Shown piece after piece: positions 1-64,000 of a DNA stretch of 64,000 nt. A program made the translations under genes and the position numbers. The stretch covers positions 1,178,001-1,242,000 of the forward strand of contig JAPEHQ010000003.1 of assembly GCA_027405735.1 (NCBI GenBank). The letters run 5' to 3'. Within the stretch, counting starts at the first letter, position 1, and every line of letters starts with the position of its first letter. The stretch comes from Mucor racemosus. Its lineage: Eukaryota; Mucoromycota; Mucoromycetes; Mucorales; Mucoraceae. The notes beneath the pieces were generated by a model, which searched no databases, had not been told where the DNA came from, and worked only from the letters and a program-made list of their open reading frames with translations.

Positions 1-266
1 GAAAAGGAATCTCTTGTTGTTGTCTTGCAAGAATTGGACCAATTCCTTAGCTCCAGGCAAAAGATTGGTACCCTAAAAGATGAATAGTTATTTAGTATCA
101 TTCTGTTGATTTCCTAATGCTTATATATAAAACTTACGTGGTAAATGACACCATCCATATCAATAATGTAACCCTTCTTTTGACGGATGGCTTCAAGTCT
201 TTCAGTGTGAAGGACGGGATCCTTCAAGAGGGCCCATTCTCTAGATAAGTGTTCACCTTGTTGCAT
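1..266 (-). CDS. HAD-superfamily (NagD/IIA-type) phosphatase, 5' part only
   Basis: The 67 N-terminal residues of a HAD hydrolase; the gene runs off the left edge. Exon 1 is 138-266 and exon 2 is 1-72, with a 65-bp phase-0 intron at 73-137 (donor GTAAGT, acceptor TTTTAG). The start is the ATG at 264-266; the open frame extends upstream but only through a TTG. Residues 34-40 read IIDMDGV, HAD motif I, with Asp36 as expected nucleophile and Asp38 as acid/base. After the splice the frame reads GTNLLPGAKELVQFL, the usual spacing of NagD / 4-nitrophenylphosphatase-type enzymes (subfamily IIA), which dephosphorylate small phosphate esters in the cytosol. The substrate cannot be inferred because the cap domain lies outside the window. 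Confidence 0.85.
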
Positions 267-460
267 TTTAATATAATTTGATTTGATATTTAACAAAGAA
301 GCATGAAATATGCAAATTTCAATGACTATTTATACTACTACCATGCCCCGTCTTTTTTTTTTCCTTGATTGTTTAATTGAGACCAATGACGTTTAGATAT
401 GATTTTAGTGTCTCGAAATTATAAAGGCAGCTCGTTCATTAATTACGTTTTACCTTTTTG

Positions 461-586
461 TTTCAACGCCGCCTTGAGGTTAAAGAAGATCAAGCAAAGG
501 CCGACATTGATAAGACATGGCTTTACTTTGCTGAGATTGATCTACTCGCAGAAAATGATGTAGAAAATGACTATCTTCATTACTAA
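461..586 (+). pseudogene. possible orphan 3' coding fragment
   Basis: A 41-codon open stretch ending in TAA at 584-586. It is rich in acidic residues (for example AEIDLLAENDVENDY) and looks more protein-like than the AT-rich surroundings. No ATG, no clear 3' splice site and no continuation upstream were found. I do not recognise the family. It could be a decayed gene end, a transposon scrap or chance. Confidence 0.2.
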
Positions 587-1377
587 AAAAGGTTTAACTT
601 TGATCAATAATGACGTTGGCTGCACTTGATTGTCTCTTTATGTAATTATCATTATAATACAACAAGTCGGGTACATTTAAAGTAATAATATTTTATTATA
701 TATATAATATATATATATACGAGCAAACTAGATGATGTAAACAGTACGGGCATACTGTTTGGATATTTTGTTTATTCAGAACATTATTATATATATCTTT
801 TTGCATGCATATATTGTCTAGATTCCCGACTAGATTGGTTATCATTGATCATGCTTTTGATTTTTGTAGTAGCTCTTGAACTTTCTGTTCCTGATCGAGA
901 TATTGAGATATCAACACGTCAAAAGAAACTCATGGAGCCCCTGATCCTGTAACTAAACTCCACGATATATGTATAACATTTAGATAACATATTTAGGAAT
1001 CAGTGTCGCATTTTTAATCTGGTTGCTCAAAACAAAATTTCTTTCAAACAATAGTACTCAACTTTAAAGAGTTTTTTTGGGGACTTCTGTAGCAGTAATA
1101 TAGTAATTCAAAATTTACATATGTTTTTTGACACGTTAAAATTATGGTTGTATTTTTTGTTTTACAAAAAACAGCTTATTAACGAAAATTTACTTTGTAA
1201 AGAAAAAAAAATTTCTTCCAAGATAGAAAAAAAAACAAAAAAAAAAAAAACACGGGGCACAGTTTTTTAGTTTATTAGTTTCGGAAGAAGTCTACTGATG
1301 CTATGGAGATTTACTAAATTTGTACACAGAATCACGATTTTATTATTCTACAAGTCTAATTATTTATCCTCTCCAAA
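587..1377. other. intergenic, no gene seen
   Basis: AT-rich spacer with a TA-rich stretch near 690-718 and A-runs near 1205-1250. No convincing coding frame or structural RNA was recognised. Confidence 0.6.
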
Positions 1378-1931
1378 TCAGTTATCCTCCAAATCAATAC
1401 GATCCAATTCATCTTGTTCTTCTTGTGTCATTTCTAATGATTTTCCTCCCAACATTTGTCTCAATCTTGAAGTTTGTTTTGGAACAATGATCTTGAGTTT
1501 ATCTGAGAACTCCTTGAACTAAAATAATGTCAGAGGATAACATGTCACTGGCCTTTAGAAGAACTTACATTTCTAACGTCTAACCACCAACCAACAGCAG
1601 TTGCTAATAAACCTGCACCTCCAAAAGCTAATAATGTACCATAACCTAATGTCTTAAAAGCATATAATGAAGCATCTTTCTTGGCAATTGCATACTCGGC
1701 AGGTGTCATTTTAGGTGGTATATAAGGTTGAGGTGTATGAGGAGTAGGTGCAGTTGGCACAACACCTTGAGCAATTTCTTGTTGCATTCGTTGGTTTTGT
1801 TTTCTTCTTGTATACCAAATAGCACCTAGGAGACCTGCTCCAAATGCGCCTCCTGCTGCTGTCAACAATGCTGCTGTAGGTGGTGGAGAGTCTGCTTGTT
1901 GTTGCTGTTGATTTTCTGCTGGTTTACTCAT
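1378..1931 (-). CDS. TMEM242-like mitochondrial membrane protein
   Basis: Two exons, 1569-1931 and 1378-1518, with a 50-bp phase-0 intron at 1519-1568 (GTAAGT..TTTTAG); product 167 aa. Two hydrophobic helices are visible at about residues 20-40 and 94-116. They are separated by a Pro-rich loop and a KKDASLYAFKTLGYGT segment. After the splice the frame reads FKEFSDKLKIIVPK. This order (small-residue TM, loop, LGxGTL-type second TM, then a lysine-rich FxxKxxxIxP tail) matches vertebrate TMEM242 (C6orf35). TMEM242 is a mitochondrial inner-membrane protein that, with TMEM70, helps assemble the ATP-synthase c-ring. The glutamine-rich N-terminus and acidic C-terminus (EEQDELDRIDLEDN) are divergent additions. 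The assignment rests on pattern similarity only. Confidence 0.7.
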
Positions 1932-2018
1932 ATAGAAAGTTGGTTTTTATCGAGGTTTGATGTAATGAAAATGGTAAAAGAAGCATTAAAAGGCAGTCCA
2001 CCCATACCTTCAATGTCA

Positions 2019-2042
2019 ACCCCCCCCTCCCTCCCCCCTCCT
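2019..2042 (-). promoter_or_regulatory. G-rich tract (possible G-quadruplex) upstream of the TMEM242-like gene
   Basis: The + strand shows C-runs of 7, 3 and 6 separated by single T, so the sense strand of the gene starting at 1931 carries several G-runs. It lies about 90-110 bp upstream of the ATG. The pyrimidine bias continues to about 2072. A structural or promoter role is inference. Confidence 0.35.
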
Positions 2043-2072
2043 CTTGCTCTCCCTTTCCGCCTCTCCTTTTAC

Positions 2073-3261
2073 CTTTGATCCTCAGCAGCCCCCTTCTGTC
2101 TCTCTTTCTTTAAATTAGCTCCACACAAACATTGAGAAATTATTTGATTGGGTCCTTGCATTGGAAACAAACATTTGCTGATAGGATACACAGCCTCCTT
2201 TTTCTATGAAATTGTAATTCAATTGTTCGTAAATACATGAATTATATGCATAAAATGATACTGGTTTAGATAGATCATTATCTTTTCTACCAATTAAGAA
2301 CTATCCATTCAACGTTAGTTTAGTTGAATAGAATAAACGGAAATTCCTTTCAAAATTCATTATGAAATACATCACATGCACTTAAGTTTAATGCAATGTT
2401 AACCAATAACAAAAAGTCGATCATTTAGTTTAGACACTATCGTCAAAAGTTTATTATCTGTGAGTAAATTTTTTAGCCATGATTTGTATGCTAATTTATA
2501 ATGCTTCTTCTTGGTGTGAGGTTCTTTTGTAAGGAATTTGCTTGCAGTCCTAGCTTTGTTTGATCTCGTTTATCAATGCTTTTTTTTTTTTTTTTTTTTT
2601 TTTCTATAGTCTTTTACATTGCTTTCACATTATAGATTTGCGTTTCTATTTTTATTTCATGCAGCCATCAACAACCATCATCATCATCTGAAACTATAAT
2701 TTTAATGGGCATTTTAAATAAATGTCTCGAAAACAATTTGATAAAATTTATCAGTTGTTTAGAGCAATACAAAGCCAATCAATTATTAAAAATGTCTTGA
2801 ATTTTGTAAGGCAAATTTTTATCACGTGCGCTACTTTCTGCAATTGTAGGGTTCAGGAACACATTATCATTGAATTTATCATGTCAATTTTGTATTGATC
2901 AAGTAAAATGTATTTGATTTCATGAATGGAATATAAATTGATCCGAGAAGATATATTATATGTATAAGCTGAATTAGGCTGCATAACATGACAAACGCCC
3001 TGTAGTATTCAGAATGTAATATATCAATATATTGTAAATCTGTACATTGGAATATATTATACCCAACAAAAGAACTGTTTAAAATACTAAAACCAGCCTT
3101 GTTATTTCGAGAAATGTAAAATACGTTCAAATCCGAATTTTTGGACCACAGTTTGATATACAAGTTTTTTGTCAATAAGGTTTAAAATAAAATTTTATCG
3201 TAGTTGTCTTTTCAATATGCAATGTAACGCTTTGCTTGAATTTAAATTTATTTACTATTCT
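2073..3261. other. intergenic, no gene seen
   Basis: AT-rich spacer upstream of the TMEM242-like gene and downstream of the zinc-finger gene. It includes a 24-nt T-run at 2580-2603. The longest minus-strand frame (about 2879-3175) has no recognisable features and is not called. Confidence 0.6.
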
Positions 3262-3311
3262 TTAATACAAAGAATTATTATATTGAGGAGGGGAAGGTAA
3301 TGAAGAGCTAT

Positions 3312-3344
<33 letters not shown>

Positions 3345-4005
3345 ATGAAGAATTGGATATAGAAGGAGAGGCAAATGGTGATTTTGAGTGTCTATGAATA
3401 CGAATGTGTTGATTCAAATTGTCTGATCTAGAAAATCGTTTATTACAGCTTTGATAAGGGCATTTGAAAGCTATTTATTAAAGCAATAATTAGAGACAAA
3501 TCATAAATGTACAACTAAATCACTTACGTTTTTCCATTGTATGAATAGATCGAATATGTCTTTTTAAATGCTCAGATCTTTTAAATACTTTTCCACATCC
3601 TTCTGTTTTACATGCAAACATTCGAATACCATGATTAGGTATATTTGATACTCGACGCCCTCGAGTACGAATCATTGTTTGTTGTTGTTGTTGTTGTTGT
3701 TGTTTTTGTTGTTGTTGTTGTTGCTGATGTTGCTGATGTTGCTCTTGTTGTTGTTGTTGATGTGGTGGTGGTGATGAGGAAATTATAGAAGGGAATGGTA
3801 TGGATTGTACTGGATGTGGTTGTGGTTGTGGTGTTGGAGGGGACAATGATTGAGTATAAAAATTAGTAGACATACTATGCCAATGTTGTTGGTATGGCGA
3901 TTGCGGTTGATATGGATTATAGTAATAGTTTATTTTTTCTTCATTGCTGTTATTATGAGGTATTGGAGATGTTAATAATTCAGCAAATGTAAATCTTGTA
4001 TTCAT
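3262..4005 (-). CDS. C2H2 zinc-finger transcription factor (Msn2/4-like pair)
   Basis: Exon 1 is 3528-4005 and exon 2 is 3262-3470, with a 57-bp phase-1 intron at 3471-3527 that splits the linker between the two fingers. Product 228 aa. Finger 1 has Cys132, Cys137, His150, His155 and the helix KRSEHLKRH. Finger 2 has Cys163, Cys168, His181, His185 and the helix SRSDNLNQH. The linker after splicing is the standard TMEKPF type. The arrangement and helix residues resemble stress-type regulators of the Msn2/4 (Seb1) class, nuclear proteins that bind AG-rich promoter elements. The N-terminal 125 residues are Pro/Gln-rich with a polyglutamine stretch; the C-terminal tail has 11 threonines encoded by an (ACT)n microsatellite (3310-3342 region). 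Divergently arranged with the SAM/HMG gene, 565 bp between starts. Confidence 0.8.
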
Positions 4006-4570
4006 ACTGGAAGAGATAATGAATAAAAGAAAGAAAAAAGAAGAAAAGAAGGATGCTGTTGATCTGCATTTCTTGATTCTATATATATATATATAAGGTA
4101 CGATTTCAAATCAAACCTTCGTTTCATTCGAAATCTCTGAAATTACTATATATGGCAGTTGGAGCTTCAATCCAGAAGTTTAAATGCCCATAGAAAGAGT
4201 TTTGTTCGATTTCCTTCTTGTCTATTCTATGGTGAAAAATCTGCGTCATTCAAATAAGAGAAATCAGCTATTTCCTCATTGGTGAAGCCCAATCATCCTA
4301 AAAGAAAAGGGTTTTCTAATTTTACAACTGAGGCAAGAACTTTTTTCATTTTTCCTTTTTCTTTCTTGTTGATTTTTTTTATATTTTTTTATATATATAT
4401 ATTAAACTCTCCTTATTTTACGTTTGTAATAATAAAACTGAATGAAGTAAAAGCAGCAATTTAAATCAACCATTTCATTAAAAAAAAAAAAACCGCAAAT
4501 TACAACAACAAAATCAACATTTTTTTCATTTTTTAAAAACAAAAAAGTTTTTTTTTGTTAAATCATAATC
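4006..4570. promoter_or_regulatory. shared divergent promoter region
   Basis: 565 bp between the ATGs of a C2H2 gene (-) and a SAM/HMG gene (+). It holds a TA repeat near 4081-4094, 83 bp upstream of the minus-strand ATG, and A/T homopolymers near 4480-4560 in front of the plus-strand ATG. No specific operator was recognised. Confidence 0.4.
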
Positions 4571-6385
4571 ATGCAACACAATCATCATCCCAATTTAAAT
4601 ACAATTACAGCAACTACAATACCATCAACAGAGCAACAACAACAACAATCTACAATTCAGTTACAAAATGATAGGTCTAATCGGACTTTATTAAACCAAC
4701 AAGAGGTTGATTCCTTTTTAGCTCAATGCGGGCTTTCTCAATACTACCAAGTCTTTATCGAAGAAGGTTTTGACAGACCAGAATCTGTAAGATTATAACC
4801 ACAAAAAAAAAAATTATTTAATTATTTTGGTCATGAAAAAAATGTTTCTTTTGTTTTTCATATAATAATCAATGTTTAAATGGGCAAAATAATTATTTAA
4901 AAAAAATAGATGCCAAAAAAGAAAGGAAACAGAAAAAAAAATAACCATTTCTTTTATCCATGTGTAGTTATTAGAAATAACTGAATCAGATCTGATTCAG
5001 ATGCAAGTAAAACGAGGACATCGTAGAGTATGTTTCCTAATAAATTTTATTATTAATTGAGAGTTTTGTATATTAATTTGTATATAAATTAGCTTCTTCA
5101 ACGAGCAGTTGCAAATGCGAAAGGAATACCGTCTTCTGTACCATTAAATATTACTCCCATCATAAATAAGGAACTGACAGGTGAGTGTAATAATAATAAT
5201 AACAATAATTTTCGAATGCCGTACCGAATGATCTCAACAACAACAGACACAGGTTATTCACAGCAACAACAACCACAACAACAAAGTCTTCTTTGTCCTC
5301 CACCTCCTCAGCAACAACCACAGCAACAACCACAGCAACAACCACAGCAACAACCACAGCAACAACCACAGCAACAACCACAACAGCCAATACCTCCTCC
5401 GCATTCTTCTCAGCAACCCGGAAAGAAAATATTGCAACCTGCAGAAGCTATGGATATATCTTTACATACACTAGCAAATGCTTCCCCAATGAATACATCA
5501 AACACATCATCTGGTTCATCTTCATCAGCTACCTCATCAGCACAACCTGAATATTTTCCATCGGCAGGTACGATGACACAAAATCAAAGTGGTATGTCAT
5601 CGACAGAAGAAGAAGCTGTAACAAGTGACAATGTACATCGATTATGGAAAAGAAAATATCATCGACATGCAAAACCAGATACCAATGCTCCATTAAAGCC
5701 TCCTTCAGCGTATGTCATGTTCTCAAATGATGTTCGTGCTGAATTAAAACAACAAAATAAATCATTTACTGACCTAGCAAAAATTATTGGTGATCGGTGG
5801 AAAAACATCACACGTGATGGAAAAGAATTGTATGAAACGAATGCATTGAAAGCAAGGAAAGATTATTTGAGAAAGATTGAAGAATATCAAAAGACTGATT
5901 CATTTAAAGCAAGTATAAATTATATCTATTGATATCAGAAGTTAACGTTTTTATAATAGAAATATCAACAATATATTTCGGATTTCAAGGCTGAAAATGA
6001 AGCAGCAGCTCGGCCTGTTGGTAGACCAAGAAAAAGACATCGAAGAGATGGTGAATTAAGTGATGGTGGCACAGCTAGCGATTCGACAATACAAGTTAGA
6101 GCATCTTCTATATCGTCTCAACCAGATGAGCAACAATTAGCTATAAATCAACATTTACAACAATCAAATCATAATAGAACACATTCTGTTTCATCAGATC
6201 AAAGACATTACCCATTTTATTTGTTAAATGAAGTTGGTTTACAGCAACGACAACAAACATCACCGCAATCATTAAATATACAACAATCATCGCCACGTAG
6301 TTCGAATACATCAGATCGCCCTGCTAGTACGACAAGTGATAGTATATCATCAAATACACCTTTATCAACGCCATCTAGTAAATAA
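4571..6385 (+). CDS. SAM-domain plus HMG-box regulator
   Basis: Four exons: 4571-4786, 4968-5027, 5093-5908 and 5960-6385, coding for 505 aa. Introns 1 (181 bp) and 2 (65 bp) are GT..AG. Intron 3 (5909-5959) starts with GCAAGT, a GC-AG donor; only this junction keeps the frame and gives SFKKYQQYISDFK, the normal end of an HMG box. Residues about 45-105 form a SAM domain (EVDSFLAQCGLSQYYQVFIEEGF, then LLEITESDL after splicing), a helical protein-interaction module. Residues about 290-362 are an HMG box (PLKPPSAYVMFSNDVR, then RWKNITRDGKELY), which binds and bends DNA. Between them lie tandem QQQP repeats from a 12-bp repeat; after the box comes a basic GRPRKRHRRDG patch. Probably a nuclear regulator. 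A further 72-nt in-frame segment, 5181-5252, has splice signals and may be spliced out optionally. Confidence 0.82.
5310..5381 (+). repeat. 12-bp coding minisatellite (CAGCAACAACCA)n
   Basis: About six near-identical 12-bp units inside the SAM/HMG gene, encoding QQQP repeats. Copy number is likely to vary between strains. Confidence 0.8.
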
Positions 6386-6820
6386 ACAATCTTTTTTTTT
6401 TTTTTTTTTCTCGTAACAAAAATTTTATATACACACAAAAAAAAAAGAACACTTTAGAAGAATTCAGAAGATTAAAGATGTAAAAAATAGTTGGACGGAT
6501 TCACTCTTTTTTCGGTTGCAACATTATATATGGCTTTAATGTCTATATCTCTCCTTTTGGTGCACAAACACACGCCCAGAACAACAACGACAACAACTCT
6601 CCTATTTTAACCAAAAAAAAAAAAAAAAAAAAAAAAAAAAACATCAACATTTACAGAAATAACAAACAGCTCTCCTTGATTGATTTATGAACAATATTTT
6701 TATTTTTATTATTATTTTATGTATACCATTTTTTCACAACTAAAAAAAAATCTTGTAAATTTCTCTTTCTTCCATCCACATTTTTCTAGTATATATATAT
6801 ATATATATATTTATATAAAA
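6386..6820. other. convergent intergenic spacer
   Basis: Separates the 3' ends of the SAM/HMG gene (+) and the Snm1-like gene (-). It contains a 29-nt A-run at 6613-6641 and a TA repeat near 6790-6810. Nothing else was seen. Confidence 0.6.
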
Positions 6821-7399
6821 CTAAAGCGATGATAAAAAATCGCCTAAACCACCGCTATTACTTGGCTTTTGTTGTTTGGATAATAATGCTTTTAAATTGT
6901 TCTTTTTACCCTTATTTTTCTTTTTCTTGAGCGAAGAATCTGCAGTAATAGTAGTAGGAGGAGGAGGAGGAAGAGGAGTACTAGCAATGGGTGTTTCCGT
7001 AACCACGGGCTCTTGTTGCATAATGACTTTGGGCATCTTTTTCTTGCAAGAACCATGATATAAACTTGTGTTACCACAGGTCAGACATGTCGATTTTATC
7101 ACATTTTTAGATTGTGTCTTTTTAGCAACACCATTTCTTTTGTTTTTCGATTTTTTTCGAGTGATTTCAGTATGATGATTGAGACCAGGTATGCTGATTT
7201 GTCCGCAGCTTTTACAACTTAATCGTGCGATTGGTTTATGTGCTGTTAATTCGTATTCTGTTAATGTATTTTGAAATTCATTCATGTAATATCGACTAAG
7301 AGATGGGCATTTACTAAACATGGTATGTCCTGCTTCAAATAGGAAATCAAGTCGATTCGTTTGTTGATGTGTTTGTAGGTTATTACTGGTGCTAGTCAT
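6821..7399 (-). CDS. Snm1/Rpr2/Rpp21-type RNase MRP or RNase P protein subunit
   Basis: Single-exon gene of 192 aa. The N-terminal helical part (RLDFLFEAGHTMF..., then LSRYYMNEFQNTL) precedes a zinc ribbon with Cys62, Cys65 (SCKSCGQISIPGL) and Cys105, Cys108 (CLTCGNTSLYHG). A basic insert follows the first CxxC. The C-terminus is lysine-rich (KKKKNKGKKNNLKALLSK) and ends GLGDFLSSL. Helix, split CxxC..CxxC ribbon and basic tail are the architecture of the Rpr2/Rpp21/Snm1 family, which bind the RNA of RNase P (tRNA 5' processing) or RNase MRP (pre-rRNA processing). The K-rich tail with an LxxLLSK element favours Snm1, the MRP-specific member. Family assignment is fairly firm; MRP versus P specificity is inference. 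Confidence 0.68.
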   Translation of the reverse strand: MTSTSNNLQTHQQTNRLDFLFEAGHTMFSKCPSLSRYYMNEFQNTLTEYELTAHKPIARLSCKSCGQISIPGLNHHTEITRKKSKNKRNGVAKKTQSKNVIKSTCLTCGNTSLYHGSCKKKMPKVIMQQEPVVTETPIASTPLPPPPPTTITADSSLKKKKNKGKKNNLKALLSKQQKPSNSGGLGDFLSSL

Positions 7400-10300
7400 A
7401 GTTTGGCTGTATATGTAAAGTGAGAAAAAAAATTATTCTGAAAAATAAAAAATATTATCCATGTGGCTTCTTTTGCGCATTTTGTTACACACTGATGCAC
7501 TCTTTTGTAACACTGTTCTCTCGGTTACAGTGACTGGTTTGAATATACTAGTGATAGCATGGTTCATTTGAAGTACTTGAAAAAAAGACTTTGAAGCTTT
7601 GACCTCAGAATGACACAGTTTGCCTTTAGTTCAAGATGGATAGTACATGCAAACTAATCCTTTTGTATATTTCTTTTGAATTAATTGGTGGTTTTATTGA
7701 AACCCAAGCATTCTTGAATAATATAGTCCATTTTTGAAAAAATGCTGATTTAAATCATCAAACTCAAACTCAAACTCAAAAAAAAAAAAAAGTTTGAGAT
7801 TTTTTTCAATACCGATATTGTTATTGGGAAAAGTACATGATTTTTTGAACCAAAGTAGTGGTAAAGAATAGATTATTACTGATGGGAATACGATCCCGTC
7901 TGGCACTAATTTTTGATTAATTACAAGACCGCAATTGTTTTACCCTTTATATATATGTGATCTGGTGTTATACTGACTTCATGTATCGATTTACATTTAG
8001 AAAGTATCAGATATCCCAAAGAAAAACAAATTTACCCGTATTATACTGTGCAGAGGATGTACGTTTTTTTTTAAGGAGTCCAAATAAATAACAGGATTTC
8101 CTAATTATTTTTCATAACAGTACATTTCCGTTATTTATAATGGAGATTGTTTAAACAATTGCGCTAAACCCTTGTAACCTTGGGAAAGAATACTGAAAAT
8201 AAAATTCAAAGTGGTCATGCTAGTATCTATTGGTATCTAGATTTTGGAATTATGAGAAAACGAAATAGGATTTATAATACCACGTATTTCTTTTATTTTA
8301 AATTTTTACAAAAGAATCGTTGCCATGGAAAAATCTTCTGACTTCTTAATTGTAGCGGCGATTAAACAAATTCAGGAACATGAAACCTTAATTTTTAGAT
8401 AAAACAAATCAGGGATATCTTCAAAGTAGATATGACTACAAGTTATGTAGCATAGATAAATGAACATTTAAGGCAGATTTAGAAGTTTTTATATATTAAT
8501 TTCTAAAGTTAACTGTTAGATGTAGTAGAATACAATATTCAATACATGTACAAGGCTGCGTAAAATCCTAGGGCTTCACCTAATTGCTCTGTTACCCACC
8601 AGATGATTCACTTAGAAGCTCTTATTTATAAAAGATCTACCTTGAATAACAAGTTTCCCGTATTTAAAAAGGTCAGAAATTCAATTTATTTGAGTTCAAA
8701 ACATCTCAAAATATTACTGCTACATGTTAATCGACATCAGTTGTTCGTATATGCATCAAATTTACATTCACAAGTGAACGATTCACAAAAGAAAACAAGC
8801 CCAGCGGTACGTAAATATGAAAATGTCGCACTGGCTTCTGGTTCCTTGAAACGTTCATTTTGTAATATGTATATGTAAAGCGTAGGAAAATATCTTATTT
8901 TCTGGGTTAAAAATTCACATTTGTCCAAAATGCAATTTTTTCATGAAGTATCATAGGGAAAAAATAAAAATAAAATCATCAACACGAAAAATTTACAAAT
9001 TTTCTACAGAATACATCTATAAGTCGAGAGCCAACGTTTCGTATGAATAAAGGTATCAAAAGGTAAGTATAACCATCAAAAGACGCTATTTTAATTGCTA
9101 ATTTATGCGTCTTTTGGTGAAACATTGAGATTACGTTTTGTGTTTCGTCTCAAAGTTATCCTGTTTTTTCTTTTCAAGATTGCGCCCTGACTCTAAATCA
9201 TCACACCAGGCTAAAGTAATCTGATTGCAAAAGAATAGAATGTTGTAAAACCCTTAAAAACATTCAAACAAATTGGCAATTATACTTTTAGAGCTCATAC
9301 TTGGTACTATTTTGCAGGGCTTTTTAATTATCATATATTTTTTAGGCTTCTTTAGTAATTTTTTCGTATGGTGCACTTATCTTTTGCTCATGTTTTAATA
9401 ACGTTTAATGTCATTTGGTTTTGAAAAAAATAAATAAATGCTTATAAATCATTTTATAAAATACATTAATTCTTTTTTTTTTTAGTTTATCTGTAGAATC
9501 TAGATCATCTTCTGTTTACTAATGTATTTTTTGTCTGACAATCATACAAGGATTATTCATGTTTTTAACTGTTTTTGAGAAGAATGTCTGAATATTTAAT
9601 CACTGGCGGTGTTTAAATATAAAGACACTTCCAATTGTTCAGAATGGATAGAAAACGATCCAAAAAATCTTCTTTCGTTAGTTACTCGCTAAACTATATA
9701 GAAAGTAGATCTTGCTCATTAAGTGTTTTGTATGAATAGTTGAATTCTAAATGCTGTGGTATGTATTTCGAAGAAAGTTTACTGCAAAAAAAATCCTCTA
9801 GGATCAAAAATATGAAATGCAGTTTTTTCCCAGAAGGTAATCGTCTTCAATATAGTTGCCCAATAATTCTATTTGTATTTTAAAGTGTTATATTGTATCT
9901 ACCCATCGAATATTCAAAATCCAAAATAACTTGATTTTTCGCCGAGAAATTTAAAATTTTCGTTATTTTCAATTTTTCCTCGACCAATGGTAAGGAAAAA
10001 ATCCTTGATTTTTGATGAAAAATAAATGTGCGAGATTTTTTAAAAAAGATATATACATGGTTTTATATATTGAAAAGAACATGTTTGATCCAAAAATCAT
10101 GGCTTAAACACTAATATTTTTCGAGATATCGCTTCTTTAATACTAAAACATGACCATTTACAGTGACACAGCGGCATTTGGAGGCTACTGATATTTTGTA
10201 CGCCTAAAATCAGGAGTTACAAGAATAAAATCCTGAACTTATAAGCCAAGGGCATCTTGTAGATGTAAAATATTGATGCATCAAATATAAAAAAAAAAAA

Positions 10301-11249
10301 AAAAATTTTAGCCTTTCTGTAACCGTAGCCCTTTGCTGGTAGAGTTAAAAAAATTACTTTTTAAAGCAAATCTTGGTGTGAATCAACCATCACCAAATCA
10401 TGGAGAATGCAATGAGCTCCTCAATCGATTTAATGTACATATGATATGCTTAAATATCAGAAGATAATACAAGAATTAGTTATAACGGTATTTAACAGCA
10501 TTTTAATTTGGTTAAATGTGCCAAGTATTATAAAATGTGTGTAAAACAAGTATTTAAAAGTAATGCTTTACTGAATGGGTGAAATACAGTAATAATATGC
10601 TAAATTTGGGCTCTGAGAACAATGTACGTTTGTTAAATTACTATGCATGTTGTCAAATTAGGGTTCGAAAGGTTATTTATGTCAAACAGGGAGAGTTTGA
10701 AACAAATACACATACATGCACGATTCGTTACCAATTGTTTTTTCTACATGTATAATTAATTGAATCTAAGTGCAATGGAAACCGTTATATTTTGTGTAAA
10801 GAAAAAAAAAAAAAAAAAAGGAAGATAGAAATCGCATTTATACACTATATAAAAAATGGTATTTATTCTACCGACATTTCACTATATATATTGAGGAATG
10901 TTTATTCATTTTGTTTTATCAACAATAACAAAAAAAAAAAACGCAATGTTCGATTTGACATTTAAAGTAATGCTTTCAAATAATTTGGATTTCTTTTAGC
11001 TTGCTAATTGAAATATGAAAACCTCCATCATCTAGTCTACAAGATAAATTTTTCTCACATGATATCGAGAAAAAACAATGAGAGTACAACTTTTTACAGT
11101 TTTGAAAAATATTGTACGATAAAAGAAAAATCACGTTATCTAAAATATACCGCTATGCTACATACATTTGTGATTATTTTTAATAAAGATCATCAGTGAT
11201 GAATATTACCATATAAGCCCTGTCAGGTTATCAAGAATCTATGTTTTTT
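7400..11249. other. gene-poor AT-rich region
   Basis: About 3.8 kb without a supported gene. Seen in it are a (CAAACT)n-like run near 7759-7781, a short perfect hairpin at 9077-9116, and a segment at about 8890-9125 related to 50330-50565. Open frames up to about 90 codons exist (for example 8603-8878) but have no recognisable motif and AT-driven composition. Confidence 0.55.
9077..9116. repeat. short inverted repeat (hairpin)
   Basis: CAAAAGACGC at 9077-9086 is exactly complementary to GCGTCTTTTG at 9107-9116, with a 20-nt AT-rich loop. It is not next to a gene end, and function is unknown. Confidence 0.4.
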
Positions 11250-11277
11250 GGGGGGGAGGGAGGAGGAGGAGGGAGGG
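11250..11277 (+). promoter_or_regulatory. G-quadruplex-type G-rich tract
   Basis: A run of about eight G followed by several GGG/GG groups separated by single A, in otherwise AT-rich DNA. It satisfies the G3+N1-7 pattern for an intramolecular quadruplex on the + strand. No adjacent gene is within 500 bp. Confidence 0.5.
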
Positions 11278-11743
11278 TTTCCTTGAATAGTGCTTAATCT
11301 TATTGTATATAAACATAGTTAGCGTGAATTTTATTGTACCTATAGATGTAGCTTATCATACCATATCATGTAGTAAAGTGTAGTAAAATTTGCAGTTTTT
11401 ATTTCATGCAATCATAAAAGGGTTAATCTATTGAAAATTTCCAATAAGGCCATTTATCCCAAGGGCATGAATATCCTGCTGATAACACATATCATCAAGA
11501 AGATGTATTAGTGGCATTACTGGGATCGAAAAAATAAGCACTACTACATCACTCCAAATCCAGAATGTGTGGAAAAATAACATATAATCTAGGTAAATGA
11601 TCTTTGGTTGATCATTAGGATGTCCACGTGAAGTAATACAAAGCATAATAACAATAAAAAAACAATAACAAAAATAGAAAAAATATAATATGTACAGTTT
11701 AATAGTGATTATAAAATAATAGACGGGAAAGAATAGTATCAAT

Positions 11744-11764
11744 AGAGAGAGAGAGAGAGAGAGA
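11744..11764. repeat. (GA)n microsatellite
   Basis: About ten GA dinucleotides just downstream of the stop of the WWE-like gene (minus strand), so probably in its 3' UTR as (TC)n. Confidence 0.8.
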
Positions 11765-11807
11765 TAAAAATAAGAAAAGAAGAGAGAATCTATTGTGTCT
11801 GGTTGTG

Positions 11808-12272
11808 TTATGATACTCTAGTAGACATAGTGTATTGATTACTGTCTAATTCAATGATACCAGGTTGTAGTATTCGATTCATGGCTGGATCATTAGATTC
11901 ATCTTCTTCATCTTCTTGTACATGAGCAGTAGAAGATGAAGCACCAAATTCCAATTGATGAGGCTGCATTACTCTGGATAAACGATATTTAACGCCTAAA
12001 TAACTTAGGTAATTAGCCTTGGGAAATACACGCACTCGTTTAACGCCAGGAAATAATCGATCTTCAATGTCTACAAAAGTGCCGCCTAAACCGAGTGTTT
12101 GTTCCAATTTGTGTTGATTAAAACTTGCAAATGGAACCCATTTAGCATTGATAAATACGAGCCATGTGAAATTATCGGCTGTTTTATGAACTGAAATTGA
12201 TTTGTAATCTACAGATTGTTGTAAAGCATGTTCAAAGTGATAAGGATGATCACGAATATTGCTAATTGTCAT
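11808..12272 (-). CDS. small hypothetical protein with a possible WWE-like domain
   Basis: Single-exon frame of 154 aa with its own ATG at 12270-12272. The segment at about residues 34-103 contains FTWLVFINAKWVPFASFNQ, then LEQTL, LGGTFVDIEDR and YLGVKYRLSRVMQP. The pattern of two tryptophans (Trp37, Trp45) followed by PF..NQ..LE and a later basic strand resembles WWE-type modules, as found in front of DDHD phospholipases. WWE domains mediate binding to other proteins or to ADP-ribose polymers. The C-terminal 50 residues are acidic (EDEEDESND) and probably disordered. No catalytic motif is visible. The gene looks real because of codon pattern, composition contrast with its flanks and a clean start. 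The domain call is tentative. Confidence 0.6.
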   Translation of the reverse strand: MTISNIRDHPYHFEHALQQSVDYKSISVHKTADNFTWLVFINAKWVPFASFNQHKLEQTLGLGGTFVDIEDRLFPGVKRVRVFPKANYLSYLGVKYRLSRVMQPHQLEFGASSSTAHVQEDEEDESNDPAMNRILQPGIIELDSNQYTMSTRVS

Positions 12273-14095
12273 TGAATAAAATAGACGTGTATAATATATA
12301 TATATGTGTGTGTTATGTGCGCTGTAAGTGTGATGGATTGCTATAATGATGAAATGGTTGTCAGGGCAATAAAGAAGAAAAAATGGTAAAGAAAAAAAAG
12401 AAAAAACGAAAAATATCTCCTGCTCCCCTTTCTTCCTCTCTCATTCTCATATTCCTGTTGATAATCTGTTCTCTTCTTTGTAATAGTATGTGGTACAAGT
12501 ATTTTTTAGAGAAAACTGATTCAACATCAGCTTTTATATGATACACTGTATAATATGACAGATCAAATCATTAGTTTAGCATATAATCACACCAGCAAGA
12601 CTTCAAGGGGTTTAACTATCTGTAGGTGACCACCTTGTTTTTTTCATAAAGCTAGGCAAAATATGCGTATTTCTTTTATTTTACACCTGGACATTTTAGC
12701 AAATGCTACACAGTCTCTTTTCATTCAAAGAGGAATACGTTCTCCTACTGTACCTAGAATGCTGATATATTTAATATAATAACCTTGCTTTTGCTTTCTT
12801 GATTTTGTGTTATATATTGGCTCTACATCAATAAAATAGGTGATTTTGCGAATTATTTGTGTGAAAACTGAATTCTTATTCAGTTTATCACTTTTAGAAT
12901 TTTCTGTCTCTTATGAACCCCACATGTTTATTTCGCTCTAGGGAGATATATTTATTCTCATAAAAGATGGATATTTCATCATCTGACAAATTTAAAGTGT
13001 TTTTATTCGGTAGCATAAATGATATACATGTAAAATGCGTACCTGTACAGCGGGTAAAACCAGTAGTTTCAACTTTCATTGTACGGTTAAGATCATGAAT
13101 TTTATGATGTATTGTTTTTAATACGAAAACCATCATCTCAATCAGTAATCAATTGTATAAACATAGCCTTTAACATTCAAATATTATTCTTTCTCATAAA
13201 TTATGGCCTTTTTCAAATATTTTAATGAAATCACAAAAGCCCAATGATCCTCTTCAAAGTCATCTAATTTCATGCTTTTTATATATTTTTAAAACAAAAA
13301 AAAATAGCACAACATTCTACACATATATAGCATTTATTTCATGGTTTTTGATCTGCTATGGCATAATTTGAACGGTAAAAAACAATCCTATAAGTACTAC
13401 GGAAGAGAAATCTTCACAGGAGAAATATCTTATTTTTGAGAAAAAGCGACTTTTTTTTCCTTTCAAGACTTGATATATAGCAAATTCATATCTTTAAAAG
13501 TACATTGTTTATGCACCTAACATCCTAGTATAAGGTACCTCACTAGCGAACAGTATTGAAGCTGTACGATTATTGTGTTTCATATGAAGGGTACTTTTTT
13601 TTTTTTTTTTCTTTTGAATTCCGTGAAATCGTTCACTTTTTGACTATATCTACATTTCAACAATGGTATGAACAATTAAGCTGAAAAAGATATACATATT
13701 CTATTGTGTGGCATTTATAAGCTTCCAATACCAACTGTAATTTTGATTAAAAATCCAGCGGGATTAATTCACATCTTCGACATTTACATCATCAATAAAA
13801 AGTATTTTTACAAAACATCAATTAAATTTATTAATAGCAACGATACAGTATATACAAAGAGGAAAGATACATGCAAAATCTAGTAATTCTTTTAATGTTT
13901 TAATAAATTAACCAACTCGAAATGCCCAAAATGTAACCATGAATATGTGAAAGAAACAGTTACAACTCGATTTGATTGGTTTCATTTGTTATTGAATCTC
14001 AGTGTCAAGAAATGAAAAAAAAAAAAAATCATTGACTCTTTTAACCTTTTCCTTTTTCACCATAGACAAATTATAAAGAAACTGCGTTAAGCATA
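12273..14095. other. intergenic, no gene seen
   Basis: Spacer between two divergently oriented genes. It holds TA/TG dinucleotide runs near 12290-12315 and T- or A-runs near 13595 and 14020. No supported gene. Confidence 0.6.
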
Positions 14096-15280
14096 ATGTC
14101 CGTCTTTCAACAGTCGCGACGGACGTTTGGGAAGAAAAGTGTATTACCAACAGCACATAGCAACAGTGCAATCAACTTGGGTAAGTTATTTTTTTACTTT
14201 TTTTTTTTCTACAACTTGCCCTTTTTGCTCATCATCTCAAAAGCCCAACCTGTTTTGTTTGGTTTGACTAGAAAGCAACTGTCCTTGATCGTATTAGTTG
14301 TTCAAAATAGTACACTTGTGTTAATGATGAGATATTCACGTATTGTGCAAAAACCGGGACAAACAATGTATATTGCCTCGACAGCTGTATTTTTGGCCGA
14401 AGTATTGAAAATTATAGCATGTCTCATTGTAATGCGCCACCAACAGGGCACTTGGGAGAAATTCAGTACGATGGTTAAGAAAGAAATTTTGGGTAAACCA
14501 GGCGAAACATTGAAAATGTTGATTCCCTCGGGATTATATGCATTGCAAAATAATTTACTATATGTGGCATTGAGTAATTTGGAGGCAGCCACATTTCAAG
14601 TAACTTATCAAATGAAAATCATGTCTACAGCAGTATTCAGTGTTGTCTTGTTAGGTAAAAGTCTTAGCAGAGATAAATGGCTGGCTTTGTTATTATTAAT
14701 GATTGGTGTCACTCTTGTTCAATCTCAAAGTATGTCCTCGTCCTCATCATCACCAGCATCTACATCAAATACAGCATCAGCAAAAGACGAGATTTTACTG
14801 GCACCACAAAATCCATTTATTGGATTTATGGCAGTAATTACTAGTTGTGTATCATCTGGATTTGCAGGTTGTTATTTCGAAAAAATTTTAAAAACGTCAG
14901 ATACATCCATGTGGGTTCGTAATATACAATTAGGGATATCAGGGGCATTGTTCTCGCTGGTGGGGATGCTTGCTTATGATATGCAACCTATCATGGAAGG
15001 TGGTTTGTTACAAGGTTATGATTGGCTTACTTGGATTGTAGTTGCAAATCAAGCTTTGGGTGGTCTTTTGGTAGCCATTGTGGTAAAATATGCCGATAAT
15101 ATTCTTAAAGGATTTGCAACCAGTTTGTCTATAATTGTGTCTGGTGTCATTAGTATATACCTTTTTAATTTCCAACCTTCTGGTGTCTTTATTGTGGGAG
15201 CAATGATTGTTATGGCTTCTTCCTATCTTTATGGTATAGATTTTTCGAAACGATTCCAAGGTCGTATTAAACCATTATAA
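14096..15280 (+). CDS. UDP-sugar transporter of the Golgi (SLC35A2/A3 family)
   Basis: Two exons, 14096-14180 and 14244-15280, coding for 373 aa. The 63-bp phase-1 intron is a multiple of three without a stop, so the unspliced frame stays open; splicing is supported by GTAAGT..AAAAG and by its T-rich content. The protein has about ten hydrophobic segments. It also has signature blocks of nucleotide-sugar transporters (Pfam Nuc_sug_transp): LYALQNNLLYVALSNLEAAT, FQVTYQMKIMSTAVFSV, LSRDKWLALLLLMIGVTLVQ, FAGCYFEKILK with SMWVRNIQLG, and KYADNILKGFATS. Family members exchange UDP-galactose or UDP-GlcNAc for UMP across the Golgi membrane for glycosylation. Which UDP-sugar is carried cannot be told from motifs. 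A Ser/Thr-rich loop lies in the middle. An AATAAA lies about 40 bp after the stop. Confidence 0.9.
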   Translation: MSVFQQSRRTFGKKSVLPTAHSNSAINLGKLFFYFFFFYNLPFLLIISKAQPVLFGLTRKQLSLIVLVVQNSTLVLMMRYSRIVQKPGQTMYIASTAVFLAEVLKIIACLIVMRHQQGTWEKFSTMVKKEILGKPGETLKMLIPSGLYALQNNLLYVALSNLEAATFQVTYQMKIMSTAVFSVVLLGKSLSRDKWLALLLLMIGVTLVQSQSMSSSSSSPASTSNTASAKDEILLAPQNPFIGFMAVITSCVSSGFAGCYFEKILKTSDTSMWVRNIQLGISGALFSLVGMLAYDMQPIMEGGLLQGYDWLTWIVVANQALGGLLVAIVVKYADNILKGFATSLSIIVSGVISIYLFNFQPSGVFIVGAMIVMASSYLYGIDFSKRFQGRIKPL

Positions 15281-15320
15281 TAATATTTTACTTTTTAAGT
15301 TTGTAAATAATACTTTTAAA

Positions 15321-15327
15321 CAATAAA
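15321..15327 (+). terminator. polyadenylation signal of the UDP-sugar transporter gene
   Basis: AATAAA-type hexamer in an AT-rich context about 40 bp downstream of the stop codon and 205 bp before the next gene's ATG. Confidence 0.4.
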
Positions 15328-15531
15328 TTTTCGTTTTTAATTCGTATGCTGTTTTATATATACTGTATAAAACATTCGCCAGTTGAGCATCTTTTTTTTT
15401 TTTTTTGATCCGCGTGAGAGTTTCATGCAAACAATTTTAGCGGATTTGCAGAAAAAAAGGCAGTTAAAAAGTAAAACGGCAATGAACTCTTCTTTTTTCC
15501 CTCTTTCAATTTTAAAACACAATAATAAAAT

Positions 15532-16435
15532 ATGAGTCACTGCCACGACGAACATTGTGAACACGACCATGACGACTTGCCAGAATCTGGTGAACAATTC
15601 TTGCTATACTCAAAGATCGATATTGATAACGTACTTTGCTTAAATGAAAGTGAACCTGACAGTAGTAAATCTGTAATTCGACCCTGGAACGAAAGACTAC
15701 AAGATTCAGAAGTAAAGAAAAAAAAAAGCTAAAGAAAGTAAATTTTAATGTATTTATCTATTTAGTTTGTTGAAAGTGATGCCGATGAACAATTAATCTT
15801 CTATATCCCGTAAATATACCAGATGAATACTAAAAACAATATCATTAATCTTTATTTGTTACAGTTTTACAGGAAGTGTCAAATTGCGTTCCATTTGTCT
15901 TCGTACAGATCCTACTGATTCTGCACCCTCCAAGGTGAAAGTGTAAGTGTTTGTCTTTTATAGTAACACAAATTCAAGAGCTAAGATTGTTTGTAAATAG
16001 ATTCATCAATCGTGATGATATAGATTTCGATGCTGCTGACAGTTATACACCAACACAGGAATTTGAGCTTGTGGAAGGCACAAATGAGGTTGTTGAATAT
16101 GGCACCAAAATCACTAAATTTTCAAGTGTAAGAAGCATTACTCTATTTTTCCCTGAAAATTTCGGTGCAGATACTAGCATTGTACGTTTTATTGGATTCA
16201 AGGGCGAATGGACTGAGGTAAGCATTCTTGATTTATAGAAACCAATACATTTTGTTTGACATTTTATTAAATATACATAGGTTAAACGTGATCCAATTAT
16301 TACTGGTAAGTTTTTTTCAAAATCTTGTTTGAATAGCTATCTAATTTTTATATTTTAGTTTATGAAGCAAATGCCAATCCTGCAGATCATAAAACTCCTG
16401 GCGCTGAAGATAAATTGGATCATTCGGTTCAGTAA
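15532..16435 (+). CDS. PITH-domain protein, PITHD1 orthologue
   Basis: Six exons: 15532-15711, 15766-15809, 15865-15942, 15986-16217, 16281-16305 and 16359-16435. The introns are 43-63 bp, and the product is 211 aa, the same length as human PITHD1. The His/Cys-rich start (MSHCHDEHCEHDHDD) is followed by a PITH (DUF1000) domain with the family blocks YSKIDIDNVLCLNES, IRPWNERL, FVESDADEQLIFYIPFTGS, ITKFSSVRSITLFF, ENFGADTSIVRFIGFKGEW and YEANANPADHK. PITH is the C-terminal proteasome-binding module of thioredoxin-like TXNL1; PITHD1 lacks the thioredoxin part and is proteasome-associated in animals. No thioredoxin domain lies upstream here, so it is the stand-alone form. Tandem to the transporter gene, 251 bp apart. 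Confidence 0.92.
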
Positions 16436-17473
16436 AGCCATCATTCAGTACAATAAAACATATCGGATAAATAAAATCACCACCCAACTATATTTAATGA
16501 TTTATCCTATGTGATCTATCATATACAAATCAAATTTCGTCTTTTTTTTTTGGTATAGGTTCTACATATAAGCTGCATTAAGAAGTAAAGTGATAGGGTG
16601 GTGGAATAATATAGTATTATAGACGAGTAGCAGAAAAAATTGCATCATCAAGGTGGAAGCTATTAGGATAATAGTTTTGAAAAGTGCGCTAATTACACTA
16701 TTTCATCAGACAAATATGTTTTGCATACTTCTATACAGTGTATGCAAGTTTTTTCATAGACTTTTGTGTTGCTCAGAGTTCATAAAGCTTACTTGAAATC
16801 GTTAGTGAAGTAGCTTAAATGCTACCACTATTTTATTTTGTTGCTCAAAAATTGATATCGTTAGATCACAAAAGGTTGAAAATTCAAAAATTCATTATCT
16901 TCAATCATTGATCTCTCTACCAATTTTTAAGACTTTAGAGATCACAATATATCAAACTAAAAAGTAGAATTTAAGACAGTAATTTACGCCATTACAATGT
17001 ACCGTTTAAAACTTTTAGGACTTTTATTATCAAGACATGTAAAATGAAAGGTCGTTTTCACATGTTATACAAACAGCATTGAACCACTTTTATGTCATTT
17101 TTTAACGCTAAAATATTCGCGGAATACGTAATGTTTTTTTGTTCTAGCTTGCTTGCTTCTAGCTATATGTTTTATGGAGTGATGATATATTATGTCCACA
17201 TTAAATATCTTGGGAAATATCCAAACGAACAAGAGCTAGTAATATCGCTTAAAATTTGAAAAACCTCAACAATGGCAGAGCAGTGGCAGACAGCTTTCCG
17301 ACAAGATAAAGGCCGCGTTTTAATCCAACAATTTAACCAGAAAATCAGTGGAATGCTAGAACATTAATTTGGGATACTGTTATAATTGCAGTGTATATTT
17401 TGAAACTTTCAGCCCATGTAGATCAATATTCATTGAGTGCGAGTGTTTTCTCCAGTTATTTTTTTTTTTTATG
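16436..17473. other. intergenic before repeat block
   Basis: AT-rich, with AATAAA hexamers near 16450-16470 suitable for 3'-end formation of the PITHD1-like gene. No other feature supported. Confidence 0.55.
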
Positions 17474-18110
17474 ATTTGATAGCTACTTGATTAATTAACC
17501 GCTGGGATGAATTAATATGGTATCATAATTGAGGTCCAAGCGTTCTTGGTAATTTTTGGATTAAACTTAGTACGCTAGGAGTTTCTTATTATATCCGATA
17601 TCAAGACTTTGCACTTCAATACATGTCGTAATCAATAGATTATAAGATGAATTGATACTGTAGAAAGTGATAACATATGATACTTGGTGGCATACAATAT
17701 AGTAGTATGTGGTTCATATTTTTGCCAATGGTCACTACTCTTCCAAAAAAAAAGCCGAACAATCTCCGAGAGCGGCCATCTAATAATATTTCCAAGCTTT
17801 AAATTTCTAAAAAAAAATTACCGGACATCCCGGACGCTGTTGTTTAAATATTCCAAGCAGCTATACGATGCAGGTATCGAAATTTCATACAAAAATCAAG
17901 GCTCGACTGTATTGCTATTAATTATTCAAAGGCTTATTTTAAGTAAACCATAAATACAACCTACAACATTATTAGTCTAATAACGGATTTAACTTGAAAA
18001 GTATAAGATGATATAACCAGATTCAAAAAAAAAGTCAATAAAATCACAAATTTAAAGGATTTATACATAAAAGCACTACGGCCGACCTGTGCTGCACAAG
18101 ATGATTTTGT

Positions 18111-18190
18111 TGTGCCCAGGTGGGCTGCACACTATAGCCTGATGAGTTGTCGTGCCCAGGTGGGCTGCACACTATAGCCTGATGAGTTGT
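18111..18190 (+). repeat. 40-bp tandem duplication inside copy A
   Basis: Two units of GTGCCCAGGTGGGCTGCAC followed by ACTATAGCCTGATGAGTTGT in a row; copies B (near 25959) and C (near 62119) have one unit. The unit core GCCCAGGTGGGC can form a small hairpin. Confidence 0.85.
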
Positions 18191-18759
18191 TGCGCCCACT
18201 GAATAATGGCTAAAAAGATAACAAGATGCACATGGGCACAACAAAAGAAGCTGCACACGAGCGAGCACAACGAAAAGCCTGTTTGTGTAGAATTATAGAT
18301 TCTGTCTGTGCGCATGGCATTAATCCCATCTCCCATGTGTGCATAATAGTAGAATTGCCCATAAGCATATCATTATCCTTATTTGTGCATAATAATAAAA
18401 TCTGACCATGAACATAATGATCTAATCGTATGGGCACATATTAGTTTGTACATGAGCATCGTGCCGTTCTCAAAATTCTATTGCATTTTTTTTACTGGAA
18501 TGGGTTTTTAAATTACATTTGCTTTTATTAATATAGATTATAGATAATACAATTCAATACGTTATTGATGTAGTAGAGCAATATATGCAAGAGCAAATAT
18601 ATTTACGCTTATTATCATTTGTAAATATGTTTATAATAGCTATAATGTTTACAGCAACAATAGTTTTTTCTGGAGCATAAACTTAAATTGCACTTACTGC
18701 TTAAATTTATATGCATGCCAAATCTAAGATGATAGATGTTACGATGTTACTTTATCGCA

Positions 18760-19201
18760 TGTTGTATTTGCATATATAAATGTACCTTAAATCGTAGTTT
18801 AAATATGACAATAAACTATGCCTTAACATATTTAGCATATGTGTCATATAAACACTGTAAATGATTACCCTGATAATCACATAAGCTAAGTTCTGATAAT
18901 CTAGACTTACAATAAAAGATAGAAAGTAAAGAATATTAATAATTAGTGTTACCAAGAGCAACTAAAGACTTTAGACTGATCATCTATATCTGAATATAAT
19001 TACATTAGCATAAGTGAGGATTGACACTAAATTTTAGTATGAGAACACTGTTCTAGACAGGTGTGTAAGCAATCCTTAAATCAAATATAAATAGCAGTAG
19101 ACATTCACCCTTCATTTGATTTCCCCATCTCGTTTTTATATTTAATAAAGATCGACCAATTCTCACGTACTTATCTTTCTTTATTACATACATTTACAAC
19201 A
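18760..19201 (+). mobile_element. solo LTR (442 bp) inserted in copy A
   Basis: Starts TGTTGTATTTG and ends CATTTACAACA, so it has TG..CA ends with a short inverted repeat. It is flanked by the 5-bp duplication TCGCA (18755-18759 and 19202-19206). Copy B shows the uninterrupted site with a single TCGCA at 26562-26566. Internally there is a TATA-like ATATAAATAG near 19085 and AATAAAG near 19144, in the order promoter then poly(A) signal expected in an LTR. No internal retroelement genes, hence a solo LTR left by recombination. Confidence 0.85.
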
Positions 19202-20674
19202 TCGCACATAAAATTTAAACAAATTAACCTTCTTTAAACTTACTATTTTAGTTTACGATTGTCAGCTGTAAAAAGATTTGTTTTCAAGTATAGGGACAAT
19301 TATAACTATGGTTATTAGCCACGACATTAGATTATCCTTTTTTTTTTTTTGGTTTCTATATCATTTGAAATTTTATCTCTTTTCTGGAACATTTCGTGGG
19401 TTTGGTGCCAGTTCTAGCTTTTTATTGAGTAGATATAAATATCATTGTCTTCGATTTGATCTGGTAATTAAGAAATACGTCCAACAATACAGCAGTAAAT
19501 AATGCTATTTGACCTTAGAATGCAGTTAATTATAAATGAAAATATCAGCCTCTAATATAGCGACTGCTACCTATATTAAAAACATTAGTCCTTTATGTTA
19601 ACATGCGTATTATGATAAAAGAAAAGAATATCAGCTTGATAGTCTGATATGCCTTATCAAACGGTGATTAATACCCTTGGAATATGAAAACAAAAAGAGA
19701 GAAACAACACACGTAGAAAAGAATTTTCAAGGCTTTACATTATTCAGCGCAATTAAAACCCTGCTAAATTGCACATCTCAGCCAATGTAAAAGCAGCATT
19801 ACAGCACATCAACCCATAAACTAAACAAAATAGGCAATATCTGCTATCTAGAAACAACATACATTTTTCTACTAGAAAAACCGTCTGTCATGTCATAAAT
19901 TCATTAAAAAATTGCAAAAGCGAGCCCGTAGAGCGACGCCGTAATTGAGCATAGCACGATCGAACGGCTAAGTCTCTTATACTGTGGTATATATCTAAGC
20001 TTTAAATGAAAATACGTTTTTTTTTTTTTACTTTTCTTATATTTAACCACGTACGGTCTGAAAATTCAGATTTTGTAGCGGACATTTTCGGGGCTCATTT
20101 CATCCTTACCAACACTCATGATTTTGATCAAAAAACAGAAAAATCAAGTTTTGATACCAAAATCAACGTTTAAATATACTACATTGTGAGAGAAAATTGT
20201 AGCTATAACTAATACACATTTTATAAAAGCTTTATATTAAATATTAAGTAATGAAATTTTGTACTTTTGTCCCAAAAACGGTTTTTTGATTAAAAGATTT
20301 TCATGTAATATTTTGCAATAAGAATATTGTATATTTTTTATTGAGCAAATAGAGTGCTAAATTCTGCATATGTGTATATTTTTTGTTTTTATAATTAGTA
20401 GTATAATAAACTCTAGATTTGCAAAACAAAAAAAAAAAAATTAAAAAATGTCAAAATTGATGATCTGGACAAAAATAATTTTATAAATTAATATTCCGCT
20501 TATAAGCTTTGTAAGTATTAAAAATAAGAGATTTTATAATACTTGAGAACTTTTTCAAGAATTTACGATGTTGTACCCACTTGTATCAAGCTTATTACTG
20601 TAAATATTTATACATGTTAATATTGTGTGGTAGTTTATTTGATGATAATATAATTATACTTTATAATTATTGCG

Positions 20675-20940
20675 CTAGAGGTGATTTACATTGAGTTTTA
20701 GTCTTATTTCTCCAATATCAGAAATATAAACATGGCCATCACTGGAACCTATTGCCGCCTTTTTATCCTCTTTGTCCCAAGCCAAATTATTTAATCCTTT
20801 ACCAGAACTAATAACTTAAGTACTTACAAATGGTTCCTCGGTATTTCCATTCAAATTTCATAAATCAAATTGACTTGTTCTTCCATCAACAGTAGTATCA
20901 AATGTATCATCAGTCTGCCTTATGATAAATGCCGCCAATC
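20675..20940 (-). pseudogene. captured fragment of a dynein intermediate chain (WD40 C-terminus), copy A
   Basis: On the minus strand, from an acceptor-like TTTTAG at 20941-20946, the frame reads TVDGRTSQFDL, a stop in place of the expected Trp, then NLNGNTEEPF. After a remnant intron of only about 20 bp (GTAAGT..TTAG) it continues SGKGLNNLAWDKEDKKAA and IGSSDGHVYISDIGE. Cytoplasmic dynein intermediate chains end with this pair of WD40 strands (VDG..DLWNLN..TE.P, then LN.. W....AVG.SDG.V.IYDVGE). The TGA, the vanishing intron and the frame break mark it as non-functional. The identical lesion in copy B shows that capture preceded duplication. Confidence 0.7.
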
Positions 20941-21299
20941 TAAAATTAGAAACATCCCATTGTCATTGTTATAAGCTATTAAAAGCTTGATTTTGAATAA
21001 TACAACAATTAAATAAAAGAAAAAATGATACTAATCACATATGGTGAGTATACAACATCTAATTGAGTTTAATGAAGAATGCTTTTGAACCCTTTGAAAA
21101 ATCCTGAAGGAAACACAACATCTTGGTCCACCTGTAATTTCTATCCATCAAAATGTCGCGAGTTTTACCACACAATGAAAGCATCTTTCATCTATCTTGA
21201 TCTCGATGTACATTGTTGCGTATCAGTTTTTTTACCCGTTGTATTTTCTCTGATTCATTAATATTTGGTCATATTGAACGATAGGATGTTAAATTAAAA

Positions 21300-23505
21300 T
21301 TTACTAGCATACTGTTGGTAGTTTTTTGTTATTATTTTAAAAACTTCATCCTACTATTATTATTATTACCTTTGATTAATATGATGGGACAAAATCTACT
21401 ATGGATAAATGTTAATGGCTACTTTACGAATGATGTACCTAAACTTAGAGGATTGAAACAAGGTGATCCGGTGTCAGCTATCTTGTATAACCTCGCCATT
21501 GAACCTTTTTTAAGATCTATACTAAATGATCCATTATATCGGGGCTATCAAATAAAATATGATGCTACTCATCCACTGTATTCTACTCAGACGCCTCTGG
21601 TACATAAGACAAAAATACTTTGTTATGCGGATGATGCACTTGCCTTTGTACAAAATCGGAATGATCTGCAAAGATTAGAGTACCACCTGGAAATATATTG
21701 TAAAGCTACTAATGCTAAGATTAACTACAACAAGGTTGAGGCGATATCTCTCTCTGGCAAAAACACAGGCTCTTGCTGGAGAAATGTTTTAACGGATATG
21801 AAGATTATCAAATTCACAACCATCGACGATACGACGGTACCAGTTACCTATCTCGGCTTCCCATTATTGCATTCAATCCGACAAAGAGAAGTCTTTATGG
21901 CGAGATTACTAGATAACCTGCGAACCACTGTCAAGATATACAATACTAGGACACTCTCGGTGATCGGCAAGGCAACAGTACTGAATAGTCTGTTACTATC
22001 AAAATTCTGGTACCTTGTAAGAGTTACGCCACTAACTCTTAATCTCTTAATGATATTCAATCCATCGTCTCATCAATAGCTAACCAGTATCTACATAAAG
22101 GGATTTTTCCAGTCATACCCTGGTCAACCTGCATAAAGCCAAAACCGCTGGGTGGTCTTGGAGCCTTGGATGTTGCTACACAACAATCTGCTCTGTATTT
22201 CCGTTGGGTTCAACCATTATTACAATCCTCCTCAAACCAGACAATACTCAACCATATGCTGCGAATGCTCATCAACAAACGTAATCATACTCAATATTAT
22301 GTGGAAATGGCATTGCTGTTTCCTGCTAGTAGAGCTTCAGGATTGTACAAACAGAGGACAACAACTGTAGACATGATATATCGCTCCATTGACAACGTTT
22401 CCGGAACTTTGAAGATGTAGATATTACCACGACGACTACAGTTAGGATATTACCTTTGAAGACGGTTTTGCAAGTTACTCCCTTGGTTCCTAAACTACCT
22501 GTCCGTGTCAAGTCTATGACGGTTGGTGATATATACACAAATGGCTCTTTGAATACATAACTCAAGGTCATCCCGATTAAACACATTGAGCAATATCATC
22601 GACAAGCTAGTAAAAAACTGTTACGACGAATTCAAGATGAATCAATTAGGTTACAGCCATACATAACACGACTGATACAGGACTCCCACACCGAAACAGA
22701 TGTAGCTACGGACATGACAGAAGATACAACAGAGCATAGCACCGCTGATTTCTCCCCCTTTGTTAAACAACTTTTCCCTGCTGAAAGAGCCAATATTGCT
22801 TACACAATTACAACGAGATCCTTTAGAAGAGCTTGCGCTACGACACATTGCTCCATCATACCTGGGATAAATTGGAAGCACTTTTGGGCACTCTCTTTGA
22901 CACTTGTACAAAGAAATGCTTTATACCGTTTTCTGACAAGGTCAATGCCGCACAAATCCATTCTCCACTATTTCAAAATTATTGATTCACCAACTTGCAT
23001 TATTTGTAAAAGCTCAAAAGAAAACGTTGAACATCTACTATTTCTGTGCCCACCTAAAGCCTTAATATAGAAAAGCATTATTTTCGAATTTCTATGGCCC
23101 ACAGTATCAGTGAAAGATATAATACATGCCTGCTCCACTCTAGACTTTACAAACGTGCAATATGTCTCTAAATCCTATACTACTGCACCTATGGTTATTA
23201 TTAATGACTTTGGTCAACATTTGGAGAGCTCACTTTCGATCTTTCGATTAATTTTCCATGATGCTCCCTTTAACCGGGACATGGTGGTAAAACAAATTAA
23301 AGAAGAGATCCAGTTGGTACATAATGAAAATGAAGTCCACAAACAATTATAAATATAACAACCTCAACAGATTATTGATTAACCTTAACTCTACCTCATT
23401 TACAATAATTGAAACATATATTATCCCATTTACATTTGCGACCGCCTCTTGGTAGGTTCTACGGATCTCTACTTACACGGAGCAATAAATAAAAACAACT
23501 TAAAG
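21300..23505 (+). pseudogene. LINE (non-LTR retrotransposon) relic: reverse transcriptase 3' half
   Basis: An open frame at 21315-22079 carries RT motif B (RGLKQGDPVS, 21447), the catalytic YADD (21624-21635) and motif E-like TYLGFPLL. Coding continues in two other frames: 22166-22420 (KPKPLGGLGALD precedes it in frame) and 22714-23070, which has a C-terminal zinc-knuckle region (FWALSLTLVQRNALYRFL, then CIICKSSKENVEHLLFLCP). The last open piece is 23110-23352. At least two frameshifts and several stops break it. The N-terminal RT palm and an endonuclease are missing, so it is 5'-truncated. The arrangement fits L1/Tad-like fungal LINEs. The 3' part ends in an AATAAATAAA sequence near 23486. 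It sits exactly between repeat copies A and B. Confidence 0.85.
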
Positions 23506-24518
23506 AAATATTACCATTGATTATAATTGTCAAACTGATTAACTCATCATACAGTATATCATATTACTATTTCGCATTGGTAGAGATTATATAATTGATA
23601 TTTGCATTTAACACTGGTGGATTGGAAAGTTGGTGTCTGTCTTTAGTTTGACGAATAATGCGTACTTTGGTTTTCCAGTATAATTCTAGGGGTTTCTACA
23701 TCTAAAAACTGAATTTTCCAATGCAGCTGTATCTGTTGAATATTACTTGAGTTTCTGTGCGTTGTAGCTCATGTTATTATACTAACTCCCATTTTGGCAA
23801 ATATCGCTTTACATTCATCCATATTTAATTTTTGTGTTATACAACAGCTTAATATTAATGTACTAACATTGAGTTTTGTGTATATCCATTACAAATTGGC
23901 ATTTTTTTTACATGATTTATACTACCAATTTCTGGAAAGCTCTATTATCATGTCCAAAAAAAAGCCTTAATTTGCTGAATTTCCCAAATAGCAAGAAACT
24001 AACAAATACATCATGTTCACATGTATGGGGATTAAAATTGTAAACCAAAGGAGAGTGACAAGCTGAACGGGTAGCGCATGCGCTACAAATTGAGTGCGGC
24101 ACACATATTCGTGGTGAGCTCAAACCCGCCAAAGGGGAAGCCCTTTGGTATTAGGATATGAATTTTGAAAGAGAATCTTCAATGACCTTGCTTCTCATCG
24201 AATATGATCCTCCTGTTTTTTTTCTTAGTACTTTTGCATATGTCTAGCAAAAAAATTTCTTTTTCATTAATGTATATGTCATGCATAATAGTAAATTTGG
24301 CTGGCAAAACCCGGCTCGACACCAAAACTATCAGCATCCATGGGTCATTGTAGTACGTTCAGCCAGCTCGAGCAACAAGTTGGTTACTTGCTACTTACAC
24401 CTAATAAGATCAGCAAGCCCATCAGTTCTTCTCAACAAATATAAATCCAAATGACCTCCCGTTGCAATGGCAGATGATACTTCTAGCGCTGATCCACAGA
24501 ATTGCAAAAGGTTTGGAC
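23506..24518. other. spacer between LINE relic and copy B
   Basis: No gene seen. Contains a tRNA-like/SINE-like segment at about 24050-24135. Confidence 0.5.
24050..24135 (+). repeat. possible tRNA-derived SINE head or tRNA relic
   Basis: Locally GC-rich segment with AACGGGTAGCGCATGCGCTA (A-box-like) and, about 45 nt later, GGTGAGCTCAAACCC (B-box-like). The spacing is near that of a pol III internal promoter. The acceptor-stem halves do not pair convincingly, so it is not called a tRNA gene. No second copy was seen in the window. Confidence 0.3.
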
Positions 24519-24950
24519 TTGTCGTGTATTTTCAGGTTCGATGAATAATACTTAAAAAAGAATACAGTTAAAAGAGAATGAGTAATGAATCAGTTCTTCG
24601 AATGTATAATAAAAACAAGATATCGTTTATTTAGATATAAAAGTATGGACTTTTATATTGATGTGACATTGAGATCCTGAGGTGTAACTTAATAAGGCAC
24701 TATTGAACCATTAGATCTGTTTGATAGCAATCTAAGGATTGAAATGGATCAATCATAATTTAACCGTTCTTGCAGAGCTTGTAAATTACCTTGTTGTTTC
24801 AATGCTGCGCTAAATGCGCTTGGTTGTTAATTTGATAGCTAATTGATTAATTAACCGCTGGGATGAAATAATATGGTATCATAATAATTGAGGTCCAAAC
24901 GTTCTTGGTAATTATTGGATTAAACTTAGTACGCTAGGAGTTTCTTATTA

Positions 24951-25445
24951 CAGTCGTGATTCCATTTAGTGGAATCGTTGGGAGGGAGAAAAGTGTCCAC
25001 TAAATCGAATTTTCCACTAAATCGAATAAATCATTTTCCGTAATATTGGATCAAAAAATGAGAATAAAAAGGCGTTACTAGTTTTAAGTATTAAACGATA
25101 TTGTTAATAAAGGCTTTTCATATTCGAGCAACTGAATTAAACAGTGGATAATAAGAAATTTATTAAAAAACTGAGGTAAATTAGGCATGTGATTTGGTTA
25201 TTCTCCATATTTCTTCTAATTTCATGGCTACCAGATCAAGCTATTACCGGCTAAATACAGTTTTATCCAATAGTATTTATATTTTACGAATATAGTGGAC
25301 TGGTAGAAACGAAATTGTCCACTATCCACTGAATCGATTCAGTGGATCTAGGCAGTAAAATTATGAAAAAAAAACGGGAGATTTCAAACTGTCCATTAAA
25401 TCGAAAATCCGTTATTCATGAGTCCACTAAATCGAATCACGACTG
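24951..25445. mobile_element. TIR element with TA target duplication (mariner/pogo-type, non-autonomous)
   Basis: 495 bp. The left end CAGTCGTGATTCCATTTAG and the inverted right end CAGTCGTGATTCGATTTAG form 26-bp terminal repeats with two mismatches (24951-24976, 25420-25445). It is flanked by TA (24949-24950 and 25446-25447). Copy A (17582-17597) shows the uninterrupted site with a single TA, so both ends are exact. The TIR motif CCACTAAATCGAAT is repeated sub-terminally on both sides. No transposase frame, so mobilisation in trans by a Tc1/mariner-pogo superfamily transposase is inferred from CAGT ends and TA duplication. Confidence 0.9.
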
Positions 25446-28034
25446 TATATCCGATATCAAGACTTTGCACTTCAATACATGTCGTAATCAATAGATTGTA
25501 AGATGAATTGATACTGTAGAAGGTGATAACATATGATACTTGGTGGCATACAATATAGTATATGATTCATATTTTTGCTAATGGTCACTCTTCCAAAAAA
25601 AGCCGAACAATCTCTGGAAGCGGCCATCTAATAATATTTTGAAGCTTTAAATTTCTAAAAAAAATTACCGGACATCCCGGACTCTGTTGTTTAAATATTC
25701 CAAGCAGCTATACGATGCAGGTATCGAAATTTCATACAAAAATCAAGGTTCGACCGTATTACTATTAATTATTCAAAAGCTTATTTTAAGTAAACCATAA
25801 ATACAACCTACAACATTATTAGCCTAATAACGGATTTAACTTGAAAAGTATAAGATGATATAACCAGATTCGAAAAAAAAGTCCATAAAATCACAAATTT
25901 AAAGCATTTATATATAGAAGCCACTATGGCCGGCCTGTGCTGTCCAAGATGATTTTGTTGTGCCCAGGTGGGCTGCACACTATAGCCTGTTGAGTTGTTG
26001 CGCCCACTGAATTATGGCTAAAAAGATAACAAGATGCACATGGGCACAACAAAAGAAAATGCACACGAGCATAACGAAAAGCCTTTATGTGTAGAATTAT
26101 AAATTCTGTCTGTGTGCATGGCATTAATCCCATGTGTGCATAATAGTAGAATTGCCCATAAGCATATCATTATCCTTATTTGTGCATAATAATAAAATCT
26201 GACCATGAACATAATGAGCTGATTGTATGGGCACAGATTGGCTTGTACATGAGCATCGTGCCGTTCTCACAATTTCATTGCATTTTTTACTGGACTAATG
26301 GGGTTTTAATTACATTTGCTTTTATTAATAATATAGATTATAGATAATACAATTCAATACGTTGTTGATATAGTAGTAGAGTAATACATGCAAGAGCCAA
26401 TATATTTACAATTATCATCATTTGTAAATAATGTTTATAATAATAGCTATAATGTTTACAGCAACAATAGTTTTTTCTCGAGCATAAACTTAAATTGCAC
26501 TTACTGCTTAAATTTATATGCATGCCAAATCTAAGGTGATAGATGTTACGATGTTACTTTATCGCACATAAAATTTAAACAAATTAACCTTCTTTAAACT
26601 TACTATTTTAGTTTACGATTGTCAGCTGTAAAAAGATTTGTTTTCAAGTATAAAGACGATCATAACTATGGTTATTAGCCACGACATTAGATTATCCTTT
26701 TTTTTTTTTGGTTTCTATATCATTTGAAATTTTATCTCTTTTCTGGAACATTTCGTGGGTTTGGTGCCAGTTCTAGCTTTTTATTGAGTAGATATAAATA
26801 TCATTGTCTTTGATTTGATCTGGTAATTAAGAAATACGTCCAACAATACAGCAGTAAATAATGCTATTTGACCTTAGAATGCAGTTAATTATAAATGAAA
26901 ATATCAGCCTCTAATATAGCGACTGCTACCTATATTAACGACATTAGTCCTTTATGTTAGCATGCGTATTATGATAAAAGCAAAGAATATCAGCTTGATA
27001 GTCTGATATGCCTTATCAAACGGTGATTAATACCCTTGGAATATGAAAACAAAAAGAGAGAAACAACACACGTAGAAAAGAATTTTCAAGGCTTTACATT
27101 ATTCAGCACAGTTAAAACCCTGCTAAATTGCACATCTCAGCCAATGTAAAAGCAGCATTACAGCACATCAACCCATAAACTAAACAAAATAGGCAATATC
27201 TGCTATCTAGAAACAACATACATTTTTCTACTAGAAAAACCGTCTGTCATGTCATAAATTCATTAAAAAATTGCAAAAGCGAGCCCGTAGAGCGACGCCA
27301 TAATTGAGCATAGCACGATCGAACGGCTAAGTCTCTTATACTGTGGTATATATCTAAGCTTTAAATGAAAATACGTTTTTTTTTTTTTACTTTTCTTATA
27401 TTTAACCACGTACGGTCTGAAAATTCAGATTTTGTAGCGGACATTTTCGGGGCTCATTTCATCCTTACCAACACTCATGATTTTGATCAAAAAACAGAAA
27501 AATCAAGTTTTGATACCAAAATCAACGTTTAAATATACTACATTGTGAGAGAAAATTGTAGCTATAACTAATACACATTTTATAAAAGCTTTATATTAAA
27601 TATTAAGTAATGAAATTTTGTACTTTTGTCCCAAAAACGGTTTTTTGATTAAAAGATTTTCATGTAATATTTTGCAATAAGAGTATTGTATATTTTTTAT
27701 TGAGCAAATAGAGCGCTAAATTCTGCATATGTGTATATTTTTTGTTTTTATAATTAAAAGTATAATAAACTCTAGATTTGCAAAACAAAAAAAAAAAAAA
27801 TTAAAAAATGTCAAAATTGATGATCTGGACAAAAATAATTTTATAAATTAATATTCCGCTTATAAGCCTTGTAAGTCTTAAAAATAAGAGATTTTATAAT
27901 ACTTGAGAACTTTTTCAAGAATTTACGATGTTGTACCCACTTGTATCAAGCTTATTACTGTAAATATTTATACATGTTAATATTGTGTGGTAGTTTATTT
28001 GATGATAATATAATTATACTTTATAATTATTGCG

Positions 28035-28296
28035 CTAGAGGTGATTTACATTGAGTTTTAGTCTTATTTCTCCAATATCAGAAATATAAACATGGTCATC
28101 ACTGGAACCTATTGCCGCCTTTTTATCCTCTTTGTCCCAAGCCAAATTATTTAATCCTTTACCAGAACTAACTTAAGTACTTACAAATGGTTCCTCGGTA
28201 TTTCGATTCAAATTTCATAAATTAAATTGACTTGTTCTTCCACCAACAGTAGTATCAAATGTATCATCAGTCCGCCTTATGATAAATGCCGCCAAT
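28035..28296 (-). pseudogene. captured dynein intermediate-chain fragment, copy B
   Basis: Same fragment as at 20675-20940 on the minus strand: FNL, stop, NLNGNTEEPF, a residual intron of about 17 bp, then SGKGLNNLAWDKEDKKAA and IGSSDGHV. It shares the Trp-to-stop change and the shrunken intron with copy A. Confidence 0.7.
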
Positions 28297-28638
28297 CTAA
28301 AATTAAAAACATCCCATTGTCATTGTTATAAGCTATGAAAAGCTTGATTTTGAATAATACAACAATTAAATAAAACAAAAAATGATACTAATCACATATG
28401 GTGAGTATACAACATCTAATTGAGTTTAATGAAGAATGCTTTTGAACCCTTTTGAAAATCCTGAAGCAAACACAACATCGTGGCCCTCCTGTAATTTCTA
28501 TCCATCAAAATTTCGCGATTTTCACCACACAATAAATGCATCTTTCATCTATCTTGACCTCGATGTACATTATTGTGCATCAGTTTTTTACCAGTTGTAT
28601 TTTCTTTGTTTCATTGATATACAGTCATTTTGAACGAT

Positions 28639-30326
28639 GATTTGTAGCATTGTCAAAAAAGAGAAAAAAGAATAAGTGCTTCAAGAGTTTTCTGCATATT
28701 AAATTAAAAAATTTAGTATCAATGATTGCACTTAACTATGCTTTTTGAATCTATTATTGATGCTAATCAGAATAATTAGTACTTTTATTCAAAAGTAAGC
28801 TTTGCTTTATACATTTGCATTCACCTATTCAATAAATAAGATTGCATTTATTATCCGTTATATCAATCAACCAACTTCAACTTGATTCGATACATTTGAC
28901 AATTAAAAGCCTAAATTATACTTGAGCCACTAGGTATCGCCACAAAAACAATCTCATATAAGTCGACGAAGCATCACAATTTGAATCATTTTTTTGTGTT
29001 CATAGATCTGAGTTTTCTCACACATTTATAGATCGCTGTATAAACCATATCTATCTTTTTAAGTTCACTAAAATACTGCACATTGAATGCCAACATCGTA
29101 CTTGATAACATGCCTTACTTTATTGCGAGTCAACACAACTAATTTGAAGCTAGTTGAGCCTCAGCAGTTAAATCAGATAAATATGAGATTAGACAATCCC
29201 TTTTAATAGTTTTGCATACCATGATCTAATAATGGACCGTTATTATACATGCACCAATCAAGGATGGTGAGTTAACTCTAATAATGGATTAACGAGTTGG
29301 TTAGCAGTATAAACGAAATATTAAATTCAAAATAGCAATTGAATGAGCAATAAACGATAAACCATGTAAATTAGAGTAATTGAATTGTTTCAAGCGTTTT
29401 GAACTGAATATGCCTTTACTTTTGACCTATAAAAATTGATTCATTGGTAAAATCAATTAACAATTAATAATTATGGCGTACCTTTGATAGTTGGTAGTGG
29501 TATACAAGACAACATCTTGTTTTCCTCTTCTTGGCTGTTGGCCACTAAATAGAAACAAATATTTTTTAGAAACTAAATAGATTAATATGAGTTTATTCAT
29601 TAATTCAAATCAGGTCAACAATACTATACATACTTTTATAATCACCAATTTTTCTGCAGGTAGATATCCATTTTAGACCAAAAACGTATTGATTATAATG
29701 CAGATGATGGAACAAAATTACTAAGCCTTGGATGCTTTTTTTTATCTGAGAAAAATATTATAACGCTCCCTAACATTAACAGTTAATAATTCATTTCCAA
29801 ATAGACAACAATGGGAAAAACATGTAGTTGTACCTGGTACTTGATTTCAGTTTACAAAAATATTGGTCTTTTTGTTGTAACTTTAAACATAAACAAGAGG
29901 TCTGAGGAAAGAGTGAGGAAGAAAAAAGAAAAATAATCCTAAATCAGTTGATTTTGTGTGTTACAAACAGAAATTTACAAAGGCATAAATACTTTTAATG
30001 TTGCCGAACAGATTGTTGTAGTTGTCCCCATTTTGTCTCCGAAAGAAGACGAACATGGGCAGAATTCTTTCAAACCCCAAATTTCAAATTGATATATCTC
30101 GTCAATAAGGCAATTCTGTTGAATCAGAGTAGCTCACATATGCTTTAAAACATTCAAATTATTTTCGTTATTAATTATATTATGATTGATATACTTTAGT
30201 AAATTGACTAAAAAACCTCGATCTCATTGCTCTGCTCATCTGGACTGCCTGATCTGTACAAATTTTTTTATTCTGCCCAGCTGTGCAGATCATCATGCCT
30301 ATAAAAAGCATAGTTCGACCGTAATG
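28639..30326. other. intergenic, no gene seen
   Basis: AT-rich spacer right of copy B. No convincing coding frame, RNA or repeat border was identified. Confidence 0.5.
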
Positions 30327-31425
30327 TATTGATCTAACATTGACCTAACATCGGTTGTAAAAAATTAAGCGCCTAAATCGAGGTGCTCTTTTTTTGTATT
30401 CATAAGATAGATCCAACTGAAAATTACTCTGTATTTTTTGTTTCAGCGAAAAATATTGATTTTTCGTCGAGATAATTAAAATAATAGTTGATATCACAGC
30501 TTACAGCTTATGATAACTGGGTTCCAAAATTTATTTTAAAAAATGGACGAAAAATGATGAAAAAAACAAAATCATTTAATTACTCATGAACTTCAAAGTA
30601 AGTCAACCTAGTATACTAAATAGTTTTTGTACAGTTTTGGATTCTGCATCCATCTAAAAAAAATTCAGACAAACATTTCACATTAAATTTTGCGTAAAAT
30701 GCAATTGAAATTTTGAAGGTTTTTTGAAGATACACATCACTTTTCATAAGCATATTTTAAATTTAAATAATAGAAATTATGCATGTCCAAATTATCTATT
30801 AATCGAGATATTATTTAACCTTTTAGCTGCATTTTTCGTAGAGAAAACGATATTTTTGTCTAAATTTTTTTTGAAATTCAGAATTTGGGATGAGGGTATA
30901 CAAGGGAAAATCGAGGTTAGAAATGAGGGTATCTCTTTGTACACATTTTTGAGGATATCCCCACGAAAAATTAATGTTTTGAAAAAAACTAAATTGGGCC
31001 CGAGAGAGCTTAACAAACTTGATGACATGGATGCAAAACAAACCCTGTTCAATTTAACCGATATTTTGAAATCTACAGTAAAAATGCCAAAAAAAAACGA
31101 AAAAAAAATAAAAGTGCTCAGAATTTTTTTATACTAAAATATGTTATAAAGCACGTCAAAACAAGTAAGTTTTGTTATCAAATTTTTTTAGTATAGCTTA
31201 ATTTTTCGTAGAGATATGAAGCTTCAAAGTTTTCAATCCTTTAGCAGTGAAATACGCGTAAAAAATCTGAAACATTAGCGCTGAAAAATTAATAACAATT
31301 GCAAAAAATAGGATGTTTTCAGACACTTATTTTTGAATTAAAGCTGAACATCTCAGGTACATTGTCATATTTTTTTTTCTTGATGTTACTTAGTGAAAAA
31401 ACGAGTTAAGCAGAGATCAAAAATG
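30327..31425 (+). repeat. dispersed repeat E, copy 1
   Basis: Aligns by eye with 41087-42180 along its whole length, for example the shared block ATTGATTTTTCGTCGAGATA. The right end lies near AAGCTGAACATCTCAGGTAC. Inside, a 138-codon frame (30724-31137) has a stretch YTFLRISPRKIN..LKKTKL.PREL that is conserved in the other copy; it has no ATG start and no family I recognise. No terminal repeats or target duplication were found. Confidence 0.75.
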
Positions 31426-32541
31426 GATCCGACTTTTAATGCAAGTTTACCTAATTTTCTACCTTTCTGTGAAACCCTGTCGATCTCAAGAACAAGCTGT
31501 GTATTTTGAAATAGCTATGAACCCTAGCTATTGTGCATCATCAAGTAAATGTAACAAGCCTTGATAAACAGGTGAATTTCTATTGTGATTTCAAAATGAG
31601 ATAAAAAAAAAAAAAGAGTGTTTTATTGATAATTTAGTAAAAGTTCTTCTAGTATATAATAAATCAATGCTACAATAAGAGATGAAATAAAACTCAATTG
31701 TATGTTAAACGGTTTTAGGGGTTCGTTGTACGTTTTTTTAATCAAGCTGAATGAATTCCAGAAATTAAATGCTGTTTGAATCATGAAATTCTATTGTTGA
31801 TTCCAATATGGATAGAGGGGCCAATTACATGGTGCCGGGAACCACGGGCCATTTTAGTATGAAATATAGAACAGAAGACGCGATTAAATAAACTTCAGTT
31901 ACATGTGAAGAATAAATCAAGATATTCTGAATACATTAGTGACACTTGTAATTCCCTAATTTTATCTTGTGCATTCGCTATACATGCACTGTATTATTTA
32001 TATTCGTCCATTTGCTACTTTTTATAAAGAATTCTCATCACCAACTCAAAAAAGCAGAATGGAAATCCACATCAAGCCAATGATAGACATGCTTTTAGTT
32101 ATTTTTTATGTTTTATAATAACTTGCAAGGCCCACTTTCAACCAATTAAATAGATTGGTTACACTTTGTGCGCTTTATCTAAATTTTTCCATCTTATCAA
32201 CCAAATAAGAATAATACGAAATGGAAAATCTTTCCAAGAAAAAAAAAAAAAAAGGTTCCTATAAAAGTTGTTGCATAAAAAAAAATAATACAAAAGGATA
32301 AAGAGAAGCAACATAAACATATTGAAAAAAGGAATCACAAGAAATCAAAGGAAAAGATTCCAGGGGAATACGGATATTGAGACAGATGTCGGGCGGATGT
32401 GCAGCCAGATTACTAAATGAGGATATTTCAAACCCTAAATAAATTTTTCAAAAAGAGCTATATTATGAAATCCTTTCCTATTCTTCTTCTTTTTTCCCTT
32501 TAACTCTTTTCAACAAGATTAAAAAATAAATAAATTAAAAA
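31426..32541. promoter_or_regulatory. upstream region of ERG6
   Basis: Spacer leading to ERG6. It holds an inverted CCAAT pair at 32140-32160 and, at 32474-32517, a strongly pyrimidine-rich stretch just before the ATG, typical of a highly transcribed fungal gene. Nothing coding seen. Confidence 0.4.
32140..32160. promoter_or_regulatory. inverted CCAAT-box pair upstream of ERG6
   Basis: AACCAAT (32140-32146) and ATTGGTT (32154-32160) form a perfect 7-bp inverted repeat with a 7-bp spacer, 382 bp before the ERG6 ATG. CCAAT is the core recognised by the fungal HAP/NF-Y complex; use here is inference. Confidence 0.35.
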
Positions 32542-33802
32542 ATGACTACTGGAACCGTTTCAGCTCAAAACTCTGAGGATATTGCTTTTGCTCGTGCTCT
32601 TCATGGTGAAAAGATCAAGAGTGGTCTTTTAGCCAACTTATCTTCCAAGAATGCTGAGGTTCATAATGTCGCCACTGACACTTATCTCAAGATGTGGAAG
32701 GCTCCCAAGGATGAAACCAAGGAAGATGAGTCCAAGAGATTAGATGGTTACACTTCTCTTGTCAATTCTTATTATAACTTGGCAACTGATTTCTATGAAT
32801 ATGGTAAAGTGAAAACAACAAAAAGGACGCGCTTGTTCTGTTTTGTTGATTTATTAACTTGGTTTTTTTTTTTTTTATTAGGTTGGGGTTCCAGTTTCCA
32901 TTTCTGTCGTTACTATGTTGGTGAAGAGTTCAACCGCGCTATTGCTCGTCATGAGCATTATTTAGCTGCCAACATTGGTATTAAGAAGGATATGCGTGTT
33001 CTTGATGTTGGTTGTGGTGTTGGTGGTCCCGCTCGTGAAATTGCTCATTTTACCGGTGCTCATGTTACTGGTTTGAACAACAACGCTTATCAACTTCAAA
33101 GAGCTACTCATTATGCTGCCAAGGAATTGTTGCAAGATCAAACTGAATTCATCAAGGTAATTTGAGAAAAGAGAGGGGAAATGGAAAGTATATTAATTTT
33201 CATTATGTATAAATTAGGGTAACTTTATGGAGATGCCTTTCGAAGCCAACAGTTTTGATGCTGTTTACGCTATTGAAGCTACATGTCATGCTCCCGTTTT
33301 CGAAGGTGTTTATGGTGAAATTTATCGTGTCTTGAAGCCCGGAGGAAACTTTGGTTGTTATGAATGGTGTATGACTGATGATTATGATGAGACCAACCCT
33401 CAACACAGAGAAATTGCTCACAGCATTGAAATCGGTAACGGTATTCCCAAGATGCGTAAGACTGAAGAATGTATTCAAGCTTTGAAGAACGTTGGTTTTG
33501 ATGTATTGATGAACCAAGATATTGCTAATGTTGGCGATGCCATCAACTGGTATTATCCTCTTGAAGGTGATATCAGAAAGTGTCAAACTACCAAGGATGT
33601 TCTTACTACTTTGGCCATGACCAAGTTGGGTCGTTTCACTACCACTAACTTTGTCCGTGTCTTGGAGAAGATTGGTTTGGCCCCCAAGGGTACAGTTGAG
33701 ACTCAAAAGTTCTTGGAAACTGCTGCTGATGCTTTAGTTGCTGGTGCCAGACAAAACTTGTTTACTCCCATGTTCTTCTTTGTTGCAAAGAAGCCCGAGT
33801 AA
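32542..33802 (+). CDS. ERG6: sterol 24-C-methyltransferase
   Basis: Three exons: 32542-32803, 32882-33156 and 33218-33802, coding for 373 aa, the usual length for fungal Erg6. The enzyme transfers a methyl group from S-adenosylmethionine to C-24 of the sterol side chain (zymosterol to fecosterol) in ergosterol synthesis, at ER or lipid-droplet membranes. Diagnostic blocks are YEYGWGSSFHFCR (sterol-binding region I, residues 85-97), LDVGCGVGGPAREI (SAM-binding motif I, residues 128-141), YAIEATCHAP (residues 196-205) and LKPGG. Intron 1 (78 bp) is a multiple of three with no stop, so unspliced mRNA stays in frame; GTAAAG..TTATTAG borders and a T-tract support splicing. Codon use is visibly more biased (GCT, GGT, AAG, CAC) than in neighbours, as in highly expressed genes. 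Convergent with the Ste12 gene. Confidence 0.97.
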
Positions 33803-34293
33803 ATATACAATTATATAGATAAAAATAAGAGAGATTATGATAGAGATTTTACTACCTTTTAAAAAAAAAACCAACAATTACAACCACAAGAAAATTAATA
33901 CTTATTCCCCCCATCAATCTCTCTTTTACTTTTTCTCATTTATTCTGTTTTGCATATTATTCTTTTTTTTCCCCACCATTTTATATATATATAATAAAAT
34001 ATAATACTTTGCTTGCTTATTTAAAAAAAAAAGAATTTTTATTATTTAAACATCATATAAGAGAAAAGGGCATAAATATAAAAGATAAATGAAGAAATGA
34101 AGAAATGAAGAAATGGACATATACACATATATACTACAGAAGAAGAGGTGTGGGGAAGGGGGAGAGAAATGAAATTGATAATTATATATTGGCAGATTGG
34201 TTGATTGAATGACATATTATAGAGAAAAAGTAAAAAGTGAAAAGAGCATAATTACATATAAATATTGGTTTGCTGCATTGATAGTTGATTGTC
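33803..34293. other. convergent spacer ERG6 / STE12
   Basis: 491 bp containing the 3' UTRs of both genes. AATAAAA-like signals near 33994 and 34005 suit ERG6. A short GAAGAAAT tandem repeat is at 34090-34114. No gene. Confidence 0.5.
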
Positions 34294-34786
34294 TCAAGTG
34301 TGCCAAGTGTAGACTTGTTGTTGTTGTTGTTGGTGTTGGTGATGTTGTTGTTCATAGGAAATAGTAGGTGATGGAGTTAAACTTTGATCATCTATACCGG
34401 AATACCAGGAAAGACGTTGATTTGGCTGGTTGTAAAAGCTTGAAGTAGTAGAAGTAGAGTTATTTGGCCACATATTATTGTCATACGATGATGGTGATAA
34501 TTCGTCATAATCTGCCGCTGTCATACATAAACTATCCATCGAGCTATTGTTGTATAAAATAACATCATCATCGTATTGATATTGTTGGTTTTGCTGCTGT
34601 TGCGGTTGGTATTGATATTGGTATTGGTATTGATGAATAGGTTCAGCAAATGTTGTGTTGCTATCTTCCATTATATCGTTATTGTAAAAATAATCGATCG
34701 AGATTAAGGAACTATTGTCATTTGTAGTTAAAATGGACAATTTATCTACGATTGAAGTTGTTGAAAGAGATTGTTGTTGTTGTTGC

Positions 34787-34844
<58 letters not shown>

Positions 34845-36519
34845 GCTGGTCTTTGATTTGTTTCTCCTTTTTAGCACCACTATTTGATCGACCAAGAGTT
34901 GAAGATGTTGTGCCACTTCGACCTCTGTTGTGAGTCTTTTTATGTTGTGCTAAATTATCAGTTCTTGAGAAATGTTTACCACACATGCTGCAAGAGTAAG
35001 GTCGCTCCAAAGTATGTGTTCTGAAATGTCTTTTTAAATGTTCCAATCTCTTAAAGAGTCGACCACATTGAGGCAAAGGACAAGTATAAACTTTATCAGC
35101 TTGTTGATGTTCATGACATTGTTGTTGTTCTTCTTGCTGTTGCTGTTTACGTAAAACTTGAAAGAGATTATGCGGATTAATTGCAAGACCTGCATTAATA
35201 GAAGCTAACTCCAAGCGATCATTACTATTGCCATCTTGAAAGAATGGTGTAAATGTGGAAAAGGTTCTTCTGCGTTGACGCTGTTTGTAAGTAGGCGAGC
35301 CTTCAAAAAGGGAGAACTGACCAAATATCTTTTGCTGTTGTTCTGCATTATTATCTTCCATTAAATAAGAGGGAGATAGTTTAGGCGATGTACCAGCAGA
35401 ATAGCTTGTTTGTTGATAATTAGCAATAGGTGGACCATTTACAGCTGAAGCAATAGTAGGTGAACTACCAACAGAACTTGGAGGAGAGGGAGAAAGAGAA
35501 AGAGGAGGAGGAATTGAAGAAAGAGACCTAGTAGGTCTATGTCCTAATTCTTTACCACTGCAAGGTTGATAATCTATAGTAAAAATAAGAATTTAACAAT
35601 TTGATACAAGACAACATTTAATAATAATAAAACTTTGTTGGGTATTTTGCTTTTATTATATAAATTAGAAAATGAAAACTTTTTAATTACCTGCTGCTGT
35701 TGCTGCAGTAGTCAATGGAGTAGTAGTAGAATTAGAGGAAGAAGTAGTAGTGGTAGTAGCAGTAGTAGCATGAATGCTATTGGTAGTTGTAGGTGAAGGT
35801 GGGTTTGAATCAAATAATTGCTGATTAAATTCATCATCCATTGCATGAGCAACTGCAACCGCAGATAGTGACATGGATTTTCTTAGTTGATCAAATAATT
35901 CCAATGTTGTATCCAAAGATAATGACATGGCAGGTTCAGCAATGGCAAAACTAGTCGGTTCTAATTCCATTTTCTCCCTTTTAAGATCTCTTTCAAGAGC
36001 ATCAAGAAACAAACGGTCATGAGGTACAGAAAACCAAAAAAACACCTTTTGCTTCTTTTGTGTTCTAATGCAGTTGTTTTTGTAGAGCATTTCCAAAAAT
36101 TCAGATTTTGGCTCTTCCAAAGATGCATCCATACCAGGCTTCAGATTTCTTAAATCAGAAAAGATACCTTCTTCAAATTTCTTGAGATTGGTTACGGGTC
36201 TACCAAATAGATGGAATCGATACAATAAACAACGCACAATGTCAGTACCTGTCACATGAAATAAGTCATTCCAAAATACGCATGAAATGCTTTCGCCTGT
36301 TGGCAAACCAAAGGAATGAACTTGACGATTGTGTTCCCAATCATTGGTAGCTGTTCCAAGAAAGTATTTAAGCTCATCAATTTGCTTTAGCCTTTGCTCA
36401 GTGTTTGCATTAGTGGGTGGCTGAAGTCGAATTGTAGTGTTGAATGACACATTGTTGTTGCTGTTTGAAGAATTTTCATCTTCTTGCAATTGTTGTGATT
36501 GTTGAATACTACTGGTCAT
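34294..36519 (-). CDS. STE12: Ste12-type homeodomain plus C2H2 zinc-finger transcription factor
   Basis: Exon 1 is 35691-36519 and exon 2 is 34294-35573, with a 117-bp phase-1 intron; product 702 aa. Residues about 41-182 are the STE homeodomain (LKQIDELKYFLGTATNDW, FGLPTGESISCVFWND, FHVTGTDIVRCLLYRF, VFFWFSVPHDRLFLDALERD). Two C2H2 fingers follow at about residues 441-463 (KRLEHLKRHFRTH) and 471-491 (SRTDNLAQHKKTH). The pairing is the SteA form found in most filamentous fungi and absent from budding-yeast Ste12. Ste12 proteins act in the nucleus downstream of a MAP kinase in mating, filamentation and host invasion. Long low-complexity tracts flank the domains, including a polyglutamine run of about 28 residues coded at 34771-34852. 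The second exon has its own ATG at 35359-35361 but is clearly continuous with exon 1. Confidence 0.93.
34771..34852 (-). repeat. polyglutamine CAA/CAG microsatellite in STE12
   Basis: About 28 consecutive Gln codons, mainly CAA on the coding strand, C-terminal to the zinc fingers. Length variation between isolates is likely. Confidence 0.85.
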
Positions 36520-39500
36520 TGACTTGATATGGTTGTAATTGAGTGTCTTGTATTTTTAATCTGGTTGATTTTATCTTTCACCAAGGCGCGTTTATATATT
36601 TTTTAATGAAAAGAAAGAGAAAAAGGAAGAAAAAAAGAAAAAAGAAAGCTTTAATTAAATAGAGTCTAGATAGCATGATAAAAATAGGGGGTGAATGGGG
36701 GGAGGAGTGATCCAAAAAAGGGATGTAAGAGTGAGTGTAAGTGTGTATGTATATATTTATATGTGTGTGTGAGAGCGAAAAAAAGGATCGTAGCTTGTCA
36801 TTTTTGAATGATGTTAAAGTGCATATACCTTTCCTAATTGGGTTTCCTATTAGGGGTGAGTCCAGAGCCTAGAATTACACTCATCATTGAGCAACAACGA
36901 GTATTACAAGAGGGGGGATTCAACAACATGTTGAATGAATGGCATTATCGGATGACGTCAAGTTAAGGTGAAAGGACCAAGATGCACATGTTGGAATATG
37001 TATATATTCTGGTATACAATAATAAATTCTCCTATAAATAATTTATAAATAATACATATTCCTTATTTACATATGATTCTTCATTATTTTGAGTCCCTGT
37101 TTTTTTAACAGAGTAAATCGCACAAGTTGTGCCTTTACATATGCTTATAGGAGGGACAAAATTATATCATAATTGAGAGAAAAAACCCAACAGTCTGGGT
37201 ATGCCAATGTGTATTTTACGAATTAAACCGATATATACGCATACATATTTCATATTTAAATTACAATTCAGCACGCAAATACGTCATTTACAAAATTTCA
37301 TACTGTTCTTTCTTCTTTATATAATATCTATTCGTATACATTAGTAAGAATGAGCGTGTTCTGCAAGCAACAGCAACAAAAAGTCAAATCAAGAACAAAC
37401 TTTCCTTTTTTGGAAAGTTCTGCTAACCAAATATGATGCATAGCAACCAGGAACCATTTATATTTTCCATAGCAACCAGGAACAAAATTAAGGTTCGCCC
37501 ATAACAACAACACACAATGTCAGTGTATAAAAATACATAACAGAAGGATATAGTAAATCATAAATATTAAATTCAAGGGATAAATACATAAGCTTGTTTA
37601 ACACATATAATTATTCTTTGTATATATACACATATATTTTTAATTTATAGTAAGGGGCAAGGTTTATATATAAATGTTTTTTTTTTTACATCGGTCCTCG
37701 TACTGTTGATGATCCCGACCGAACCATACAGCATGGGAGAATCGTCAAAAGAACTACGGGTATTATTTCGATGATCAAAATTAGGAATTCTTGGTATAAA
37801 AATACAATAAAGCAGTTTAGTAAATGGGTGATGACGATGGCGATTGGGATAATATATTCCGTCTGTCTGCAATTATCAATGTTCTACGACAGGGCATTTA
37901 AAAAAATGTTTAAAGCTCCAGCTTGAATTATCAGGACCTCTTTTTTACTGCATGATCTATTCAAAGCGTGTTTTCCTATTATAGTCTAGTATCTCAAAAA
38001 CACGAGTTATATTTTTTGTCATTTATGTTTGTTCATTATCTTTGAGACAAATTTGTAGAGAATTTAAGCTTAATATGTAATTTGCTATTTACAGCATATA
38101 ATTTCAATAGATAACGAATTAAAAACCCTATTTAATAAACGTTGGAATGGTTATAATGAATGACATTTATACAAGAGAAATGTATCATTGTCAATTCAAC
38201 AACATGGGCACTCTGCACCACAGTTCGAGGCTTATTATTGCAAATATGTAAAATAGAGTTATAGGTTAGAAATTCCTTCAATTTCTTCTACGCAATCATT
38301 TTTTAGTACACATTCAGCTCTAGAGAAATTCAAATTTAGACATAATTTATTAAATTAACAACCAAGTTGTTATCAAGATCGCCATTAAGAAAATAGATAT
38401 TCAGGAATTTATAATTTATCACTATTATCACTGACTGAGTGACCCTGATTATACATACGACGTATCCATCTTAAATTACAAAAAGGTCAAATGTTCCTTC
38501 TTATTATGTATATACACACATACATAGGGAACCGATTTAGTCTAATTGACTGTGGTTTACACAAATGTAGAATTTATTTGCTCTCCTCACTTGTTCTGGA
38601 ACAAAACGCATTTAACACAAAGTACACTATACTCTTTAAAACTTGCAGCAGCATGATTAATAGTACCATTTAATAAGCATTAGTATACACATTTTGAGTC
38701 AGGACAAAGTCTAAAATAATAAATCATGTGGCCATGGCAAGAGAAGGTACGGCATTGTCCAATTGCTACCTTCTAATAGGTACATATACTATATGGTTAA
38801 TTTGAGAATTACATGTAAATACCAGTCGGGATTGAATCAACGAGTTCGGCTTGGCAACAAAATATGGATGGAACGAGCAATTATGCCTATAAAGTATTAT
38901 CACCCAATTGAACAGGTGATGAATCACTTTAATGTGTGTACATACTAAAGATCCGAACCGCATAATATTTTTGCACTGTACAAATTGTTCAGTCTCCTTG
39001 AATTCAACATTTGTAGTCATATGGAAAGGGGGCTCATTATTTATCCAAATGTGTGCATAACTAAATATGTGTACGTGTATGGATTATCATGTGTCGATCA
39101 TAATATACAAGCGCGCAAAGAAAATCGAAAGATTATCCTGTATTTTTAACGGCTCATACAACGTTGACCATTTTAAATATTAATATTACAAATGTACGTT
39201 GAAAGTTTTGAAATTGCTAAATAATAATAATAATAATAGTAATAATAATAATAATAATCTCGATACGATGCTTCATCAAGATCGCGAAAGGATTTGACAA
39301 GCGGCGTTAAATGCTCTGGAATATTTCTATTAAATTTTAATCAAGATGCTACGACATATACAGTATAATTTTTAGTAGCAGCCTTTACTTTGATAGTAAA
39401 CATTCTTCAAACTCAAAAATCATTAAAATACCAATTACAGTCGACAATATAAATTACGCTCATTATCGTTTAGTCAGGAACGAATAGTCTTTCTGTAAAA

Positions 39501-41086
39501 CGTTGCAGAATTTTCATGAAAATTTCATTTCGTTTCTAAATTCTATTTGTTTGTAAAAGATGCTGCTAATCCAAGTAATCGTATTCATGCATTAGACTCT
39601 AAATTAAAACCACTCTATGTTCATGACACGTGGAGGGAAAATTAATGCAGTCTGTTTTATTGATTTACCCCAAACTTCAACCGTATCTCCACCTTTCCGA
39701 CCGCGACAGATTTTCCTTGCAAAATGATGTGCTCCAATTTCTAAAAATGGTAGCATCTATATTAAAGTTCAAACACGTTTTATAGGAATATTGTGCTTGC
39801 AATGTCAATGGTTCAATTCAACAATTAATTAAATATTGAAAATCTCAAAATTACACACACACACAAAAAAAAAAATAACAAATCAGCGTACTAGGCGTTG
39901 CCAAAATAAACCTTCGATTTGCATTTTGGGTTTGAAGAAACCACTAATAAAATTCATCACACGTGTCAAATGAAATTTTGGCAATTTGGAGTTATATTTA
40001 CAACGCAATATTTTCAGAAATCAATCGTTTTTTTTTAATGATCGAGGATGCAACCGACAAATCACCGTACCACTTTTCTTTATCAAAAATCAATATTTTT
40101 TAAATTAGAAAGCCAAATCAAATGGATGTTAGTTATCCATATGATGCATATGCTGCTAAAAATAAACTATTATTGTATTTGCTTTATTACAAAGCCTTTC
40201 AAACCTTTAAAACTCATATATATTTACAAAACATGACACCATAGAATTAAGTAAGTCTCATTAGTTTATTAGTGCTATTCATAAATTTACTTTTTCTTAA
40301 TATATTGCTTGCCAAATTTGATTTAATCGAGTATTAAAATTTTAGTGTACAGTGTCTGAACTTTTTTAATGAAATTATTTGTTTTCTATTTTTAAAACTA
40401 TCCCCACTTCCACTGCTTGGCTTATTTTTATTATTATTATTAATTGCATTTGCTTAGCGGTCGTTTCGATTATTACAACTTTGCTTCATGCTTGCTCAAA
40501 TTGCTCAAATTCAAAAGAGATCTGCTTTCAAATAAAAAAATGCTATACATTTTTGAAATCTTGCTATTAAATGCTCGCCTAATTTAGTTGGTTTTTCTGC
40601 ATATAGCAGTTACAAGCATTTTCCTGTTTATTTTATTTTAATCGGAGGAACAGAGATTTTCTCTGGGAAACTTATGCTATACTCCTCCAAAGACAACTTT
40701 TGGCTTATGAAATCAAGATATATTATTCTTGCATTTACTGCGCATTAAATGCAACTTCAAAATTAAATATCAAACCATTATTTAATGTTATAAAAATTTT
40801 CAAAGAATATCTGAAATAATCCATACAAAATAGTTTAAGTAGGTACACGTTTTCCTTTATCCATTTCCACAGCAAAATTCACTGAGAAAGGTTGTGTTGT
40901 TGGTTCATTACAGTTATAAAAAAGTAGGTTTTAGATGGTTTCAGATAGTTTTAGAATTTTTTCACCTAATATTGAGCCGAATTACGTGAAATCTTCAAAG
41001 ACGATATACCTTCCCTTTATGGACAATTTATATTTGTCCAAAATAAAAGTTAATGATACCAGAATATTAGTGCACTGACCAAAAAT
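36520..41086. other. gene-poor AT-rich region
   Basis: About 4.6 kb upstream of STE12 without a supported gene. A purine-rich strip (36604-36645) and a CATAGCAACCAGGAAC direct repeat (37439 and 37470 area) are seen. An (AAT)n microsatellite is at 39219-39258. Open frames here are short and lack motifs. Confidence 0.5.
39219..39258. repeat. (AAT)n microsatellite
   Basis: Thirteen AAT-type triplets with one AGT interruption in the middle. Confidence 0.85.
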
Positions 41087-42180
41087 TATTGATCTAATAT
41101 TGACCTAAAATCAATTGTAAAATATTAAGCACCTAAATCGAGATGTTATTTTTTTTGTATTCACAAGATAAATACAACTGAAAATTACTCTGCATTTTTT
41201 GTTTCGGCGAAAAATATTGATTTTTCGTCGAGATAATTAAAATAATAGTCAACATCACAGCTTAATATCTATGATAACTGGGTTCCAAAATTGATATGAA
41301 AAAATGATTGAAAAATGATTTAAAAGACAAAATTGTTTAATTGCTTAAGAACTGCAAAGTAAGTCGACCGAGCGTATTAAATGGTTTTTGTACAGCTTTA
41401 AATTCTACAATTATTTCAATAAAATTTAAACAAAAATGTTACATTAAATATTGCGCAAATTGCGATTAAAATTTTGAAGGTTTTTGGAAGACATACATCA
41501 CTTTTAATAATTATGCTTTAAATATAAATAATGAAGATAATGTACAATAAAAGTATCTATCGATTGCGCTATTGCTGAATCTTTTAGCTGCATTTTGCGT
41601 AGAGAAAACGAGATTTTTATCCAATTTTTTTCAGATTCAGAATTTAGGGTGAGGGTATACAAGGGGAAAATGGAAGCCAGAAATGAAAGTATCTTTTTGT
41701 ACACATTTTTAAGGATATCTCCACGAAAAATTAATATTTTAAAAAAGACTAAATTGGACCCGAGAGAGCTCAACGAGCTTAATGACATGAATGCAAAAAA
41801 AATGTCGCTCAATTTAACAAATATTTTGAAACCTACTATAGAAATGCCAAAAAAATGAAAAAAAAATAAAAGTGCTCAGAATTTTTTTATATTAAAATAT
41901 GTTATAGAGTACTCCAAAAAAAGTAAGTTTTATTATTAGAAAGTTTTAGAATAGCTTAATTTTTTCTGGAGATATGAAGCCTCAAAGTTTTCAATCCATT
42001 AGCAGTGAAATACGCGTAAAAAATCTGAAACCTTAGTACTGAAAAATTAATACCAACTGCAAAAAGTAGGATATTTTTGGATACTTGTTTTTGGATTAAA
42101 GCTGAACATCTCAGGTACATTGGCATATAATTTTTTCTTGGTGTTATTTAGTGAAATCAAAAAGTAGAGCAGGGATGAAA
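41087..42180 (+). repeat. dispersed repeat E, copy 2
   Basis: Second copy of the 30327-31425 repeat in the same orientation, roughly 80% identical by eye with small indels. The frame at 41595-41858 retains YTFLRISPRKIN.LKKTKL.PREL as in copy 1. Open frames also run on the opposite strand, so coding status is undecided. Confidence 0.75.
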
Positions 42181-43099
42181 AGTGAGACCCAGTTTTTAAG
42201 GAAAAAGCAGTGAATTTTATGCGTTTTTGAGTCTTTCGTGAGATATAAAATAAATTTAGGGATAGGTAGCATAATGCGACCAATTCATGTCGGTTTAGTA
42301 GTGCCTAAAGTATATCCTAAAAATGTTTAGTATGAGCTTAATTATAGAAAAGATAGGACGCTCCGATTTCGAAGATTGAAAAACGAATTCTTTGAAAACT
42401 CAAATTCTATTCGAATGGATATCTACAAAAAAATATCAAAATCCATAATTTATGAATTAATGATTTGCATGGACCCAATTTTCTCCACCAGAAATCAGTA
42501 TTTTTTTTTAAGATGAAAAATGCATCAAAAGTGCTTTAATTCTTTAGTATATACAGTAAGTATAAGACGTATAAGATGGGTGCAAGAGTAATATTGTAGA
42601 TGTATCTTCATAATTTTTTCACTAGGGAAACTACCAAAAATCTTTTATAAAGCGTTTTAAAAACAGGCATATTTCACTGCGAAGCCAATGTTATACCTTG
42701 CTTTCCCAGAAAGGTAGTCGCTATTGTAAACTCATTTTTAATGCAATAGAAATTGAAATTCAGGTATTTAAAGAGTTTATTCTTTAAACAAATTAGATTG
42801 AATAAAACGTAATAGTTGCAATAGTGTCTAATGATACTTGGGCTGTATTTGTAGATTTTTTGTTTTTCACTTATTCTATTAGAAAAGTGGGAAATTGCGA
42901 TATCAAAATTAACCATAGAATTAAAAATAATAGATAAATTTCAGGTCCCGTTTATGGTGTTGAAGATGCAATTTGATCTTTATAGCTAACAATTATTCAT
43001 ACTTTGGAAAAAAAGTAGAAAAAAAAAAACCTAATAGACTTGATATGTGATTTAGCACTTGTAAGATCAAAAGTGCTACAGTAAACTGTCGAAAACTAA

Positions 43100-43143
<44 letters not shown>

Positions 43144-44294
43144 AGCTATGGACTAAAAAAAACGGAGATATAACGCATCAAGAAGAAGGCCAATCATCAC
43201 AGTAACTGTAAATGCTGATACAAATAATTGATCCCTTTTTCTATTGTTTGTAATAATATACAGCTTCTGACTAATTAAGATTGGCGCAAGATTATCAATA
43301 TGGGGCACCTAAGCGTATATACAAAAAAAAATTTAAAGTTGCATATGTAAATAAGACTATACAATATAAATGTATATTTGATTACATTCAACTAACTAGA
43401 AACTCAATATAAGCGATACTTATTAGATGTCTATTGTTTTATATACTACATAACACAAATAACAAAACAACATTCGCAAAAACTTAAATATAAATCGGCT
43501 GATACATTTGAATATTACACTATATGTATGTCGATGCATATGCATTTTTTTTCGTTTTACTTTCCGTGTCTATATTATTCACATGCATGTACCTGAAATG
43601 ATTCTGACATGCGTCTTCTTTAATTCATAAATTCATGCAAATGAAAATACATTTTTATTTTTCTATATATGCAATAATGTCAAGTATTTGGGCGATTAGA
43701 ATAAATAAATAATTTATAGTGTAACACTTCAAATTGGTTTTATAAATTGTATCGATGTGTGTAGGCAACAAAAGGAACCACTCATAACAACGAGTGTGTA
43801 TTTTCAGCCATGTGATACAATTATTGTAACACTCATCTGATGCCTGGCCGGTCGGCTCGGATGATATATATATATATTTATTATTTCACTCCTCATCTTT
43901 CATCTATATATTCAAAGAGAGAGAGAGAGAAAAAAAAGGATTTTACAATGCAATAAATGAAAAAACTTGAAAAAGATTAAATCAATGTTTTTTAATAAAT
44001 AGACCGTTTTATAATAACATTTTCATCTAGTGATTTTATCCGTTTGAGCTTTGTGAAACCCTCATGTTCCCCGAACAATCCGAAAGTGAAAGAAATGACG
44101 AAGAAAACAAGAGTGTATTAAATAAGGGCCAAAGCGCCATTGATGTATACAATGTGATTTACAACATGTTTTCTGGGAGGTTTTTCCTTTTCTCGGTTCC
44201 TTTTTTCCCTTGACTTTTCCGCAATTTTTTTTCGACATTTCACATACAATAACAAAAGAAGATCCTTGCATTAGAAATACTAAATGAACCAAAA

Positions 44295-44329
<35 letters not shown>

Positions 44330-44584
44330 CTATTGTGATCTCATCATCAGAAGGGGTGAAGTTAATTTCTTGTGTACAAAATAAACAAATAATTATGTTT
44401 AAACACACTTGCTCCATACGATTATTATTATTTTTTTATATACGGCTTTTGTGATCTTTTTCAGCTTTTTTAGGTTTCTTGATTTTTGCCCTTTTTTGTT
44501 TCCGTTTTTTTTTTGTTTTTGTTTCCTTCTTTCTTCTCTCTCTCTCTCTCTCTTCTTTACTTTTAACTGTAACTAATAGAAACC
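42181..44584. other. intergenic with long A-tracts
   Basis: No supported gene. Contains a 40-nt A-run (43102-43141), a 32-nt A-run (44296-44327), a TA repeat near 43865-43876 and a GA run near 43917-43929. A (CT)n pyrimidine tract at 44534-44555 lies 30 bp upstream of the next ATG, probably in its 5' UTR or core promoter. Confidence 0.5.
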
Positions 44585-47203
44585 ATGACAGGTACTTTAC
44601 GTTGGCATTCTTGTTCAACAAATGATTTCCCACTCAAGAGGCACAAAGTATCAAAGGCATGTGAAGCATGTCGAGGCAAAAAAATGAGATGTGACGGCAG
44701 TATGTAGTATATGAATCCCATTACTGTTTGATGTATTGATTCATTTTCATATTTAGATAATCCATGTCAAAGATGTGAAAACAATAAAATCAAATGTACA
44801 TATAATGATAAACCAACTCGATCGCGTTCTTTAAAGCCATCAATATCAACATCAGTAACTATAAACACGAAAAAAGAAGAGCATGATGAAATGACAACGA
44901 TTGAACATTTGGATTCAGGAACACTATCGATTCCAAACAAAAAATTACATAAAATAGTGTTTAAAAATCAATTATATGAAACACTTAAATTTAAATCACT
45001 AAAAACACGTCGATATGGGCTTTCATTACCACCATTGCTAGTTGGTTTCTTTGATTCAACATCTAAATCTATTAGTATATGGTCTCAATTGATAGATCTA
45101 TTAAAGTATATTAACAGAAATGAAAATACAGAACAGTTAGAACCGATCAAAAGCAATTTAGTAAAAGAAACTTTCAGAATTTTCGTTACACACAACTTGG
45201 TTTATGGCGCTTTCATTCATACTCAGTTATCATCATTTGTACTCAATTCTGATGCTATGTTTCTATATATGCGTCCAACCGAATCTCAACAGCAACAGCA
45301 ACAGCAACAACAACAACAACAACAATCATATTCACCTAGACCATCATCTGCATCTATATCAATCTTAAATCATCGTTATCTGCCTTATTTTTCAATCATC
45401 ATCTATAGTATACTTGCAATTACATTTTTATCTGCGTATCTTGTTTTACCCAACAACAATAGCTCCATACCAAGTGAAAATTTGTATTTATATTCTCATG
45501 TATTTTACCGTGAGGCTCATAAACAATTTCTTGAAACATGTTTCCCAACAACAGCAAAATCAACAACAGCACCACCATCATCATCATCATCACCATCACC
45601 AACAGAGGCTGAACCCATGGAAATGATGTTTCTAGTACAGGCTTCAATTCTTTTGGCTCATTTCCAGTGCCAAGCAATTAGTGAAGAACAAGCTTACATG
45701 ACAATTCGAATTGGTTTGGATTTTGCGCAAAGATTTTCTCTAACAACAGATTTGATGTTTGAAGGTGAAAATGATGATCATGTTATCGATGCATTGTTGA
45801 CATCGCTTGATTCTTGGTATACTTGGTTATCATTTTATCTGGGCAAACCTTATTCTGAAAGAGAATCGAGTAGCATTGTAAACAAAGATTCCAATTCTGT
45901 TTCTCCAACAACAACAACAAAAACAACAACAACCAAAAAAACAAATGAACAAGATTGGGCTATACATGTAACTGATGCTTATACACTTTTCTTGAAAAGT
46001 ATTTTATTAAAAAATAAACATCAGAAAACTAGCGTTCTATCAATCAAGGTAATACATAATCGTATTCCATTGAAATATATTAAATTACCTAACAAACATT
46101 ATACTGACAGGATTCATTGAAATCGCTATCCAGTTCATCTTTGCCTCAACAACAAATACTCAAAACCAATCAGCCATATAAAATCATTTGTTTATATAAC
46201 GACATTTTGGCTATTCAACTATCAAGTTGTTGTTTTGATTTTATTGATACAACTTGGACAGAAGCTATTTCATTAGAATCTTCAACTATATCCGTATCAA
46301 GTCAGTCAACCGAGAATACAACGTCGCCAACTGTAACAACACCATCATCAGACGAGTATCAATTATTCTCATCAAAACATGACATTTCCGTTATCGATAT
46401 TTGTATTCAATCATCAAAGAATATCCTAACCATTGTATATGAAATGGTACAAAAAGATATGGATGGTAGTCATACTGTTCCAAGTATAGCCATCTATGCC
46501 ATTTGTTTGGTATCTCAGTTGCTCTCCTTTTTTCAACGTAGTAAAAAATCATCTACCGTCGACAAAAGACAACAAGAAGCAATCAATACTGTAAACCTGC
46601 TATATACTCATTTATTCAAATTGTTGAAATTTGCTTCTAGCCATGTAGAAGCATTAGCCATTTTACTAGTTCAATTGAATGAAAATTGCGGTAATGGTAA
46701 AATACCTTCTTTATCATCATCACCTCATATTGAAAAACACCTAAGAAAAAGTCAAGTACCTCCATCTCCATCTCCTTCATCATCTTCAGATATTGTCGTA
46801 GTAACTCAAGCAACAGTTACTTCAAATACCAGTGCAGTACATGAAACTCCAAATCAATTTTTATCTCAACCAGATAATAATATGATATCAAATGAACTAT
46901 TATTGGCAGCAGATTCAAATTTCAGTATTGCTTCAAACACTGTAAAATCTACATTAGATCATTTAGCATCTGCACAACCACCAAGTGTTACATCTAGATT
47001 AGATATTGACAGAGAACAATTGGAAAAGTTGTCTCGTAAACCGCCAAGCTCTTCTCTTCAACAACAATTGAGTCATCATCATCATCATCAACAACAACAA
47101 CAACAGCAACAACAGCAACAACAACAGCAACAAAATCAGATGCAACAACAAATGCAACAACAACGTCAACATTATCAACAATTGCAGCAATATCAGCAAT
47201 ACC

Positions 47204-47245
<42 letters not shown>

Positions 47246-48720
47246 TTTTAATGCAACAACAAAGGTATCAACAACATCAGAAACAACAACAACAGCAGCA
47301 GCACAATTTGAACCAATTCAATTTACAACAACAACAAGCAACACCTCAATCTAGCTCAAATTATCTATTTTCTAAATATGTTTCTACAACTGGTGTTCCT
47401 ACCATGACTACATCAGTTTCTCAAAAACGAGATAGTTATTCTGCTGGATTTTCTCAACCAGGTGATACAATCCCTGTTAGTTCTTCAACAGCAGCGGTGG
47501 CTGCAGCTGCTGCAATGGGTAATCAATATTACTACTATAGTTCTCCCAATGGTAAAAAACAACATCATTTACAGCAATATAACAATTCTTTCACTGGATA
47601 TGATTTACAACAACCATTCAAAAGATTCAGATCAGATACAGTAACATCCTATGAAGATAATGGTACAGGCGGTGGCGGTGGCGGTGGCGGTGATGAGTCT
47701 ACCATTCATTCATTTGAAGATTCTTCGAATCATCATCGATCTCGTAATAATAGTTTAGCAACTCCAAATACTACTGCAGCGGCTAGTTTTATTGATGTCG
47801 ATGAACTAGCTACTGCAACCAATTCTCATACATCTGCAGTACAAGTAGCGGCAGCAGCAGCGGCGGCGACGGATACAGATTTGATGTATTGGATGTTGGA
47901 TGATCCAGGAAACTCATTTTATCATGACCATCAACAACAACAACAAACATTTTCAAGGCAAAATCGAGCACATACCACTTCTGCTTTGGGTAATAATAAC
48001 AGCACAACCATTACAGGAAGTAATAACAACAACAATTTGTTTTTACAACAACAACAACAACAACAACAAGTAATGGAACAAGATACTATCAATCATAACA
48101 ATACCAATTTAACAAAATTACCTCTTCCACATCCATCCAAACCAACATCTATGCCATTAAAAAACTGGTCTCCAGCTCCAGCTCAATACTCAAATAAGTT
48201 TTTCTTTGCATCCGAGGTTCAAACATTACATTGTCAAACACCATCTTTAATTAATTTTGAAAACTCTTCTTTTCCAATCGGATTAAATGTGATTCATGAA
48301 GAAGAAGATACAGAACAACACCCTTCAACATCTTCTTCATCTTCTTCTCCATCACAATTATTATGTCCACCTACACATTTACAACATAGAGCAAGTATTA
48401 CTTCAGATAAAAGTAGTACGAGTGGTAGTAGTTTTAGTGGGCCTGGGCCTAGTACTGATAACAAAAGTACCGATACAATAACAACAGTCGAAGCAGCAGA
48501 GGCAGCAGCAGCAGCAGCAGCGGCTATTTGGGCTTCCACTGCTGCTGCTGTTAATTATTCTGGTGAATCAACAAAAACTTCTTCTTCTTCTTCTCCTTCT
48601 CATTCAAGACGTTCTTCTGCTTCTTCTCATTTTCGTCATCGTAATCATCATCAATCTAATAGTAAATCAACTCTTGTTCATTATATTAATAATGAAAAAG
48701 TAGGTCATGATGAATATTAA
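44585..48720 (+). CDS. very large Zn2Cys6 (zinc cluster) transcription factor, polyQ-rich
   Basis: Three exons: 44585-44699, 44757-46048 and 46111-48720, coding for 1338 aa. The first intron splits the zinc cluster, and the ATG at 44585 is upstream of it. The cluster is CX2CX6CX5CX2CX6C: Cys26, Cys29, Cys36, Cys42, Cys45, Cys52 (KACEACRGKKMRC, then NPCQRCENNKIKC). Residues from about 115 on (YGLSLPPLLVGFFDSTSKSI, then FRIFVTHNLVYGAFIH and later MFLVQASILLAHFQCQ, AYMTIRIGLDFAQRF) look like the helical regulatory domain common in this class. The C-terminal 600 residues are mostly Gln, His, Ser and Ala tracts. Fungal zinc-cluster proteins are nuclear activators or repressors binding CGG-type sites, and the target pathway cannot be read from sequence. 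The unusual size comes largely from repeats. Confidence 0.85.
47086..47310 (+). repeat. polyglutamine-coding repeat block
   Basis: Nearly continuous CAA/CAG codons broken by Met, Tyr, His and Arg, about 70 codons inside the zinc-cluster gene. Slippage-prone. Confidence 0.85.
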
Positions 48721-49262
48721 ATGTCAACGCTATAAATATCCTTTCCCTTTTATTATATAATATTTCATTATTATTTACTTTTTTTTATACCTATTCATAT
48801 CTATCTATATATATATTCTAAATATTACATATCTCATACACATACACACGCACACACACAAATACTATACATTCAGAGCATTTTATTATATACGACATTA
48901 TAAAAAGTTTGAATTTGTTGTTCAATTATCCTTATAGAAATAAATACCTAAAAGTTTACAAATTAACAATAGTCCCCAGGTGTAATTTTACTGAAAAATG
49001 GAAATAAAAGAATTATCTCAGGTTGTAAAAGTAAATATAGCATTTTTAAAAAAAAACTTGATATAATGGTTGTTGAGCACCTTTAAATTGGTCTTTTATT
49101 TTTTTATCCTCTACGGTATTTCCAACACTCAATTCATAAAAATCTAGCATTTAAAACGCATGTACCAAAAAAAGAATTACAACAGCGGCGGGGCGTAAAT
49201 ATACAAATCGCTACTTGATCCCAGATGGTTTAATTTCGTCGTTTTTCGAAAAAGTTTAGACA
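48721..49262. other. intergenic, no gene seen
   Basis: 3' flank of the zinc-cluster gene with (CA)n-like sequence near 48838-48860. Ends at the target duplication of the retroposed insert. Confidence 0.5.
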
Positions 49263-50057
49263 CCTATCCTTCTCGTGGTATGGTATAGAGGGAACTGTTC
49301 TTCAGTGCGATCTGGACAATCGTAGAAAGGTCACCCCCGAACCTTTCATCCAAGCTGTGGAATGACACGTTGAAAACACTATGAACTATGAACCCCTAAC
49401 ACTCACGCTACATGTATCAGTCCTTTCGTAGGATGTTTTATGTTATATTTTGGTTTTTTTTCTCCTTTGGTGCCATGTTGTATATATGGGCCGTGGAAAG
49501 TCTCATAGGCCTTAGTGATATACTCCAGGAGTGGTGCCCTGGTAGCCTGGTTAGCGCGAAGCTATTATATCAACCAAATTTGAATTTACCATTTATGTTT
49601 CATCTGCCTCATCCTCAAGGCTCTTTTATCTAGCTTGATACCGTTTACTATGAAAATACATTATATGCTCCTCCTTGTTGCCGAACCCAGATCCTTACCC
49701 TCCACCCTCTCCCTGACCGCGAAGCTACCATCGATTCCCTGATCACAAACCTATCCTCACTCCCCAAAACCCAGAATCCAACCCCCGTTTGATTCAACTG
49801 TAATCCTGCTCACAATTGCTCCTCACCATAGAACTTTTGTTCTCAAATATCTCGCATCAACAAATCTTGTACTCAAAAATTCTAGAGTCGTATTTCGCAT
49901 CCCTTGTTTTTATTTTCTTTGCACTTAAAACACGCTTCATATAACACAGAACCCGAACCCCAATATCCAGTCTTATCTCTCACTTCGCCATGGCGTACAG
50001 TTGTAGGACTTTAAATAATGAAATAAAGAAGTTTATTTCCCTACAAAAAAAAAAAAA
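49263..50057 (+). mobile_element. retroposed insert with poly(A) tail and target-site duplication (LINE-derived?)
   Basis: About 795 bp, more C/G-rich than the flanks. It ends with ATAAAG about 20 bp before an A-run at 50045-50057. AAAAAGTTTAGACA precedes it (49249-49262) and recurs at its right edge (50053-50066); GTTTAGACA is the part not explained by the A-tail. Poly(A), signal and duplication are the marks of target-primed reverse transcription. A frame at 49634-49792 reads VYYENTLYAPPCCRTQ and LPDREATIDSLITNLSSLPK, resembling the YAPP region of LINE AP-endonucleases. An upstream same-frame piece (NLPFMFHLPHP) is separated by one stop. RT is absent. Origin as a LINE deletion derivative is inference. 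Confidence 0.6.
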
Positions 50058-50066
50058 GTTTAGACA

Positions 50067-52066
50067 TTTTCGATCATACCTCAAAACTTTGTTATGCTAT
50101 TCTATATAGTGTAGTAATTAGAACCTGTAGCACTTTTTATGGGGTATTTAATGATACCCATATTTAAAAAAATTTGCTGGTTAAATCTCTCGCAAATTAC
50201 AATATTAGAAAATTCATATTTTAGCTAAAAAGTCAAAAAATTATGCATAAAACATTAACATTTAACACTTTTATAACAAGAAGAAAGCTTTTCCAGTTAT
50301 TTTATGCCAATATATACCTTAGTAAAAAGTCTCGTTTTCTGGGTTAAAAATGCCAAAATGTAAAAATTGGACATTTTCATGAGGTATACCTCATGGAAAA
50401 TTGTTGGAAAAAAAATTGCTTACAAACTGTATAAAACCTAAATGTAATGCATCTATAAAACGAGGGTAATCGTTTGGCATGTTTAAGAGATGAGTAAACA
50501 TTGAAAATCTCGAGATATGCGCGCTTTAAAGTTGCCGATTTATGCGATTTTGAGTGAATTGTTGCACAATTAGCCGTTAAAACTACATCTTTAGTATGGA
50601 TCCATATAATAAAAAGAATGTGCCTGACTCTAGACTGTATAATAAGTGTTGTTTTCGATTTATAAATATAGTTTTTGGATATGAAATCGAAACTTGGCTA
50701 AAGCTTATTTCATGTGCCGACTTTTGCAATCTGAGATCTATACCTCGTTATGAATCGAACATTAATTGTTTTTTCCAGAACAAGAATTATATACGTATTT
50801 TCCATCTTTTTATAAACGTTTTGGTTATTAGAATTCACTTTTAAACAAATTTTTGAGCTGGTGAAAATCCTTTAAAATGACAGAGTTCGACCCCAAAATT
50901 GCCGGAGATGTAACTATAAAGTATCACAACTAGATTGTACTACGCAATTTTTATATTAAAAATATAACTAGCTTTTTAGCATGACTATATTTAAATTTAT
51001 AACAACATGTTTTGTTAAAAAAACTGACAGATTTTTTGGTGTTTGCTATGCTGCCCTGACAAAAAATAGACATCAAGGTACTAGATCAATTGCGGAGATT
51101 CCGTATTTGGGAAGTAATTTAACTACGATTTGTTGTAATAAATAAAGCCTGTCTACCTCGCCGCATCCCGAGAATATAAAGAACTGTATAATGAGAATTT
51201 TAGACACGCAAGTATATACCCATAACAGAAGAAAAATGATACAAAAAAACCAAAAAAGAAGATGAACATTGCACTATAGTAGTGATACAAGTATACCTGT
51301 TACGTAAACATTTACCGTAGTTCTCTCGAAATTATGGGAACTTTTTTTTTTCTTTTGAGTAGATTTTACCTGATCTGTCAAAAAAAAAATTAAAATGTCA
51401 TCTATGAATTAAGAGACCTAATAATTTAATTTACATTTGTTGTACGTGCATTTGTATCTCATTAAAAATTATATGCAATGATTAGTTTGATAATCTAGTA
51501 ATTGGTTTCATTTCATTGATGTAAATGCAAAATTTAATTAAATGTTTGAATAAATATAACACATAAGCTACTTTTTTACTACGTTGTACAAAATTTATCA
51601 AAGCGTAAAGAAAAAGATGAGTGATGATGATGATGGTTACCTGTTTGTATACAACTGAATCTTCTTGATTTGATTATGAATTCTCAGGGAGGAGGGAGAT
51701 TGATGAATTGAACGATATGTTTCCCTTTTTTTTTTTTTTTCCAAGACAAGGAGAAATAATAATCCAACTTGACTATGAAAGGGGATATACGAATTAATAT
51801 AGTGAGGAGGAATAAAATAAATCCAATGTAATACATATGCTTTGCTCCCTTTGGGAAAGTACAATGCTCTGTATACATAATATTCATCAAGGTGACACGT
51901 TTTTATATAGGTTATTGTGTGCCTTTTTGCGTTACAATGGGCATCTCTTTTTGAAAGAGAAAATTCAATGTTTTTTCCAGTTCTTCTTCTTTTTCTTCCT
52001 TTTTTTTTTTTTTTTTTACCCCCAACCAAATATTACTAGTTGTACATATAATATATATTTTTTTAA
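50067..52066. other. intergenic, no gene seen
   Basis: AT-rich. The segment about 50330-50565 resembles 8890-9125 (see findings). T-rich runs at 51727-51740 and 51999-52017 lie ahead of the next gene. Confidence 0.5.
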
Positions 52067-54112
52067 ATGTCAATATCATCATCATCATTTCTACCATTTA
52101 AACATAAACAAAAGCATACAATGGATGATTTAAGTCGAGATTTGAATCAAAAAGCATGTATTGTAACAACAACAACAACAACTTCTGTATTGGATGAAAA
52201 ATTAAACTCAAAAGAAAGACTTGAAATGCTGATTAATCAAGTTGATGATGAAACGCTTCATAGCTTAATGCAAAATGAATTTCGACACATGATCATTGAT
52301 CAACAACGTCTGGTAACGATGCTTGAACAAAGATCTGAACTTGTCGAAACTGAAAATGAAGAGCTTAAATTGATTATCAACGATAGTCAAAGAAGATATG
52401 AAAAAGCAGTTCGGGAAATGCAGTTTTTCAAAAAGAAGCATGATCGACTTGTTGAATCAAATCGAGTCGCTCATATTGAACCTTCTCATCATCACTTACA
52501 AAATTATGTAAATTTAACACCTTCTAGTAGTCCTCAACCAACACAAGTAATTCAACAATCTCATCCTCATCCTCCTCCTACAAATGATGTTTCATCAGTT
52601 TATTCTTATAATACCAATACTAATACGCCAGAAAAATTAAATTGGCCGACATCTCCCACATATTCTGAACCTATCAACAGAAGAAGAAATAACTCTAATA
52701 CCACAGGAAGTATATTTAGTAATTTCTCAAGTAGTACTGAGTCAACCACTTATTCCCATTTTCAACAACTTCAACAACAACAACAACAACAACTTCAACT
52801 TCAACAACAACAACAACAACGGTACGACGAAAATAATAAAAAACCGCCAACTGCATATCAATTTTCTCGTAATCCATCCATGGCTTCGTCCTACTCTACA
52901 CCGAGTACTGCACCTTCCATGATTTCTTCATCTGGAGCATCTTCTACAATCACAACCCCAATGACACCTGTACGCTCAACTACTTCCGTATCTGGATACA
53001 CTGGAAATTCAATGATTCAACAAAGAAGAACTGATCCATTAAGCTTTGGAGGTTCTGATGCACTTTGGGATACACTGAGTAAAAGCCAAGGGAGTGATGT
53101 GATTGTAGAAAAAATAATAAGGTATGGCAAAAAAAAAAAAAAAAAAAAAATCAATCAATGATTTTTTTTTCTCACACTCAATCTAGCAACTTTCTGCGTC
53201 GAGGTGGATCACCTAATACTGCTAAACAATCACCTTCATCACACGCTGTCAGATACGGATATGGTATGATTCATGCTTTAATTGTCACTAAAGCTCCTGG
53301 AGCGTTAGATTTACTCCTACAGCAAGGAGCTAATCCGAATGTTGTTAGTATGAGTCAAGTAGATGAAGAAAAGGTAATATAATGGGGAGTAACATTGGGG
53401 AGGCAAACATTTGTCTAATTCAGGAACCTTGATGTTTAGGTATCGCCTTGTTATTTGGCAGCTCAAGTAGGTTGGTTGAGTGGATTACAAAGGATTGTTC
53501 AAGCAGGTGGCGATTTAATATCTGCTCGAGGATGTGGAAGTAGAAAAAGAACTGCGCTTCATGTTGCCGCAGAAAATGGACATGCAGCTATTGTAGAATA
53601 CATTGTTAATATGTCTCAAGGTACATTGAATTTGGAAAAGGATATATTAGGTAATAAATAGCAGTAATGAAGATCATGTAATAGTTTCGGGATCTGATTT
53701 TTTTGGACATGAAAATATAGGTGCGAATGCTTTACATTATGCTTGTACATCGGGTCATACAGACCTTGTTTCTTTCATGGTCAAAGTATGTCATATCCCA
53801 ATAGATGAACAAGACTGTAAAGGTGAATCACCGTTACACTGGGCCACGCGAAGTGGAAGACTCGAGGTTGTAACACTTTTGATTGAAAGATATGGATGTG
53901 ATGTAAATTCGTATGTTACTAAAAAAGTTGGTACACCCTACGATATAGCAAAGTCAGCTGGACACAAACGAGTAGCTGAATATCTTAAAAGTAATGGTGG
54001 AATTACGTCAAAAAAAATGGATAAACGTAGAGAAGAAGACTTGGTGGATCAAGTACCTCAACACTTGGAATCTGCTCTTGCGAAAAATGGATTTTTCATG
54101 GGTGGATTCTAG
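52067..54112 (+). CDS. coiled-coil and ankyrin-repeat protein
   Basis: Four exons: 52067-53121, 53187-53373, 53440-53650 and 53721-54112, coding for 614 aa; introns are 65, 66 and 70 bp. A second in-frame ATG at 52121 (MDDLSRD) could be the start. Residues about 55-135 are charged and heptad-like (LEMLINQVDDETLHSLM, LVETENEELKLIINDSQRRY), consistent with a coiled coil. A Ser/Gln/Thr-rich linker with two polyQ runs follows. The C-terminal 260 residues hold ankyrin repeats: MIHALIVTKAPGALDLLLQQ GANPN, TALHVAAENGHAAIVEYIV, NALHYACTSGHTDLVSFMV, SPLHWATRSGRLEVVTLLIE and TPYDIAKSAGHKRVAEYLK. Ankyrin stacks bind partner proteins; no enzyme domain is seen, so this is probably a scaffold. Tandem to the kinase gene 218 bp downstream. 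I do not recognise an orthologue. Confidence 0.82.
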
Positions 54113-54330
54113 TTGTTTACTCTTGTTTTTTTTTTTTTTTTTTTTTTTTGTGTAATTAATAATCGGAGTGTGCGGTTCTTATATAATATTCATTTGGGAT
54201 AAGAAGCATGTTTTCTACCAGAAATAGATTATTGGAATAAAGAAATTTGTGTATTCTCTATTTTTGTGAAATGTAAATCTCTTTCTCTCTTTTTCTTTTT
54301 GTTATTTTATTTCCTTATTCATAAATTAAT

Positions 54331-57238
54331 ATGGGGTTTAATGCTGTTGCTGACCACATTAGAAAATGGAAAAGAAATTCCAATCAACATGTAATAAATG
54401 AAATTGTACCAACAACACCACATACAACAGCAACCACAAATGCATCTACTGCTACTACAAATGCTGCCAATAATCTCAACAAGAAACTCCGAAAACCTCC
54501 ATCGCCACCAAAAAAGCAATATCCACCTAGTCCAGATAGTTATTTACAAGGCATTGGTGATTATACATTTATCAAACAAATTGGCCAAGGTAAATTTAGT
54601 AGAGTCATGTTATCAATCCACTGCTTGACAAAAAAGCAAGTGGCTGTAAAGGTAATGTTATTATTTGTATGAAAAATTAAAGGAGTAAAAATATTAAAAC
54701 ACATTTAAAACAGATCATTGATAAAAGAGTTCATGATTATAGAGTCATGTCTAGACTAGCTCGAGAAATATCTTTAATGGAAGCTTTAGATCACCAAAAT
54801 ATTGTTCAATTGTATGAAACTTATGAAACGACAGACTCATTGTATTTAGTCATGGAATATGTTGAAGGCTATAATTTGGATGAATTTTTACAACGAAGAG
54901 GTGGCAAATTATCTGAAATTGAAGCACGAGATATATTCCGTCAAATGGCTGCTGCGATGGATTATTGTCATTCTCGGTGGGTTGTTCACCGAGATTTGAA
55001 GGTAAAAAGAATTGTTGTAAAACATTAAATGTTGTGAACCTTAATTCTAAATCCTTTCTAATAATACAAAAAAAAAAAAAAAAAAAAAAAAAAGGCACCA
55101 AATATATTGTTAACAAGGGATTTTCAAGTGAAAATTGCAGATTTTGGATTAGGAAATAGATATGGAAGAAGAAGATTAAAGACGATATGTGGTAAATTGT
55201 TTTGATTTGTATTTTTAGTATTTATTATACTGATTTATAATTACTATAAAGGATCCATGCTTTATTATAGTCCTGAAATTATTAATGGTCAAGGATATAC
55301 TGGTCCTGAAGTAGATTGTTGGTGTTTAGGCGTTTCTTTATATCGTATGACTGTAGGAGAAGAGCCATTTCATAGAGCAAACAGTGAGTAAAATACATCA
55401 CAATTAAATGTTTATTAATTAACAATATTCCAACAGCTGTCGGTGATCTTAGGAAAGATGTTACAGGAGGCAATTATATTATACCCAATCACTTGAGTAC
55501 AGGATTAAGAAATACAATCATGAAATGTATGTCTGTGGATAAAAACAAGAGAATTCGAGTCCATTTAGCTTTAAAAAACGATCCATGGCTTAACGATGAT
55601 GGTAAACTACCAAATATTTTCACATCTGGAACAGCTCAAACTACTGCTGTCATGGCGTCAGTTATTACTGCTGCAGTTTCCAAAGAAGAAGAATTGGCTC
55701 GTTTTAAAAAGGAAAAAGAGAAATTAAAATACCAGCATTTACGAGACATGGAAGAGGAAAAAAGAACCAAGAAATTCATCAAAAGAACCATCGTATGTCA
55801 TCCTAAAAACCCATCCATTTATTTTACAAGCGCTATACCACATTCACCAAAACCAGAAGATACTTATACAAACAGTGAGAAACAAAGACATTTGTTTTTC
55901 CAAAAAGTAAACGAATTATCCCATCAAATACAACTCTTGCCAGCACAAAATGCAGGCAATAAATCACCTATTCGACATTTACTGAGAAAACTAAAACAAC
56001 CAGATAATCACACGAACAATAATTTAAGTTTATCTTTAGCTAGTACAAATGGATCACAAAACAGTTTAAATACAACACCTAGTCATACTAACAACACTAC
56101 TATACCACAACAAAGAAATCCTATTAGAAAATCATCGTCAAATATGAGCTTATCTCAAATATATCAAAGAGTGGCTAAAGATCAAGTTCATTATTACACT
56201 TTCCAATTAACTCCTCAAGCAGCATTGCGTATCAGTGGTGTAGGCGAATCGTCTGTTTCAATGCAACAAAATCAACAAGATGAAATTACAATGATGCTTA
56301 TTATTCGAGGAATTTGTGACATTATGGGTATTACATATCATCGCGATAAAAATGATCGCTTAATCTGTGTCATGGCACTAAGCGATTATATCAATGAAAA
56401 GCCCAAATCATTTTACAAATTAAAACGTAGAGATAGTAAAATGATATCTTCAAATCAATCCTTGCACAACAATAACAACGAGACATACTCAACAGCACAT
56501 GATGGAAGTCAAGCATCGTTTAGTCGAAGCAGTGCAGGATTATCAGACATGAATAGATCTTCCCAATTTGTAGGTGGCAGTAGTCGATTTAGCAAATTCA
56601 AGCGCATGACAAGCCATGTTTTATCAAGTATTTTTCCATATCATTCATCTACTTTGGTAGTTCAAGATAGTCGATCTGTACGATATCCTCCTTTTCCTCA
56701 TATCAATGCTGCTGCAAGCAGTAATACAAGTCGTTTTAATACCGTCAATAGAACTCATGTCGGTTCACAATCCTCTCAACAATCTCAACAACAACAACAG
56801 CTAAGCGACGAAGATGGTCAAGACAAAAAATCAGGTGTAGCCATCTTTGCTATTGAAATCAGTTCTCTTTCAAAAGATTTACAAAATAGAGTTACAGCTA
56901 TTAAATTATCTAAAATTGAAGGATCTTCCAAGGTGTTTCGTATAGCCTGCGGATGGATAACTGGTGTCATTGGACAAAATATATCCCCATCGAAATTAAG
57001 TGATCAATTTAATGATACCCTGATGAATTACGATTTAAATAGTAGTGCAGATATACCCCCTTCTACAACAACAGCAATGGCAACAGCAACAATAATGAAA
57101 AAATCTACTTCTCAACAACGATTAAATAGAACAAAATCCGTTATTACATTAACACCTGTTCATAATTCAGGTAGTATTCCAAAAACTCCCAATCCTTCAT
57201 TATCTCCTACTACTGCAACTACTGCTATTACTAAATAA
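54331..57238 (+). CDS. Kin1/MARK-like serine/threonine protein kinase with KA1-like C-terminus
   Basis: Five exons: 54331-54651, 54714-55001, 55095-55191, 55252-55383 and 55437-57238, coding for 879 aa. The kinase domain spans about residues 77-330. It has glycine loop IGQGKFSRV (84-92), VAVK lysine (Lys107), HRDLK (199-203) with Asn206, DFG (219-221), [10 protein letters not shown] and [18 protein letters not shown], so all catalytic residues are present. YTGPEVD and LARxISLM-type features put it in the CAMK/AMPK-related group near Kin1. The C-terminal third contains [15 protein letters not shown], then [20 protein letters not shown], like a KA1 membrane-binding domain. Kin1/MARK kinases act in polarity, wall integrity and septation. 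Intron 2 (55002-55094) has a run of 24 or more A directly before its AG instead of pyrimidines. The stop is 5 bp from that of the opposite gene. Confidence 0.85.
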
Positions 57239-57243
57239 ATACT

Positions 57244-57934
57244 TTATTGTTGTGTTGTTGAACCATCATCTAATGCCAATTGATCTTCAATTAGTTCTAA
57301 TTGTGTATCCGTTGTTGTGATATCATTTTGTAATTGATTAATAGAATCATCATTGAATAATGAAGAGCTTTCTTCCTCACTGGAAATAATTGGCCCACTG
57401 AAAAGTGTTTCTTGAGTTTGTTGTTGCTTTAATTGATCATTTTCGTGAATGATTTGTAATAAGCGAGAATCTTTGGGGAGTGATTCACGAAGTTTGTGCA
57501 TTCCTTTATCCATACCAAGTACTCCACCACATGTCAAACCTGCAAATGTACCCACTATATATATATTTCTAAATTAGCTATGTATTTGATTGTTTTGGTT
57601 GCATAATAACATACAAATAGTAGGGATAGCTGTTGCTGGCCTTTGTGCAGTTGCTCTCGATCTTGCTATATATGTAAACAATAATTAAATCTGTAATTTA
57701 CAATGAATATCTCATACAAGTATTTACCCCAAAGACGTGCAGACATACCAAGAGAAGCAGCACCAATTGTAGCTATTATGTAGTAGATTAATAAACATCG
57801 AAACATTGTTAAATACTATCTACTCTTTCACCTAAAGTTATGAAATTAAATACGGCGGATTTTATCACCAACTTTTCATCTTCTGATGGTTTATAGTTGA
57901 CTAATTCAAATTTGATTTCTTCTTTATTGGACAT
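57244..57934 (-). CDS. small two-helix membrane protein (OCIA-domain-like layout)
   Basis: Four exons: 57832-57934, 57728-57772, 57615-57665 and 57244-57554, coding for 169 aa; introns 59-62 bp. The visible order is an N-terminal SEDEKLVIKSAVFNFITLG, a small-residue helix (ATIGAASLGMSA), a basic loop with Arg/Ala/Thr, a second helix (IPTILGTFAGLTCGGVLGM), then MHKLRESLPKDSRLLQIIHE and an acidic Gln-rich tail. This is the layout of OCIA-domain mitochondrial/endosomal proteins (acidic start, two helices with a Cys, then K-L..LP.S.L), but key OCIA residues are not clearly present, so the family is only suggested. The exons are very short (45 and 51 bp), yet every junction keeps frame. It is convergent with the kinase gene with almost no space between stops. 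Confidence 0.62.
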
Positions 57935-58675
57935 GTTGTAATATGGTTTATTGAAGAGAAGTGGTTTGCCCCTGTCAATTGTGAATACTTGTTTTATTGC
58001 ACGCGCAGGCTGTCATTTAATAAACAAAATGCAAGCACTGGCTTTTGCTTGAGCCAATCCAGCCATGATTAAGAATCCGATGATTATATCCATATTCTCT
58101 ACAGATTTGAAAAAATGGCAATCCCATTCGTTTATTTAGCAATTAAATTTGATTTTTTTTTTTACTCTAAATGTACAAAATTAATAAATTCACATGACAT
58201 TTTAAACAAGGATTTGAAATCTAGATCTCCCTAAACCAGCATCGTATATTTATATCCAAGCTGAATTTGAGTAAATAAAAATTGAAACCAAGTATTTAAA
58301 ATAATGCTTTTTATGTTATGAAGCATTTTGCTGGAATAAATCGAGATGAAACCATATTAAATTTCTTTAAACGTTATTAATCGTTTACGGGCTGCGGACA
58401 AAACAAAAAAAACAAAAAAAAGGAGTGAGCCCCATCAAGACGAATTTATCAGGTTAAATAATGTATAATTGCTCATAAACATTATTTGATTGTTATATTA
58501 TACCGTATACAAGTATAATGTTTCCATAAAGACCTTTATATAGTATTATGTTTTGATTGAATAATGTATAAATAATACAAGAAAGTAGAGTTTATAAAGC
58601 AAAATCCTCTTTTTTTTTTTTTTTTTTTTTTTTTGTCTGATATATACCTCTTCTTGCTACTATATCAAATAAAAG
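57935..58675. promoter_or_regulatory. divergent promoter region
   Basis: 741 bp between the ATG of the small membrane protein (-) and that of the DUF4203-like gene (+). A 25-nt T-run at 58610-58634 is 41 bp upstream of the plus-strand ATG. No specific site recognised. Confidence 0.4.
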
Positions 58676-59779
58676 ATGCGAAACTTTAATTTCCTTTGTT
58701 ATAGTACCATCTTACTGTTATTGACTTTATATGTAAATGGAGGGAATGCTTTTGGCAATAACAGCAACAATTCTTCATTGCAAGGACGTTCAAATATAAA
58801 AGAAGACTGCGTTGAACTGACGACCACATCGACTGTAAAATCTATACCTACTGTAACATTTAAAAAAGAACAGCCAGTTGCCATTATTACCTCTAAGCCA
58901 TGCTGTCATAAAGTAAACAACACATGTTGCGACAATAAAAGCGATAAAAAAGAAGATGAGGCACCCGAATTTGAACCACAAGTAATTGGAGCAAGTGTTT
59001 TGTTGTTGATAGCTGGTCTATATTTAATGGTTTATGGTTTCCCGTTATTCAGAATTACAGTAGCTGTTGTAGGTTTTATCTTTGGAGGTAAAGCATTTAT
59101 TTAAACGTTTTGAATAGCGAAAAAGTTACTTAATAATTAATATATCTTAGGGGCTGTTACATGGGTTGGTCTTCAGGCAGGCGAACCAACAACAAGTTAT
59201 CCAAATGCTTCTGACCTTTACATTGGTACCTGCGTTGGTGTTGCTGTCGTGGCAGCCATCATATGTGTTGCCTTATACAAAGTGGGTCTCTATCTACTCT
59301 GCGCCATGGCAGGAGTTCTGCTTGCTATTTACATCTGTTGCTGGCAAGAAGACTTTTTTTTGCAAAACATCTTTCATCGAACTCTATTCGTACTTTCTTT
59401 GGTAGTAATATTTATCATTGGTTTAATATTTTTAGAATTTGCAACTGTTATTGTATCCATGGCTATGGTTGGTGCCTATGTGCTCACATTGGGCGTTGAT
59501 TTGCTTGTCAGAACTGGATTTGTCAAGAGTTTGGAAGTCATCTTGGACTTTAATCCAGAACGAAACGCCAACAGTAGGTATCATCTTAACAAGATGGGGT
59601 TGGGAAAGAGAAGTGCGCCTGGTAATTATGATCCGGATTGGAAGACACATTATACATTAGGTGGTATGATTGCGCTGGTTTGTTTATCTGCATTGTTTCA
59701 AGCTTGGCTCAATAAGGGGAATAGGTTCGGGCTTCGCGTAATTAGAAACTCGAATGATACATTACATAAAACTAAATAA
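58676..59779 (+). CDS. multi-pass membrane protein, DUF4203/TMEM198-like
   Basis: Two exons, 58676-59087 and 59151-59779, with a 63-bp phase-1 intron; product 346 aa. The N-terminus (FLCYSTILLLLTLYVNGGNAFG) looks like a signal peptide. An extracellular/luminal region of about 80 residues follows, with N-glycosylation sequons and a Cys cluster (PCCHKVNNTCCDNK). Then come about seven hydrophobic segments: VIGASVLLLIAGLYLMVYGF, FRITVAVVGFIFGG, LYIGTCVGVAVVAAIICVAL, GLYLLCAMAGVLLAIYICC, LFVLSLVVIFIIGLIFLEFA, VIVSMAMVGAYVLTLGVDL and a last one near the C-terminus. Glycine-rich paired helices of the type GFxxGxxxxFxGFxFGG are typical of DUF4203 (TM7SF3/TMEM198-related) proteins. Biochemical role in fungi is not known to me. 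The protein ends with a basic cytosolic tail. Confidence 0.72.
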
Positions 59780-61167
59780 AAAATATATATATATGTGTGT
59801 ATTTTTAATATTGAACCTTGATAAGCATTCAATAACAAAAAAGGCAAGCTTATTATACTGTAGCCTAAACAATATACATATAAAACTTGATATTTAACGC
59901 TCATTTTTAATAAGCATTTGTCTTGTTCACGATATATATATCACTCATTAGTTATTCCGTTTATCATATGATACATAATGATGTATCATTCTTAAGCAGA
60001 TGTCAAATACAAAAGTAAAACAATAGTTCAGGAACCGAAATTCAAGTCAATTAAATATTAATGGAACCACGATTCCAGCATGATCTTCTAGCATGATGTT
60101 CCACCATCAGGCCACATTAGTATAATAGATACCACCTATAACCCTTATCACATCATCATCTCCCTCAACTCAATTATTATATAAACCCTCTTTATTTCCT
60201 TTTAATAAACGCTATCTCTTTACTTGATTAAATTTCTAGTTTTATTTAACATTAACATGTTCTAATAAATCATATTGGTGATATTCAAAATTGGAGCGTG
60301 CCCCCATTTCAATAGATAATCAGGATATAAAAAATGTAAGACTATACTTGATATGCTACAGAATATTAACAAAAGACTTATTTCTATTCATGTTGATTTC
60401 CCAGCGAGTATAAAGGATTCAAAAGTGAAACACTTGTGTTTACCCTGCTTCAAAACCCAACCTAAGATGCCAAATATCTCGAGATTTTAATAAGCTTGCA
60501 CTTGAAGGTTTCTAAGCTAAACCTTCTATTTTTTTAATGTTTTATTATATATTGCAGTTCCAGGAGTGGTTTTTTTTTGGATAATTTTTAGACCCCTAAA
60601 CCTTGTAATTGTAAATCCTTTTTTGTTTTGTTTTCTCTTTTTGTAGTTTTAACAATTTGGAGAATTTGAGAGTTTATGGATACATACAATCTTATTTATA
60701 GAAAGAATAATAATAAAGACTAGTAACATTTATCATGGAGAACGTAGGCTTTATTACTAGAAAAACTAATGGTAAAAGAAAGAACCAAGAGCTTCTAGAT
60801 CTTGGTTTAAAAGACTATTTATAAGAATTACATTTCAATGTGAGTTAGAAATGGAATTGGCTTCAAAATTGGCTGTTTAATATCCTCGAAAACCGACAGA
60901 ATTTTCACATTTTTTTTACAAAAGTATCCCTAGGAATCAGGCAACCAGGTTTTCTGGGGTAAAATTGGCTGCTCAAAATGAATCTACAATTTATTTTATT
61001 GTATCTATCAATTTCGCCGAGATTTTTGTGGTATAAACGTTGCTGGATTATAGTATATACGCCTATGGCAACTCTTAAATTTCATTAGAAAGTCTTGAAT
61101 CCATAGTAAAAGTTGTTAAACAATTTATTCCACACATCCTGATGTATAATTCTAAACGTTAAGTCTA
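59780..61167. other. intergenic, no gene seen
   Basis: AT-rich. A TATATAAACCC then AATAAA arrangement at about 60178-60211 resembles a promoter/poly(A) pair as in an LTR, but no TG..CA ends with duplication could be found around it. Confidence 0.45.
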
Positions 61168-63490
61168 GTGCCGTATATTTTCATGATTGATAAATAATAC
61201 TTAAAAAAGAATACAATTAAAGCAGAATGAGTAATGAGTAATGAATCAGTTCTTCAACTGTATAATAAAAACAAGATATCATCGTTTATTTAGATATAGA
61301 AGTACGGCTTTTTACATTAATTTGACATTGAAATCCTGAGATGTAATTTAAGGCACTATTGAACCATTAGATCTGTTTGATAGTAATCTATGTATTGGAA
61401 TGAATCAATCATAATTTAGCCTTACTTGCAGAGCTTGTGGGTTGTCTTGTTTCAATGCTGCGCTAAACGTGCTTGTTGGATGTTGATTTGATAACTACTT
61501 GATTGATTAACCGCTGGGATGAAATAATATGGTTTCATAATTGAGGTCCAAGCGTTCCTGTTAATTACTAGATTAAAATTAATACGCTAAGAGTTTCCTA
61601 TATCCGATATGAAGACTTTGAACTTCAATACATGCTGTAGTCAATAGATTGTAAGATGTATTGATACTGTAGAGAGTGATAACATATGGTACTTGATGGC
61701 ATATAACATAGTATATGATTCATATTTTTGCCAATGGTCAGTCTTCCAAAAAAAAATCCCGAACAATCTCCGGAAGCGGCCATCTAATAATATTTCCAGG
61801 CTTTAAATTTTTAGAAAAATCACCGGACAGCCCGGACGTGGTTTTTTAAATATTCCAAGCAGCTATAAGATGCAGGTACCGAAATTTCATACAAAAATTA
61901 AGGTTCGACGGTTCGACTGTATTGCTATTAATTATTCCAAGGCTTATTTTAAGTAGAACATAAATACAACTTACAACATCATTAGCTTAATAACTGATTT
62001 AACTTGAAAAGTATAAGATGATACAACCGGATTCAAAAAAAGTTTATAAAATCACAAATTTAAAGGATTTATATATAAAAGCACTACGGCCGACCTGTGC
62101 TGCACAAGATGATTTTGCTGTGCCCAGGTGGGCTACACACTATGGCCTGATGATGAGTTGTTGCGCCCACTGAATAATGGCTAAAAGGATAAAAAGATGC
62201 ACATGGGCACAACAAAAAAATTGCATACGAAGCATAACGAAAAGCCTGTATGTGTAGAATTATAGATTCTGTCCGCGTGCATGAGAATAATCCCATGTGT
62301 ATGACATTAATCCCATGTGTGCATAACAGTAGAATTGCCTAAAAGCATATCATTATTTCTATTTGTGCATAATAATAAAATCTGACCATGGACATAATGA
62401 ACTGATCGTATGGGCACAAATTGGTTTGTACATGAGCATCGTGCCGTTCTCAAAATTTCATTACATTTTTTACTGAAATAATGGGGTTTTAAATTACATT
62501 TGCTTTCACTAATATAGATTATAAACGATAATACAATTCAATACGTTGTTGATGATGTAGAGCAATACAGGCAAGAGTCAATATATTTACGGTTATCATC
62601 ATTTGTAAATATGTTTATAATAGCTATAATATTTACAGCAACAATGGTTTCTGCTCGAACATAAACTTAAATAACACTTACTGCTTAAATTTAAATGCAA
62701 GCCAAATCTATGATGATAGATGTTATGATGTTACTTTATTACACATAAAGTTTAAACAAATTAACCCTCTTTAAACTTACTATTTTAGTTTATGATTGTC
62801 AGCTGTACTAAGATTTGTTTTCAAGTATAGGGACAATCATAACTATCGTAATTAGGTAAGACATTAGATTATCCTTTTTTTTGTTTCTATATCATTTGAA
62901 ATTTTATCACTTTTCTAAAACATTTCCTGGGTTTGGTGCCAGCCCTAGCTTTTTATGAGTAGATATAAATATCATTGTCTTCGATTTGATCTGATAATCA
63001 AGTAATACGTCGAACAATACAGCAGTAAATAATGCTATTTGATCTTAGAATGTAGTTATTTATAAATAAAAATATCACCCTATAATATAACGACTGCTAC
63101 CTATATTAAAAACATTAGTCCCTTATGTTAGCATGCGCATTCAGATAAAAGAAAAGAATACCAGCTTAATAATAGTCTGATATGCCTCATCAAACGGTGG
63201 GTACAGTATATGCTTGGAACATGAGAACAAAAAGAGAGAAACAACACACGTAGAAAAGAATTTTCAAGGATTTACATTATTCAGCGCAATTAAACCCCTG
63301 CTAAATTATTGCTCATTTCAGCTGATGTAAAAGCAGCATTACAGCGCATCAACCCATAAACTAAACAAAATAGGCAATATCTGCTATTATAGAAACATAC
63401 ATTTTTCTACTAGAAAAACTGTCTATCATGCCATACATTCATTAAAAAATTGCAAAAGCGAGCCCGTAGAGCGACGCCATAATTGAGCAT
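61168..63490 (+). repeat. low-copy repeat element, copy C
   Basis: Homologous to copy B from its left end (GCCGTATATTTTCATG) to TAATTGAGCA, about 2.3 kb, and more diverged (about 10% by eye) than A and B are from each other. It lacks both the solo LTR and the TIR element, confirming these as later insertions. It stops before the dynein-fragment half and is joined directly to copy D. Confidence 0.88.
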
Positions 63491-64000
63491 TGTCGTATAT
63501 TTTCAGGATTGATAAATATTACTTAAAAAAGAATACAATTATAAAAGAATGAGTAATTAATCAGTTCTTCAACTGTATAATAAAAACAAGATATCGTTTA
63601 TTTAGATGTAAAAGTATGGCCTTTTATATTGATTTGACATTGAGATCCTGAGATGTAATTTAAGGCACTATTGAACCATTGGATCTGTTTGATAGTAATC
63701 TATGGATTGAAATGGATCAATCATAATTTAACCGTTCTTGCAGAGCTTGTGAGTTGTGTTGTTTCAATGCTGCGCTAAATATGCTTGGATGTTGATTTGA
63801 TAACTACTTGATTGGTTAACTGCTGGGATGAAATAATGTGGTGTCATAATTGAGGTCCAAGCGTTCTTGGTAATTACTGGATTAAACTTGGTACGCTAGG
63901 AGTTTCTTATATCCGATATCAAGACTTGCACTTCAATACATGTCGTAGTCAATAGATTGTAAGATGTATTGATACTGTAGAAGGTGATAATGTATGATAC
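63491..64000 (+). repeat. low-copy repeat element, copy D (cut by window edge)
   Basis: Begins TGTCGTATATTTTCAGGATT, the same left boundary as B and C, and runs off the window at a point equal to about 25540 in copy B. Head-to-tail with copy C. Confidence 0.88.

Follow-up and report, generated by a model that had tools for sequence, protein, structure and literature searches.

The question raised by this locus is how a fragment of a dynein intermediate chain gene came to lie in repeats that recur in the window, by which is meant the whole 64-kb stretch of DNA analysed; features are on its plus strand unless the minus strand is named. The original prediction was of four copies (A to D) of one low-copy element, lacking a transposition gene and diagnostic termini, that had captured the fragment in Helitron or Pack-type fashion and then multiplied. 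Pairwise alignment confirmed that repeat copies exist in the window. A and B were 97.4% identical over 2,083 bp (19201-21282 versus 26561-28638), 93.5% identical between 17590-18158 and 25446-26006, and 90.8% identical between 18141-18759 and 25948-26566, and B was 87.9% identical to C (25446-27311 versus 61599-63490).

On the minus strand, both A (20699-20956) and B (28059-28313) carry a fragment of a dynein intermediate chain WD40 exon, in A with the motifs TVDG.. at 20861-20893 and SSDGHVYISDIGE at 20708-20746. The common TGA stop reported earlier was present (FDL-stop-NLN and FNL-stop-NLN), as was a later TAA stop likewise common to the two fragments. The predicted relationship to dynein was upheld by protein matches: against the PDB the fragment matched DYNC1I2 with an E value of 6.4e-7, ranking below four designed repetitive WD proteins, and P0003, a DIC exon, matched DYNC1I2 at 2e-25 and was 75% identical over 69 aa to the repeat-like P0001. 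After an intron remnant in A (20547-20582, minus strand), and likewise in B (27907-27942, minus strand), lies what is probably the beginning of the next dynein exon, KWVQHRKFLKKF, which by eye we take to resemble DEWARFGRTLAEI of human DYNC1I2. The captured piece is, on sequence resemblance, a WD40 exon and the start of an intron, donor site included, of a cytoplasmic dynein intermediate chain gene, and it probably also includes part of the next exon. The splice donor GTAAG, after the codons GE, was retained in 18 of 31 copies, so spliced RNA was not the source. In the window's family, diversity by codon position was 0.133/0.126/0.107, with no deficit at positions 1 and 2 and a resemblance to the flanks. 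No coding constraint on the fragment was seen, and the gene piece is best read as a passenger free of it.

A, B and C are nested patchworks of components rather than one element, and are old, decayed members of a composite family. The sharp left boundary claimed for all four copies was found at 24519 (B), 61169 (C) and 63491 (D), but not in A, which starts at 17472-17474 and whose position 17474 aligns to position 24830 of B. This boundary, TGTCGTATATTTTCAGG, is the end of an LTR-like unit, and of the 40 best matches in the genome, a set that includes the window's own copies and favours long matches, 39 have homology extending leftward beyond it. The right ends given for A and B (21286 and 28638) proved to be merely points of divergence, B continuing to an inverted terminus at 30326. 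In B, the old LTR-like unit (24519-25553; TGTCGT..) measures about 537 bp once a MITE-like insertion is set aside (24949-25445; 497 bp, inverted ends TACAGTCGTGATTC / GAATCACGACTGTA, TA-rich target), and in aligned type-1 copies a spacer (25554-25921) leads from the LTR to a CACTA-type 5' terminus. The left part of A (17472-18073) consists of the 3' part of an old LTR-like unit, truncated on the left and reaching to about 17697, and some 370 bp more up to the CACTA-type terminus; the 5' segment of the CACTA-type element follows (18074-21282), starting CACTACGGCCGACCTGTGCT. The first part of the type-1 3' segment (21283-21378) comes next, interrupted by a LINE, and its remainder (23509-24518) ends AAGGTTTRGMCT immediately before the LTR. 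Copy C (61169-63490) comprises an LTR-like unit (61169 to about 61711), the spacer and a CACTA part, with its terminus at 62082 and then the element's 5' segment, cut by D. Many copies have the type-1 3' segment behind the CACTA 5' half, and the whole type-1 order, running from the 28638 side through 23509-24518, the LTR and 25554-25921 to the CACTA end, recurs at many loci.

The interrupting LINE is an unrelated, 5'-truncated fragment (21379-23508; RVT_1, zf-RVT), flanked by a 15-bp target duplication with 14 positions matching (TATTACC[T/A]TTGATTA); L020, L025, L031 and L034 have the uninterrupted site without it. The reverse transcriptase at 21315-22079 was rejected as the element's own gene, since it belongs to this LINE with its own target duplication. 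A separate high-copy repeat of about 1.1 kb (30328-31440; second window copy at 41084-42181) adjoins the 3' terminus of B. There were no Rfam matches at the gathering threshold in 17000-32000 and no tRNA genes in the 64-kb window.

The LTR-like unit is about 530 bp long with TG..CA ends. Target duplications of 5 bp flanked five of the six solo LTRs with a located right end (L015, L017, L026, L034, L035; none at L027), a count that omits L013, L023 and L024, where the right end was not located or was misplaced. The solo LTRs thus combine the TG..CA repeat and the 4-6-bp target duplication of LTR retrotransposons. A full element, with two LTRs, gag-pol, a primer site and a purine tract, was not found among the copies read; a six-frame translation of 23509-24521 gave no gag or pol domain, and inspection by eye of the sequence beside the LTR revealed neither a TGG primer site nor a polypurine tract. 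Type-1 copies have 'internal' sequence on both sides of the LTR and no target duplication; for this reason, and with the primer site and purine tract missing, the unit is only putatively a complete LTR element. At C25:31666/38296 there is a pair of young LTRs separated by 6.6 kb. D, 525 bp long (63491-64000, continuing to C3:1242015; C3:1241491-1242015), is likewise a young LTR, but a single one, and by inference it sits inside C: 1,334 bp separate D from the next type-1 landmark, where a resumption of C would predict 1,327 bp. C and D were accordingly rejected as a tandem pair. An autonomous LTR partner is not claimed: a 1745-aa integrase family was found no more than 2.5 kb away from 2 of 40 full-length young LTR places (C9, C2), but at unequal distances (1,751 versus 2,399 bp).

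Diagnostic termini, said to be missing, do exist in the second component. A CACTA-type terminus, CACTATGGCC.., lies at 25922 and its inverted counterpart at 30326, bounding in B an element of 4,405 bp (25922-30326) with TIRs CACTATGGCCGGCCTGTGCT / CATTACGGTCGAACTATGCT; the inverted copy at 30326 led us to abandon a reading of 25922 as a non-LTR element's 3' end. Matches to B broke off at 25920-25923 in 9 of 25 loci, L032 among them. Of 19 5'-type ends listed in a motif search, 16 adjoin something other than the type-1 spacer; the 11 inverted 3'-type ends listed include both arms of one duplication. Two-ended copies measured 3.5-4.7 kb, with TIRs of about 20 bp that start CACTA and end TAGTG (termini CACTACGGCCGA), as in CACTA/EnSpm transposons. 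Pack-MULEs have Mutator-type TIRs and a 9-bp duplication. That class was rejected, the termini being CACTA-type and no 9-bp duplication being seen by eye at seven two-ended candidates. In four of four elements counted, the first 350 bp had 8-11 subterminal GC-rich 6-mers and the last 350 bp had 2-4, against 0.09-0.28 per 350 bp mid-element, the 6-mers having been chosen after inspection of the element's 5' end. Repeated short subterminal motifs and a 3-bp target site duplication are given as CACTA hallmarks in the accessible part of PMC8978399. Among the seven two-ended candidates, flanking 2-bp matches occurred in L013 and L015 only, and an empty site joining both flanks was found for none. 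In agreement with the predicted lack of a transposition gene, no Pfam domain was detected in six frames of B's element at E values up to 1. Genome-wide, PF02992 (CACTA TNP2) gave only two degenerate hits, and Plavaka gave none, in a search that was equally silent in every control genome. The element is, as far as its sequence indicates, a non-autonomous CACTA-like transposon, its CACTA membership being held at candidate level because neither a clean target duplication nor a transposase was found.

The family proved anything but low-copy. The dynein fragment was present in 150 of the 150 genome places scored, hence in at least 150 copies (copy numbers here are lower bounds), and the terminal motif CACTACGGCCGAMCTRTGCT had 1,080 genome matches against 0 for the reversed control; the genome copies do share common ends, beside differing flanks. 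Of the 25 loci read, which were selected for similarity to the repeat, all 25 had 150 bp or more of the dynein piece and 19 had LTR pieces, making the two components hard to separate. In L014, L016 and L019 (8-9-kb loci), the dynein piece lay in a CACTA-type 5'-ended copy with no preceding type-1 spacer, and no LTR pieces were found. Six of the 25 loci contained inverted pairs, seven in total, each 500 bp or longer and 95% or more identical.

The reading we consider probable is that a non-autonomous CACTA-like transposon captured a DNA-level dynein piece and multiplied, its 5' half later being carried with LTR sequence. As a non-autonomous TIR element containing host coding DNA, it corresponds to a Pack-TYPE element. 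Of the original prediction, the non-autonomous element that took up a dynein piece and multiplied is retained, as is Pack-type capture, given the CACTA-type termini; the single element gives way to a nested patchwork. A transposon with CACTA-type (EnSpm-like) ends would have taken up the piece as DNA and multiplied to about a thousand detectable termini, with transposase supplied elsewhere. The element's 5' half with the dynein piece would then have been joined to an LTR-retrotransposon-like unit, and the LTR/CACTA composite would have spread, frequently in head-to-tail arrangement, A, B and C being further broken by the LINE, the MITE-like insert and probably the solo LTR D. Of this account, the two kinds of ends, the lower-bound copy numbers, the dynein identity, the kept splice donor and the absence of codon-position constraint in the window's family are shown; what we infer is where the transposase came from, in which order the steps fell, and spread by cut-and-paste.

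It is possible, though distinctly less likely, that the same capture was made by a TIR element from another cut-and-paste group ending in CACTA, such as ESTA or a Tc1-like element with TA duplications. TA on both sides in L015 and AT in L013 point that way, and the fungal EnSpm-like ESTA makes TA duplications according to the accessible part of PMC12730594, but TA begins the 3' flank at only 2 of the 11 ends listed. Somewhat more doubtful is that an LTR-like element acquired the dynein piece through a template switch while being reverse transcribed, the CACTA-type ends being later or unrelated. The 5-bp duplications of the LTR-like unit, the recurrent type-1 order and the 19 loci with LTR pieces would suit this, whereas L014, L016 and L019 combine the dynein piece with a CACTA-type 5' end and show no LTR piece, the intron donor kept in many copies is as expected for DNA or antisense capture, and 23509-24521 encodes no gag/pol domain.

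Better-preserved matches to the dynein exon were found at 40 other places in the genome, one of which is perhaps the host gene, the intact parent that a Pack-TYPE element would have in its own genome: the candidate exon at C4:386014-386277 has no stop and is 57% identical to human DYNC1I2. The other copies, about 39, start at the same exon edge, and 16 are without stops. The best explanation leaves these matches unaccounted for. That the same exon was captured and amplified more than once, giving the decayed window family and a second, better-preserved set, seems improbable.

Still less credible is plain segmental duplication of a dynein pseudogene region with no mobile element; near-identical local duplications are common, as the inverted pairs and the 97% identity of A and B over 2 kb attest, but constant ends beside differing flanks and the 1,080 terminal motifs speak against it, and local duplication remains a secondary process. 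Helitrons end in TC..CTRR without inverted repeats. Helitron capture is scarcely conceivable, for although fungal Helitrons capture genes (PMC4289320, accessible part), the ends here are inverted repeats, CACTA..TAGTG, and no helicase or Rep domain is found in the element.

Among known kinds, gene capture by Pack-CACTA elements comes closest. Gene theft by transposons is well known, and the dynein-carrying family looks like a new example of it rather than a new kind. Pack-CACTA / Pack-TYPE elements of plants (PMC8903248) and Tgm-Express of soybean (PMC1947982) are, in the accessible parts of those reports, likewise non-autonomous and dispersed, with CACTA-type ends and host gene pieces. They carry many genes in few copies, whereas here one dynein piece occurs in very many copies, in a fungus-like genome, fused to an LTR-like unit, in a candidate CACTA element for which no clean target duplication was found. 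As far as the accessible part of PMC4938662 goes, pvCACTA1 of common bean is likewise an extremely abundant non-autonomous CACTA..TAGTG element without coding capacity, but it is a short element whose TIRs measure 145-158 bp and whose 3-bp AT-rich duplications are clear, unlike the two-ended copies described here. Fungal EnSpm / CMCT DNA transposons (PMC12730594, accessible part) share 5'-CAC..GTG-3' ends and carry a non-transposase gene, yet theirs is a TET/JBP gene beside a transposase, with 3-bp duplications, whereas B has no Pfam domain. The other component resembles the solo LTRs of LTR retrotransposons in its ends, length and duplications, but no gag-pol was found in the associated sequence searched. 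No report of a transposon with a captured dynein piece was found in the accessible open-access PMC literature, a weak test.

Should the exon have been captured repeatedly, it would be a cargo taken up again and again that may have a use, either within an element protein or, in the near-perfect inverted pairs, as a dsRNA source against the host gene. Repeated single-exon capture, if the second exon set is independent, would be unusual and testable. The family illustrates well how a CACTA-type element can take up a gene fragment as DNA, here amplified to 150 or more places in a fungus-like genome, and dynein-like WD40 hits in such genomes may mostly be repeat, a caution for their annotation.

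Self-comparison of the window reproduced the four repeat copies of the original prediction (A, from 17472-17474; B, from 24519; C, from 61169; D, from 63491). Copies A and B were 97.4% identical over 19201-21282 / 26561-28638 and 90.8-93.5% identical in their left parts, B and C 87.9% identical over 25446-27311 / 61599-63490, and C and D 88.9% identical across the first ~520 bp; in the rest of the genome, identity to the repeat was mostly 80-93% among the matches listed. The family had been taken to be low-copy, which was not borne out by searches of the genome (53.2 Mb in 54 contigs, the window being C3:1178001-1242000). Copy B as a DNA query gave at least 102 matches (39 of 3,682 candidates scored), the dynein peptide at least 150 (150 of 2,294 candidates scored), and the terminal motif CACTACGGCCGAMCTRTGCT, allowing up to one mismatch, 1,080 (583 forward and 497 reverse; reversed control, 0). 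The repeat is a real, high-copy nested transposon patchwork that carries a captured dynein gene piece.

The left boundary proposed for the whole element, TGTCGTATATTTTCAGG, marks the start of a ~530-bp LTR-like unit that is also found solo. Solo copies start with TGTCG and end with GGTGGAATACAACA or near it. Duplications of 5 bp flank them in L015, L017, L026, L034 and L035, five of the loci fetched by similarity to the repeat, and in L017 they were seen at both arms of one inverted duplication; none was found at the flanks of the solo unit in L027, and the count leaves out L013, L023 and L024, in which the right end was either missed or set at a wrong position. A young form of the LTR has at least 40 matches in the genome that span 527 or more of its 529 bases and are 96-100% identical to it. 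In B, a 497-bp MITE-like insert (24949-25445) with inverted ends TACAGTCGTGATTC interrupts the unit (24519-25553); a relative of the insert lies at L031:6453-6935. Two like-oriented young LTRs lie 6.6 kb apart, at C25:31666-32193 and C25:38296-38818, and are a candidate full-length element.

The second component, with CACTA-type ends, contains the dynein piece. It starts at one sharp edge, 25922 in B (copy A, 18074; copy C, 62082), with the 5' sequence CACTACGGCCGACCTGTGCTGCACAAG and variants, and in 9 of the 25 fetched loci the similarity to B breaks off at 25920-25923. Its 3' end, ...AGCATAGTTCGGCCGTAGTG, at 30326 in B, is an imperfect inverted repeat of the 5' end, and both ends are crowded with short GC-rich motifs, which were picked post hoc. 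At least 150 bp of the dynein piece was present in 25/25 fetched loci, these having been picked by similarity.

Many loci share one order, termed type-1: the CACTA-type 5' half (equivalent to 25922 to 28638), a 3' segment (21283..21378 + 23509..24518), the LTR, 25554..25921 and the next CACTA-type terminus. The same order is seen in the window, running from A through the A-B stretch into B, where the 3' segment is interrupted at 21378/23509 by a 2.1-kb LINE fragment (RVT_1, zf-RVT). The LINE is flanked by a 15-bp target duplication matching at 14/15 positions, and its site is uninterrupted in four loci. LTR pieces occurred in 19/25 fetched loci; among the six that lacked them, the CACTA-type 5' edge adjoined other sequence in L014, L016 and L019. 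Copy D is itself a young solo LTR, and we infer that it sits inside C, because type-1 landmarks follow it (C3:1243350-1243431, 1243514-1244294 and 1245386-1245848, the last read in L040) and the first of these lies 1,334 bp beyond D, in keeping with the 1,327 bp that the arrangement in B predicts. A high-copy repeat of ~1.1 kb, at 30328-31440 and 41084-42181, was also observed in 14/25 fetched patchwork loci; a motif search of the window found no TIR motif near the latter copy.

This anatomy fits a non-autonomous CACTA-like transposon for which the transposase is supplied in trans. According to PMC8903248, Pack-TYPE elements, among them Pack-CACTA, are believed to acquire DNA through tandem insertion and re-mobilisation; fungal EnSpm elements are described with CAC..GTG ends and 3-bp duplications (PMC12730594), and En/Spm elements are listed at 0.68% of the Rhizopus oryzae assembly (PMC2699053). 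Membership of the dynein-carrying element in CACTA is not established, because no clean target duplication was demonstrable at the seven two-ended copies examined, no Pfam domain was found in six frames of B, and TNP2 gave only two matches across the genome, both degenerate. A Plavaka search of the genome was silent, as it was in all control genomes. On the minus strand of L022:2-1966 lies a 655-aa open frame for a DDE-type transposase-like protein, whose similarity to DDE_3 is weak and below the cut-off.

Near-perfect inverted pairs (at least 500 bp, at least 95% identity) were also observed, seven in 6/25 loci (L013, L016, L017, L027, L029, L030) of this non-random, similarity-picked sample; five were 99-100% identical, and repeats in different loci were mostly ~85% alike. 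The same criteria gave no direct duplications in the 25 loci. Equal-score dynein-peptide pairs no more than 15 kb apart on one contig numbered at least eight among the matches listed, all inverted. Such duplications could stem from aberrant transposition, gene conversion or assembly artefacts.

The predicted identity of the WD40 fragment was upheld, the minus-strand TVDG..FDL*NLN..SSDGHVYISDIGE matching cytoplasmic dynein intermediate chain. Searching the genome with 130 aa of human DYNC1I2 gave at least 150 matches. Forty of those listed have their start at residue 16-22 of the query and are 40-70% identical to it; 17/40 have no stops and 12/40 extend to residue 101-107. They begin at the same exon edge as the window family and are better preserved, and none was among the dynein-peptide matches listed (compared by eye). 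C4:386014-386277, which heads them at 57% identity to the query, is a candidate host gene exon; the remaining 39 could represent a second captured family or a young subfamily, or else members that scored too low to enter the dynein-peptide listing.

An open copy of the dynein piece matched eight public proteins, P0001-P0008. P0003, P0004, P0006 and P0007 look like genuine dynein intermediate-chain exons; P0007 is so named by its source, and P0003 matched human DYNC1I2 at 2e-25. P0001 is 75% identical to P0003 over 69 aa. In our reading, residues diagnostic of the repeat family itself are present in P0001, P0002, P0005 and P0008, and a relative of the repeat is therefore also present in other public data. 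Across 31 distinct sequences, with each arm of L029 as a separate entry, 21 had TGG at the tryptophan codon and 8, among them A and B, had TGA; the later stop was TAA in 23. The splice donor GTAAG after GE was kept in 18/31, A and B not among them, and a tryptophan-bearing stretch like KWVQHRKFLKKF, which by eye resembles human DEWARFGRTLAEI, followed in 26/31. Nucleotide diversity by codon position showed no deficit at positions 1 and 2. It is therefore most likely that the dynein piece was taken up from genomic DNA and that it has since evolved as a passenger.
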